Positions 1 through 64,000 of a stretch of DNA of 64,000 nucleotides are shown piece after piece. The notes beneath the pieces were generated by a model. It did no database searches. It had not been told where the DNA came from and saw only the letters and a program-made list of their open reading frames with translations. The stretch comes from Rhizophagus irregularis (Eukaryota > Glomeromycota > Glomeromycetes > Glomerales > Glomeraceae), in assembly GCF_026210795.1 (NCBI RefSeq), contig NC_089458.1:1752001-1816000 (forward strand), written 5' to 3'. A program made the translations under genes and the position numbers. Positions within the stretch are counted from its first letter, which is position 1. Each line of letters opens with the position of its first letter.

Positions 1-41
1 AATATATATATAAATAAAATAAGATCCGATGGAATACTTAC

Positions 42-190
42 TCTAATGTGTTAGCAGTTGATGTATTATATGAAGAAGAACTACTAGAGCTGCGTCCGTA
101 ACCAGTCGAACCGGAATTAGGGATTTGGATTGGTGACGATAAGGAAGAAGAGTTAATCAAGTTGGTAGAGCACTCGGTAGCGTGAGGCAT
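42..190 (-). CDS. first coding exon of a gene running off the left edge (partial)
   Basis: The ATG lies at 190-188 and opens a 49-codon frame beginning MPHATECSTNLINSSS and continuing with Ser/Gly/Asn-rich sequence that includes a run of seven serines. The frame meets a consensus splice donor, GA|GTAAGT, at 42/41, just before an in-frame TAA at 40-38, so splicing is the better reading than a 50-residue protein. Base composition is far richer in G+C and codon choice more varied than in the flanking spacer, as expected for a host gene. The low-complexity serine-rich N-terminus gives no function and I do not recognise the protein. The remainder would lie left of position 1. Confidence 0.55.
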
Positions 191-1175
191 ATTGAACGAA
201 AAGTAAAGAATATATTATCCGATCGATAATACAAAAGATCTAATAAAAAGGTAAAATAGTCCTCCTGACAAGGGATATAATAATTTTGTTTTTTTTTTTA
301 TTCGACGGTTTTCTAAACTTTAAAAAAGTTTAGAAGTCTCTGCGAAAATAATAGCAGTTTCTGTGTCTTCTAAGAAATTTAGCGACGAAACTTTTATGGA
401 AAATGAACTGATATCGTACAACGAAGCCCTTTTTATAAATCAACGATGAAGGGCTAATTGATAATTTTGAAATTTTAGAATGAGTAAATCGGTAATGCTA
501 GTAAGAATAAATGAACGGATTGGATTTGTAAATCAGATGATTTAAGATTTTAAGATCGTGAGAAATTGGTCGTGAAGTTAGCAATTAAAAAAAAAAATGA
601 ATTTTTTTTGGAGTTTATAACATATATATATGATATATATATATATATATTATTATTTATTTATATATTTATATATATTTATATTTATTATTTATTTATT
701 TTCTTTTTTTTTTTGTTTTAAAAAAAAAAAACAAATAATTTTTTTTTTTTTAATTAAAAAAAAATACGAACCAAAAATTTTTACGGGTAAGGAAATATAG
801 ATAATGTCGTAAGGAAAAGGGGAGTAAGGAAAGGTTAAAGATCTAAAATTTATAGCTGATGACAGCAAATATAATAAAATCGTTACGAAGAAAGTCGTTA
901 AAACTCGTTAATAAGGGAGCAAAGAGAAGATGGTTGATAAATTTCCAAGTGCCATATAAATATATATGATTGAAAAAAAAAAATAAAAATTTTCTGATAT
1001 GAATAAAAAAAGGGAATGGACTGTAATTATACTATTATTAATACAGTAATATATTATAATACTATAATAGAGAAATTGGCTGAAAAGGAGAACGCATAAA
1101 CGTTTTTAAGCAACACAGGCACAGGGCAAAAGAGAAAAAAATTTTGACATTATTGCTTTATTGTATATTTGGCAT

Positions 1176-1215
<40 letters not shown>

Positions 1216-3090
1216 TTTTATATTTTTTTATTTATACTGGTTTATTTCAAATTGAGTTACAATTTACAAAAAAACCAAATAAATGATATGAATTAAAGAA
1301 TAGACTAGCCAAATATTTGATAAAATGCACAATGTAAATTATGACCAAATTTTTCGAATTAACTTCATGAAAATGGCTTATAATATATATATGCAACTAT
1401 TATTTATAATAATAGGCTGGTTTATTTAATAACAAAAAAAAAAAAATTACAGCAACGGTATAAAATATCGGTATGATCCCATAATTAGTATAAATACTAC
1501 GTCATCATAACTATTTGTAACGTGGGCATGAATTAAAATCTAAGAATTTTATACTAAATGATTAAAATGTTTTACAGGATACAACGTGGCATCCCCAGGA
1601 ATTTTAAGGAAAATACAAAAAAAAATGAAATGAAAGTTATTTAATATATATACAGTGTATATATTATTACTAATAATAATAATAATAAACAAATGATTGA
1701 TATAATAATAATAAACATAAATAAATTTGGTAAATAAATAATAAAATTTTTTTTTTCATTTTAACCGTTAATGGTAATAAATTTATTAAATCTCTAGGTT
1801 ATTAAATTTTGACAGTATGATGATATTCCTTTTAATTATATTTCACCTAACAAGTAATCTTGCATTTAATAGATTAAAATATGATAATTAAAAAGACTGA
1901 AAAAATGGCGTAATTTTGATCACGTTTTTTTATAATTATTGGTTGATAATACTGGAACAAAAAGATCAGATAGTATTGTCCTATTTAATGCGAATAAATG
2001 TAATTTTGAATGGTTGAAAGATGCAAAACAATACTGCATGATTTTGATGACGCACCTTTATACTTGATTAATTTAATTTTTATGGATGAAATAAAGTGAA
2101 ATTATAAAAAGCCTATGTTATTAAATGATGAATCGACAATATAGTAAATAACACATTGTTAATTCAAATTATCAAGCGCCGTTAGCATCTGATATTAATG
2201 TATAAAAATAGTAAATTGGCATTTTAATACCAATTGGACCATTTGATATGCCGACACAGACCAAAGAAATACCGATTTGCAATTTCCAAATTGTACACAA
2301 TGTCAAAATCATTTGACAGTTAATGTAACACTACTGAAATAAAAAGAAAAGAAAAGAAAAGAGGAAAAAAAAAAAAAAAAAAGAATCCGCAATTTTATTA
2401 AATAAATTTATGAAATGCAAATATTTCTGCATATAGATAACGAAATAAATGAAATAAATGCAAGATGGATTAAAATCAACAATGTATGATAATAAAATTC
2501 ATTGTTATCAAATGACATTTACTTAGTTGGAATTGCTGTGTTTCCTTTGTTTTTCCCCACTCTAGTAAGCATTATTCATGGGCTGTGACTTAGAAGAAAG
2601 ACATTTCTGCAACGGCAACAAAATGTACGACCATAAATACAACAAACATGTGCATCGCCGTAATTCCGTATGAATCCCGCCGCATTACTTAGAATAATTT
2701 CTAGCTGCACGATGGAATCTCAATCCACGGGTTTATACAGTGCTGAGATGTTATTAATGTATCCATTATTCAACAACTATTCATCTGCATCTCTCATTAT
2801 AAATATAATTTTAACTTGCTTTTAACAACACTTGTTCGCTTCTTATTCCCCCAAGTTCTCCCCCGCACAAATTGTTCAAAACGTTTGGGGATTTCCTATT
2901 ATGTTTAGCTTTGATGCTTAATGTTGTCAACAAATCTGTCAGAAGCATAAGCATGTACTACCTTTTCTTTTTTTGTACTCCCCTCTTTTTTTTAGGGTGC
3001 TTTTTTATCTCCTCCCTCCCCAATTTTTTTTTTTACTGCGCTACAATTTTTTAAATTATTTAATAAAAAATTTTTTTTTTTAACAATGAC
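191..3090. other. A+T-rich spacer upstream of the edge gene; no gene seen
   Basis: This stretch would contain the promoter and 5' leader of the minus-strand edge gene. It holds homopolymer runs, AT-dinucleotide runs near 625-660, an AAT microsatellite near 1179-1215 and an AG/A-rich run near 2340-2385. Short open frames (for example 2872-3054) have no family resemblance and are composed of the local low-complexity sequence. The less A+T-rich part at about 2520-2870 has no long frame on either strand. Confidence 0.5.
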
Positions 3091-3092
3091 AT

Positions 3093-3127
<35 letters not shown>
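3091..3127. repeat. ATTT tetranucleotide microsatellite
   Basis: About nine uninterrupted ATTT units. No adjacent coding sequence was recognised, and it is not clearly the tail of a retroelement because no target duplication could be found around it. Confidence 0.8.
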
Positions 3128-3129
<2 letters not shown>

Positions 3130-4395
3130 AACCAGTAATGAAAAAAAGTAAGAGAAAAAAAAGCAACATTTAATTTTCGTGTTAAAAATTTCCCCACTTT
3201 TGAACCATATTCTTTTCGGTCCACGTGGACAAATATCAAATATTGATATAAACAAACATGCTTATATGTTAATTTATAATGTATGATAACGCAATATTAT
3301 CATTTATTATCATTTTGTAACATACCGCAGCCCATAGGCCATAGCCACAATCAATAGTAGAATACTCGATCAGTGTATTAATTCCCAACATTTTAAATGC
3401 CCTGAAAATCTTGATTTGTAGATCTATTAATTTCTTTTGCTTTTTTTTCGCGCCAATCATTTGCTTATTTTTTCTCTCTCTATCTTTTTATTAATTTTCT
3501 CCACTCTTACAAAGCTTTACTCATACGCAAATGGAAAACCATGAGATTTCTTCCCCGCAATTCAATAAAGTATTACAACATTTGTTGTATATTACCAATC
3601 AAAAGGTTTTTTATCTGATGGTTGATCAATGATTATCTATTATCTTTCGGAGCTTTTTTTTCTAATTATTTTATCAGACTTACCTGATTTGGTTATTTAA
3701 TCCCCCGTTAATTTATTTTAAGTATTTTGATGTGATTTAACGATTTATCTTTTGAAGTACAAAAAATCTTGAATCAATTTCATCTGTATTCACAAATTCA
3801 CATTAACTTTAAATGCGTGTTATTAATATTTTTAAAATATAAGAATTAATTATATTTCCAAGATTAATACAGAATTAAAATATCATTATTAAAATTTATA
3901 AAATTTCTGAACAAACCATTTAATTTAATATTTTCATTTAAGTTTAAAGAATAATATAAAATTATAAGTAAAAAGAGAAATCTATTAACAAAAAAATGGA
4001 TTAAAGTACTATAGTTAAGTAAAGGTTATTTGATTTATTTAATAGTTTTCTCTTTTTATTATTATAGAAAGTTTAATTTATAAGTAAAACAAAAGTTTAA
4101 TGATCAAAAAGTATTAAAATAATGATATTTTTATTAAATATAGGATTATATTAAATATTATATAATATAAAAATTACTCCTTCATCTGTAGGTTTTTATA
4201 GGTATATTTGCCTACAATTTTCAAAAATTTAATGTAATACAAATCATAACAAATTATAATAAATAATTGAAACTTTTTATAAGTCAATCAGTATTAGTAT
4301 ATAATATTATATGATCTTGAGTTACTTGAATGATTTATAATTTATAATTTTATTATATAATTTAATCAATTAAAAAAGAATAATATATAATAAGT
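3128..4395. other. A+T-rich spacer; no gene seen
   Basis: No coding signature, RNA gene or clear transposon end was found. The 63-residue frame at 3269-3460 (minus) has no recognisable motif and is likely chance. Confidence 0.4.
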
Positions 4396-4535
4396 AATGA
4401 TAATAAAATAATAAAGTAATGATAATAAAATAATAAAGTAATAATAATAAAATAATAAAGTAATAATAATAAAATAATAAAGTAATAATAATAAAATAAT
4501 AAAGTAATAATAATAAAATAATAAAGTAATAATAA
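4396..4535. repeat. 22-bp minisatellite of TAATAATAA/AATAAAG type
   Basis: About six tandem copies of a 22-bp unit built from TAA triplets followed by AATAATAAAG, with one substitution (GATAAT for AATAAT) in the first two units. The 60-residue frame seen across it on the minus strand is only a translation of the repeat. Confidence 0.8.
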
Positions 4536-4756
4536 TAGTTTTTAGCATTCTGGACTCTGAAGCAATGTAAAGAATGTGAGAGATTTCAAACTATTATTAT
4601 AGATGTTCTTACATCACTTATATCAAGTATTTTATATTACATTTATCTTCTTTTAGATGTTTAGCTTTCAAATTAATTTAAAATCGAAGGCAAAGAAAAT
4701 TGATTACATATTACAAATCTTGAACTTGTTTGAATAAAGCAGAATTTAATTTTGAA

Positions 4757-5505
4757 GAATAAAAAATTTAAAGTATTTAATTGCCAATCTGCATGTGATC
4801 AATAGAATTTACTAGTAAAATGCGGTGTTATGTTAATTAATAAAAAAAATGCCGTTTGAAATCTCTGTTTCCCCAAAAAACAATAATATCAAATTACATA
4901 CATAACTCCCAAAAAACTTGTTGCAACTGGCGCTATTATATCAGAACTTCATTATTATGTCTATATTTATATGACTTGTTTATTATTTTTTAAGAAAAAA
5001 ATTCAAGATAACTATTCCTATTTTGAAATTACGCTAAAATTCATATATTTCATTATATTCATATTTTTTACAAACTGGACATATTTGTGAAAGTAAAAGA
5101 GATATAAAAGTGCATAGTGTTATTAAAAATGTAATAGTTGACAGAAATAATAATCAAAAAAAATTTTATAAGCGTCAAAGAAAAGTTAAAAAGTTAGAAA
5201 TCATTTATATCATAGAAGTAAAATAGTAGTAAATACTATGAAATCTCCATTTTCTACATATAAAACTTTATAAACTGCAAAGAAAAAAAACTTTTTATAA
5301 AAAATTTTTTTTTCTAAGATTTTAAATATATATTGCAAGTGTTAAATTACGCAATTGTATAACAATATGGTTGCATTTTATTTGATATAAAAACATGATT
5401 GACATGGCTTATATATAAATGTTACACCGCATTTTATTATATAAATTCTATCGATCACATGCGGATCAGCAATTAAATTTGATACTTTTTGCCTACCTTA
5501 AACTG
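4757..5505. mobile_element. fold-back (long inverted repeat) element, ~750 bp
   Basis: The sequence at about 4757-4850 returns inverted at about 5410-5505. Shared blocks include GCATGTGATC, ATAGAATTTA and AAAATGCGGTGT, in the same order on both arms, with small indels. The middle (about 4850-5400) has no reading frame. This is the structure of a non-autonomous fold-back or MITE-like element. I see no convincing target duplication, so the class and exact ends are uncertain. Confidence 0.55.
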
Positions 5506-6834
5506 GTTTAGAAATAGATTACCAAAAAAGAATTCTAACTAGAAGCAGAATCTTTACATAAAATTTGAATAAAAAAAGTAGGATAATTTTTTTAAGAGTA
5601 AATTTATTCGTCGCAGGGGGGGCGATAATTCTTATACGTCACATTTATATAAATCATGTGATCTCACATGACGTTAAACTTTGAACTTTAATTTTTTATT
5701 TAAGAATTGCGAAAAAAATACTTTGAAAAATAATCAATAATACAATAATAAAAATACACCCATTTTTGAAATTCCATCTAGCTATTACTAGTTTTCTTTT
5801 ATTAAAACCTTTATTGATATTACTTTCGCATAATGTCTAATTTCGATATAAGCGACATTTACGTTCACCTGTTACTTCAACCTCGTTACCATTATTAACC
5901 TTAAGAATTTTCCTACTATTTACTTTACTGTTTTCTTCATTAGAAGCTTTCAAACGTTTAGAAAGAGGTTTACCTTTACCCTTATGAATTATTGGATCCT
6001 TAATACTTTCAACATTATATATACGACCATCTCTTAATCTCATATTATTTGAAGTTTGGCTTTCAATACTTGCTAAACGAGCTTCATTTTTACGTTTTTC
6101 TTCCTTTTTAGCAATGTAAGATAAAATAATATCATTTAAATTCTTTTGATCATTATCGTCTATTGAATAATTTAAAGCCTTCTTAAAATTACCCATAAGT
6201 TTATCATATTCCATTTTTTTTGTACATGATGATGAAACTCTACTTCCTGAATATTGTTATAATGCTTAGGAAAGAAACTTTGCATACTTTGCATATTACT
6301 ATCTTCATATTTTTGAGATGATACTCCAATAAAAGGTTCTTTAGAAATAAAATCAAACTGATCTCAGAAATCAATCTTAAACCACCTCGAAGGCATCAAC
6401 ATAACATGAAACAATACACTCAAATCTTCTACCATCAACTTAAAATAATGTTGACAAACTATGCCACGTGAAACCAACAGTAAACATGTGCACAAAAATG
6501 TGCCATCTTTGAGTAAAATAACATGTTGATATGAATTAGAAGACATATAGGGTATAATACGCCAAATTTCTCTAATTGAATCTCTTGAAATAGTAGCTAG
6601 TAAAGCCTTTAAATATGTCTAGCGAAAATCATAGCAATCCTCAATAGTTTCAATCACTTTATCATCTGGAATATTAGTATCCTAAATTATTTACAATATG
6701 TAAAACTAAAGTTTTTAAAATAATACACCATTACCTCTTGAGTGTTCAATTCACTATGATTGTCATCTTCATTATACATTTTCTGCTCCTTTAAAAGACA
6801 AAAACAGCATATTAGTACTTCTTACTTTTAATAG

Positions 6835-7150
6835 CCAATACACTCAATCCTAACTCTAACTCTATAGCTAACGCACCCTAACCCTAACCCTAAGATATCT
6901 ATAGCCAATGCATCCTAATCCTAACTCTAAGATATCTATAGCCAATGCACCTAACCCTAACCCTAAGATATTCTATAGCCAACACACTTAACTCTAACCC
7001 TAAGATATTCTATAGCAAACGCACCTAACCCTAACCTTAAGATATCTATATAGCCAACGCACCTAACCCTAACTTAACTCTAAGATATTCTATAGCCAAC
7101 GCACCTAACCCTAACCCTAAGATATTTTATAACCAATACATTCTAATCTA
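6835..7150. repeat. interstitial telomere-like minisatellite (CCTAACCCTAA within ~37-bp units)
   Basis: Eight or nine tandem units of about 37 bp, each of the form GATATTCTATAGCCAACGCA followed by CCTAACCCTAACCCTAA. The second half is the C-rich strand of a TTAGGG telomere repeat. It lies between the SWIM-finger exon and the core exon of the MULE, probably in an intron or insertion. Units vary by single substitutions and by loss of one CCCTAA block, so it is an old amplified array rather than a fresh telomere cap. Confidence 0.9.
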
Positions 7151-7514
7151 ATGTAATGCAAAAAAAATTAGAAAATTTTTTCATATCATTTGATCTTCTT
7201 CAAATTCAAAAGCATTTTCAATAGATATTTTTTCACATCGGTAAAGAACTGACTCACACATTTGATTATGAAGTTCATCAATAATTCGGGATGAAAAATA
7301 TTTTTAAATTTCCTTTTCAATATTGTTAAAAAACCATTTTACAACAAAAGGTTGATGATATGTTAATGACTTATGTTTCCATATTATAAAACTTGTATTC
7401 AAGGCTTCTTTCTGCATCTGAGCACTTAAAACTTCAACTACATCAGTCATACTTGAATTAGCAGCAACTGCTTTATGAATAACTGAATTGATTGATTCAA
7501 CTCATTGAGTTGAC

Positions 7515-7954
7515 AGGACCTTGGATAATTATAGTTGAGGTCACATCCGACTATGTTTTAAACTTTATACATTATTTATCTTATAATTTTATTAAGTTAA
7601 TATTATAAGATAATACAGAAAAAAATGGTTCTTTTAAAGAAAAGAATCTTTTGATACCAAAATTATGCAAATTTACTGATTAAAATTAGAGATAAAGTTG
7701 TGTAACAAAGCAAAATTTGGCAAAAAAATATACACTTTTTCACAATCGGTATACATAGAAATATTCAAAAAAATAAAAAACTACATTATTAAATATTACT
7801 TTTAAAATTACAAAGTTATAAATAGTAGGAAGGCAACTATTTTATTAAAATTTTACATTTATATCTTTTAAAATAAATTCAAAATGGCAATAATAAATTT
7901 TTAAAAATTCTTAACATAGGGGATATGACCTTAATTATAATTGTTCGGGGTTCT
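7515..7954. mobile_element. 440-bp MITE inserted in the MULE gene, 8-bp TSD GAGTTGAC
   Basis: The insert is flanked by exact copies of GAGTTGAC (7507-7514 and 7955-7962). Removing it and one copy rejoins the MULE reading frame (GMQSTQ, stop, VESIN), which confirms both boundaries. Terminal inverted repeats are about 34 bp, starting AGGACCTTGGATAATTATAG on the left and AGAACCCCGAACAATTATAA on the right when reversed. All the differences between the two arms are transitions. The interior is noncoding. An 8-bp duplication fits a hAT-type mobiliser, but the termini do not identify the class. Confidence 0.9.
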
Positions 7955-8381
7955 GAGTTGACTGCATACCAGCAGTAAATATTTTATTTATAAATGCACA
8001 AGCCCAAGATTCATGTGTTGAATAAATAGGGTTTCGTAAATAATCAGAAGCATCAGGATATTTTTCAAATAAAGAATTAAAGCGTTATTCAAAAACATTA
8101 ACTGATAAAGAATTTTGAGCTTTCCAAAAATCATGAATAAATTTTTTATAATTTTCACGTCCAAGTTTTGATTTAAGATGTTTTGGTAAATTTTGAGATA
8201 AGTGCCAGATATAATGAATATGATATGTTGATTTATATACACTTTGGCATGTTGCGTCTACTGCAGGATCCATATCAGTGATAATTACACGTGGTTCAAT
8301 ACCAGTTGCATCCAATATTTGCTGAAATACCCATTCATAACTCTTTTGAGTTTCATCATTCAAAAATGCTTAAGCTCCCAA

Positions 8382-8624
8382 TAAGGTTGCTGGAGAAACT
8401 AGGAGTTTTGGCAAGTTGGCGAAATGCCGAAATAGTAACACTTTGCCGAAACTATATGAAAGTCTTATTAAAAAGTTAGCAAAACTCTGGAGAAAAGCGA
8501 AACCTGACGAAACTTATTATAAATGCCGAAACTGCCAAAACCTTGCCGAAACTATAATAAAACTATAGTAAAATTTTGGAGAAACTAATCGTAAAATTTT
8601 GGAGAGGTTTAGGCAGGCAACCTT
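8382..8624. mobile_element. 243-bp MITE inserted in the MULE gene, 9-bp TSD AGCTCCCAA
   Basis: Direct copies of AGCTCCCAA occupy 8373-8381 and 8625-8633. Removing the insert restores the MULE frame (KSYLGA, stop, AFLNDE-type continuation). The ends are an inverted AAGGTTGC. The interior is unusual: it repeats variants of GCCGAAACT and GGAGAAACT in direct orientation. A 9-bp duplication suggests mobilisation by a MULE, which would make this one MULE family inserted in another. Confidence 0.85.
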
Positions 8625-9718
8625 AGCTCCCAAATATGACTTTCCTTCATTATCAACAATAATAAACAATGAAAGTGGATAGTTGTATTTATTAGTTCGT
8701 GATGTATTATCATACAAAATAACGTCAGAATAATGAGACCACATTAAAATTTGATTTCCAGTCATCCAAAATATACCACATAAACAATTGCTATCAACAT
8801 TAATTAAAGGTTGAATGAACATTGTAGGGTCTTCTTTTTGCTAGTTAAGAAGAAATTTTAGCAATTGAGAGGCATCTGTCCCATTAATTCATTTTTCACA
8901 TTTGATTTTCTGAATGGCGTTAAATAAATCTTGTAAAATAATGGTTGAAGCAAATTCCTTATAGTATAAGCATCGTGTAGTAAATTACTAAATGCGTTTA
9001 AGTAGCGTTACGAATCAGAAATGTCGAAAAGCAGTAGCAAATTTTTTGTTATCAGCATTAATTGGGAAGATAAGCAAACGTTATATGTACATAATTAGTA
9101 GACTCAGGATTGCTCAAATTTACATGCCACTTACAATCGGTCTTCTTTGATCCTTTATTACGTTAATGAGCAATAGATTTTGTTTTATTAGGTTTATACT
9201 TTCCAGAATTTTCACAGGTTAAGGTTCTTTTTTTAACTGGATGTTCACATGAATTTGATGATAAATTTTTGTGATATTCAACATGATACTTCTTAATGTC
9301 AAAATCTTTTTGCCTTCCATACTCTTTTAAATAATATTCAGCAACTTTTCAAGAACTAAAATGAGTACCAACGGAAAGATCAATAGATGATGTGATCAAA
9401 GGATATTCTGTAGCCTTCAAACCCTCTGATTCAGAACCAAGAATAGGGCCCATAGGAACAATAGCAACAATTTCTTCTTCTTCGTCACCTACAATATCTA
9501 TACAATATCATCTAATATATTAGTGTAAGTTTTAAATAACAAAATGTGAAATTTTATTATACTAACTCAAGTTACCCTCATCGAATATTTCATCCTCAGC
9601 TAGTACAAAATTTTAACACATAATAATGAAACTAAAACATTTAGCAAAAATAAATAACCACACTTTAAACTATTGTAATAGAATTTTTACCATAAGAGAA
9701 ATTATAATTATTTTCCAT

Positions 9719-10807
9719 ACTTAACGATAAAGTTAAAAATAGTATCGTGAAACAAGTTAAACGTAGAAGGAAAGAGAAATGGTTAAAAAGGATATGAAAT
9801 GTGAAAAGATTTATTTGAAAAAGGCTATACAAAAGCTTATCACGTTACAATCACATCATAGGCGCAGTTACATATGACCATGCGATAATATCGCATATGC
9901 TACAAATAAATTATCTCTTTTTTTTAAAAAAAAGACTTTATTTAAATACTACTAAGATTACTTGCAAATTGGTAGGAGACTTGCAAAATTAGAGAGCTAT
10001 AGGCAGAATGAATGGAAAACTATAATAGTTACTTAGAATCTGAATATTACTAAAAAAATTTGAATCTGAATTTGTATAAATCTTATAATTAATTTTTGAT
10101 CTAGTAATTGTATTTTAATGATCTTTAGTTTATTAAATTCATCTTAACAAGATGAACATTTTGAAATATTATTTATCTTTTTAGGTGCAATATTAACTGA
10201 GATATCACATTTTGAAATTTTAGTTATACAGAATCTGTTGTTTTAGTAATATTCAGAATCTTACTGAAATATATAAAAATTAAAAATAACATTTCAAATC
10301 TTTTATAAATAAATTTTTAAGGTTTTATAATATGTACATGTTAAAATTGACAATGGGGAAGTTGTTTCATATACGACTGGATTGTCATTAGTTTATTATT
10401 TTTGTTATCATATTCAGATCAGCTGATTTCTTTCCATATCTTCATAAAGTGTACTCATTGATAATTTTTCCATATTATATGAAAAAAAGAAGAAAACTCT
10501 TTTCTGAAAAATTTTTTTACAAAATTTCTTATAGAGAAGACAAAGCAGTCTATTTAGCTAAATATATTTTTGAGTATTCCACTTAATGTTACTATTTAAA
10601 ATTCATTTAATGATAATTTTAATGAAAAAATTAGTAAATCCAAAATTTTCCTAAATTATAATTAGTTTTGGAAAAACATAAAAACAGTTTTATTTTATTA
10701 TAAAAAATAGTTTCAGATTGAATTTTGACTAAACTAAAATTTTGAGAATCAATGTTTATTAATACAGTATCATTTTAAAGCTATATATACAACTCATGAT
10801 ATTATCG
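9719..10807. other. A+T-rich spacer upstream of the MULE gene; no gene seen
   Basis: No reading frame with a recognisable motif on either strand. It may include the MULE promoter and left end. A short palindromic patch GCGATAATATCGC lies near 9887-9899. I could not pair it with a matching end near 5.6 kb. Confidence 0.4.
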
Positions 10808-11534
10808 CAGAACCCCACCTAGAGGTGCACTCCAGATGAATCTAGTCAATTTGTCATCCAGATGATCATGTAATCTGGATTAAAAAAATCAGATCATTGG
10901 ATTATCTGTGGATTGACCGGATTGATTATAATTCTGACCAGAATTAAGTAATCAGCATGGAATTATCTTTTTAGGGTATGAGTAACATTACGCAAGTCCA
11001 AAAAAGGCAATTTTATTTCCCAAATTTTGGGTTTCACAAGAATTCTAAAAAGGAAATTTTTCACCAATCATTTAATTTCAGCCGGAATTTATGATTAGAT
11101 ATTTAATTGTTATCATGTGATACACGGGTATGTTGATCATTTCCATTTATGGAGATATCCATTTCACAAAAAAACAGTTTTTCTAAATTTAGTTTCCAGA
11201 TGTATAACATAAAATTTCCTAAAAAGGAATTTTTTTGTCGATCCCAGTATACTGGAGAGAGGTATTGATCGATATCTGGTCATCTATCTGATCTATTCGA
11301 TGGATTTATCTGATCAATCTGAATCTGCCTATTTGACGAATTGATCCGATTGACCAGATTCAGACCTTACCTTAGGATTTGCTTAAATTCTATTGGTTAA
11401 TTAACTAAAAAGGAAAAAATCATAACAATGTAACATAAAATTTCCTTTTATAGTAGGATCTTTAAAAAGATTTATATGTAAACTTTACCTTAGGCCACAG
11501 GGTGACCTATCTTATTAATAGTAGGTGGGGTCCT
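10808..11534. mobile_element. TIR repeat family R1, copy 1, with an internal GATC-rich insertion
   Basis: The left end CAGAACCCCACCTA is inverted at the right end (TAGGTGGGGTCCT). The right ~170 bp (from about 11366) are nearly identical to the right part of the copy at 19568-19794, including AGGCCACAGGGTGACCTATC. In this copy the left interior is replaced by about 545 bp rich in GATC and CAGAT motifs (10820-11366), which itself has loosely inverted ends and may be a separate nested element. There is no coding sequence. Confidence 0.65.
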
Positions 11535-11639
11535 ATTATCATTAATTTTCTCAATAGTTATTTTTGTTACTCGGTGCTTTTGATCAGAATTTTTGAACTA
11601 TATATGTTATGAATTTGTTTAGATTCAAAAAGCTTCTGA

Positions 11640-11935
11640 TACTCCTGATTTAGATGATGATAATACTGATGATAATACTGATATTATGATAGATAACTCT
11701 GTGATAATGCCAATACCTAAAATAGGGATAAGCTAGAGTGGATGTGACCCTAATAGTACCACTAAAAAATTTTCAGATTTCTGGAATTCTCTAAGTGGCT
11801 CTGTGAGAAATCGTGGCTTAACTTACAGAGTTTTTTGTGAAAGTGGCAAGTGTTTGCATGAACCACTACATCATAAAGAATTATATGCTTGTGCTACTGG
11901 GCTAAAAAGATTTTTTACGTCAGCTTGAGAAATTT
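11640..11935 (+). pseudogene. short decayed coding fragment, family unknown
   Basis: One plus-strand frame shows protein-like sequence with an acidic Asp/Thr-rich start (DLDDDNTDDNTD), then KKFSDFWNSLSGSVRNRGLTY and CESGKCLHEPLHHKELYACA, broken by a TAG near 11732 and ending in a TGA near 11926. The Cys/His spacing hints at a zinc-binding region but is too short to name. It is not clearly linked to the neighbouring elements. Confidence 0.35.
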
Positions 11936-13195
11936 TGGGATTTCTAAAAATTTTTTGAGACATCACATTACACTTCTACTATAGCCTGCCTCTTAAAATA
12001 ATAGCTAGTCCTGCTCAATATAAATGTAACTTCTATTGATTAATTTGTAATACTGAAAAAAAAATAAATAAAAGGCATGTACCATTTATTTATTTATTTA
12101 TTTATTTTATGTAAATCAGGTGATCATTATTTAAAATTAAAAAACTAAAAAAGTACAATTTCTGAATGATACCATCTAGCTAATGCCAGACCCATCAAGT
12201 GGTTTCAAGAAAGACCTTAACCAGAGCGTAACAGAACCAGCCAAGATGAAACGAAATAAAATAAAAAAAATAAAAAAAAACATACTGGGAAAAAGGAAAA
12301 TGACCAAATAGGAAAAATAAAAAGGGGAAGGAAAAAAATCTAAAGCTAAAAAAAAACCTAACGAACTACACACTACACATTTTACAATTCAACTATACAC
12401 TCCTTATAAGTCTTCCTATTACACTACTAAACTATGGGTTCCTACATAACAAATAAAAAAGAAGGGTATTAGAACATTGTACTTTAATGATAAGGGACAC
12501 CTTCTTTTTATTCGAAGGATTTTGCTTGAAATCTAAGAGAGGAGATTCAGGATTAGTTTCAACAAAGACCATGTGTCATTGTTTATTTTAGTGGCATTTT
12601 TGGATTTATCGTGGGATTTATTTGAAGAGGTAGAACCTTTAGGGAGTGCCAGAAATCAGCTGATTTGAAGGGGGTGGGGGAGTCAAGCTTTAGATCAGGT
12701 CTATATATATCACGTGACAAAAGGAAGGTGTGATTTGGTCATCTTTCAGGTCTGTTGAATTTTCAGCACTTGATGGAGATCCTTTTGAGACTCGAAGAAG
12801 AAAATCAGATATTTGTCACCTTTATTAATTATCAAAGTAAGTGATTTAATCTTTAAAGTTTTAGCCATAAATCTTCAAAGCTTTGCCCTTTGTAATAATT
12901 TTAAATTCTTGAGCGTGAGCGTCTGCTGGAATATGTAATTTAGCCTGAAAGCGTTTACGTTCCTTACGGTCTTTAAGCTTCCAGTATCCTGGGTACCATC
13001 ACACATACACATCACTTAATTTTTGCTACCAGATTTTCATAACAAAATCAGTGTCGATGATGGGATGAAGTATCATTTTTGTCTATACTGATTGATACTT
13101 ATGTTGAGGCTTGAAAGAAATTTCAAGTACCTTGCCCCAGGTAGATAGTTTATTCAGGATGTCATCATGAGTTCAGGCCGATGGTAAATCATATA

Positions 13196-15682
13196 CAGTC
13201 TGACCTTGATATAACGAACCCATGATATAACGAACTCTTGACTTACCGAACATTTTTTCAAGAACCAGGTTCATAATATTTAAAAAAATTTTGATATACC
13301 GAACATCATATAAAATTTTATATAATGTATACCGAATTTTATTGAGTAACCGTTTATAATAAAACATAATAAAAAAAATTTCGATTTACCGAACTGATCA
13401 CGTGATTAATAAAATCGGTGTTACAAAATCGCAAAATCGGCACGTCAGTAGATTATAATTAAACAATTTGATCAATTGTTCGGATTTTTTTTTTACCGCG
13501 CTATGAAGCAAAAAAGAAAAAATGTAAATAATGAAGCAACGTTAAAAAAAAGAAAAGTTCTAACCTTTGGAGAAAAGAAAGAATTATGTTTGCTTCATCA
13601 AGAAAATCCATCATTATCACAGGAAGAAATAGGGAAAAAATTCAGTGTAAAAAAAAATACAGTTTGTGACATTCTAAAAAATAAAGACAAATGGTTAAAT
13701 ATGGAACTTAATAGTTTTAACACAGCTAAATAAAAAGAAAAATCACCAAAATTTCCTGAACTAGAAGAAGCTTTGGCAATTTGGATCTCAAATGCTATAT
13801 CGGCTAATAAAACTATAACGGGAGAAATTATTACAACCAAAGCTGCTGATTTTGCGAAATTAATGAATATTGAAGGTTTTATTAGGTCAGCAGGATGGTT
13901 GAATAATTTTAAAAAAAGGCACAATATTAAGCAATATAATAAACATGGTGAGGCTCAAAGTGGACCAAGTGAAGAAGAATTATCCAAAGAAAGAGAAAAG
14001 TTACAGGAATTAATTAGTAACTTTGATCTTGCAAGACGTGTTTAACTGTGATGAAACTGGTAAAATTTTTATATAACTTAAATTTTAAAGAATAATTATG
14101 ATAAATATAATTTTAAATTATAAAAATATTTTATTTAATTAGGATTGTATTGGGAGTTAGAACCTTCTAAAACGTTATCTACTGGTCCTCTTTCCGGAAC
14201 AAAAAAATCAAAAAACAGAGTTACACTTTTATTAACATTTAATGCAACTGGTTCTATTAAACTTCCAGCACTTTTCATTCATAAGCATCAAACGCCAAGA
14301 GATTTAAAAGGAATTGATAAATCAAAGCTCCCTGTGGATTATTATTGGAATAAAAGTGCCTGGATGCAAACGTCTATTTGGAATAAATATTTAGAACTTT
14401 TAAATCAAAGAATGAAAAGGCGAAATAGAAAGATCCTTCTCTTGGTAGACAATGCACCAGTTCATTCTGTTAGTAATCTGGAGTTATTGACAAATATTAC
14501 AATCCATTATTTGCCTCCCAATACTACAGCGCATCTGCAACCTGCTGACGCCGGCATTATTAATTCATTCAAGGTTTGTATATTATTTATTATAAATTAG
14601 ATTATAAAATTAATAGCACATATTCTAATAATTTATTAATCTTAGGCACAATATCGTAAAAGACTCATAAAAGATAGAATTGAGGCTTATGATAATGAAA
14701 TGGAGTTAAATATACCAGTTCCTAAATTGAAGATAAGTGACTCTATTTCACTTTGTGCAAAAGCTTGGGAAGCTGTAACAAGTGAAACTATTCGTAATTG
14801 TTGGTCAAAAACTGGAATTTTGCCGATTTCGCCTTCACCTTCACCTTCACCTTCACCTTCACCTTTACCTTCACCTTCTGATGAAGAACAAAATGATGAT
14901 GGCCTGAATGAAATAGAAGAGATCCAAAAATTATTGGATCAATATAGTAATTTTATTTCTGGTGGATTAATGAGTGCCAGGGAATTTATCTTAATTGATG
15001 ATGATAATAATTATGGGGGAGAAGAAATTACAGATGAAGAAATTGTAAATATGGTAAAACCAAATGAAACAGATCTTGAAGAAGAAGAATTAATTCTACA
15101 ACCCAAAATATCCACTTCAGAAGCATTAGCATCATTGGACAAAGTATTATCTTTTCTTGATAATCCACCCGATACTTTTATTATGGAGTTCAATAACAGA
15201 AATATATTATATAATCTTAAAAAACAAATTATTCGTTTCAATAAAAATAGTAGAGTTCAATCGGTATTAGACAGTTGGTTAAATATATGATGGATCGTGC
15301 GTGACTTAATATTATAATTAATTGATAATATAATTTTTTTTGAACATTTATTAGTAATATAATATGAACATTTTACATTTTATTAGTAATATAATATGAA
15401 ACATTTACATTTTATTAGTAATATAATATGAAACATTTACATTTTATTAGTAATATAATTTTTTGGACATTTTATATCAATGTATTTTTTTTTACATAAT
15501 AAAGTTCAACAATCTTTATACCGTGAATATTATATGAAAAATCACATGATTTTTGATATACCGAACTTTTTATTGTTTACCTATAGAGTTCGGTATATAA
15601 AAAAAATTTGATTTACCGAACACCTTCCATATACCGAACTTTTATCCCTGAACCGGAAGTTCGGTATATCGAAGTTTGACTG
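13196..15682 (+). mobile_element. pogo/Tigger-type transposon, 2487 bp, TA TSD
   Basis: Ends read CAGTCTGACCTTGATATAAC at 13196 and, inverted, CAGTCAAACTTCGATATACC at 15682, with TA at 13194-13195 and 15683-15684. Excision joins the two halves of the minus-strand ORF1 gene in frame, confirming the boundaries. Both ends carry several copies of a subterminal motif close to GATATACCGAAC or GATTTACCGAAC, likely transposase-binding sites. The interior holds one transposase gene. Confidence 0.95.
13503..15290 (+). pseudogene. pogo/Tigger transposase with CENP-B-type DNA-binding domain
   Basis: ATG 13503 starts MKQKRKNVNNEATLKKRKVL. A psq/CENP-B-like helix-turn-helix follows (FGEKKELCLLHQENPSLSQE), then a second CENP-B HTH (LNNFKKRHNIKQY near 13900) and the DDE_1 core. 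The core shows FNCDETG before intron 1, LLLVDNAPVH at about 14440, and DAGIINSFK at about 14550, giving a D/D/D triad. Two introns are clear: 14060-14142 and 14574-14645. An acidic C-terminal tail contains a Ser-Pro run encoded by CCTTCA repeats (about 14830-14875). Damage is light: a TAA at about 13731 and a one-base frameshift just before FNCDETG (about 14030), so the copy is recent but probably inactive as read. Confidence 0.9.
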
Positions 15683-16586
15683 TATTATAATAGTGCGCAC
15701 TTGACCTTCTTGTGCAGTATGTACATAATTATTATTGAGTGTTAATCTCGTAACCTTACTCTTATTATTATTATTTTTTTCTTCCGATTGTATTATGACA
15801 TTTGGAGTGCTTTGTATAGATCTAAGATTACCTTCCTGATTTGACTAAGATACGGCAATATTTAGATCAGCAGATTCATCTATGTTCATGGATTCATCAA
15901 TCACTGGATTGGCATATATCTCTGTCGACACATGCTATTTGATTGGTCCTTTTGTTTTACTTTCTTTTCTTGCTGCTGCTGCAAGCATAGGAAGAGATTT
16001 TTAATACCGTGAACTCAAAGAGTCTAACTGCTGACGAGCTTTCAAATGGGCTTCTGATATTATGCCATAAAATACTTCAGAAGTTAGAGGACCAACTGAA
16101 TATGTATCAGCGAGTGAAGTTGGTTTGACCAAGTCTCCTCCTGGAACAAGTGGCTTTATAATAACCTTCGCTGTATATTCTTCTTTAGAATGGTGTTCAA
16201 CTGCTATTAACGTGTATCTCAGTATATCTGTAAAGGCAGCTGTAAACTTGTCTACAAACTCTTGTGTAGAGATATATGAACTTTGTTTTTTGATCAAAGT
16301 CTTCTTTTTATTGTTATTACCCATATTTCCTAAATAAAATTTTTCTTTGTGGAAAGAAAGAGTTTTAAGTCTTAAAAGGCATGTACCATTGTTAATACAA
16401 CTGAAATGATGTTTATTGTCACATGTCATGTGACTATGAAGAATGTGTTATTTATATTTATCTTGGCAACTTAAAAATTTTTTTGGAAAACTCTTTCCCG
16501 AATACATTTTTTACGAAAATTTCTGCGTAATAATTTTTTTTTAAAAAATAATCCCCTTTATTAAATTTTATTACATAAATATAAAA

Positions 16587-19174
16587 ATGTCTATGGATAA
16601 GAGCCAAACACGAAACGAAAAAGCTTTAGACTTCGTTTCCAAGTTTAACGAAATTTATTTTCAAACTTTTACATACAACTTAAGTTCTTTTGTTACAGAC
16701 GGTTTTCTCAAGGACTTATTTGAAAAAAACCCCTCAGTACCTAAGGATAAAGCCCGGATACTGATAGAGCGGTTTGGTGAAACAGCCAACATTGCGAACT
16801 TCACTTCACAAGCTCAAGCTACGAATATATAATCCACCACTTTTTCGCTAATATTTTCTATAGCGCTATATGCTGCGTTCAAGTCTTGGGATAATTTTTC
16901 TACCCAATTCTATTGCAATTTTGGCGATACGGGTGATGATGATGACGACGATGACAATGGATCTCAGAATACTGATGATTATCTGATGGATGAGTCATAT
17001 CCGCTTGAGCCCGATGTAGATAAACTTTTACGCTGTAAATGGTCGAATATCAAGCATGAAAAGATGATAAAATTCAACCACCAAATGTAATTGCCAAATA
17101 TTAAGAACGAACAAATTAATTATGAATTGGCGTGGATGGATAAATAATTAACCAAAAAGGATAAACATTTAGGAAGAGTAATGATCTACATGATGTAATA
17201 TTTGTTAAATGATTGACAAAGAACCAATAGGATAAATAGAGTCGATCAATTGCGGCTTAGCAATCTTTAACAATAAGAACAATAAGAAAGAATAATTATA
17301 AGCCACAAAAGATAGATTATAAGCAAAACACATAAAGTGAATTAAAAGAACATATAAAATAATGTCAGAAAGATTAAAGAACACAAAATAATATAAAAGA
17401 TAATATAAAAAGATAGTATAAAGATGGAACGTAAAAGATAATATATTAAAAAGAACATATATAAAAAGATAGCGTATTTAAAATATAGATAGTATATTAG
17501 AAAGATAGTTCAAAGATAATATGTAAAAAGAACATAAAAGATAGTATATAGATAGAATAGAAAGTAGCGTAAAATTTGTATAAATAGAGAACGGAATTCA
17601 AAGTAATTCCATAGTTCTCATCCACAGAACTCAATAAAAATATAAGTTTTATTTTTTAATTATTTGTTAGTAAAGTTTAATGTTAATTAAAGGTAATAGG
17701 TTCGCCCTAAACTTTAATTAATGTTTGCTTAATTAATTTTAATTGAATAAATGGAAATTTTAAGATGAATTAAATATACACTTTTGGAAAGTAATAATTC
17801 GTAGCGAGAGCTATCGAAGTTTGAAATTAAAGGTAAAAGTGGATATAATTTGGGGAAAATTTAGAGAAGTTAAATTTTATTTTATATCGTTCGACGTTTT
17901 ATATTACTAACGCTATTTATGTCGTGAACCAAGAATGTTGTCGTATATTGTTGTTATATGTTGTTCGTTGATTATGTTATTGTTAATTATGTTGTTGATA
18001 ATTTGTTCGTTTGTTCAATTGATCGTTCGTTCGTTTATTCGTTCGTTCGACCATGAGAATGCCCGTTCGATGTGGCAACTCTGTAAATTGATGACAGAGG
18101 GAATTGGGGGATCTCAACGCCAAGGATTTCAAATGCCACCAAATCCAGTACCTATTAAGCTTCCATCAATGCCTGATATAGTAATGCCCCCTGTTGATCA
18201 AACTGTAATATCTGAAAATTCCTGGAAGAAAGATAAACAAAAGGCGCGTATTACAGATGATAAACAAGTCGCGAACCAATCAACAAAGGCAAAACCTGAT
18301 GTGAAAACATCAGCCAAAAATTCCCAAAAGGGAAAGAAATCATCTGAACTGGAGGCTACGCAGATACTGACAGGATACGAAGCTGTCAGAGATGAGCAGG
18401 AGCGAATCCGAGACATAATAGTTTATGATATCCCGTATACCTGGAACCTGCAGAAAATAATAGCAGAGTTAAAATTTTGGGGAACGCTATTAAATGTTCC
18501 GTTAAACGGCAACATAAGTATCAGACTCTCTGAGTCAAAATAGCACTTTTCTCATTTGCCCTTCCCCAGTTTAACAAATATTGGACGACAAACCTGGGAG
18601 GTATACCCGTTAGATGGTTCCCTGCAAGTTGGACTTTGCGAGAAAGAAAGTAACGTGAAAAGTTCCAAGCCGTTATTCATGACATTCCAGAGGATATGAT
18701 GATGGCTACCTTGTGGATGGACCGTAAACCATGTGAATTTTAATGAAGTGCGGTGCTAGCTCATTTAAAATAATTCAAACAAGTAAAGGAAGGAGGAAAC
18801 TTGTGGCCTATTTCGAGAATTGGGAGACCACACTAAGGGCCTTAGATACGCCACAGTTTTTCGTACCTGACGGTAAGGAGTTGAAATGGTGTCGACACTC
18901 CATTCCTACCTTGAAGAAAGCACAAAATAAACCGAAGGCTAAAAATACACCGAATCCAAAAAAATCAGGTAAGTCTGATAAGAATTTGGAAAGTAATCAG
19001 CCTAAGAAGAAGGATAAACCTACATCCTCGAAGAAAGTTCCAAAAAATAATAACCAGGAGGAGAAAAACCCGAAGAATCAGAAGAAGGCAAAGAATACCT
19101 CGAAGATTAAGGGTGGTAATAAAGATAACAAGGTTTTAGCAGAAATTTTAACTTTATTACAGAGACTAGTTTAG
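16587..19174 (+). pseudogene. ORF1-like RNA-binding protein, retroelement family 1 copy A
   Basis: The first segment starts MSMDKSQTRNEKALDFVSKF and has an amphipathic helical region. One TAA (about 16830) separates it from a further in-frame part with an Asp-rich run (GDDDDDDDNGSQ-like, about 16930). After the 1040-bp insert the frame resumes as CKLMTEGIGGSQ, passes a linker, and reaches an RRM-like region (DIIVYDIPYTWNLQKIIAEL, then WTTNLGGIPVRWFPASW). The last part, from 18743, reads FKIIQTSKGRRKLVAYFENW and ends in a Lys/Asn/Pro-rich basic tail of about 80 residues and VLAEILTLLQ. Frameshifts occur near 18540 and 18740. The role is inferred to be RNA binding in a retroelement RNP. The same gene recurs at 22757-25516 and 46860-49378. 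Confidence 0.75.
17041..18080. mobile_element. 1040-bp insert in ORF1 copy A, 8-bp direct repeats CTGTAAAT
   Basis: CTGTAAAT flanks the insert (17033-17040 and 18081-18088), and the host frame reads RCK|LMTEG across the empty site. The insert carries a repeated AAAGATAGTATA-rich block (17330-17560), a TATAAATAGAG box near 17580, and AATAAAAATATAAG near 17631 that resembles a polyadenylation signal, followed by TTCGTTCG repeats near the right end. The promoter plus poly(A) layout resembles a solo LTR, but the 8-bp duplication and the ends do not fit a standard LTR, so the class is open. Confidence 0.6.
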
Positions 19175-19567
19175 CCTATGCTTTAATTAGCGGTTTTACG
19201 AATTTCAGAATTGTATCATTATTTTTTAGGATAGAATAGGTTTATGTGTAGTGCCACAATTTCTTGGAAAGGGGACTTGTCCTCTCCACTTTTCTTTTTT
19301 ATTATTCCCAGTGTGTTTGCCTGGCCTTTTATCGGACGTGGTAGTGGTTCAGGTCTTTTTTTTTAAGAAGTTAGGATCGGGTGCCAGCTTCTCTGGTCTT
19401 CGATGGTGGGTTCTAAGTAGATCAGTAACTCTCGACAGATTGTTCATATCTTTTTGTATACCTCGCCAACTTCACATAAAATAAAATAAAATAAAATAAA
19501 ATAAAATAAATAAAAATTTTTTTGCAGTTAGATCTCACCATCTTAGACAGGTTAAAATAGGTTGAGA

Positions 19568-19794
19568 CAGGACCCCACTTACTATTAAGATATGTTACTG
19601 GTTGAAATTTTACTTTCATATAAAACCTTACCTTAGGATTTGCTTAAATTCTATTGGTTAATTAACTAAAAAGGAAAAAAATCATAACAATGTAACATAA
19701 AATTTCCTTTTATAGTAGAATCTTTAAAAAGATTTATATGTAAACCTTACCTTAGGCCACAGGGTGACCTATCTTAATAGTAGGCGGGATCCTG
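19568..19794. mobile_element. TIR repeat family R1, copy 2, 227 bp
   Basis: The left end CAGGACCCCACTTACTATTA is inverted at the right end with a few transitions. The interior matches 11366-11534 almost base for base, for example TTGGTTAATTAACTAAAAAG. No coding sequence. I could not find a clean target duplication. Confidence 0.75.
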
Positions 19795-19889
19795 TTAGGA
19801 CAAGTTTCTGTTATTAAAAATAGTAAAGTCCAGTTACATCATAAGTGTAGGATTACTACACATTAATACTAAAAAGCCCAATATCTGTT

Positions 19890-20380
19890 TGAGCTATGCT
19901 TCTTAAAGAAAAATTCCTGACTGGATACAAAATACTAGAGAATAAGTAAGAGTATCTGTAATATAATAGTCTATGATATTTCGTATATCTGAAATCTATA
20001 CAAATCCCAATTTTTGCAAGATACCTGGAATACTGTGGCCCACAATATATGATAACTAATTTTTGGCATATTGTGAAGTGAATGCATTCAAGATTATTCA
20101 AATAGGTAAAAATAAGAGGAAACTTGTAGTCTATATTATACTTTTCATCGAAATGACAAAATACTAATTAAATTTATTTTGACAGATGTAATGTATTTTG
20201 ACAGAAGTAATTAATTCATAATAAATAGTGAATTGGTCCGTTCACCAAAATACGATGTAATTAATTAGCGGAGAAGTATAGTCTATATATCTCATGAATT
20301 GGGAAGAAAGAAGAAGGATCACAAGTTCTTAAAGTCAGTCAAAGCTAAAGGTAATCAGTTAAAGAATCCCTAATTTCAGA
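19890..20380 (+). pseudogene. decayed fragment of ORF1 family 1 with a nested MITE
   Basis: Scattered in-frame blocks match the family 1 ORF1 protein: LTGYK near 19918, a degenerate VYDIPYTW counterpart near 19965, and FKIIQIGKNKRKLVVYI near 20090-20140. Many stops and deletions separate them. The block after KRKLVVYI is separated by the 143-bp element at 20137-20279 and resumes with SHELGRKKKDHK. It is the most degraded of the family 1 copies here. Confidence 0.5.
20137..20279. mobile_element. 143-bp MITE with 9-bp TSD AGTCTATAT
   Basis: AGTCTATAT lies at 20128-20136 and 20280-20288. The ends TATACTTTTC and GAGAAGTAT are inverted with one or two differences. The interior is noncoding. A 9-bp duplication is typical of MULE-mobilised elements. 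Confidence 0.75.
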
Positions 20381-20397
20381 ATTGATAAAAGGCTGAA

Positions 20398-21876
20398 ATG
20401 GATCCAATAGTTAATTTAGAATTGACTATTTCAATAATTGATGATGATGATAAGAAAACCAATTATGAGATATCATTAAGTTCAGAAAAAAAAAATCAGC
20501 AAATTTACCTCCAGTTCAATTACCAAGTACTGTTTGGCAACATTACGAAAAAGTTGATGATAATGGCATTCATGTATATACAAAATGTAAATATTGTAAT
20601 AAAAGATATAGTAAAAATTGTCATTGGAAAAGAAAACATCTAAAAATTCAACCTGGAATCACAAGCTGAAGTTAATGCTGGTTTGGAAAAATTTAAACCT
20701 ATTATTGATAAAGTACAAGCTTTTATTATAGAAGTACGCAACTCACCAAAAAAGGAACAGAAATTAATTACTTTTGCAACAAATTTAAATATCAAATATA
20801 AAAAATTAATTAAAGATGTCGAGACTAGATGGAATAGTACGTTTTTAATGTTAGAATCCTTTCTTAACAAGTTTCATTAATTTCTATTGGTAGTAAATTT
20901 GCAAAATTAGATTTAAATGATGATGAATGGAAAGAACTCCAACTTTTTTGTGATTTTTTAAAACCATTTTTTGAATTTACTGAAGAAATGTCAGGCTCTA
21001 AATATCCTACTTTTGGAACCTTACTTCTTTTATTAGATCATTTATTGGAACATATAACAATAATTAAAAAATGATACATCTATACCAAAATGGATAAAAG
21101 GAATTGCTAAAGAAATGCAAAAGAAATTTCATTGTATTTCAGTTAATCTTTACAATTCAACAGCTACTTTAGCTTTAGTATTGGATTCTCAATATAAAAC
21201 ACAAATTCTTTCTAATAGTGTAAATGTAGAAGATGCAAAGCAATTACTTATAGAAAAATTTAATAGTTATTAAAATATAGAACAAACTCTTACTGCTGAT
21301 GATGAAAATAAAATTAAATGTAGAAGATAAGAGAAAAACATCAGGAATCTTAAGCTGTATGATTAAAAAAAAAGAAAGTTTAATAATTTACAATCTCAAA
21401 ATGAAATAATGGAATATTTGGCATTCCTATAGAACCTATAGATATAGATCCATGTGAATGGTGGAAACACCACAAAGTGCAATATCTGCTTCTAGAGAAG
21501 ATAGCATATGATTATATTTATATTCCAGCTACTTCTGTTCCAAGTGAACAAGCCTTTTCAAAATCAGGTGAATTGGTTAGTAAAAAAAGAAATAGATTAG
21601 GTGATCATGCAATTGAAGCTTGCATGTGTTTAAATTCATAGATGATAATTAAGTTTAATATTTTTTTTTATTTCTATCTTTTAAATATAATAATATGTAT
21701 AAATATAGGTATATAACTAATAAAATTATGGTTTGACTTGAGTTAAGCTGTTAACTGGTTTGGTTTGACTTGAACTTTTAAGTTAATGGAGTCCAGTCTG
21801 GTTTGGCTTGACTTTTTATCAGTTCAGCTTGACTTGAGTTTTAAGTCAGACTAAATTGGACCATTAGCATCACTAG
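20398..21876 (+). pseudogene. internally deleted BED-type hAT transposase
   Basis: A BED zinc finger is visible at about 20525-20650 (TVWQHYEKVDDNG, then KCKYCNKRYSK and HWKRKHLK). It is followed at once by FKPIIDKVQAFIIEVRNSPK, with the first half of the catalytic region missing. The rest matches the hAT at 51073-52377: VETRWNSTFLMLESFL, FCDFLKPFFEFTEEMSGS, then PCEWWKHHK and VPSEQAFSKSGELVSKKRNR to 21640. Stops and frameshifts are frequent. The segment 21720-21876 repeats GACTTGA motifs like the subterminal DNA of the 50.8-kb hAT and ends with an inverted TAGTGATGCTA, a variant of that element's TAGTGTTGTTA terminus. Confidence 0.8.
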
Positions 21877-22334
21877 TTATCACCATTATCATCTTCTGAT
21901 TCATCATCTTGAAGTTGTGGGAGCATGTTGAAAATGGAATCATTTTCGGGTAAGAATTGAAGAATATCTGTATCAATTATTATGTCTTCATAGTAAGGGT
22001 TATTTTCCTTTAACCATAATAGTGCTTTGCACACTTTGCTCTTTTGTACAGTAAAATCCCTGAACACCATTGAATTGTTTGATAATTGCCACCATACAAC
22101 AAGAACATCCAGAGATGTTGGATCACATGGAAGTTGTTTCATAAAGCCCTGGATATCCTGAGAAAAATTAATCATGTGTCCTATATAGCTGTTTTGTCCA
22201 CCATGCAGCTGGTATACTGTCATCACAGTGAAACCCTGAGAAATAAGCATTTCTTCTATTTCACTAAGTCCTTTAAGTTTGTTGGGAACATAACCTGGAT
22301 GCATATTATTACCCTCAGACAACTTTTTTGGCAT
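21873..22334 (-). pseudogene. Helitron protein fragment, DUF6570-like region
   Basis: A clean 153-residue minus-strand frame reads KLSEGNNMHPGYVPNKLKGL, EIEEMLISQGFTVMTVYQL, and DPTSLDVLVVWWQLSNNS, ending in an acidic tail. Just upstream another frame gives DTCKRCYYEK, a CxxC pair that normally precedes this block. It matches the DUF6570 region found N-terminal to Rep/helicase in Helitron and related proteins, as I recall them. It probably helps DNA binding, but its role is not established. It abuts the end of the deleted hAT, and no Rep or helicase follows, so it is a fragment. Confidence 0.7.
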
Positions 22335-23473
22335 GCCCCCAGTATTTTTTCATAATAACACCGTTTACATGTATCTTTGACAAGTGTTAATAAAGGTATT
22401 TGCTCTTGATATACTTTGCAAAGATTATAACGTATATTATCATATTATAATAATAATAATTTTTTTTTTATTCAAAGAGATACCAGTAATAGGTAGAGAC
22501 AGCCTTTCAAAACCCCATATCATTTTCAAAAAAATTAGAAACTCTTTAAAACAAATCCTATATATAATATTACTGATAAAAAAAACAAAAAAATATTCAG
22601 AAAAAATCAATCACATGAATTTTTGTTTGATTAGTTATTTAGTTTTTTACTTTAAACTTACAACAGTTTTCATTTTCAACTCTTTTTCCTTTTACATTTT
22701 ACAAAAATTTCTGCAAAAATTTTTTATAAACTTTTTCACTTTTCTATAATAATAAAATGTCAGATATGGAAGACTCAAGTAGAACAACTTTTGAAGAGGA
22801 TTTTTTCAAGTTTACTTCAGAAAGCAAGGAACTATTTTTAAATAATGTTACCTTTCAGCTTGGACAATTTGTTAAGAATGGTTTCCTCAAACTTTTATTT
22901 GATAAAGCAAAGCTTCTAGTAGATATGTTTGGCAAGTATGCCAACTTGAATAACTTCACTCACTTTATTTTCTATAGCTTTTTATACTTCGTCCAGGTTG
23001 TAAAATAATTTTAGTACCTGCGCCTATAATAAGTATAGTGATATGGGTGCCGCTAATGATGAATTGTTTTCATCTACTAGTTTATCAAAACTGAAGTGTT
23101 GAACCTCTAATACTGCCTGATATAAAACTTTCTGGAAGAAAGATAAACAAAAGGCACATATTACAGATGATAAACAAGTCAAGAACCAATCAACAACGGC
23201 AAATCCTGATGTACAAACATCAGCCCAAAAATCTTGAAAGGGGAAGAAATTATCTAGACCTGGAGTTAATTACATAGTGATCAGATACAAAGAAGTTGAA
23301 GGTGAGTAAAGGCAAGTTAGAGACATTATTGTATACAATATTCCATTTATCTGGAACATTAAAAAAATCTTAGGAGAATTAATGTTATGGGGCAAACCTA
23401 TTTAGCTGGCAATATAAATACCAGACTCTTAAAGTCAAAACAGTTTTAAATTCATTCACTCTTTTCCAGTTTA

Positions 23474-24923
23474 TTGCGGTTTTCAAAATGGTTGAAATCA
23501 ATATCGATCATATAACACAAAAAAAAAAAATTTTATATATGAAAAAAATTTTTTATTCTTTATATTTAAAGTCTAAATTTTTATAGTTCTACTATATTTT
23601 TTTTTTAATATTTCAATAAACACGTATGTATACTATGAGTTTGTAAGGTTTAGTCAAAAATAGACTGGTATTTTTACTTTTTAACTCCAAGATCTCACTT
23701 GAATTACACTTGAATCACACTAGAATCACACTTAGATCACAGTGAATAAAAAAGACACTACACTAGAATTACACTACAATTAAACTAACCAAAGTATTCT
23801 CAGTCCTCTTGGGAAGCAGTAAAATGGTATTTTATGGCACTACTTTACATATTTATGTGGAAATACTCTATCTATATAATTTTTTATTTAAAAGCTTATT
23901 AAGGCATGATCCGCCTAAGAACGGCAGCAAACTACTATATAAATTCGGGGGAAAAAATTAAAACCAAAAAAAGGCATTATCTCGTGATCCAGTGATTGGA
24001 TTTTGATGATCCCTTTTTGAGTTTATAGCTTTTGATGTACTCTTTAAAATAAAAAAAAGATATTTAAAATTGGACCAATATATCACAAGATAATTGCAAA
24101 TATAAATTTTTCTGGGCAACGGAAGATTTATCGGGGGCATCGGAAGATTTACCTGGAAAAAATCATTTTTTGTGATTATATTGTGATATACCAGTCCAAT
24201 TTCGAATTTTTTTTTTTTGTTTTGAAGAGTGCATCGAAAGCTATAAACTCGAAAAGGGATCATCAAAATCCAATCACTGGATCATAAGATAATGCCTTTT
24301 TTTGGTTTTAATTTTTTCCCTCGAATTTATATAGTAGTTTGCTGCCATTCTTAGGCGGATCATGCCTTAACTAATTAATAATTAAAATCTTATATTTATA
24401 GCTTTGGAATAGAAAGAAAAGGGAGGAATATTTTTAATAAGTAGCTACAAAGTTTGTTTATTTATTGTTATGTCATATTATGGGATTTTGTTTTAATAAA
24501 ATTTATTTAATTGATTAATCTTTTTTATCTTAAACGTTATTTAAGTGAAATTTGGTATAATAAACTATAGTTAGTGTGGGTAAATATAATTAAAATTTAA
24601 CCTAAACAACATATTTGAATTCTTTATTAACTTGGATTATTCATTTTGTGCATAGACTTTAAATTTTATATAAAAATAAATAAAAAATGAACGTCAATTA
24701 AATATTGTCTTGGTCACGTGATCACAGATCATTTGTAACTTGGTGTCAATTCCAACCTTTTAAAGGCTTTTAGCGCAAAAAAAAACTTAAGATTTTGTGA
24801 TCTTGTATTACATGACACACATTACATATGTTTTTTTGAATGTGTTTTTTGATATAATTTTTTGTGTTATTTTGTCATCACCTCATATAAATTATCAAAT
24901 TTCAACCATTTTGAAAACAGCAA
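23474..24923. mobile_element. 1450-bp TIR element with TA TSD inside ORF1 copy B
   Basis: The ends read TTGCGGTTTTCAAAATGG and, inverted, TTGCTGTTTTCAAAATGG and continue with GTTGAAAT. Removing it with one TA restores CCAGTTTAATAAATTCTGG, which matches the other ORF1 copies, so the boundaries are well supported. There is no transposase gene. A fold-back element is nested at 23903-24366. The class is probably Tc1/mariner-like, from the TA duplication. Confidence 0.8.
23903..24366. mobile_element. fold-back element with ~190-bp arms bounded by TTAA
   Basis: Left arm GGCATGATCCGCCTAAGAAC (from 23903) and the reverse of the right end (GGCATGATCCGCCTAAGAAT) agree for about 190 bp with few changes, almost all transitions. 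Both ends abut TTAA. That fits a piggyBac-type duplication, but TTAA is its own complement, so it could equally be part of the inverted repeat. No coding capacity. Confidence 0.75.
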
Positions 24924-25946
24924 TAATAAATTCTGGAGTTTGGATGACTGATCTGAAAAGTATACCCATGAAATGGTTCCCACAAGTTAGAATTTCTGAA
25001 AAGAAATAACAAGAGAAATTCCAAGCTGTCATTCTTGTCATTCATGATATTCCAAAAGAAATGATGATGGCTACCTTGTAGGATGAATGTAAATTAACAT
25101 CATTTTTAACAACGTATAGTGCTAGTGTGTTTAAAATAATTCAAACAAGTAAAGAAAAGAGGAAGCTTATTGGCTATTTTGAGAATTGGAAGGCCACACT
25201 CAAGGCCTTAGATAAGCCACAAGTTTTCCTGACCATAGGAAAGGAGTTGAAATGGTGTCAACACTTCATGCCCAACTTGAAGAAAGCACTAAACAAACCA
25301 AAGGTGAAGAACATTCCTAACAAGAAGTCTGGGAATGCTGGACAACAGTCAGGTAACGTTAACCTTAAAAAGAAGGACCATAAATTCTCGCCCAATACTA
25401 ATAAGCAAGTCACTCCTAAATTGAAGTCCAATAAGAAAAAGAAGGCGAAAGGAGGTGGTAATACAAACAAAGAGATTTTAGCAGAAATTTTAGTGTTACT
25501 ACCGAATTTAGTTTAGTTTTACTTCTCTATTTTGATTTTGTAATTAAATAATTACTTGTAATTAGGCAGAAATTTTTTTTTACTTTTGATTGAGAATTCA
25601 GCTAAAGTATTGCTTTGGTGGAGTAGAATAGTAGTTCTGTGAAGACGTAGCTTGAGTTGCGGCCAGACTTATGTACCTTTATAGGATAAGGCTGGGTGAC
25701 TACTTCGGGCTCCTTTTGAGTGGTTGGGTTAATTCCTTCATTTGGATAATATTTCACTCATATTTTTATGTATAAATCCTATAGATAAATTGACCCCAGT
25801 ATCAGTCTTATATTAAAAAATAAAATAAAATAAAAAATAAAAGTTAATAATAATAGTTCTTAAAAGTTTTAATAAATAGTAAAGTAAGTAATATTAGAAA
25901 AAAAATAATATAAAAAAAAATGTTATCCAACTTTTTGATACTTTAG

Positions 25947-26206
25947 ATTGCAAAATTGTAAAATCACCCTATGATTTTTTAATTTGAAAATTTGATATTT
26001 TGAATTTTTCAAAAACCAGTAAAAAATTAAGTTAAAAACCTGTTTATTCAACTCCTTAAATAAAAATAGAAATATATCATATGATTCAATATAAAGTTAT
26101 TACCAAAATAGGTATTTAAACTTGTTTTTTTACTAATTCTTAAAAAATTCAAAATATCAAATTTTCAAATTGAAAATCATAGGGTGGTCTTACAATTTTG
26201 CAATTT
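25947..26206. mobile_element. A+T-rich fold-back element, family FB-GCAAAATT copy 1
   Basis: Arms of about 90 bp start ATTGCAAAATTGTAA and share CACCCTATGATTTT and GATATTTTGAATTTTT in inverted order. A second copy lies at 58129-59179. It sits between the tail of ORF1 copy B and the broken end of the minus-strand Helitron. Confidence 0.75.
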
Positions 26207-26330
26207 GCTGTAAATAACAATTTATTTTCAACAAATAATCAATGAAATCTGCAAAAATATTGTTTTTTTAAAGCAAATTGTATTATTAGAATTTATAAAA
26301 ATTTTGTGACTTAACTTTATGGCTTTTTAT

Positions 26331-28625
26331 TTACTTATATAAAAATGTTTTTTCAGTTCTATCTGGACCATCCACAAAAAAAATATCAGAAGTATTATTT
26401 TCTACCATAATAATTTTTTTAAATGCAGCTTGCTGAAAACTAATTAAACGATTAGTATTTTGTTCATTATTAGGAGAAATAGTTGGAATAGGCATATTTG
26501 GAAATTCACTAAGATTTCTTCCATATTTACTTAAAATAGATTGCAAATAATAAAGAGCTCTATTACGTATATCATCTGTAAGTTCCAGAGTCATATTTCC
26601 AGTATTTTGACAAACTTGAAAAAGAATATCATCATTAAGAGTAGAAATATGTGCCAAATAAAAGTAAAATTGCAAATAATTTACGTAATTGTATTCCAGT
26701 CTGTATTTGTTCAGCTTCTTTAAACATTAATCCCATTCTTCATCATTTTGCAATAAGCCTAAAGCAATACATGCTTCTTTAAAAGAGAGATAAATAATTC
26801 CATTTACTATACAAAGATTCTCAAAAGTAGCACCACATCAATAGAATCACCCTCTTTGTCTTGGTTTCCAAATTTTAGTTTGATTATTATAAACCCATTG
26901 AATTGGAAAATCTGCATATGTAGTTTGTTTTGCATTTGGATATTTAGTATTAGCATCAAACCATATAGTAAGAGTAGATTTTTCTATAGTAGAATGTTCA
27001 ATTATATCTTCTAACTGTTCATTATCTTGAAATAATACTCTATGTTAATCTACAATAATGAAATATTCTTAATGAAGCTTCTGATGCTAAAATATAGCAA
27101 GCATCAAGATATAAATTTATTTCATCATTTTCAATTTCTACAGTAGCATGATCATGACCTTTGTATACATATTTAAAAAGATATTTTATGCAGTAATTGA
27201 TAAACAAATTTCCACATTAATATGACAATTATATTTGGTACTACCCAACAATTATCTAACTTAATTTTATTCACTTCTATGATTTGATTGTTATTTCTTC
27301 GTCTATAAATAGGATAACCATCTTCATTTTCTATAGTATTTTCCTGAAAATTTCGTGAATATCTTTTAGAGCATTTTCCATTTTTCATACATGGAGCATT
27401 TAAATTAAGTATACCACTTGGTCCATGCATCATTGTTTGCTTAACAGTGTTAAATGTATCTGGATTACTATTTTTATTAGGAATTTCAGCTGATATAATT
27501 GTATCATAATTTGCAACAATTTTGGGATTATAAGATTGAGCAAGAATAAGAACATGAGCATGTGGTAATCCACGTTTTTGAAATTCTATTGTATATAAAT
27601 AAGCTAATACTTTTCCAAAAATATCTTAATTTCATATTAAAAACACGGCTAATTAAATCAGAATGATCTTATGCAATTTGACCCAAAAGAAGAGCATTTT
27701 GAATTTCAAGCCATTTTGGATTGCAAGTTATTGTAATAAATAAATCAGGTTTTTTTTCCATCTTGATATAATTTATGCATTTGTTGAGGATCTCCAGTAA
27801 AACTTGATAGTAATTATAATTCATTGTCCTACATTTGTTGTTCTATTACCTGAAATGAAGTCCATTATATAATTCTGCACATATTTGTTTTTGATTAAAT
27901 CTTAAATAATTAAGATATGTATGTTCTACTACTGTATACATATCAACAATTCATTATTGAAAAAGCTGACCAAAATAAGCAAATTTTTTGTTTTTTCTGA
28001 ATTATTTATAATTTTTCTTGTTCATAAATAATGTAAAGTTGTTGCTTCATTAGGATGACCAATTTGAAGTTAATATGCAAAATAATTATATCTGTTTCTT
28101 CATTATTATTTATAGAAGTATCATTATCATTATTATATATAGGTATTTTAGAATGCCATCACATCTTCACCTCTAGAAAACATAAGAACATAATAAAGTG
28201 GTGTATAAGTACAATGTATTTCTGAAATTTGCTTTATATTACCTTCATATAGTTGTAATATTATAATATCTCAATTTTGGTGTTCTATTTCTTGTCTATT
28301 ACCTATCATAATAGCTGCATTTGGAGTATTATAACATTGAGGATCCTTTGTTCTATTATTAGTAATTACTAATTTTAAATCTAATTTCCAGCTTGACAAA
28401 ATTGATTAATATATGGATTAATATCATGTAACATTTGTTGTAATTCTCCATGGGTTTCAGAATTGGGTAATAAAGAACCAATTCTATGATACATTTTTCT
28501 ATGAATACGAAAAGTATAAATACCACTGGTACCAGTAATCTGTTGGTTAATTTTTGCTCCTATTGATGTAAAAGATAAAGCAGAATTATACATTCTAATA
28601 TTTTGTCTAAATGTACATGAGCGTA
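26331..28625 (-). pseudogene. Helitron Rep/helicase, decayed, truncated at the Walker A motif
   Basis: Reading the minus strand from 28720: a CAKGKVILPFLQELPSP block, a Helitron-like N-terminal domain (MYNSALSFTSIGAKINQQIT... RIHRKMYHRIGSLLP to 28381), the Rep nuclease with an HUH-type LPHAHVLI near 27550 and TCNPKW upstream, then MHGPSGILNLNAPCMKNGKC (27433 on), and finally the start of the PIF1-like helicase (26675-26331). The helicase ends at a damaged Walker A, FVDGPDRTEKTFLYK, where FVDGPGGTGKT is expected. The rest of the helicase is missing next to the fold-back at 26.2 kb. Numerous stops and frameshifts occur between blocks. Rolling-circle transposition is the family's known mechanism. 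Confidence 0.85.
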
Positions 28626-28750
28626 GATCAGTTCTGGTAAGAAGTATATTAAGAGGTGATGGTAATTCTTGAAGAAAAGGAAGTATTACTTTGCCTTTTG
28701 CACAGTAAGTACTAAATACTAGTAATTTTACTGATTTATTAAAAGAGTTA

Positions 28751-28969
28751 GTGATTGCTATTGAGCATGAATTAGATAAGAAATCCTATTATACTCGCAT
28801 TAATGATTACTATGGAACAAATACTTACAATACAATTTTCAAAGAAATTGATTTAGTATTACAAGCATATTTATCACCAATTCCTTTATCTATTCAAAGA
28901 ACTCAGACATACAATTTACGTTTCTTGTTTTTGCAAATAACCCTTTTTAGAATTCAAAACTTCACTTAA
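28751..28969 (+). pseudogene. possible MULE transposase C-terminal fragment
   Basis: A 72-residue frame includes IEHELDKKSYYTRINDYYGT, YNTIFKEIDLVLQAYLSP and IPLSIQRTQ. This resembles the region downstream of the core in a second MULE family that I recall from arbuscular mycorrhizal fungi. There is no SWIM finger or catalytic motif nearby, so the call rests on weak similarity and could be wrong. Confidence 0.35.
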
Positions 28970-28974
28970 AATTT

Positions 28975-29875
28975 GATATGTACCATCACCACGAAAGATA
29001 CACTTGTAATTTCCTTTACTTTTGAAGTTATATGTTATTAAAAAAATTTTCTCTTTATGATTTTCGATTTGCTGGCTGTGCCATGAACCTGGCACACAAA
29101 AAAGGGATGCAATTCGGAAATTGTATTAGCTAGCACATCATCAAGACCTTGGCGTTGATTATATTTTTTAATTATTTTAATGTATTGTGTTAAGCCTCAA
29201 TTGTTTTCCACAAGTGGAGCACAGAAAGAAGTTATTTAGTGGAGAAGTATGGGGAAGAGTATGGAGAACCGTTATCATGCTGATAGGTAACAGCGTGAGC
29301 GGCTGTTGATGCATAAAAAATTAATAAAATTGACTATGTAATTATTTAGTTTCATATTTACTATTAGAAAAAGCTAGTTTTTAAATACTAGTACCATGAT
29401 TATATAAATCTTTACAAACAGAACATGTCCAGCTCTTGTAAAAATACAGATTTTCTTTGTTGCTCTGTAAAAAGAGATATTTATAAGTCATTTTTAATAA
29501 AAGTTTTGTCATTTTCTTCACCTCCAGAATCTAATGGGTTTTTGCTGAATCTAATGGGGTTTTCATTTTATTAAGGTAGGTATTTTGAAGTGAGTTTGAC
29601 ATATTTTAAGGGATTTAAATTAAGATTAACACGTTTATTAACCCAAAATCTGCAGATTGGCGGATATGATGATATTTATTAATAATATAAAAATGGATAT
29701 AAAAATGGATAACATTAACTTTAACTTTACAAGCTAGCTCTATTTTTGATAACCTAAGTCTTTTTGGCAAACTAATGGACTTCTCCACTAGAATGAAATG
29801 AACACTAGACAAAGTAATTTTAGCCGTTAATAAGAAACAGAAAATATATTTTTAAGTAATTTTCACTCTATATTT
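28975..29875. other. noncoding spacer with a repeat end
   Basis: A block at 29079-29116 (TGGCTGTGCCATGAACCTGG then CACACAAAAAA) recurs at 42776-42825. CTGCAGATTGGCGGATATG at 29652-29670 matches the end of the insert at 58221-58987 and suggests a solo transposon end. No gene is seen. Confidence 0.4.
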
Positions 29876-29889
29876 AAAATGGTAAGGAG

Positions 29890-30498
29890 GAGCAAAAGGG
29901 GATGGGCAGTATACAACAAAATTCTTTTTCTATACAAGAAAGACAACATTATTTTCAAGAAAAAATCGCAAAAACTATCTGAAACAGGAAGAATTACTTT
30001 ATCAATACCAAGACCAAAACTGTTAATGGATAACTACAATGGAATGCGATCATAACAATCAACAGGAAATTATCAACCTTGCATTTGTACATTAGTTACA
30101 GCCTTCAATTGAAAAGACAGAAGATACCTTCTTTCTTAGGACCAGTATGGAAATATGATTCCAAAACTGAAAAAGCGAGAGTTCAGGAATTGCTTGGAGA
30201 TAAATGCTTAGATCTGTTTATGCCAGTAAAGACCAAATCTCCAAATAAAGTCTCAAACAATAATAGTATACAAATGAAAAGTACTGGAGCTATGCCAAAA
30301 TTGCCAAGCTATTTAGAATTGATTGACAGATTAAAGAATAATCGTGATTTTTGTGAATTCCGTAGACCTACAGATGAATTGCTAATTGATCAGGAGAATA
30401 AAGAATTCTTCAGTAAAACATATATTCATCCACTACTTGTAGATCATTTCAGAACTGTCCTTCTATTTTTAAATGATTGTGATATTATGTTTTTGTAA
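29890..30498 (+). pseudogene. unrecognised coding fragment, ~190 residues, frameshifted
   Basis: From 30079 a 139-residue frame reads KIPSFLGPVWKYDSKTEKAR, LLGDKCLDLFMPVKTKSP, LPSYLELIDRLKNNRDFCEF and YIHPLLVDHFRTVL. Upstream frames (29905-30078) continue the same style with a shift (SIQERQHYFQEKIAKTI). Codon use and composition look protein-coding rather than chance. It lacks catalytic motifs. It may be part of a transposon gene or a host gene fragment; I do not know the family. Confidence 0.45.
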
Positions 30499-30569
30499 AG
30501 TGAACCAAAACGTGACATGCAAATCTTGGGAATCAATAAATTAGAAGGTCTTGTGAACTATCTAGTAAT

Positions 30570-31130
30570 TTTCACATTGCATATAAGTTCACGAATTTTT
30601 AATAAAATAAATATAAAGAAAAACTATAAATATAAAATATTTTCTCATTGCAAAATAACATAATTTTTAGCAATTAGAAAATTTTCTTTATTTTTTAATA
30701 CATGAAAGCTACAAATTGATTGGCTTTTAAACAAAAAAATTTTGACTGAATTTTATAGAGAATTTAAGTTTCATATAGCCTAAAATTTGTTAATTATTGT
30801 CAATTTTACTATGTAATTACAAATTTTTATAAGAATTACTAGTAAAATTATTAATTTTTGGGCTATACGAAACTTTATGAATTTTTAATAAAATTCAGTC
30901 AAAATTTTTTTATTTGAAAGCCAATCAATTTTAGCTTTCGTGTATTAAAAAATAAAGAAAATTTTCTAAATTTTAAAGAGTTGACCCATTGCTGAAAATA
31001 ATTTTTTTATATTTATAATTGATCATATTTATTTATTTTAATATATAAAAACTATCTATGATCAGCTTTCAAATAAAAAAAATTATGGCTGAATTTTATT
31101 AAAAATTTATGTACTTATATGCAATATGAA
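30570..31130. mobile_element. fold-back element, ~560 bp, arms over 200 bp
   Basis: Left outer arm ATTGCATATAAGTTCACGAA is inverted at the right end (TACTTATATGCAATATG). Inner arms also pair, for example GAAAGCTACAAATTGATTGG with CCAATCAATTTTAGCTTTC, and CTGAATTTTAT with ATAAAATTCAG. There is no coding sequence. The boundaries are read from the ends of pairing, as no target duplication was found. Confidence 0.7.
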
Positions 31131-31144
31131 GCAATGTATAACAG

Positions 31145-31320
31145 AAAAGTAGGAAAAGGAAAAGTTGAAAAAGGAAAAGTTGGCAGAGAAAAATAGGGAA
31201 AAAAGGTTAGTAAAGAAAAAAAGGTTAGCAGAGGAAAAAAGAATGGCAGGCAGAAGAAAAAAAAGTGGTGAAGGAAAAAAAGGGTAGTAGAGAAAAAAGC
31301 AGAAAAAAAAAGTGGGCTTA
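31145..31320. repeat. polypurine A/G tract
   Basis: About 175 bp almost free of C, made of GGAAAAGTTG, GGTTAG and GAAAAAAG variants. Open frames across it (31115-31360, minus) are only the Phe/Leu/Ser-rich translation of the complementary strand. Confidence 0.7.
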
Positions 31321-33240
31321 GAATAATAATTTCATTGTACTTAGTTACAAGATGAACCAATTTATTCTTAATCTATTCCTATGATTTTTCTGTAAAAACT
31401 TTAGTAACAACTAATTAAGCAAAGCTTGATTTATTTTTTTTATAAATAAAATTATTCAAGGAAACTTAGCAACAATTCTGTACATCATCAACAGAGCTTG
31501 TTTTTTCTACTTTTACATCATTCTTCTTAGCAATTTTTGCTTTGGTTAAGACATATTAAAATGTTATTCATGTTATCTATTATGAGATCAATCTGATCAG
31601 GTTAACTGACTCATATAAGGATACATTTTGCGATCAATCTGGTCTGATCTTGAATTGAACAGAATTAATATAATTTTTGATTTTTGCAGTTCTTTTTTTA
31701 GAAATTTGTATAATATCACATATATAACCAGTTTAAGTCAGTTAAACTAAACTGAGTTGAAAACTATAATCTGATTTTAAAATCATGCTTTACCATCTCT
31801 AGCTGAAAGCACATTATACTCATTATTTTTTTTTCAATATATTAGAAAATAAATAATAAAAGATTTTTTTTAATAAAAACATTCTTAATTTATTTTTAAT
31901 ATTTATTTATTTTATTTATTTTATTTCAAGAAGAGACGTAGTTTAGAAGGTACATGAGTACAAAAAAAACTATATCTGTGTATAGATCATAAAGATACTT
32001 TAAAATACCTTAAAATATTTTATTATATAAACCAATATTTTTTGTAATAAATTCTATAGTATTTTCTAAGTAAAAATTAAAAAAAAAATTTAATTTGATT
32101 AATGATTTTTTAAAGTAAATAATTAACAAATTATAATAAATAATAGCTAAATTTTAAATTGAAATATCTTTTTATCCATTTATAACCCTAGAAATATAAA
32201 ATTAACACCATTTAATGCATTTTAATGAGAAGAATCCAATAGAAATAAAATTGTTCTTATGCAAATATTATATAACAGGATAATTTATAAAATCTAAAAA
32301 TTTATAAATTAATATAACTTTTTATTTATCAATTTAGAGTTATGATTTTATTACCATTAAATATGCCTTAATAAGAGAAATCTAACAAATATAATTTCAT
32401 CCTTGGCTCATTGATTAGTCTATAAGTCTCCTCATGAAGCCTGATTATGGTGAGAACACAGGTTCAATTCTGTTTGATCACTATTAGAGTACTCATGATG
32501 AAATTATTTTTTGATTTTTCTTTATTTTGAAAAAAAAACAAATTTAATACACAAAAAAATCATTCTGATTTTATTGCCTATTATGATAATTAAGATATTT
32601 ACCAGATATCATATTACGAAATAAATTTTTGGTAAGAGTAATTGATTGAATTTTTTTATAAATAAAAAAAATTACTACCAATTTTATCCTTCTATAATTC
32701 TATTTTTTTTAGAAATGCGCTTTACTTTTCAAAGGTAAAAGAGGAGGGAAAATATATTTTGTTTAAACTATTTGAAGGTAAAGAAAAAAAATTAATAATT
32801 AAATTTCTCTTTATTTTTAAAAGTAACTTTCAAAGAACTGCAAAATAAGAAAGGCAACTAGAAAAACTGCTAAAATGTATAGTTATTAATGATCAATAGG
32901 TAATGTTTATATTAAGATTAAAGACCGAAACTTATCTATTTAGGAACTCAGAAAGGAATCTTTAAATTCCAGGATTTTTGAAGTAAAGGGAAAATGAGTA
33001 GATATTTTTCGTTTATATTTTCTGTTTATTTTCTCTCTTTTTTAGGTGAGTGTAGTGCGTGGCTTTGAATCTGGGTCTTGAAAGATAAAGAGAAGAAAGG
33101 AACTGGGGCGGATATTTGTATATATTTAAACATTTTCTTTTTTTTTTGTGTTGAATTCTGGGTTTTCAAAATTCAAATAATTTGATAATGCCTTTAACAA
33201 AATGAAAAAAAATAAAATAAAATGAAAATTCTTATTGTGA
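31321..33240. other. A+T-rich spacer; no gene seen
   Basis: No coding blocks were found. GATC/CTGATC-rich patches near 31585-31650 resemble those in the insertion at 10.8-11.4 kb. The only structured candidate is the tRNA-like sequence at 32404-32472. Confidence 0.4.
32404..32472 (+). ncRNA. possible tRNA-derived SINE head or tRNA relic
   Basis: TGGCTCATTGATTAG resembles a pol III A box, and GGTTCAATTCT, about 55 bp downstream, resembles a B box. The intervening CTCATGA resembles a CAT anticodon loop. The anticodon and T stems do not pair well and no acceptor stem closes, so this is not a functional tRNA gene. A T-rich stretch follows. Confidence 0.3.
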
Positions 33241-33244
33241 TCGC

Positions 33245-33423
33245 CAAATAAAAAAAAATCAACCAATCAGCTACATCAATCCCCTTGATCCTATCTGCTT
33301 GGCTCTTTAAACTGCAACTTGAATTTCTTCAAGTTGAGCTAAACCAATCAACTTTAAATCTTGAAGTCAAACCGAATTGACTGGTTTGGTCCAGTCCAAT
33401 CCAACTTGGATTTAACAACACTA
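33245..33423. mobile_element. hAT-related terminal fragment or MITE
   Basis: The segment is rich in CAACTTGAA, GTCAAACCGAA and GGTCCAGTCC motifs, like the subterminal DNA of the BED hAT at 50.8 kb. It ends TTTAACAACACTA, which is that element's terminal inverted repeat. The left end is not clear. It sits directly before the Helitron at 33.4 kb. Confidence 0.55.
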
Positions 33424-33428
33424 GCGAT

Positions 33429-34505
33429 AACATTGAAGACAAAGAAAACATATCAAGAATGTTTATACCATTAATGCCCCAACACAATGAGAAGGTAAAG
33501 CCATAAATGCAACTCTTGATCGAATGCAAAGCTATAAATAAAGCCTGCCAAATATTTCAGAATCTTTTATGGTGGAGGGCATTACAAGAAGGATAAATAT
33601 ACATTAATCAGAATCTAAAAGAGGAACAGATTAACATATCAGATATACAAGAAATGATAGCCAACAGAGACAATATAGCAGATCACATAATGAGATATGG
33701 TGAAGGTTTAAAAGGAACCTGACAATTCTGGATAGTGAGAAGATTTGATAAAACAAATAGAAGCAGATGGGCTAATATTTTTTACCTTTAGCGCCATGGA
33801 TTGAATTACACTTACTGATGGAAAATAATAATCATAGTGAAGATGAGGCTGAATCATCTAAATATTGGCAACAGAACATAATTGATAATCTGCACATCGC
33901 AATGTAGTTTTTTAAACAAAGATTCGAAACTTTCTTTAACAATATGTTGATAAACTGATGGGAATTAGAAGATTATTGGTACTGATACGAGTGGCAGCAC
34001 AGGAGAAGTGTACATGTACATGGAATTGGAAAAAAAAAAATGCACTGGCATGTAATTCAATATCTTGATTCAATAGTGACAAAGATATGCATGCTCTGAT
34101 ACCAAAAAGACATCATAAACGATGATTTACAAGACTATATTGAATTGATAAACAAATTACAAATGTAGTCCCTCATATTGTTTATGTAGTAAACATGGAC
34201 AAGTTTGTAGATTCAGATACCCAAAAGAGAGAAATGATCATTCATTTATACACGAGGATAATCATGGACAACCTGAATTAGTGACATCAAGAAACAACCC
34301 ATATTTAAACCCACACAACAAGTGAATGTTGATATCAAACCCTACATGCAGCTTTGCAATATATCTCTAAATATGTGAGCAAATCTGAACCCAAATCAGT
34401 AGTTTTTACAGAAATATTTAATAAATTCTAAACAAAAGTAATTTGGATGATAATTCACTTGCATTAATCCAAAAACTCTTACTAAACAGTATTGCAGAAA
34501 GAGGC
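33429..34505 (+). pseudogene. Helitron Rep nuclease part
   Basis: Protein blocks in one general order: FIPLMPQHNEKV, INISDIQEMIANRDNIADHI, MRYGEGLKGT with stop then QFWIVRR, APWIELHLLMENNNHSEDEA, NIIDNLHIAM and FFKQRFETFF, ending in the HUH motif block EWQHRRSVHVHGI near 34000. Further on come CSKHGQVCRFRYPKERNDHS, GQPELVTSRNNPYLNPH and LLLNSIAERGIS at 34500. Stops and frameshifts are numerous. The HVH pair is intact; the catalytic tyrosines were not located. The sequence is cut at ERGIS by the TIR element and continues as AQETCHLLLGIPL at 38742. Confidence 0.8.
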
Positions 34506-37500
34506 ATATCAGTCAGTGTGCATGTCCCCTGATCGGGTTGTGTAACATTTTTAATTAAGAAATCTGCATGTTGCATATCATAGTAAAAAATCCAAAAACA
34601 TATAGAAAACCGCAAAATTCAACAACTTTCCACTTGTCTGTAACAAAATATTACATCATATCATGTGATAAAAAGTGGTTAGGTTTATTGTTCGAGGTAT
34701 GTTAATATTATTATTGTTCGTTTTAATATAATATTGTTCCTCGTTTAAAAGAATCTTAACGTCAAAGTTTGCATAAATTTTAATTTATTGATATGGAGAC
34801 TTATGAAATTACTTTTGAAGAAAAAACCCCTTTATATTATAGTAGTCAAGAAATATTTTCAGAAGAAACTGAAGAAGATCTTGACACTTCTTTTGATGAA
34901 CTTTCTGAGTTAGAAATATTTGAATTTAATGAAAAAAATTATATTAATGCGCAAAATGCACTAGAACAAGAAGTTGTGGAATATTCAAGTGATGAAAACG
35001 AAGAAGAATTTGGTACATATGAAGACCAAGAAGTTCCTCCACCTCCTGTTGAAGATGCAAACGAACCTGTATATAGACTTAATCCAGCCATGTATACAAA
35101 TTTTTCACCATGTATTCTAATTGATTATTTAGATAATAAATTGTCAAACTAAAAATGTTAGGAATTTATGCCAATTAGTTGGAGTTTGGCAAATAGATGA
35201 AAATGCAGTATCAGAATACCAGTCAAAAGGAATACCATTGGGGGTGTGTATGAGTCATTTTAATTATGATCAAAAAAATCATAATGCATTTATAAAACAA
35301 TTGCGGAATCCTGAACAAAGTGAAATTAGCCGTCGACGTTGCTTATTGTGTTCTAAAAATTTTCATTTCTTTAGCCGTGGAATTGGATGTAAAGATCATT
35401 TATGGAAAATGTGGGGAAAATATATCCAAATTCCATGTGTTGGTCTCTATACATGTAATGCAGTACACGAATGCCAAGGTATCTCCCAGCGAATTTTTGA
35501 TGATGTTTCAACAATTCGATATATTTGTTATAATTGTTATGAATCTTATGGTGGGCATTTAAACCGTCGACCTGGTTCTGGCAAACGAAAAACAACTTGT
35601 GAACAACATAAATTGCATAAAGAAGATACATCCAAAAGTTTAAAATTATTGGCTCAGTGGCTTACGTATGTAGCAGATACTGAAACAGAAGAAAAAAAAG
35701 AAATAATTCTCGCTTCTATGTTAGTTCCAGCTTTAAAATTTTTATATACTCCATCTGAAACACCCTTAAAGTATGAATATTATAATTCTAAAGATAATAC
35801 ACGTTATTTAAATCTTGATGAATTTAATAATACAAATAATATTGATGATTCAATTAAATTTTTAATTGAAATTTTACCTAAATTGCCCAGTTACTTTTTT
35901 TTAAAATTATTATTAAATATAAATCGTATAACGGATATTACACAACCAAAATTAGACTGGACGGATGATAAATGGAAAGAAATTGGAGAAAAATTGGGAA
36001 ATGAAGTATGGAATTCGCGTAAAATAGTTACAGATAAAAAATCAGAAATACAATTACCAATTTCTCTTAATGCATATTATGAAAGTTTTCCAAATTTTCT
36101 AAGAGGTTTTTTTGATGGGCTTATTGGTGAAATTTTTAAAAAAAAATTAATAAATTTAAATAAAAAACGAAAACAACGTAAAACAATTAGATGTTGAACA
36201 TATTACCAAATGTGTAACATTTTTTGCTTCACTTATAATAAGTATGGCATTTCCTTATCTTGGTGTTTGGTTTACTCAGGTAATGGCTAGTATGTCTCGA
36301 AAATCACGCCTCTTTTTTTCATTTCGCCAACTCTTATCTACTCTTCATATAAGTGGTCATACTGATAGTAATGAACGCCGAATAGAGAAACAACGAATGG
36401 ATAAAGTTAATCCAACTGAAAGATTAATAAAAGGACCAAATATATGGAATTTGGCGGTTATAGATAATATTGATTTCAAAGAAAAATCTTTTACATACGG
36501 AAATATTTTTGACACCACACGCAAAAGTTCTCATACAACGCTACGAATGGCATTTCAAATGCGGATGCCAATTCCTTTGGAAGAAAGAGCAGATGATAAA
36601 AAAAATATAACATCTCCAACAGGTCTTTTTGGCATGAATGATCTGATGAAAGACACATGGGATAAGTTTGACGATATTATTGATAATCTCTTAAATTTTC
36701 AAACAAGTTCTGAAGGACAACTTCTTTACAATACCGATTTTGATATGGCAGCTATTCACCAAAAAATTCTTGAAAATGTTGATCATGGTTGTTTAGCTGA
36801 TGCACCTAATATAGTCATATTAGAAACTGGAGGAATTCCAAATTCAGACGAAGGAATATTTCAATCCACAGAAATGTACAAACAAGACTTTAATTTAGGA
36901 CCGGATGACTACTTGGATGTGGTAGCTGATGAAGCAATCTTCAGAAGACTAATAAAACAGAGAAAAATATGGCCGAAACTGCGTCCTATTCTTGGCCAGT
37001 GGCACACATCCAAGGATATGTGTGGAGTTTTAATTGTATTGTTTTCGAGCTATGGAATTTTTGACCTAGCAAAAGTATCAGGAGTCAAATTCTTGGATAA
37101 ATTGGACAAAATTGTTGATTATCGTTCTACAGTTCGTGTTTTAGAGTTAATATGGTGTGCAGTAACTATATCTATTCGCATATATATGAAAAAAACAAAC
37201 CTTAATAAATATAATATAATGGATTCAAATAGTGGTGCCAATAATATTTTACGAATATGGTATCTTTATTATAAATGGGCATCAATTTTCAAAGCACATC
37301 GTGTAGGAATCCGTGTTGGCAATTATAAATTGCAGAAAAATGCTTTGTCTTGTTTTGCTGGTTTATTTACATCAGCAGGAAAATCAAACTATTCGTCATC
37401 AGTTACTCAATATCTTGGAATGCTGGCTCAATACCCAAAACTTGAAGAAAAATTGGAATGTGTTTCGTCAGTTAAAATTGATAATGATGAAAAACGAAAG

Positions 37501-38740
37501 GGTCACTACTTCGCATTTGACGAATCCCTTGAAACCTTCGGAGTTAAGTTTATCAAACAGAACATTACCGGAAATGTAGTTGATGATAATAAATTAAAAT
37601 TACAAGTCAAAGCCGCCCAGAGTGAACGAGATCGTATAGGAATCTTATTATCAGAATATCTTAATGATCCTTGTGGATCAATTGGACAAAGAGCTGTAGA
37701 TACCGTAAAACGGCCATGTGGAAACTAGTAAACGAACTTTTGTCAGCATTTGAACATTCTGATGATTATAATCGTTATCAAAATCCTTTATGGAGTACTA
37801 CTACTCCTGATCATATTACGGCAGACAGTATTAGACGTCTTGAAAACTGTTTTCCTGATGGAATTTTGAGAATAGAAGAAATTTTCCTACAAGATGTCAT
37901 TTCAATACAAAAAAGTAATAAAGTTGGAAGGAGAAAATTGGGAATTACAAGATGGAAACCTAATGACCAAAATTCAAAAAAAAATAAAAACAAAATGGCA
38001 TCGAGTTCAAATACAGAAAATTCTATTTCTGATCAACAGGTGCCAACTAATTTGATACCTCAAGTAGTAATTATAGATAAAGATGGGCCGCTAATAAAAA
38101 AGCCAAGACAAGCACGTCGTGAAACTAAACCCGAAGAAAAGAGTCTTTTAGAACCATTAGTGACTTGTTCTGAGTATCCGAATGATGAACAAATAGAACA
38201 AGTTAGGGAATTGTTAGGAAATGAATGGGATAAGGATCGAATTTATCAATATATATCTCGTCATAGACGTAATAAAAACAATAAACATAAATAATTTATT
38301 ATATATTACCTTAAATAAACCTGGTCTTTAATAGAAGAAGTCTTCAAGGTTTCATTATATATAAAAAAAATGCCATTTTTCGTTAAAAAGTCCTGTTGTA
38401 TATGGTTTCTTAAAGTGGTTACGTCAAAAGAACTGCTAAAAACTAAGTTCGTTGGGTACTTTTTTTTTGATTTAAAAGTTGGTAGCAAAAGAATCTCGGG
38501 CTTTAGTGTCAAAAATAGGTAAATTTCCTGATAGGATAAAATTTCGCAGGAAAGCAGGGAGGGCCAAACTTTTACTTATTTTAATAGAAGAAATGTTGTT
38601 GAAAAAAGTTTATCAAGGGTGAAGAACGATTATATTGTGGCTTAGAACGAAAGTCTTTAATGGAATATCTTGAACGAATGTTACACAATAATTTTTAATA
38701 TGATCGGCAATGTAAAATGGACATGCACACTGACTGATAT
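34506..38740 (+). mobile_element. 4235-bp TIR transposon carrying one large gene of unrecognised family
   Basis: A perfect 22-bp inverted repeat starting ATATCAGTCAGTGTGCATGT bounds the unit (34506-34527 and 38719-38740). A second shared motif, TTGTGTAACATT, occurs just inside both ends in inverted orientation (34538-34549 and 38677-38688). The unit lies between Helitron blocks ERGIS and AQETCH, so it is an insertion. The duplication is ambiguous: GGCATATCA on the left versus TGATATTGG on the right allow a degenerate 8-bp repeat or a short GGC(A). Inside is a single plus-strand gene, 34793-38294, with about 290 bp of leader and 445 bp of 3' sequence. No other frame of note is present. Confidence 0.85.
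34793..38294 (+). pseudogene. putative transposase, ~1,150 residues, zinc region + RNase H-like core + homeodomain-like tail
   Basis: Four overlapping frames make one protein. 34793-35152: very acidic, 119 residues. About 35130-36197: a Cys/His-rich region; counting from the Met at 35238, C35/C38, C51/H54, C67/C73, H77/C79, C97/C100, H107, C121/H124. About 36160-37728: putative catalytic core; counting from the Met at 36244, NLAVIDNIDF (D74), NIVILETGG (189-197), YLDVVADEAIF (D229) and PILGQWHTSKDMC (H254), a pattern like RNase H-fold transposases. About 37700-38294: Lys-rich linker and a C-terminal YPNDEQIEQVRELLG...RIYQYISRHRR that resembles homeodomain helices. The three frame changes (about 35140, 36150, 37710) are single-base; the second lies in a poly-A run, and no other stops occur. 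So this is either a very young pseudogene or a sequencing artefact over a live gene. I recall similar multi-copy proteins in Rhizophagus but cannot name the family. Confidence 0.7.
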
Positions 38741-39132
38741 TGGCACAAGAAACATGTCACCTACTTCTCGGCATACCACTTTATCATTCTAGTCAACAGA
38801 ACGTATCATTAAATCTTAATGAGGAGGCTCCAAGGTGCGTTCAAGGTACAGGAAGTAGGGGAAATGACAAAGAAGATACATCAATCATTTGAAGTGTGGT
38901 GGTTACCCTTAAGAAAATATTGGGATCGGGATGATCAATTAGAAGATTTTTCACTATATAGGCTATATCTAACCCACAAATACACAAACGGGAAGTGAGT
39001 AAGATGCAAAAAAGAAAACATAGTTAGAATATTGCCTCAACCATCAGGATTGTGTAATGGAGATCAATGGGCGGAATTCTGGGTCCAAACATGTACATAC
39101 AAAGGGACGCCAACCTGAGATCACAAGATATA

Positions 39133-39996
39133 CAGAGGGCGATCAGAATTATCCAGCCACTTTTCAAGTTGGAAAAACTTATATATATATAATATAGCAA
39201 TAATAAAAATTTAAAGTTAAACAAATTCATTAGGTTTTGTTTACTAATTTAGATAAAATTTTAATAATAAATTCTATCTCCATTTGCAAAAATAACTTCC
39301 AAATTCAATTAGTTATGCCATTGATAAATTTTTTATAATATTCTGGAGTAATACCTTTTAATGCATTTTTAACATAGTACTTTTCAAGTAGTTTTATCAG
39401 AAAATTTAATAAGGTATGCAAGCATAATGTTGAAAAAGTATTATACCATAATATTGCATATTAATTACAGGTATTATTCAAGTGTAATACTATGTAAATT
39501 ATGAAATTTTTCAAGTTTGCGAAATTTGCGAATTTTAAAATTTAAAATTGTATGTTAAGGATATTTCGAGATCTAGTGATTGAAATATTGTAATTTTGGG
39601 TTTATCAGATTCGTCTCACTGAGAGGATTTGAATGGTAATAATTTAATATTTGTAGGATCGATATTCATCACATGATTACGCTCTAAAAGCCTAAATGTC
39701 GCCTACAATATTTTCTGATCCTGTGATTAAAATTTTACGATTTATAGCTCTTTTGATCCGTCTCATTGAGACGATTCGAATGGTGGTAAGCACAGGTCTA
39801 TCAGACCAATATTGGCGGAATTATGATATTTTTAAGATTTTTAAGTTTGTTTACACAAAATTGTAAAATTTATAAAATTTATACAATAGGTGATATCATA
39901 TTTTCGAAAAATATGTTTATTTATATTACATTAACACATCATGATCTACAAAATTTTAGCAAAATAAACTGGCCGGATAATTTTGATCGCCCTCTG
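39133..39996. mobile_element. 864-bp TIR element with TA TSD inside the Helitron helicase
   Basis: Ends CAGAGGGCGATCAGAATTAT and, inverted, CAGAGGGCGATCAAAATTAT, flanked by TA (39131-39132 and 39997-39998). The inverted repeat continues to TCCRGCC with only transitions. The interior is noncoding and has two similar blocks with CTCACTGAGAGGATTTGAAT and CTCATTGAGACGATTCGAAT (near 39617 and 39762), an internal duplication. It is Tc1/mariner-like from the TA duplication and the end sequence. Confidence 0.85.
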
Positions 39997-40351
39997 TAAA
40001 CCAGAATCACATTGGCAGGAAAAGACAAGTGCTTGTGATCACACCAACAGGAGTAGCTGTGTTTAACATCAAATGGAGCAACCATTCATTCAACCCTTTC
40101 CCATACCAATAAAGAACAAAAAGGACAAATTTAACGGCATCTGTCCAAAAAAATTACAAGAAAGGGTACAAGACGTAAGGTATTTCATAATTGATGAAAA
40201 AAGCATAGTAGGACGAAGGATGCTGAGATTTATTGACATGAGGCTAAGAGAAGCATTTTCGGAAAACAAAAACAAACCTTTTGGCAGACGATCAGTAATC
40301 TTGTTTGGTGGCTTTTGTCAACTTGCTCCAGTACTTAATGTACCTATGCAC

Positions 40352-40513
40352 TTTCCACTATGTAATTTTTTCCCTTTTTTTTCACTATAATGAGATTTAT
40401 TAAAAAATTTCACTATATTGAGAGAAATTAATTATAAAGAAAAAAATCAATAGGTCACTGTAATGCGATTTTACTTAATGTTCACTATAACAAGATTCAC
40501 TATAACGAGCTTT
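40352..40513. mobile_element. Tigger-like MITE, left-truncated, in the helicase gene
   Basis: It matches the complete MITE at 57498-57692 from its CTTTCC onward, including CTATGTAATTTTTTCCC and CACTATAACGAG repeats, and ends GAGCTTTGAGTGT (GAGCTTTGACTGTA in the full copy). The left ~25 bp are missing. It breaks the helicase frame between LNVPM and the NARSSSNVIAV block. Confidence 0.75.
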
Positions 40514-41110
40514 GAGTGTGACTAATGCCAGATCATCAAGCAATGTAATAGCAGTATACAGACAATTCAAAGAAGTGTACAAACTGGATATTATTCAATG
40601 GCAATCAGAAAATGATCAACAGGGATTTAGAGATATCCTTTTAAGATTACAAGATGGGAAAAGCATGTTAAATGATTGGAATATTCTCATAAGTAGATTC
40701 AAAAAGAATTTAAATAGAGCTGAACATGACAGATTTCAGGATGTTGTGTTTATACATACAACATGGGCTAAAGTATATAAAGTCAACATCAAAATGCTCA
40801 GGAGATTGAATTGGCCAATAACAAAAATCTGTGCAGTACATAGCAGTGAAAGAACAGCTAAATGTGCCAAAACGAACATAGCAAAGGGACTTGAAGTGGA
40901 AATATTACTGGTAAAAGGCTGCCATGTGATGCTAACTTCAAATATATGGACCAAAGCAGAGTTGTAGAAGACATATTGTTCAAAGAACAGGGTCCACCAG
41001 CACTCCCTACTGCAGGGTAGAACTCAGTTACCAATATCAATAACCGTGCATAAAAGTCAAAGTCTGACATTGGATAAAGTTAATATTGATATTGGAGTTC
41101 AAAATCTAAA

Positions 41111-41630
41111 CAATTTATGTCTTAAACAGTCAAGAAAGGAAAGACGAAGAGGAAAGGTTGTGTTTATTTATACAATAACACAAAAAAACAAAAGAATTTC
41201 TAACACAATAACACAAAAAAAAACAATCCAAAAAAATATTTTTTTATTTCATAGTGTGGTTTATTTTGTATTGTTAGAATTATACAGAATAAAAAGTGGA
41301 ATGAAAAACTGATACAACTGATAAATTTTTTTTTTCTAAATTCTATTTTTGTTCAAAAGTATACAGGTTAAAGTAAGTAAATCAACACATACTCAATTAA
41401 CCAATTGTATAATATAAGAACTAATTAAACGTTAACTTAAAGATCAAGCAGGCGAACAATAGGATACTTTGTACCACTATGACTAGAACATATATAGTCC
41501 TTTACTACACTCTGGACTAATGACATAATGCATCAAAAATATCAAAGATATTTACGCAATAATAATTTATCTAAAAAATATTAAAACAACGAAGAATCGA
41601 TAGCAAATATATATATTTAATTCTATTATT
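41111..41630. other. A+T-rich spacer after the Helitron; no gene seen
   Basis: No coding blocks are seen beyond the helicase motif VI region. The 88-residue frame at 41046-41312 is helicase sequence followed by low-complexity translation. Confidence 0.4.
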
Positions 41631-41639
41631 ATGATAAGA

Positions 41640-41842
41640 TTCAATATTCAACAAATAGTTCAGGTAGTTCTTCAAATATTAAGGAGCATTCCTTTTTTGG
41701 TGGAATATCAATTAAAAAGGATAAAAAAATGTGTCAGGGCAATAAATTTTGTCAGTTTACTGATCAAGAATTTGTCAACCAAAAGCATTATAGTGTTGAT
41801 TTTGATTCAGAAACTTTTAAAAAGTACACACTAAATTATTAA
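41640..41842 (+). pseudogene. short coding fragment, Cys-containing, family uncertain
   Basis: One plus-strand frame reads EHSFFGGISIKKDKKMCQGN, KFCQFTDQEFVNQKHYSVDF and DSETFKKYTLNY, ending in TAA. The KMCQGNKFC pattern recalls a zinc-binding segment seen in multi-copy proteins of arbuscular mycorrhizal fungi, but this is memory only and the fragment is too short to classify. Confidence 0.3.
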
Positions 41843-41872
41843 CAATTATTCCTTTGAGAAAGCTAATAATTA

Positions 41873-42026
41873 CCATAAAGTCCCAAATATAAGCAACCTT
41901 TTTTTGTATTTGGTATATTGTAGTATTGGCCAAAATTATTATAGTGTGGGTCAAAAGTGCTTACTTTCAAGTAATATAAAAATCTGGGTGCTTATATTCA
42001 GGGTGCTTATATTCGGGACTTTATGG
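41873..42026. mobile_element. 154-bp MITE with CCATAAAGTCCC ends and TA TSD
   Basis: The ends read CCATAAAGTCCCAAATATAA and, inverted, CCATAAAGTCCCGAATATAA, flanked by TA at 41871-41872 and 42027-42028. The motif GGGTGCTTATATTC is repeated near the right end. Noncoding. Tc1/mariner-type from the duplication. Confidence 0.85.
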
Positions 42027-42096
42027 TAAATATCTTCATTAAATTCTTTGTATCTATTAAAGAAATTTGATTACTTAACTAAAATTATTTTGAATA

Positions 42097-42336
42097 TTAC
42101 CTCTCATTGAAGACTTTAATACAAAAATTCTTTAATGAGCAGTAATCATTTATTGGTATTTGTTTAAAAAAGGTTGCCATTCTAAGGAGATAAAGATAAC
42201 AATCTGCCAATATAGTATACATTCTTTCAAGCATAAGAATTGCCTCTTTTATCAGTTTAAGAATATCTGATATTATGTGAATATCATCAAAAAACCCTCT
42301 TTTTTTCAAAATAATTTTAATAGCTTGATTTGTCAA
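42097..42336 (-). pseudogene. hAT-type (DUF659 family) transposase exon fragment
   Basis: The 79-residue frame contains GFFDDIHIISDILKLIKEAI, ERMYTILADCYLYLLRMA and INDYCSLKNFCIKVFNER, then a GTAATATT splice donor. The ADCYLYLL and IKVFNERF-like ending match the segment before the C-terminal dimerisation domain in hAT proteins of these fungi as I recall them. Neighbouring exons were not found. Confidence 0.5.
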
Positions 42337-43023
42337 AATCTAATTTAAAAAAATTAAGTTTTTTTTTTTAAAAAAAAATAATCCATCTTATTAACATATA
42401 TGCTGTAAAGCATCTTAGACAGTTGTCTATTTTATTTTCACGTAAGTCTTCATCTCTCTGCCTTTAATATTTTTACTTTTGATTGCTCCATTGAGCCATG
42501 ATCTCAATTTCATAGAAATTTGTTTTTTATAATACTACTAATTGTCTAACTTCCAAAATTTTATATTTTTTATTTCACCACTTAAAGTGCTTATTATTTA
42601 ATTTGTATTTTTAAATAATTCGTTTAATTATACTCTTAATTATACTCTTAAAATTTTACCTTAATATACGTTTAATTATATATACTCTTAATTATACTCT
42701 TAAAATTTATGTAATGTATTGTATTTTATATTGTAATCAACGAAATGTATTGTGATCACGTGACAAATTAACTGTGGCTGTGGCGCATGCGCCACGGACC
42801 TGGCACACAAAAAACAAATGCCATTACATAATCTTAACTTTTTTCTTTCATCTATTTATAGAAGAATTAACCAAGGGTTTTTTACTTTAGTATTAAAAAA
42901 TAATTCACTCATTTGTGCAATATCTTCAAAATCTCAAACAGTCAGAATATTAATACTGGTGGTTTGAAAAATTAGATAAGCCATAGATGAGAATGTTAAT
43001 TGCAGACTTCATTTAGGGAATGT
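42337..43023. other. spacer with a dispersed-repeat fragment
   Basis: The block CTGTGGCGCATGCGCCACGG then ACCTGGCACACAAAAAAC (42777-42815) contains the palindrome TGGCGCATGCGCCA and recurs in shortened form at 29079. ATACTCTTAATTATACTCTT is repeated near 42625-42705. No gene. Confidence 0.4.
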
Positions 43024-43173
43024 ACAGATATTACCTAATATTTTAGGGGGAGGGAGGTAATTGAAAAACTTAGGTTACATATATACTATATAAGGAAATT
43101 ACATATATAATATATCTTACCTGGAGGAGGGGGGGTAAGCTCTTATAATAAACTGATATTAGGTAATATCTGT
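43024..43173. mobile_element. G-rich snap-back MITE, copy 1
   Basis: The ends ACAGATATTACCTAATAT are inverted exactly at 43156-43173. Inside each end is a run of G (TTAGGGGGAGGGAGG near 43052 and GGAGGAGGGGGGG near 43123). A related element lies at 61523-61699. No convincing target duplication. Confidence 0.7.
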
Positions 43174-43329
43174 TATTGCCCTTACCCTTTCAAGTATTTA
43201 TTGATTTCTTTAGGTGTAAAAAAGTCATTCTGCTCTTTATTAAATGCAAAGTACATTCTATAGGTATCAGAAGTTAGTAATTCTGAATGGCCCTACAGGG
43301 AAAATGGTAGACCTTCTAAGCTTTCAAAT

Positions 43330-44300
43330 AACTTTAGTTATAACCATTTGGGATGTTACATCACTTCTCTAGACCTTTTACACTCAAAAAACTTTTGTGA
43401 TATTAATGGACAAAGAGAAAATTACATATCTTTCAAAAAGTCTGGAACAGCTAGTGAAGATCATAATGATGATGGAACCAATGGAAATGCACCACTCTCA
43501 AAATGTGAACCTGATATGGGAATGCTCTCAAGAAAGAAAAAAGATAATGAGATATATGTTCAGTGCTTTAATCCGTTGCAGATTAACACAAACACAGAAG
43601 AAAACAATAAAATCGAGAAGGAAAAAGATGCAAATATTGCAATGGGCTTTGAAAATTGTCCTAACTCTTAAAGAATCAATGGATTGCAGTCATCTTTTGG
43701 GAAATTGCGCAGAGTTGGCATCATGGGAAGTGTTACATGGAGAAATGAACTCCTAAGAGAAGCCTGCCGTCTTGTTCACACACATCCTTGCCCTACCTAT
43801 GAATCTGGGAGACAAATTGAAAATCAAGGATCTATGTGTCTGGCATCATAAAGTATCGAAAATGATGTTTTGCAATGAGATTGCAAAGATATACTCATAG
43901 TAGTAGAAACATTTTCAAATGAACAAGTCTGCTATCAAGTTGCATCTAGTTATGGCTATAAGCTTCCTACTGATAGCTGCAATCCAAGAGAACTTGTTAG
44001 CTATATTAAGCAGGTTGCAGAATTTGGATTTAATCATATAATAATAATTGGAGAGCTTGATTATGGAATGGCTTTTATGGACTGTTTTGGACGCTTATTT
44101 CAATGGGATGATATGCTTCAAATGCTATAGCCACTTTACAATAATTCTTCAAAAGAGGCGGACATCAGAAATAATAAGTTTGCATGGTTTGTAGAGAATG
44201 ATGGAGTTGTATATGAAATGGCACGTCTAGGTACATATAAAATTTTGTCAATATGTGCTGTATTGCTATTTTACTTAATTTTGTATCTATTTTATTCCAG
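43330..44300 (+). pseudogene. decayed gene fragment of unknown family
   Basis: Several plus-strand frames carry protein-like sequence. The clearest is from about 43695: KLRRVGIMGSVTWRNELLRE, ACRLVHTHPCPTYESGRQ, then ILIVVETFSNEQVCYQVASS, KLPTDSCNPRELVSYIKQ, EFGFNHIIIIGELDYGMAFM and DCFGRLFQWDDMLQML, with stops near 43849 and 44129. It ends in FAWFVENDGVVYEMARLG near 44235. The alternation of strands and helices looks like an alpha/beta domain, but no catalytic motif stands out. It may be a host multi-copy gene or transposon cargo. Confidence 0.45.
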
Positions 44301-45005
44301 ATGCATGATTTACTGAACCTGAAGAATTCAGGGAATAATTATTAGTATGCATAAATTACTAGCTGTATTTATTCAGCATTAAAAAAACCAGCGAAATAAC
44401 AATTAATATAATAAATAAGTAATAAAGCTAGTAAATTTTTCTTTTTGGAAAAAGTGATCAGTCTGTGATTTTTATATACGTAAAGTGTCCAGATGAATAG
44501 CTAAAGTGAATCAATAAGTATGATTATCAAGATCAGGGAAGGCAGGATTTTATTGGATGATTGTAGGACTGATAGGGAGCAGAAAAAAAGAAAAAAGTAG
44601 CTGTGTAAAGATAATATATTATATAGATAATCTGTAAATAAATTATGATGTATCATGATAAATAACAAAATAATAATGAAATCATTTTATATTATGATAT
44701 CACACATATCCATTTGACAAATATCTTAACCCAATTAAAAAATCTGTTTTTAACCTTAATAGTTAATAATTTTTATAATTTTTTTCAGTGACAAATAATT
44801 TCTTTATTTTTATTTTATTGTAATAATTGTATACACAAATTTTTATGTATTCAAATACATGCTAAATATATTTTAATCATCAGTATAAGCATATCTCTTC
44901 CATTTTTTCAATAATAAATAAATTTTAAATTAAAAAAAAGTTATAATTGGCAAATATAGATCTAACCAAATTCCAATTTTATTTTAAAAAAAGGTATTCA
45001 AATGT
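44300..45005. other. A+T-rich spacer; no gene seen
   Basis: No coding blocks or structured repeats were recognised on either strand. Confidence 0.4.
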
Positions 45006-45009
45006 TGAA

Positions 45010-45645
45010 GGTAAAACACTGGTATGTTGATTATCATAAGATTTTCAGCATTACTAAATAGTCTTTCACTTGGTGTGGAAGATGCAGGAATTGCCAAGTA
45101 TTTGCCATCTTTAACAAAATTAATATTCTTCATAACCATCCTTTTCCTGTTTGCTATATTCTAATTTTATTTCATTATAAATTGATCTTAATTTCAAATG
45201 AATATAACTGTGAAGTTCTGGAAAAACAAAAAATAAGGATTTGCAATAAGGATCTAATAATGTTGGATTCATATAAAGCATTTTTGACTTTTAAAATTAA
45301 ATTTTTACAATCTTGTGATGTATTAATCTTGATCTTACATTATTTTGATTGATTATTAGCAATATCTCCATTTTCTAAATCTTCGTATTTAACATCATCA
45401 TTAAATGCTATATTTGGTTCAGTAAAATCTACAATTAGAATTAAAATTACTTGGTTTTACACCTTTTTGTTATTACATTAATTGCAGGATACATAAAACT
45501 TACAATTGCATATTGACTACCACCTAATAATTCAGTTGCATTAGAAAAGGTTCAAGAATTGAAATCAACTCACTTATTGCATTCCACTCATCTTCGGTAA
45601 ATTAATATCTTTGAGCTGTTTTCCAACTTTTTTGTTTGTTTATCT
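45010..45645 (-). pseudogene. hAT transposase C-terminal fragment with dimerisation motif
   Basis: The minus strand shows GKQLKDINLP near 45600, a frameshifted EWNAISELISILEPF, then NATELLGGSQYAIVSFMYP and AINVITK (about 45540-45465). Further on come LHSYIHLKLRSIYNEIK and YLAIPASSTPSERLFSNAE (45100-45045). The SSTPSERLFS block is the conserved hAT C-terminal dimerisation motif. Stops and indels are frequent. This belongs to a different hAT family from the two at 50.7-56.9 kb. Confidence 0.75.
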
Positions 45646-45649
45646 GAAT

Positions 45650-46785
45650 CAATACAAAATGCTGTTATTATAATATTAATAAAATCCTTTATTACAATTA
45701 ATCACTTCCAGGCAAGATACAATGAATTCCAACAAGTTTTCACATCAGTAATAACTTGAAGGTATTAATTATTTTCTTAAAAATTCTATTTAATATAGAT
45801 TTTTAATTAATTATAATAATTAAAAAAATTATCATTAGAATTTATTAATTAATGAATAAAATGATTTATTGTTATTATTTTTGTTAAATTAATGATTTTT
45901 GTTAAATGAATAAAAGTTACCAAAATTAAATTTAGTAATAAATATTTGTAAAAATATTCAATAAATGATTTTTGTTAAAAAAAATGGTTTTTAAAATATA
46001 GTATAAGACCCCAGTGAAAAGAATGGCAGTCAGTTTTTTTGATATTACAAATGCAATTTATAGTAAAATGTGAATTTTTTTTTATTTTCTGAAAGAGTAA
46101 CAGAAATATATGATCATCTTCTGTGTCAATAAATGCTTCAATTTAATATTGTGTACTATTTGCACTCTTAACTAACATTCTTTTATTATGATATTTTAAT
46201 ATTTTCTTAACTTTCTTACCATCTAGAGGTCAGATTGAGACAAAATTATTACCATTGGATTCCTTTTGACTATGTGTGGTTCAAATGGTGACCTTAAAAT
46301 TCCTGTGTGGTATCTGTATAATGTGATAGTTCAAGTATAATAGTGAGTATGATGAATTTTTATGTTGCATAAAAATAATCATTTTCCAAAAACAATATAA
46401 AAGCTTAATAATATAACAAAATCCCATTATTTAAATCTCGTAATTGCAAGGAATCTAATAATTGTAATTTTGTTTTAACACAAGCTTTGGTTGATGAGAA
46501 AATGAAGTTTAAACTTTTTATTTCAAACTTTCATACCAAATTCAATTTTAATGTAAAAATTATCAGTAGTATTTCTCTGTAGTAATGTAATATAACAAGT
46601 TAAAAGTAAGTAGTTTTTTTTTGGAATTTATTATTATGTAGGATTTTGTGTATTTTAAAAAAATTTGTAGCAAATTATTATTCTCTGATTTCTATTAAAT
46701 TTATAACTTCTTTGTTTTTTAGAAGGTAAAATAGGCGTAAATTTTTTTTATTGCTTTTTAAAATGGTATTCTAAAATTCCATTGG
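45650..46785. other. A+T-rich spacer; no gene seen
   Basis: Only short AATGATTTTTGTTAAA repeats near 45880-45990 stand out. The sequence near 46220-46330 is slightly richer in G+C but has no open frame with a recognisable motif. Confidence 0.4.
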
Positions 46786-47191
46786 GCATTACAAGTTTTA
46801 ATTTAAGAACTTTTTTTAAATTTTTTCACTTTATTTAGATTTTTTACGTAAAATAAAAATGTTGAACATAGGAAACTTGGGTAAAATAAATCCTAATAAT
46901 GCAGAAGACTTTTTAAAGTTTATCTTGTATAATGAAGACATGTTTTGCTCAGCTCGGTTCATTTGTAAAAAATGGTTTCCTAAAAACTTTATTTGATAAG
47001 AGTCCACAAGCTATAAACAAAGCTCAGCTTTTAGTAGAGATGTTTGGCGAGTGTGCAAACCCAAAAAACTTTATGATACAGGTGAAGACAATGAATATAC
47101 AACCTACCACCCTTTCACTAATATTTTCTATAGCACTTTACGCTTCATCCAGGTTGTGGGATAATTTTGCTACCCACGCCTACACTCCATC

Positions 47192-48367
47192 AGGACCCCG
47201 GAAACTATATATATAGGTTGTTTCAAAATTTAAAAATTTACTATAATCTTTACCCAAGTTAAGCCAAAAATTTACTAATAACGTTACCCAGTTTACTAGT
47301 AACCTTAAATCTTTCCTATAAGTATTACCCAAAATAAAAATAACCTGTTTTGGTTTTTATAACCTGATTTTATTATTAATTATTATAGAAATTAACCAAA
47401 TATTGTTACTATAACACTAATTTACATGTTTTTGTGAAAAAAAATTAAAAATTTCCCAAGAATTTCCTTCCAAACATAGACGACCAGGTAAACTTGCAAC
47501 ATTATTTATATCCAAGCAACTGTTATCAAAACGATAAATAACTTGCTTTGGAGTTATATAAGCAAATATATTACCACCAGATTTACATATTTGAGAAAAT
47601 AAGTTGCCATTGGTATTGACAAATGTAGCAACTGAAATGTAAAATAAAGAATTTATGTTTTGAGAAAAAGAAACATAAGCATATCGCATAGATATTGATC
47701 TATATAGTGATAATATTTTTCCTAAAAATATACTTTCCTTTGATATATATATATAAAATAAATCAGTTTTCTCTTAATGGATTATTATCAGTTACATTTG
47801 CACGAGAAATGTTTAGGACTATAATGAAAATCTAATAAATAATAGAATAAAATTATTTACTATAAAAAACTCATTAAATATACCATTAATATATTGAGGT
47901 AATCCAATATTTTCTAAACTAATTGTTAGTTCTCTTTTCAGAAAAATTTGAAATTAACAAATTTTTGATTTTATTTTAAAAAATGCAAGCCGAAAGTTCC
48001 AAAAATAGTTCTACTTTTCCAAGTTTAGAATATTTTTACCCGATAATGAATATGATTCTGATGATTTTGATTTTCTAGGATATGAAAAAAAAAAATTTTC
48101 GATCATTTTTAACATTTATATGATATATATAAAATACCCCCTTAAAAATATATATATAATCGTTACCCACTATAGTAACGACCAAAAAATAAATCATAAG
48201 ATCATTACCCATTTTATATAATAACAATCTGGCCCTTACCCAATTTAACAAAAAACCTAAATCGTGTTTATAATAAAATTACCCGACATAAGCAATAACA
48301 ATTTTTGATTTTTATAATAACTTTATCCAGTTTACCGGTAACCTTTATATGAAGTTTTCAGGGTCCT
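47192..48367. mobile_element. 1176-bp TIR element inside ORF1 copy C, with a small ORF
   Basis: The ends AGGACCCCGGAAACTATATA and, inverted, AGGACCCTGAAAACTTCATA agree for about 30 bp, and both run into AGGTT. The interior repeats ACCCARTTTA and GTTACCC-like motifs near both ends. A 90-residue minus-strand frame (47417-47689) is discussed separately. A clean target duplication is not visible (ACTCCATC versus ACTCAAAT). Confidence 0.65.
47417..47689 (-). pseudogene. 90-residue cargo frame of unknown family
   Basis: The frame reads MRYAYVSFSQNINSLFYISV, ATFVNTNGNLFSQICKSGGN, and VASLPGRLCLEGNSWEIF, more protein-like than neighbouring noncoding DNA. No motif identifies it. It may be a captured gene piece inside the TIR element, or chance. 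Confidence 0.3.
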
Positions 48368-49440
48368 ACTCAAATTGTTTGCATCTATTAGCTCATCAAA
48401 TACAAAAACTACACCAAATCCAGTACTTGAAACGCCTCCAATACTGCCAGATGTGGAAATGACCCCTGTTAATTAAACTGTGACACCCAAAACTTTCCAG
48501 AAACAAGATAAATAAAAGGCGCGTATTACAGATGATAAACTAGTCAAGAACCAATCAATAACGGCAAATCCTGGTGCACAAATATCAGCCAAAACCTCAT
48601 AAGGAGAAGAATTTAACTGGATACAAAGAAGTTGAAGGCGAGCGAGAGCAAGTCAGAGACATAATTGTATATGATATTCCATATACCTGAAACATTGAGA
48701 AAATCTTAGGAGAATTAACGTTATAGGTCATACTATTAAGTTGTCAGTTAAATGGAATACCAGACCCTTAGAGTCAAAATAGTTTTGAACTCATTTACCC
48801 TTCCCCAATTTAATAGGTTCTGGACGACTGACCTGGGAGGTATACTGGTGAGATGGTTTCCCGCAAGTTGGACTCTATGAGAAAGAAAACAACGTGAGAT
48901 GTTATTCATGATATTCTGGAAGAAATGATGATGGCTACCTTGTGAAATGACCGTAAACCAACAACATTTTTAATGACGTGCAGTGCTAACAACAAGTAAA
49001 GGAAAGAGAAAACTTGTAGGCTATTTCGAGAATTGGGAGGCCACGCTCAAGGCTTTAGATACTCTTCAAGTTTTCCTTGCTTTAGATAAGGAGTTGAAAT
49101 GGTGTCAATACTCTATTTCTACCTTGAAGAAACAGCACAAGCTGAAGGCTAAAAATACTCTGAATAAGAAGTCTGGGAATACTGGACATAATTCGATTAG
49201 TAATTAGCCTAAAAAGAAGGATAAGAAGTCCTTGATCAAAGCCGCTAAAAATGATAACCAGTTGAAGAACCTGAATTCTCAAAAGAAGGCAAAGAAATCC
49301 TCAAAGAGTAAGGGTGGTAATAAAGGTAACAATGAGGTTTTAGCAGAGATTTTAACTTTATTACAAAAATTAAATTAGTCTCATTCCTATTTATAGTACC
49401 CTGGGTATGATACAGATTTCAGAGGTTTTGACCTTATACC

Positions 49441-49609
49441 CAGTGTTGTCATGGGACAATGTCTGGTAGCAAAAATGTTTAGCATCCAATTATGCATAAA
49501 TATATATAATTTTTGTAGAGTTTTTTAAGTTACAGAAGAGTACGGACAGAGCGCAGACATGTCTGGGACAACCAAAAAAAACTGCAGACATCAAAAATGT
49601 ACAATACTG
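49441..49609. mobile_element. 169-bp hAT MITE related to the DUF659 hAT, 8-bp TSD CTTATACC
   Basis: CTTATACC lies at 49433-49440 and 49610-49617. The left end CAGTGTTGTCATGGGACA is nearly the terminus of the hAT at 50733-56928. The right end is CAATACTG, inverted with one transition. Noncoding; it was probably mobilised by that hAT family's transposase. Confidence 0.9.
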
Positions 49610-49671
49610 CTTATACCCCCACCATTGCATGAGTTTTTATTATTAGTAGATATGGGTATTTATCATGAGTA

Positions 49672-49843
49672 CAGTCAACCCTTGTTATAATAAACCCTAG
49701 GTTCCAGACCTCAACTTCGCTATAGGGCTATAGTGAAGATTTTAAGAGATTTGATTGGTTAATTCATTATAGCAAGGGGAAATTTATTATAGTTGTCTGA
49801 AAAATTCATTATATTAAGGGTTCGCTATATCAAGGTTTGACTG
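49672..49843. mobile_element. 172-bp Tigger-like MITE, TA TSD
   Basis: The ends CAGTCAACCCTTGTTATAAT and, inverted, CAGTCAAACCTTGATATAGC are flanked by TA (49670-49671 and 49844-49845). The termini resemble the Tigger at 13196-15682 (CAGTCAAACTTCGATATACC), so a pogo-type transposase probably moved it. Confidence 0.9.
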
Positions 49844-51072
49844 TAATACCTAGGTATTTATTAAATTATTTTAAATAATAAAATTGGTAGAAAATGGGAG
49901 TTCTTTTTTGTAGGGTACTGTGCATAGGGGTATTGTGGCCCACAAAATACGGTATTTTTCTAATTAGAATATAGAGCATTTTTAGCTGCAGAATTTTTTT
50001 ATATTTTATTTCGCTTTATACACCCATAGGCTATAGAGAGGCTTGCCTCAGTTGATTCCTTTATTTTTACCCAATGTGTATGGGTTAAACTAGGCGGGTA
50101 GTTTTACCTAGGTATAGCTCTACTCTTTATTCAAGAGTGAGGTCTGATGGCAAGAAATTTAAGCTTCTAGCACTGGATGTTCCTTAACGACCCAATTACT
50201 CATATTTTAGCCTTTCGTATTTACGTATTGATTGTCTTTAATTTGTATTGGTTGTTTCTGACTACTCTTATAAAAATAAAATAAAATAAATATACAAGTT
50301 TTAATTTAAATAGGAAAATACAAATGATATTCACACCACCATTCTTTTCACCAGGAACTGTAATTTTCATTAAAATATAAAAAATCATCATTATTTGTTA
50401 AAGATCAGGAACCCTATGAAAATAAAATATATTTAAAATTTTATTAAAATATACTTAAAATAAATATCAATTTTAATTCACGATATACTTATAATATACC
50501 TAGAATATGCCTAAAATACTCTTAAAATATACTTTTAATGTACTTGTTTTTTTTGCCCAAGTACTTAAATTATACTTAAAATATACTTAAACTAAAATTT
50601 AATACATGTTTAAAATATTCTTAAAATGTGCTTAAAATTCAATTTAAGTATATTTTAAGTATAATTTAAGTACTTGGGCAAAAACAAATACATTAAAAGT
50701 ATATTTTAAGAGTATTTTAGGCATATTTTAGGCAGTGTTGTACATGGACACTGTCTGCAGTAGTGTTGTTATCGGCCCGGTTCGGTCCGACTTGAAGCTA
50801 AAGTCAAGCCACGCTGATAAAAAGTCAAGCCGAACCAAGCCGAACCGAATCGACTTGAAGTTATAAGTCGAACCAAACCGTAAAGTCGATGGCGGGCTGA
50901 TGGAATCGATGGAGTCGATGGAGTCGATGGCGGGCCGATGGGGTTGATGGAGTTGATGGAATCGATATAATCAAATAAATCAATAAATTTATAACTAAAT
51001 AATAAAAACACTTTAAATTTATTTTTATATTTAAAATTTAAACTTTATTTATTAATTTTATAAAATATAAAT

Positions 51073-53081
51073 TCAACTAAATAGTTGTATCCATGAATTC
51101 AAACACATACATGCTTCAATTGCACTATCTCCCAACCTATTTCTTCTTTTATTAATCAATTCACCAGATTTGGAAAAAGCTTGTTCACTTGGGACAGATG
51201 TAGAAGGTATACCTATATAATCACGTGCAATTTTGGATAAAAGTGGATAATGTAACTTGTGATTTCTCCACCATTCACAGGGATTAATATTTGAAGGTTC
51301 TAATGGAATTATTAAATATTCATTAATCTCATTACGTGATTGTGAATTATTGGATTTTTTCTTTTTTTGAAGCATATGATCTAAAAGTCCAATAGATTTT
51401 CTTTTATTTCCTTCTAAAGTATCATTATTATCTTCATCAAATAGTTTTTCCAAATCTTGATAATTATTAAATTTATCTATAAGCATCTGTTTTAAGTCTT
51501 CTTCATTAATATTATCAGGAAGTATTTGTGTCTTATAGCGAGGATCTAATACTAAAGCCAAATAAGCACTTGTATTATAAAGATTTCCTGATATAGAATT
51601 AAATTTGTCATTCATTTCTTGAGCAACTTCTTTTACCCATTTTATTTTGGTTTTATATATAGTTGTTGTTATATGATCAGACAAATGATCCAAAAGAAGT
51701 AATAATGTTCTAAGAGTAGGATAATTGGATCCAGACATTACTTCTGTAAAATCAAAAAATGGCTTTAAAAAACTGCAAAAATGTTCAATTTCCTTCCATT
51801 CACTTTCTGATAGATCCAATTTAACAAAATCTTTATTTAAGGATAATACAGAAGTAATTATTAATTTGTTTGTAAGAAAAGATTCCAACATAGAATATGT
51901 GCTATTCCATCTGGTTCTGACATCACGTATTAATTTCTTATAATTGACTTGCAATTTCTCTGCCAAATCTAACAATTCTTGTTTTTTTTTTGGTGATCTT
52001 CTTATTTCTACAACAAAAGCTCTTACCTTATCAATAACAGGTTGTAATTTTTTTAATCCAGCATTTACTACAAGAGCAACTGTATGAGCACCACACCTAA
52101 TTATATTGAAATTTACTTGCAATTCACTTGAAAGGTTTGTAGAAAGTAAATTCATTCCTGCAACTTGATTAGCTCCATTATCAATAGTAATTGTCGAGGC
52201 TTTTGTTGTAATAGAAAATTCTTGAAAAATTTTCAAAGTTGCTTCTTTAATTTGTTCACCAGTGTGAGGGTGAGGAAATCTTTGAAAAGCAATTACTGTA
52301 TGTTTCAAATCCCATTTATCATCAATCCAATGTGCAGTAAGGACCATATATGGAGCACCAGTATCAGATGTCCACATATCAGATGTAAATGAAATTTTTG
52401 AATCATTTTCCTAAATAATTAAACAATTTAAGTAATGATAATAATTTTAAATAATCCATCATAAAATAAACTTACCTGAAATAATTTTATAATATCTTTT
52501 TTATATTGACCATATTTTTCACCAATTTTTTTACGAAGAGTTTGTCTTGAAAAAATTTGAAATCTAGGATTAAGGCTTGTAATAAATTTTTTAAAATGGA
52601 GATTATCAACAACTCTAAATGGCTGGCAATCTGCAATCACCCAATTTATAAGATTATTTAAAATATCTAAATATTCTTTCCCTTGTAATTTTGCATATGT
52701 TGTTTGAGCCCTACTAAATGCAACTTCAATTGATCCTGCTCCTCCAGGTTGAACCTTTGAATGCTTTTTTTCCCAATGATCATTGAGAGTAGTAGTTGTA
52801 GAAGATTTTGATGATTACAATAATTACATTTAATACTTATACGATTACCATTTTCATCACAAATTTTTTCAAACTGTGCTTGGTGCACGAGTTGGAGGTA
52901 TATTCTTCAGTTTCTTTTCTAATGAATGTAGCGAAACCTCTTCATCAGTCCTTTCTTCCTGCATCTCCTGCATATAATCATCATCATTAATTATTTGAAC
53001 AATTGGTTCTAATATACAATCCCCAATTGTCAAATCCCTTTCATTTTCACGATCATTATCCTTTTCTAGATTATCACTCAT
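51073..53081 (-). pseudogene. BED-type hAT transposase, nearly intact
   Basis: The minus strand starts MSDNLEKDNDRENERDL at 53081. A BED zinc finger follows (KCNYCN, then LNDHWEKKHSK, 52840-52750), then a DNA-binding region (FRVVDNLHFKKFITSLNPRF). A 65-bp intron spans 52475-52411 with GTAAG and TTTAG ends. The long exon 52410-51073 reads FTSDMWTSDTGAPY, ITIDNGANQ, RCGAHTVALVVN and, near the end, STSVPSEQAFSKSGELINKR, the hAT dimerisation motif. Catalytic candidates are the Asp in SDMWTSD, the Asp in IDNGAN and a later Glu. Damage is limited to a TGA and small frameshifts around the BED finger (about 52825-52880). The main exon is open for more than 430 codons, so this is a young copy. Confidence 0.9.
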
Positions 53082-53189
53082 AATGAAAAATTGGAATGGG
53101 TTAGATTTTTCTGGATTCTGAAAATTTGAATTTTGAAATTAGATAATCAAAGTTTCTTCTATTTTTGATTTCAGTCATTTCACTTTTTA

Positions 53190-53565
53190 AATCTCTACTA
53201 ACCTTCTCTTTTCGTTTTTTTTTTGTATTTTTCTTTTTAGGAACGTCCGAAACGCTCAGAATAGTTTCTTTTGATCGAAATTCGCCTAGAAACTCCGGAA
53301 TTTAGGTAAGTTAATTCTTTTTTTTCTTTTATTTTCATTATTTAAGATAAATAGTTAAATACTAATCTTTCCTTTTGTATTTTTCTTTTTAAGAACGTCC
53401 GGAACGCTCAGAATGGTTTCTTTTGATCGAAATTTGCCTAGAAACTCCAGAATTTAGGTAAGTTATTTCTTTTTTTTTCTTTTGTTTTCATTATTTAAGA
53501 TAAACATTAACCTTATTGTTTTTTTTTGCTATATTTCTTTTAGGAACGCGTAGAACGGTCTTGGC
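53190..53565. repeat. three tandem ~152-bp units, each resembling an exon with splice sites
   Basis: Units begin at 53241, 53393 and 53544. Each has a pyrimidine-rich stretch ending in TTTTTAG or TTTTAAG, then GAACGTCCGRAACGCTCAGA or a variant; the first two units end AATTTAG|GTAAGTTA after 65 bp. The third diverges after GAACGCG. They lie in the 5' part of the BED hAT, on the strand opposite the transposase. Confidence 0.8.
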
Positions 53566-54082
53566 TCTTGACTTCGTTGAAAATTGTTGAAAGTTAGGGG
53601 TTAAGCAAAACACTTAAGCGTTCCGCCTTCACCACTTTGGCTTGGAGCCTTGGACGCTTGGATACTTGAAAAAAAAAATGTGGCTTAAAAAAATAATCAC
53701 CGATCAGGCGGAGATCAGCGATCAAGTGACTATCGACTCCATCAACTTCATCGGCCCGCCGCAGTCAAGTCGAACCGGACCGCGACTTGAATTCCTTAAA
53801 GTCAAACCAAACCGATTCGACTTCAAGCTTGAAGCCGAACCGAATCAACCCCATCAGCCCGGCTCAGCCCGGTTCGATGCGGCTTGTACTTAACAACACT
53901 AGTCCGCAGCATTTTGCTTAGACAATAATGTCTGTGTCCCGTGTCCATTGTCCATGTCCCAGAAAATGTCCCAATCATCACTTGTCATACGGACAGTGTC
54001 CAAGCATATTTCCAAATTGTCCAGAACAATTTTATATGTCCGGCCAGTCCGGGATGTCCGTATCTAAGCCACAATAAAAATT

Positions 54083-56665
54083 TCCACAAAAAATTTTCAT
54101 TATGCCACATTGTTAGCTCCATATATTATTAGAACTGATATTAAAGTTAACAAAAGCAACCTCAAAACTTTTTGTAAACCTTGTATAGAAGAGTTGGGAG
54201 AGGAGAAAGGGCAAAAAACATGGTTTCCAAATAAAAAAGATCGAATAGTTCAACATTTTAAGAAATGTACTAATTTTTTTGCCCAAACAAATGAAGAGCA
54301 ATGAAAAGAAGTATTTGAATTACTACAAACTAATAACAATAATGTTATTACGAATATAATTCCTCAAAAGAGAACATGTAAATATTTTAAAAAATTCAAT
54401 AGATTATTAAATAATATTTCATAACATGTATATTTATTTTAATTCCAGACTCTACATCCTCTCAAGTTTCTCTGGCATCAAGTTCTTTTCATAAAGTAGC
54501 AGTGATTAACCGTTCATCATGTTATGGGCCTATGGATAATTATATTGTGCGATCCTTATCTAAAGAAGATTTAAAAAAGTTTAACATGTTACTACTTCAA
54601 CTTACGGTCTCCTGTGGATGGGCATTATCATGGCCTGAAGCTAAGGAGTTATTCGATTTTTTAAATCCTTTTCTTAAACTACCTGATCACCATGTTCTTG
54701 GGGGTGATATTTTAAAACAAGTTGTAACTGATGCAGATAAAGCTATGGAAACTGCACTTAAAGAAGATCCTGTTGGTGTGACTTTAACTTTTGATGGATG
54801 GACCAATGTAAAGAATGAGCAATTGTTAGGAACAGTTATATTATCTTCTGAAGGAAAGCCTTATGTTAGGAAAGCAGTTGATATCACATCTGAACGTGAA
54901 AATAATGCTGCAGTAATAAATAAAACTGAAGCAATGCTTACTGAGTTAAAAAATAAAGAAATTACTGTTTGCGCTATAGTTACTGATAGTGCATCTGCAT
55001 ATGCTGCAGCTCAGTATTGTATTTTTTTATTATTTGATTTAATTTATTTAAATATTTAAAGATTTACATATCTTTTATATTATATTATATAAGACACCGG
55101 ATGAGAATTTCGAATAGGTCAATAATATTTTTACCATGTTTTGCCCATCAGATTAACCTTTGTGTGGGCGAAATTTTCAAAGAATCTACTGAATTTAAGA
55201 TTACTGTTGATCGTGGTATCCGGCTTGCTACTTATTTTAACAATTCAAATCATAAATTCTTTATTGGACATTTACAAAATCAGCAATATGAAACATATAA
55301 AAAACATATTGCAATATCTGTTCCAGGAGAGACACGATGGAATAGTCTTTATAATATGTGTGTTAGTCTTTTAAAAACTCAACAAGCATTACAAGTAAGC
55401 ATATTTAAATAATTTAATCATTTATTAAAAATTAGCAATAAATATAAACTTAATTCTAATTTTTTTATTAGATTCTAGCTATCAATTTCAAACCACCAAT
55501 TGTTGAAACACGTCATCAGCAAGGAGAAACACCAACTTTACCACGTGAAATATTTGAGATTATTGACTCTTCTACATTCTGGGATCAAATTACGCTTATT
55601 AATGAAATTCTTGATCCATATTGCAAATTGCTTAATTTACTACAATGTGATAAGGCACGTTTATTTCAGGTAGTACATAGTATGAATTTTTGGTTCAATT
55701 TTGGTTGAATTATTCAGATGATACACTTGCTAAACGAATTATTGGACGATTGGAAAAACGTTGGAAAGATTGGGAACAACCCCTCCTTTTACTATCTTAT
55801 TTATTACATCCTGAGTACCGAATGAATCAATTTAATAATACAATTTCTAGTGTCAATTATTCAGCATTTGGAAAGTGGCTAATGTATTATTATCGTGCAT
55901 GGTCTGAAAAAAAACCAAAATGTATACTCCGTGAGTTTGATGATTTCTGGCTAGCTAAATATCCATTTGATCTTGAATCTTATAGACAATTTGATAATGA
56001 CATTTGGCATTATTGGTGCTATATTAGTGTTTCTACAAATGAATTGGGTTTTGTAGCTTGTAGAATTTTTGGTATATGCATAAATCAGCTTCTGTAAAAA
56101 GGCTTTGGAGCTGCATGGGGTTTTTACAAACAAATTAGCATAATAGATTAATGGTATATTTTATATTCATATTTTGTTAAAAACATATATATTCTAACAT
56201 TAATTTTTTAATATATAGTCATCTAATAAAGCTCTCCAAATGAGCAAATTAAGAGCTGAAATTACATATGGCCACCGTCTTCATAATAATCCACCATCTA
56301 TTGAACAAACATTAGATATTAATAATGTAAATGAAACTGATATTAATCAACATTTTAATAATATAAATGGTTCAGAAAATGTTAGAGATAATAGTCCAGC
56401 TGCTAATTTAGAAACTAATTTTGAACCAATAGAAGATGATTCAGATGATAAAATCACTGAACCCCGGCTAGAAAATGATTTTGGTGAATATCTTCAAGGT
56501 TGGGCTGAAATGCTAGAGGAAGAGAAAAATGCTGAGCTTGATGAAGAAACTGAAGAACAAAGTAATACACAAATAGGTGATGTTACTCATCCCGCTAATG
56601 ATACTAGTGCTAAATGGGATTTGTTAACACTCTTTAATAATATAGATGTAAACTTACCATTCTAA
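54083..56665 (+). pseudogene. DUF659-type hAT transposase with four introns
   Basis: Exon 1 (54083-54377) has a zinc finger: CKPCIEELGEEKGQKTWFPN followed by RIVQHFKKC. Introns are 54378-54448, 55014-55093, 55395-55471 and 56154-56218. Exon 2 holds YGPMDNYIVRSL, VTLTFDGWTNVKNEQLLGTV and VCAIVTDSASAYAAAQ, the DUF659 block with two catalytic-type Asp residues. Exon 3 has IIFLPCFAHQINLCVGEIF and GETRWNSLYNMC. Exon 4 contains RIIGRLEKRWKDWEQPLL and FVACRIFGICIN, and, after a frameshift near 56080, SVKRLWSCMGFLQTN. The acidic C-terminus ends at 56665. A TGA at about 54302 and frameshifts near 55685 and 56080 make it a light pseudogene. Confidence 0.85.
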
Positions 56666-57049
56666 TAATTGATGTAAATTTGCTGTATCTCTGATGTTAA
56701 TTTTGCAAAATAATAAATGGATTTTACGTTTAAACATAAATATACTAATTATTAATCAATAATCATTATTCTAAACGTAAACTTTTATTTAAATCGTAAA
56801 ATAAAATAATCATGTGATTTATATATAATATCTGTGATATGTCCAGGACATAAAAAGTGCAGGATACGGACAGGGACTGTCTGGTCCCGGCTGTCTCATG
56901 TCCGTGTCTGTGTCCCATGACAACACTGATTTAGATATATTATAAGTATATCGTGAATTAAAATTGATACTTATTTTAAGTATATTTTAATAAAATTTTA
57001 AGTATATTTTAAGTATAAAGACTTTTCATAGAGGAATTTATATCATTTA

Positions 57050-57245
57050 CTTCACTAATAATTTGATTCAGAATTTCTAGATGTTTTTCTGTTTGCTTTG
57101 AATACTTTGCTCTTCTCTACTGGTAAAAGACTTTTCTCGATTATAATCAACCTAGGAATTAGTAATTGTGCAGATTTTACTATATTGCTGCTATTATCTA
57201 TTGTAATTGTAAATAAAGAATATGGCACATACTGTATTTGATTGT
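57050..57245 (-). pseudogene. hAT transposase scrap (IDN block)
   Basis: The minus strand from about 57245 reads LFTITIDNSSNIVKSAQLLI and then LLPVEKSKVFKANRKTSRNS. The ITIDNSSN block matches the second catalytic region of BED hATs (ITIDNGANQ in the 51-kb copy). Only this piece is present, between the fold-back end and the next TIR element. Confidence 0.4.
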
Positions 57246-57271
57246 GAGAATTGCTTCATTTAATTATCAAT

Positions 57272-57870
57272 ATATGGGGACGTCCATAGCAAAAGGAAGG
57301 ATAGGCCAAAAAATTCAAATTTGAGATTTTATTATAATTATATGTTTATTGGTCTAATTATTAAGAAAATATGGTTTTTTATTAATAATATATTAGTAAA
57401 AAAGTTTAATTTTGAAATTTTCTTATTATTTGCATTTTACTTTTATAGAATTAATAAGCAACATAAATTTATTAAAAGAAAATCAATACTCTTAGTACAG
57501 TCAAAGCTCGTTATAGTGAACTTTCCGTTCTACTATGTAATTTTTTCCCTTTTTTTCACTATAACGAGATTTATTAAGAAAATTCACTATATCGAGAGAA
57601 ATTAATTATAAGGAAAAAAATCAATAGGTCACTATAACGCGATTTTATTTAATGTTCACTATAACGAGATTCACTATAACGAGCTTTGACTGTAAATTGC
57701 TTGTAAAATTTAGTTTTAGATAAAAAAAAAAGGACTGAAAGTCAATTTATTTCACAATTAAGTGATGATCTGCCAAATTTATTATGTGATTTAAATTGCA
57801 ACTTTTTTAAAATTACGGAATTATCCCATCCCATCCTTTTGCTACAGGCATCCCCATATGCACATATAAT
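57272..57870. mobile_element. ~600-bp TIR element with a nested Tigger-like MITE
   Basis: Left end TATGGGGACGTCCATAGCAA and, inverted, right end TATGGGGATGCCTGTAGCAA pair for about 25 bp with only transitions, continuing AAAGGA. The duplication is unclear because ATAT is palindromic. The 57321-57605 frame is A+T-rich chance sequence. The element contains the MITE at 57498-57692. Confidence 0.7.
57498..57692. mobile_element. 195-bp Tigger-like MITE, full copy, TA TSD
   Basis: The ends CAGTCAAAGCTCGTTATAGT and, inverted, CAGTCAAAGCTCGTTATAGT match exactly, flanked by TA (57496-57497 and 57693-57694). Internal CACTATAACGAGATT motifs repeat near the right end. A truncated copy lies at 40352-40513. 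Confidence 0.95.
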
Positions 57871-58128
57871 TCCAATATATTCCATTCTGCTACAGGTTTT
57901 ACAAGTCAGTAGTTAAAGAGCAATTAGTATTCTGAATAGGTCAGGTCAGGTCAGAAAATCTGTCTTATCTAACCTGAAAAAAAATCAGATCATGTCAAGT
58001 TAATAACCCATCTTACTCATTGATCCATTTGATCTAATATAATATTTTGGGTCAGTTAAATTAAACAGGTCAAATTGATTAAAAAACAAATGTTTTTTTA
58101 ATTAAAAAATCATTTTATTACAGCTGAT
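57871..58128. other. spacer with GGTCAGGTCAGGTCAG repeat
   Basis: AGGTCAGGTCAGGTCAG at 57937-57953 and the following GATC/CTGA-rich sequence (to about 58085) resemble the GATC-rich insertion at 10.8-11.4 kb. No coding sequence was found. Confidence 0.4.
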
Positions 58129-59179
58129 TGCAAAATTATACAACCATCCTATGATTTTCAATTTGAAAATTTGATATTTTGAATTTTTCAAGAATTAGTA
58201 AAAAAGCAAGTTTAAATACCCATATCCACCAATCTGCGAAATTAACAAAATTCGTCTAAATTAAGGAATTTAACAATAATTTAATAAAAATTAGGTAAAT
58301 TAAGTTTTGCAAAAATAATCACACTTGTACTACATGATCATATGACAGATATCAAGAAATTACTTCAATAAAAAGTTGCATTAAAAAAATTTTTTTCTTT
58401 CGTAAACTCCCTATTAAACTCCCCATCAACTTCCCCATTAACTTTTCAACCAGTTTTTACATCAAGTAAGTTGAGAATTTTTGCAAGTATATTAGTAATT
58501 ATATTACATTAGACACAACTTGAAACTGTTTTTTTATTTATTTTTTTTATAATTTAAAAAAAAATTATTTAGAAAGCAAAATTATTCAAAAAAATCTTTT
58601 AATAAAAAAATAACTCTAAATATTAATAACGATGATTTAGCAAAATTAAATTATATATTGATTAGTTGTTTAATTATAATTTATTTGATATTTATTATTA
58701 ATTATTTTTCAGTTAATTTTTTTTCGTTAAATCATTAAATATTCTGGATTTTTGTAAAGTTTTTCTTTTTTTTTAATAAACTAACTTTATAATATTTTTT
58801 TTCCTTTTTTTCTAGAAACTCCTTCTACTGGTTTCGGGTTAAAGAGGTAAATATTTTAGAAGAAGTCTTAAAGTTTTTTTTATATATTTTTAACATTTTT
58901 TCTTACATAAGAATGGGTTTTGATCGATTTTAATCAGTATTGCGCCATATAATTGATGATTGGCAAATTCTGCAAATTGGCGGATATGCTATTTGGTAAT
59001 AACTTTAACTCCTTAAAATTAATATAGATTTTAAAGTAATTTATTTATATTGAATCATATGATATATTTTTATAAACAAGTTTTTAACTTAATTTTTTAC
59101 TAGTCTTTGAAAAATTCAAAATATTAAATTTTCAAATTAAAAAATCATAGGGTGGTCTTACAATTTTGCAATCAGCTAT
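58129..59179. mobile_element. fold-back family FB-GCAAAATT copy 2, with nested insert 58221-58987
   Basis: Arms start CAGCTGATTGCAAAATT and match copy 1 at 25947-26206 in both halves (CAAGTTTAAATACC on the left, TTTGGTAATAACTTTA on the right). Where copy 1 is continuous, this copy holds ~767 bp with inverted ends CATATCCACCAATCTGC and CATATCCGCCAATTTGC. That insert has no coding sequence; near 58815 it has an exon-like TTTTTCTAG|AAACTCC...AGAG|GTAAAT. Its terminal sequence recurs alone at about 29652-29670. Confidence 0.75.
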
Positions 59180-59339
59180 AATTATTACAAATGTAAATCT
59201 AGTATTGGTATAATTTGAAACTGTTGCAAAATGGTTTTTTTCGTTAAATTAAAAAATAAAAAACAGTTTGCACCATTTTTTATTGAAAATAATTTAAAAC
59301 CATTATGAAATGATTTTTTCATTAAATTAAAAATAAAAA

Positions 59340-59430
59340 ACAATTTGCATCATTAAAAAATGATTTGCACCATTAAAAAATGATTTGCACTATTAAAAAA
59401 TGATTTGCACCATTAAAAAATGATTTGCAC
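59340..59430. repeat. 20-bp tandem repeat CATTAAAAAATGATTTGCAC
   Basis: Four consecutive units with one substitution (TATTAAAAAA), plus a degenerate unit before them. The same AAATGATTTGCACC motif occurs in altered spacing at 59225-59300 and 59440-59520. Confidence 0.85.
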
Positions 59431-59699
59431 CATTTTTATTGAAACGATTTAAAACTGTTATGAAACAGTTTTTTTTTGTTAAATAAAAAAATAAAAAAAT
59501 GTTTTGCAACATTTTTTATTACAAATAGTTATCAATTAGAATTGTAGAATTGTAATTGTGAATACATCTTTATTTTAGAACATGCAAATGGAAGGAAATC
59601 TGATAGAACAATATTTCATATCATCCATTATTGGCTAATACCGAATTTCTACATTTAATTATGGTAAATCAGTAAATCACAATAAAAAATTGCTCAATA

Positions 59700-60000
59700 T
59701 TTTTTTTTTAGATTTTCAATCTGAAATTTGAAGTAAATGTTAGAAGTGAAAGTTTTTGGTTTTTTCATATAAGAACATTTAATAATATTCTTTTACTTCT
59801 TTTTTTTTTTATAGATTTTGGCCCAAACTTTAGAAATGAAAACAGGTAAAGGGAATTTGGAGATTTTACATATAAAAACATTTAATAATGTTCTTTTACT
59901 TCTTTTTTTTGTAGATTTCAGCTGAACTTTGAAAATGAAAAAGCAAGTATTTCTAAAGAAAAGAAGAAGCGGGGTTTTTAGTTTTTTATATAAAAACATT
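59700..60000. repeat. three tandem ~100-bp units with intron/exon-like ends
   Basis: Unit boundaries are at about 59712, 59815 and 59915. Each has ACATTTAATAATRTTCTTTT, ACTTC, a long T run and an AG, then ATTT and a 30-bp purine-rich segment; the second ends AACAG|GTAAAG. The layout parallels the repeats at 53.2-53.6 kb, but the sequence differs. Confidence 0.7.
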
Positions 60001-60014
60001 TATTACCCTATAAA

Positions 60015-60405
60015 AAATATATATACGGTTAGTATACTGTATTTTCGTATTTTGCGAACAGTATATTTATAGTATTATTACCGTATGATTACAGTATTTT
60101 CACATACTGTATATATTCGGTATTCTGCACACTGTATCATATATACGGTTTGCATACAGTATATTTTCCAGTTTTACCCGTATGTTTTATACTTGTAAAC
60201 AGTAGAAAAACCGTATGTTTTATACTTGTAAACAGTATATTGTTTTATATTTTATATTGTGAACAGTATACTTTTCCAGGATAAACCGTATATTTTATAC
60301 TGATAAACAGTACTCTTTTCCAGTTTAAACTGCATATTTTGTACTGATAAATAGTATATATTATTCAATTAAATCGTATATTTTATATTTGCAAACAGAA
60401 TTTAA
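60015..60405. repeat. minisatellite with ACCGTATATTTTATACTGATAA / ACAGTATA motifs
   Basis: About eight degenerate units of 40-50 bp. Each pairs an ACCGTAT or ACGGTT block with an AAACAGTATA block, so single-strand units can fold. No coding sequence. Confidence 0.7.
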
Positions 60406-61315
60406 AATGCATTTATAATCAATAAAATTTTTATTAAATAATATTAAATATACAAATATTTTTTATAAATAATATAAATAAAAAACTAGTATAAAATAAT
60501 ATACTATTTGTAAAAAAAATAATATTAGCAAAATATAAACAAAAAAAAAAGAAATTTAATTAGTAATATTATCATTATTTTAAATATAAAAAAGAAATAA
60601 TAAAAGGTTAGAAAAAAAAGAAAAAAAACTTAATTAGTAATATTATCATTATTTTAAATATAAAAAAGAAATAATAAAAAGTTAGTAATATTATTAATAT
60701 ATTAGTTAGATATAAAAAAGTAATAAAACGATAGTAGTAATGTTAGTAATATATTAAAAAAATTAAATAAAATACATAAAAGTAAAAAAAAAATATAATT
60801 AATATATGTTAACATATAATATTAATATAAAAATAAAAACATAAAAAGGTGTACATATAGTTGTTTAATTAATATTGTTAAAATTCACCATTACAATTCC
60901 AGAGAGATATTAGCGAAAGTAATTGTTAATTGATATATGTGCGTATCACTTTTTGTATAATTAGTAGTTTAGTACAAATATATATATTGTATATTATCAA
61001 AATAAGTTTTTTATTTAATTTTTATTATTATATGTTAAAATAGTTTTGGTATTCATTTTTATTGTCTTTTTTTTTCTAAAAAAAAAGAAGAGAAAAGAAT
61101 ATTTTTGAAAAAACAAACAAAAAATAAACAATAACGTGTTATTAATGCATGTGATCAGCGATCAGCTGAATTTTAATTGGTTAAATATAGAAATGCGAAA
61201 ATTAAAAAGCAGAAGTATTTTTTTAAAATTTAAATCATACAGATTGTTTTTAAAGTTCAATTAGTTAGTAATTTAAAAGTTCTTTTTTTTAATAAGAAAA
61301 TTTGTAAAAATTTTT
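60406..61315. other. very A+T-rich spacer; no gene seen
   Basis: Repeats of AATTAGTAATATTATCATTA near 60557 and 60633 and homopolymer A or T runs. No coding block on either strand. Confidence 0.4.
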
Positions 61316-61317
61316 TT

Positions 61318-61515
61318 TAATACTGCTTAATTTTTAAATTAAAGCCTTAATACTAAATTAGTTAAATTAGAATTAAGAAAAATTTGTAAGAATTTTCTTT
61401 GATACTGCTTAATTTTTAAATTAAAGCCTTAATATTAAATTAGTTAAATTAGAATTAAGCAGTATTAAGAAAAATTCGCAAGAATTTTCCTTAATACTGC
61501 TTAATAGTTAAATTA
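61318..61515. repeat. ~90-bp tandem repeat, array 1
   Basis: About 2.5 copies of a unit containing TACTGCTTAATTTTTAAATT, AAAGCCTTAATACT, AAATTAGTTAAATTAGAATT and AAGAAAAATTCGCAAGAA. The unit holds inverted TACTGCTTAATT and AATTAAGCAGTA. The same unit forms array 2 at 62830-63090. Confidence 0.8.
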
Positions 61516-61522
61516 GAATTAG

Positions 61523-61699
61523 GGAGGTTACATATATTATGTAATTATTATAGGGGGAGGGGGGTAGTTAAAATTTTACGTTACACTTATTTAAATCATA
61601 TGATTTATAAATATTATAATTTGATTGGTTATGAAATCTAACAGGGGGGGGGGGATAAGGTTTATAATAAAATGAATATTACGTGATATGTGTAACTCC
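61523..61699. mobile_element. G-rich snap-back MITE, copy 2
   Basis: The ends GGAGGTTACATATATTATG and, inverted, GAGGAGTTACACATATCACG pair imperfectly. Inside are AGGGGGAGGGGGG (about 61553) and a ten-base G run (about 61643). It shares layout and the TTATAATAAA...AATATTA order with the element at 43024-43173. Confidence 0.6.
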
Positions 61700-62829
61700 T
61701 CTTAACATATGGGCTGATTTATGGAATTAAGTTTTTATATTCAAAAAACTAACTTTATTAAGCAAATGCAAATACAAGTTACATGAAAATGATAGATTCA
61801 CACCAGCTGACATAAATAAAATTGATTTGATTATATTATTTTTTGATTTTTTTTAATAATATCATTAAAATTAAAAAATTTAAATATAATTGTCATGACA
61901 AAAGATTGAATAACTTAACGTGTATCTGTGCTAGATGAATGAATTTATATTCATTAGAAAGAGGTAATCAAGAGCTATCTATAAACCAAATATCGCATGA
62001 ATTGAATCACAAGTTGCTGAATAATTACGTTCAATGTATTTGTTTTTAACTTTTGACTTTGATCGTTAATATCTTCACATCTAGTAATTCAATTTGAATG
62101 ATCTTTTTTCGTTCAGGTAGTTTAGGTTCTGGCCTTTCATATGAATATAAATATATGTGTTTAGCATGTATTTACGCTGATATATTAACGATTTTGTTAA
62201 TTGAATAAAACTCTGATACAAAAATTTTTAAAATTATAATTCTTACCAAAAGATGATCTTTACAGGTATTATTGAGCTCTTTTTACTTTACTTAATAAGG
62301 TTTTATTTGCAATTTCTGTTTTAAATTGAATAAATTAATAAAATCAATTTTAAAAAGTAATTAACAAGTAGAATAAAATCAGTATAGTAAAAAACAAAAA
62401 AAAACATCTCAAAAACTCTAAAGCATAACTCACATTTTTATTTTGTATATTTTTACTAAAAAAAAGAAGGAACTAAGGTTAAAAATAAATGAAAAAAGAT
62501 TTTTCTTATTAATATAAATTATTAATATTTGTTTTCTTAATTATTGATTAAAAAAAACCTGCTATATATGCCTATAAACTTTTCTAAGTCACCTAACAAA
62601 AATCTGATTGAAAAGTGATTGAAAAGTGATTGAAAAGTGATTAAAAAAGAAAGTAGTTGCCATTGTTATTTTTGAATAAACATTAAAAAATTTTTTTTTA
62701 TTTTTTGATAGATTTAGATCATCTGATTATGTAACACATATAATTTAAGCTTGTGAAACATAATTCTTGTTAAAATGTGCAAATCTTTATGAAAATCTTA
62801 ATTTTGGCTAATTCCACAAATTGGCGAAT
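61700..62829. other. A+T-rich spacer; no gene seen
   Basis: A short tandem GTGATTGAAAA occurs at 62614-62640. No coding block or transposon end was recognised. Confidence 0.4.
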
Positions 62830-63090
62830 AAGCAGTATTAAGAAAAATTCGCAAGAATTTTCCTTGATACTGCTTAATTTTTTAAACTAAAGCCTTAATA
62901 CTACTAAATTAGTTAAATTAGAATTAAGCAGTATTAAGAAAAATTCGCAAGAATTTTCCTGATACTGCTTAATTTTTAAATTAAAGCCTTAATACTAAAT
63001 TAGTTAAATTAGAATTAAGCAGTATTAAGAAAAATTCGCAAGAATTTTCCTTGATACTGCTTAATTTTTAAATTAAAATCTTAATACTAA
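62830..63090. repeat. ~90-bp tandem repeat, array 2
   Basis: Three copies of the same unit as at 61318-61515, here including AAGCAGTATTAAGAAAAATT and CGCAAGAATTTTCCT between copies. It begins right after AATTGGCGAATA, a relative of the repeat end seen at 58970 and 29660. Confidence 0.8.
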
Positions 63091-63144
63091 TTTATAAAAA
63101 TGATTTATAATTGAGTTTTGAATTTAGTATTATCAATAAGGATG

Positions 63145-63370
63145 GTGCCGCAAATATGTAATTGCGGAATAATTGCGATTTACGGTATTGCGGAACATTG
63201 CGGATTTTTAAATCTAAAAATCTGCAAATCCGCAAATCCGCAATTATCCGCAATCCCGCAAATATTCCGCAAATCTGCAAATATCGCAAAGTACCTCAAA
63301 TATTCCGCAATTGAATTGCGGTACTTTGAGGATTTGCAGAATATTTGCGGATTTGCGGAATGTCCGCAAA
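63145..63370. repeat. dense array of TTGCGGA/TCCGCAA words around a palindrome
   Basis: At least fifteen TTGCGG or CCGCAA words fall within 225 bp, in both orientations. A large inverted pair, AAGTACCTCAAATATTCCGC (about 63288) and GCGGTACTTTGAGGATTTGC (about 63317), centres near 63314. It interrupts otherwise A+T-rich DNA. Open frames across it (63092-63390) are repeat translations rich in Arg/Cys/Ile. Confidence 0.8.
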
Positions 63371-63480
63371 AAAAACTTTCTTTTTTTTAATAAAATATAA
63401 TTACTACTAAAAAAAAAAATATTTCTATTTATTATTAATAATAAAAGAAATTATTTTACATAAAAAAAAATTAAAAAAAA

Positions 63481-64000
63481 CGCTGGAACCTATAGTTCCG
63501 GCGTTTTTACATAAAAAAAAATTAAATAAAACCGCCAGAACTTATAGTTCCAGCGTTTTAATTAAAAAAAGTTTAAAGAAAATGCCGGAACCTATAGTTC
63601 TGGCGTTTTTATTAAAAAAAATTTAAAGAAAACGCTGGAACCCATAGTTCCAGCGTTTTTACATAATAAAATTAAAAGAAAACGCTGGAACCTTAGTTCC
63701 AGCATTTTTATTAAAAAAAATTAAAAGAAAACGCCGGAACCTATAGTTTCGGCGTTTTTATTAAAAAAAATTAAAAGAAAAACGCCGGGAAGCTTGGATT
63801 CCGGCGTTTTTATTAAAAAAACTAAAAAGAAAACGCCGGAACCTTAGTTCTGGCGTTTTTATTAAAAAAAACTAAAAGAAAACGCCGGAACCTTAGTTCC
63901 GGCGTTTTTACATAAAAAAATTAAAAGAAAATGCCGCAACCTATAGTTCCGGCGTTTTTTATGTAAAAAAATTAAAAGCAAAAAACGCCGGAACCTATAG
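63481..64000. repeat. hairpin satellite, eleven ~50-bp units, continuing past the right edge
   Basis: Units start at 63481, 63533, 63583, 63633, 63683, 63732, 63783, 63834, 63883, 63932 and 63986 (cut by the edge). The core is CGCCGGAAC, a 3-4 base loop (TATA, TTA or similar), then GTTCCGGCG, an 8-10 bp stem, followed by an A/T spacer such as TTTTTATTAAAAAAAATTAA. Most variants are transitions that keep pairing or give G-T wobble; copies 4 and 5 carry changes in both arms (CGCTGG with CCAGC). No coding capacity. Confidence 0.95.

Follow-up and report, generated by a model that had tools for sequence, protein, structure and literature searches.

This locus raises the question of what kind of mobile unit interrupts a Helitron in the window, the 64,000-nucleotide stretch of Rhizophagus irregularis contig NC_089458.1 analyzed here. 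The unit is very probably a cut-and-paste (class II, TIR) DDE/D transposon, DUF6589-like by sequence and, by predicted fold, nearest to the P element and then to hAT. Terminal inverted repeats (TIRs), a target duplication, further copies and empty sites define its boundaries:

34510..38736, plus strand: transposon, 4,227 bp
34510..34527, plus strand: left TIR, CAGTCAGTGTGCATGTCC, 18 bp, perfect
38719..38736, minus strand: right TIR, 18 bp, perfect
34506..34509, unstranded: left target site duplication, ATAT (single ATAT in empty sites)
38737..38740, unstranded: right target site duplication, ATAT (single ATAT in empty sites)
34538..34549, plus strand: left copy of the subterminal motif TTGTGTAACATT
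38677..38688, minus strand: right copy of the subterminal motif TTGTGTAACATT, ∼50 bp from the element end

Positions 34506–34527 and 38719–38740 form a 22-bp, 100% complementary pair, the longest exact inverted pair among 25 of the window's 47 that were listed. The original prediction took all 22 bp as TIR. The inversion is indeed perfect, but the outer 4 bp are the target duplication, because they are single in empty sites and differ between copies; the TIR is therefore 18 bp. The second inverted motif predicted inside both ends is also present, and TTGTGTAACATT has no further exact match on either strand of the window. At the right ends of seven relatives of the element, a more or less similar TGTGTAACATT-like stretch lies at about the same distance, with G51, T52 and A56 (window-row numbering) invariant.

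Three more full-length copies, 98.7%–99.9% identical to the window element and with the same TIRs, were found in the same genome, as the original prediction had proposed to check. The duplications of the four are ATAT, ATAT, TTAT and CTAA, and two deletion derivatives, L017 and L018, are flanked by ATAA and TTAA, respectively. Empty sites, likewise proposed as a check, are seen in Helitron paralogs: of ten genome matches obtained with the joined flanks, six run across the junction, and the four sites retrieved show a gap-free 120-bp alignment with a single ATAT. Joining the Helitron flanks with one ATAT restores an open frame, ...SIAERGILAQETCHLLLGIPLYHSS. The predicted interruption of a Helitron by a mobile TIR unit is thus borne out by the ends, duplications, extra copies and empty sites.

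Other matches in the genome are less regular. The C32 copy L018 was considered as a 6-kb composite element and rejected as such, as the segment inside it is bounded by 20-bp inverted ends of its own; this segment also holds a hAT-like ORF, judged from SDNAANV, and these two features together indicate a nested insertion. Nine genomic fragments of ∼130–160 bp match only ∼4063–4229 of the 4,271-base query. In the one that was read, L032, the TIR is absent from its expected place, and this fragment looks like an old remnant. A TIR-like place with one mismatch occurs at C14:1363178.

The element carries a single gene, whose features are:

34793..38294, plus strand: transposase gene, readable without an intron; the window copy is broken into four open stretches
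35340..35609, plus strand: Cys/His-rich N-terminal region (CLLC, GIGCKDH, IPCVGLYTC, YICYNCYE, TCEQH)
36244..37728, plus strand: predicted RNase H-fold catalytic core with a helical insertion
36463..36474, plus strand: strand-1 acidic residues D74 and D77 (DNID), candidate first catalytic Asp
36928..36930, plus strand: D229 (the last residue of VVAD, before EAIF), candidate second catalytic Asp, just after strand 4
36994..37005, plus strand: GQWH, directly after strand 5, where the [C/D](2)H motif belongs
37516..37533, plus strand: F-D-E-S-L-E (DEALE in relatives), candidate third catalytic acid, at the start of the last core helix
37716..38294, plus strand: basic C-terminal tail

The gene product comprises ∼1,170 amino acids. 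Relative to the three other full-length copies, the window copy has two sites where 11 bp are missing and a third where 1 bp is, and it can no longer encode the full protein. The frame is interrupted in all four full-length copies; L013 has two open stretches, of 512 and 664 amino acids, with one stop between them. The ∼1,150 residues originally proposed fit the family, as L013 indicates, whereas the window copy itself is in four parts. In the Cys/His-rich region, nine Cys/His columns are invariant in the 12–15 rows covering them, and the sequence suggests that this region is probably zinc-binding. Both acidic residues named in the original prediction, D74 and D229, are conserved among relatives (21/22 and 25/25 rows, respectively), as is D77 (22/23). 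The GQWH site has H in 26/27 rows, with G in 20/26 and D in 1/26, and the DEALE site has D in 25/25, E in 24/25 and E in 22/24. Motifs resembling DNID and GDWH may also occur in animal proteins of unknown function.

Protein searches gave 75 matches, spread over 52 loci and 21 contigs. Of these loci, six are the element's own copies, and relatives lie at ∼46 others in the genome, mostly with 35%–63% protein identity. In 11 pairs of relatives dN/dS is 0.14–0.30, which shows that the gene is under purifying selection between them. Searches of viral contigs and of bacterial and archaeal genomes confirmed relatives in none. A further set of 15 relative loci (L049–L063) served mainly for coding sequence. 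The ends were analyzed at 14 relative loci: seven have TIRs on both sides, starting with CARTC, together with a 4-bp duplication, five have no TIR pair and two have one end only. The element ends in 5′-CA..TG-3′ and its relatives in CARTC..GAYTG.

The target duplication is NTAN in 13/13 two-ended insertions, of which L047 and L048 came from a search requiring TA and L039, L040 and L043 from a search requiring equal 4-bp flanks, and also in 8/8 single ends read. Its length of 4 bp was read without being prescribed in eight of the two-ended insertions and in the empty site; the five further two-ended insertions were found with 4 bp prescribed. Variants with C or G in the outer positions include CTAA and CTAT/ATAG, and, at single ends, TTAG and TTAC. 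Two of the 13 two-ended insertions have TTAA, and no duplication is AAAT or ATTT.

Pfam searches with the window's own ORFs returned nothing. Among 26 relatives, seven match DUF6589 (PF20231) weakly (E 1.2e-4 to 0.017, 14.3–21.4 bits), and even the best of these (21.4 bits, E 1.2e-4) falls short of the curated 27-bit cut-off; the other 19 members and the window's own protein have no match. Because they form two clusters of mutually similar sequences, the seven do not count as independent matches. The matched stretch runs from AGKSNYA to the DEALE motif, at model positions ∼294–360 (one match begins at 258 and one at 300). The DUF6589 model run over the genome gave no match above threshold, a null that proves nothing because the model was also silent in all 14 control genomes. 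DUF6589 is nonetheless the nearest named family, as had been suggested, and the best reading of the sequence comparison is that the element belongs to a DUF6589-like lineage. Within open-licence papers, a search for DUF6589/PF20231 returned one unrelated paper only, and no title or abstract describing the element was found.

The AlphaFold model of the core (pTM 0.82; the alignments behind the structure models draw on one genome only) has five strands in RNase H order (residues 48–58, 78–88, 170–174, 205–209 and 227–231), followed by a helix at 406–423. Strand 1 holds D55 and D58, strands 4 and 5 are closely followed by D210 and H235, respectively, and D407, E408 and E411 lie at the last helix (core-model numbering); all are invariant in six diverged members. 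This order of strands and residues agrees with the canonical RNase H order as given in the accessible part of PMC8230255. The model therefore predicts an RNase H-fold core with D, D and E/D in the canonical places.

P element transposase heads both VIA structural lists (Z 12.1, rmsd 4.6, 271 aligned residues; for the second model Z 10.0, rmsd 4.1, 265 aligned), although its Z is only moderately above the stated VIA background, in which the best Z is typically 7–8 without a clear match and 14 for helical models. Hermes comes next in both (Z 8.9 and 6.3), and RAG1 (Z 6.6 and 4.6) and ISCth4 (Z 5.7 and 5.0) follow lower down. Unrelated proteins (NTPDases, Hsp70-type ATPases, glucokinase, Prp8 and Cas005) are interleaved from rank 10 in the first list and rank 8 in the second, which leaves RAG1 and ISCth4 inconspicuous. 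Foldseek against the PDB with both models, and a search of a viral structure library, each returned nothing at E ≤ 0.001; searches of the PDB by sequence, single and profile, gave only one meaningless match (E 2.2). In the fold check originally proposed for the core, Foldseek was empty, the RNase H strand order was predicted and D74 and D229 were conserved. The proposal of an RNase H-fold transposase is in keeping with the predicted fold, the conserved acids and the ranking of P element and then Hermes as best matches.

From these features we infer DNA binding, cutting and a cut-and-paste rather than copy-out route. The single gene would encode a transposase of the DDE/D type, its RNase H-fold core carrying a helical insertion after strand 5 and its N terminus being rich in Cys and His. 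This enzyme would recognize both the subterminal motif and the 18-bp TIR, cleave at the 5′-CA..TG-3′ ends and insert these, with a 4-bp offset, into a TA-centered target (NTAN), giving the 4-bp duplication. Copies that keep these ends but have internal deletions would be moved by enzyme supplied from elsewhere.

In a different account, the gene would come from the host or be a passenger, picked up between TIRs unrelated to it and mobilized by some other enzyme. The inability of the window copy to encode a full protein would suit such an origin, but related genes lie between related, diverged TIRs at seven relative loci and the predicted fold is closest to those of transposases; we rejected it as highly improbable. 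For a transposase gene, the question is its placement. The element possibly, with a likelihood short of even, represents an unrecognized eukaryotic DDE/D superfamily (DUF6589-like), characterized by CARTC..GAYTG ends, NTAN duplications, a Cys/His N terminus and a P-like core enlarged by an insertion that separates strands 2 and 3. It may be new; Sola2 and Academ were compared with it through their described features.

We consider it rather unlikely that the element is instead a divergent lineage of the Sola2 group. Compared by description only, Sola2 likewise has short TIRs, an AT-rich 4-bp duplication and a long single transposase: the available portion of PMC3627910 gives TIRs of 12–21 bp, an 888-amino-acid transposase and AWWT duplications (ATAT, AAAT, ATTT), and an excerpt of PMC11075540 reports Sola-2 in R. 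irregularis. Weakly against this stands the NTAN pattern of the element, in contrast to AWWT, with an outer C or G in several duplications and neither AAAT nor ATTT among them. Equally doubtful is a lineage of Academ or of another Repbase superfamily (Novosib, Dada, Zator and others). Academ has duplications of 3–4 bp, compatible with such a placement, and an extra nuclease domain; to our knowledge, Academ and other such superfamilies have no Pfam models. Academ-1 is named for R. irregularis in the same excerpt of PMC11075540, and AcademH carries a helicase according to the accessible text of PMC10799480. Against Academ, no helicase or nuclease family scored over its cut-off in the window ORFs or 19 relatives. 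Sub-threshold matches were Mov-10_helical in L045 (E 0.0073, 17.5 bits versus 24.8), RNase_E_G in L039 (E 0.12) and LAGLIDADG_2 in L020 (E 0.07).

If the element does belong to an unrecognized superfamily, this would explain the DUF6589 proteins and part of the unclassified repeats of Rhizophagus; repeats that could not be classified cover 32% of the R. irregularis genome in the part of PMC8647823 available. If the lineage is unclassified, it would constitute a new transposase group with defined ends, a TA-centered target and a testable active site, and would hint at what a Pfam domain of unknown function does. The TIR and duplication rules can be used to find non-autonomous copies.

Compared with known systems, the KDZ-like alternative in the original prediction fails. 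The KDZ family PF18758 is absent from the Pfam tables of the window ORFs and 19 relatives and from the 25 families listed for 26 members (as a control, it has 23 matches elsewhere in the same genome), and the duplication is 4 bp versus 7–8 bp for KDZ (Kyakuja-Dileera-Zisupton) in the portion of PMC12730594 available. The exclusion of hAT, piggyBac and CACTA agrees with their features. hAT duplications are 5–8 bp, usually 8 (same portion of PMC12730594), and no hAT family appears in the Pfam tables of the window ORFs and 19 relatives. piggyBac shares the 4-bp duplication but has 5′-CC..GG-3′ ends (PMC10045372, excerpt). The CMCT clade (CACTA/EnSpm, Transib, Plavaka) likewise has 5′-CA..TG-3′ ends, with 2–5 bp duplications, making this feature unspecific; its C(2)C and H(3–4)H between the second D and E (PMC12730594, same portion) have no counterpart with the required spacing in L014 D662–E860, where C or H exceeds 40% of rows only at C693, C768, H687, H785, H822 and H854. 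Kolobok, described with TTAA duplications and 5′-RR..YY-3′ ends in the accessible part of PMC9587614, is set aside by TTAA in 2/13 insertions only and by the CA..TG ends. Ginger and IS481EU likewise have 4-bp duplications, and the IS481EU families described in the excerpt of PMC10045372 end in TGT..ACA; no integrase family appears in the Pfam tables of the window ORFs and 19 relatives.

Hermes (hAT) and RAG1/Transib are structural matches with lower Z than P, RAG1 and Transib standing below Hermes among unrelated proteins, and conserved C(2)C or H(3–4)H was not found in the element family. The P element of Drosophila (PDB: 6pe2, 6p5a) likewise has an RNase H core, a helical insertion and a final helix, with 265–274 residues aligned at 7%–8% identity; Pfam gave no THAP match for the element. 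Both end in CA..TG. The duplication is 8 bp in P, in contrast to the 4-bp NTAN of the element, and the first and second Asp are 73 residues apart in P versus 155 here, ∼80 extra. After strand 5, the P superfamily has [C/D](2)H (PMC8230255, accessible part), whereas the element family has mostly G (20/26 rows), and P superfamily membership fails on this site and on the duplication length. Without establishing such membership, the predicted structures point to a P-like core fold shared by the two elements.

The window copy of the transposon is bounded by an exact inverted repeat (34506-34527 and 38719-38740), the longest exact repeat among the 25 pairs listed. The original prediction took all 22 bp as terminal inverted repeats (TIRs); the inverted repeat is indeed exact, but its outermost ATAT is target sequence, leaving a true TIR of 18 bp, CAGTCAGTGTGCATGTCC, which the window copy has in common with three other full-length copies whose ends were read. 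Because the flanking bases vary between these copies, the element proper spans 34510-38736. The other full-length copies, with TIRs identical to those of the window copy, lie on three contigs of the same genome (C14, C22, and C23).

Full-length copies and their 4-bp flanks
Window copy, 34510-38736: ATAT on both sides
Full-length copy, C22:820860-825109: ATAT on both sides
Full-length copy, C23:3560266-3564515: TTAT on both sides
Full-length copy, C14:4241020-4245266: CTAA on both sides

A genome-wide pattern search places the 18-bp TIR at 17 positions with at most one mismatch, 13 of them exact; the same search with a reversed (read-backwards) control pattern finds none. Three copies are internally deleted: L017 (C24) has a TIR at each end and ATAA on both sides, L018 (C32) has a TTAA duplication and a nested hAT-like element, and L016 (C22) retains one exact end, the other being altered at its outer bases. 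All three have a near-identical internal deletion (approximately query 630-659 to 3563), which suggests a non-autonomous subfamily mobilized by the full-length element. The hAT-like element in L018 (C32:1111350-1117950, at 1782-6263) has 20-bp inverted ends, CTAAGGTTGCTTGCCGAAAC, and directly adjoins the transposon TIR. Older copies at C24:6141-18080 and C12:2861053-2881411 lie in pieces over ∼12 and ∼20 kb, apparently split by later insertions.

The host of the window copy is a Helitron helicase-like gene (34250-34509 and 38741-38990), named from its reading frame. As originally proposed, the Helitron is interrupted: joining the flanks with a single ATAT restores the open frame ...SIAERGILAQETCHLLLGIPLYHSS. 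When the rejoined sequence is searched against the genome, it returns ten matches, comprising the two window halves, two partial matches, and six matches on other contigs that span the junction at 82-86% identity. In each of the four junction-spanning matches fetched, the central 120 bp align gap-free with a single ATAT. This is direct evidence for a 4-bp target duplication.

A protein search of the genome gives at least 75 matches. They fall into 52 loci spread over 21 contigs, and 6 of these loci are the window family's own copies. Ends were sought in 14 relative loci, a further 15 (L049-L063) serving mainly for coding sequence. Both ends are seen in L020 and L021 without any flank condition, in these two and L039, L040, and L043 when equal 4-bp flanks of any letters are demanded, and in L047 and L048 from a nine-locus search restricted to NTAN. 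L019 and L022 have a single recognizable end each, and five of the 14 loci searched (L041, L042, L044, L045, and L046) yielded none. The TIRs read across the family are CAGTCAGTGTGCATGTCC, CAGTCGATGTGCATGTCACA, CAGTCGGTATGCATGTCA, CAGTCAGGCGATATGTCTGAT, CAATCATCGGTCATGTCAC, and CAATCACCGGACAAATCCA; in L047 and L048 the pairs, CAGTC and CAATC, are imperfect. The L048 relative (C30:2865600-2871300) is surrounded by a second, different inverted pair, AGTAAAATTAATGATTTTTGGG (∼482-508 and 5250-5275), perhaps belonging to another element into which it inserted.

The 13 two-ended insertions are flanked, on the strand as read, by ATAT, TTAT, and ATAA (three each), TTAA (two), CTAA, and CTAT, and the eight single ends by ATAA (three), ATAT (two), TTAG, TTAC, and TTAT. 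NTAN thus occurs at 21/21 sites, a count that leaves out a TIR-like place at C14:1363178, or at 19/19 excluding L047 and L048, where NTAN was prescribed. Given that A+T accounts for 72% of the window and TA for 11% of its dinucleotides, chance alone would put TA at the centre of roughly one in every eight or nine sites. The ends in L025 and L026 appear to belong to one split old copy, flanked by TTAC at one end and, reading the same way, by TTAT at the other. Eight elements have a TGTGTAACATT-like stretch ∼50 bp in from the right end, distinct in some of them and weak in the rest; the inner motif noted originally corresponds to this stretch.

The coding region of L013, a full-length copy, comprises 512 and 664 amino acids separated by one stop, and can be read without introns. 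At aligned bases the window copy is 99.9% identical to L013; three gaps, two of 11 bp and one of 1 bp, break its frame into four. The two 11-bp absences, relative to the three other full-length copies, fall at window 35142 and 36178. Although none of the four full-length copies has an uninterrupted frame, coding selection is visible between relatives (dN/dS 0.14-0.30, 11 pairs compared), some values being rough because dS exceeds 1 in five pairs and L013 and L014 hardly differ.

The window ORFs have no Pfam match. DUF6589, suggested originally together with KDZ, is matched from AGKSNYA to the DEALE motif by 7/26 relatives scanned, all below the curated cut-off; the seven form two clusters of mutually similar sequences, all aligning to one part of the model, and amount to about two independent signals. 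Other sub-threshold matches are spread over many unrelated families. The KDZ half of the suggestion found no match in the window ORFs or 19 relatives, whereas KDZ was matched 23 times elsewhere in the genome as a control.

We built AlphaFold models on alignments of relatives from one genome. The model of L014 (921 residues, 50 rows) has a mean pLDDT of 64.7 and a pTM of 0.49, its N-terminal part being poor; that of the L013 core (560 residues, 46 rows) reaches a pTM of 0.82 and a mean pLDDT of 78. Strands in the core model, assigned from DSSP order, span 48-58, 78-88, 170-174, 205-209, and 227-231, with helices at 183-196 and 211-220, a helical insertion after the fifth strand, and a last helix at 406-423. 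This succession, with two extra helices between strands 2 and 3, is that of an RNase H fold. Strand 1 carries D55 and D58, strand 4 is directly followed by D210 and strand 5 by H235; D407, E408, and E411 begin the last helix. At equivalent positions of the 50-row alignment (L014 numbering), conservation is 21/22 for D55, 22/23 for D58, 25/25 for D210, 26/27 for H235, and 25/25, 24/25, and 22/24 for the last-helix acids. D74 and D229 of the window, singled out originally as acidic residues of an RNase H fold, are equivalent to D55 and D210, so both the predicted fold and their placement agree with that proposal. From strand and helix order and residue conservation, we infer a putative catalytic triad.

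The observed features are TIRs, 4-bp NTAN duplications, an empty site, copies inserted in different places, internally deleted derivatives that keep the same ends, and coding constraint; the RNase H fold and its acidic residues are predicted. In the mechanism we propose, DNA binding would involve the Cys/His region and the subterminal motif, the CA..TG ends would be cleaved by two-metal catalysis, joining would be staggered, 4 bp apart, at NTAN, and the route would be cut-and-paste.

KDZ, P, hAT, Kolobok, piggyBac, and CACTA-type assignments were rejected on the features tested. The element may still belong to a named group such as Academ or Sola2, which is described as making AT-rich 4-bp duplications (PMC3627910). 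That the element represents an unrecognized superfamily is therefore a tentative reading to which we give somewhat less than even weight, its chance being slightly lowered by the non-independence of the DUF6589 matches. In R. irregularis, repeats that could not be classified are reported to occupy 32% of the genome, with 8% representing multigene families and similar sequences (PMC8647823). A curated library published later is described as built with profile models for named superfamilies (PMC11075540). A lineage of this kind could therefore have been missed.

Foldseek gives no significant match for either model. In VIA-align 2, the top match to both is P element transposase (Z 12.1 over 271 residues for L014, 10.0 over 265 for the L013 core), followed by Hermes (8.9 and 6.3). 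RAG1 (6.6 and 4.6), ISCth4 (5.7 and 5.0), and Transib (3.6, second list) rank lower and carry little weight because they are interleaved with unrelated proteins, among them NTPDases, Hsp70-type ATPases, glucokinase, and Prp8. P element transposase, as described, has D230 on strand 1, D303 on strand 4, E531 on helix 4, and [C/D](2)H past strand 5 (PMC8230255), the same placement of acidic residues as in our predicted core.
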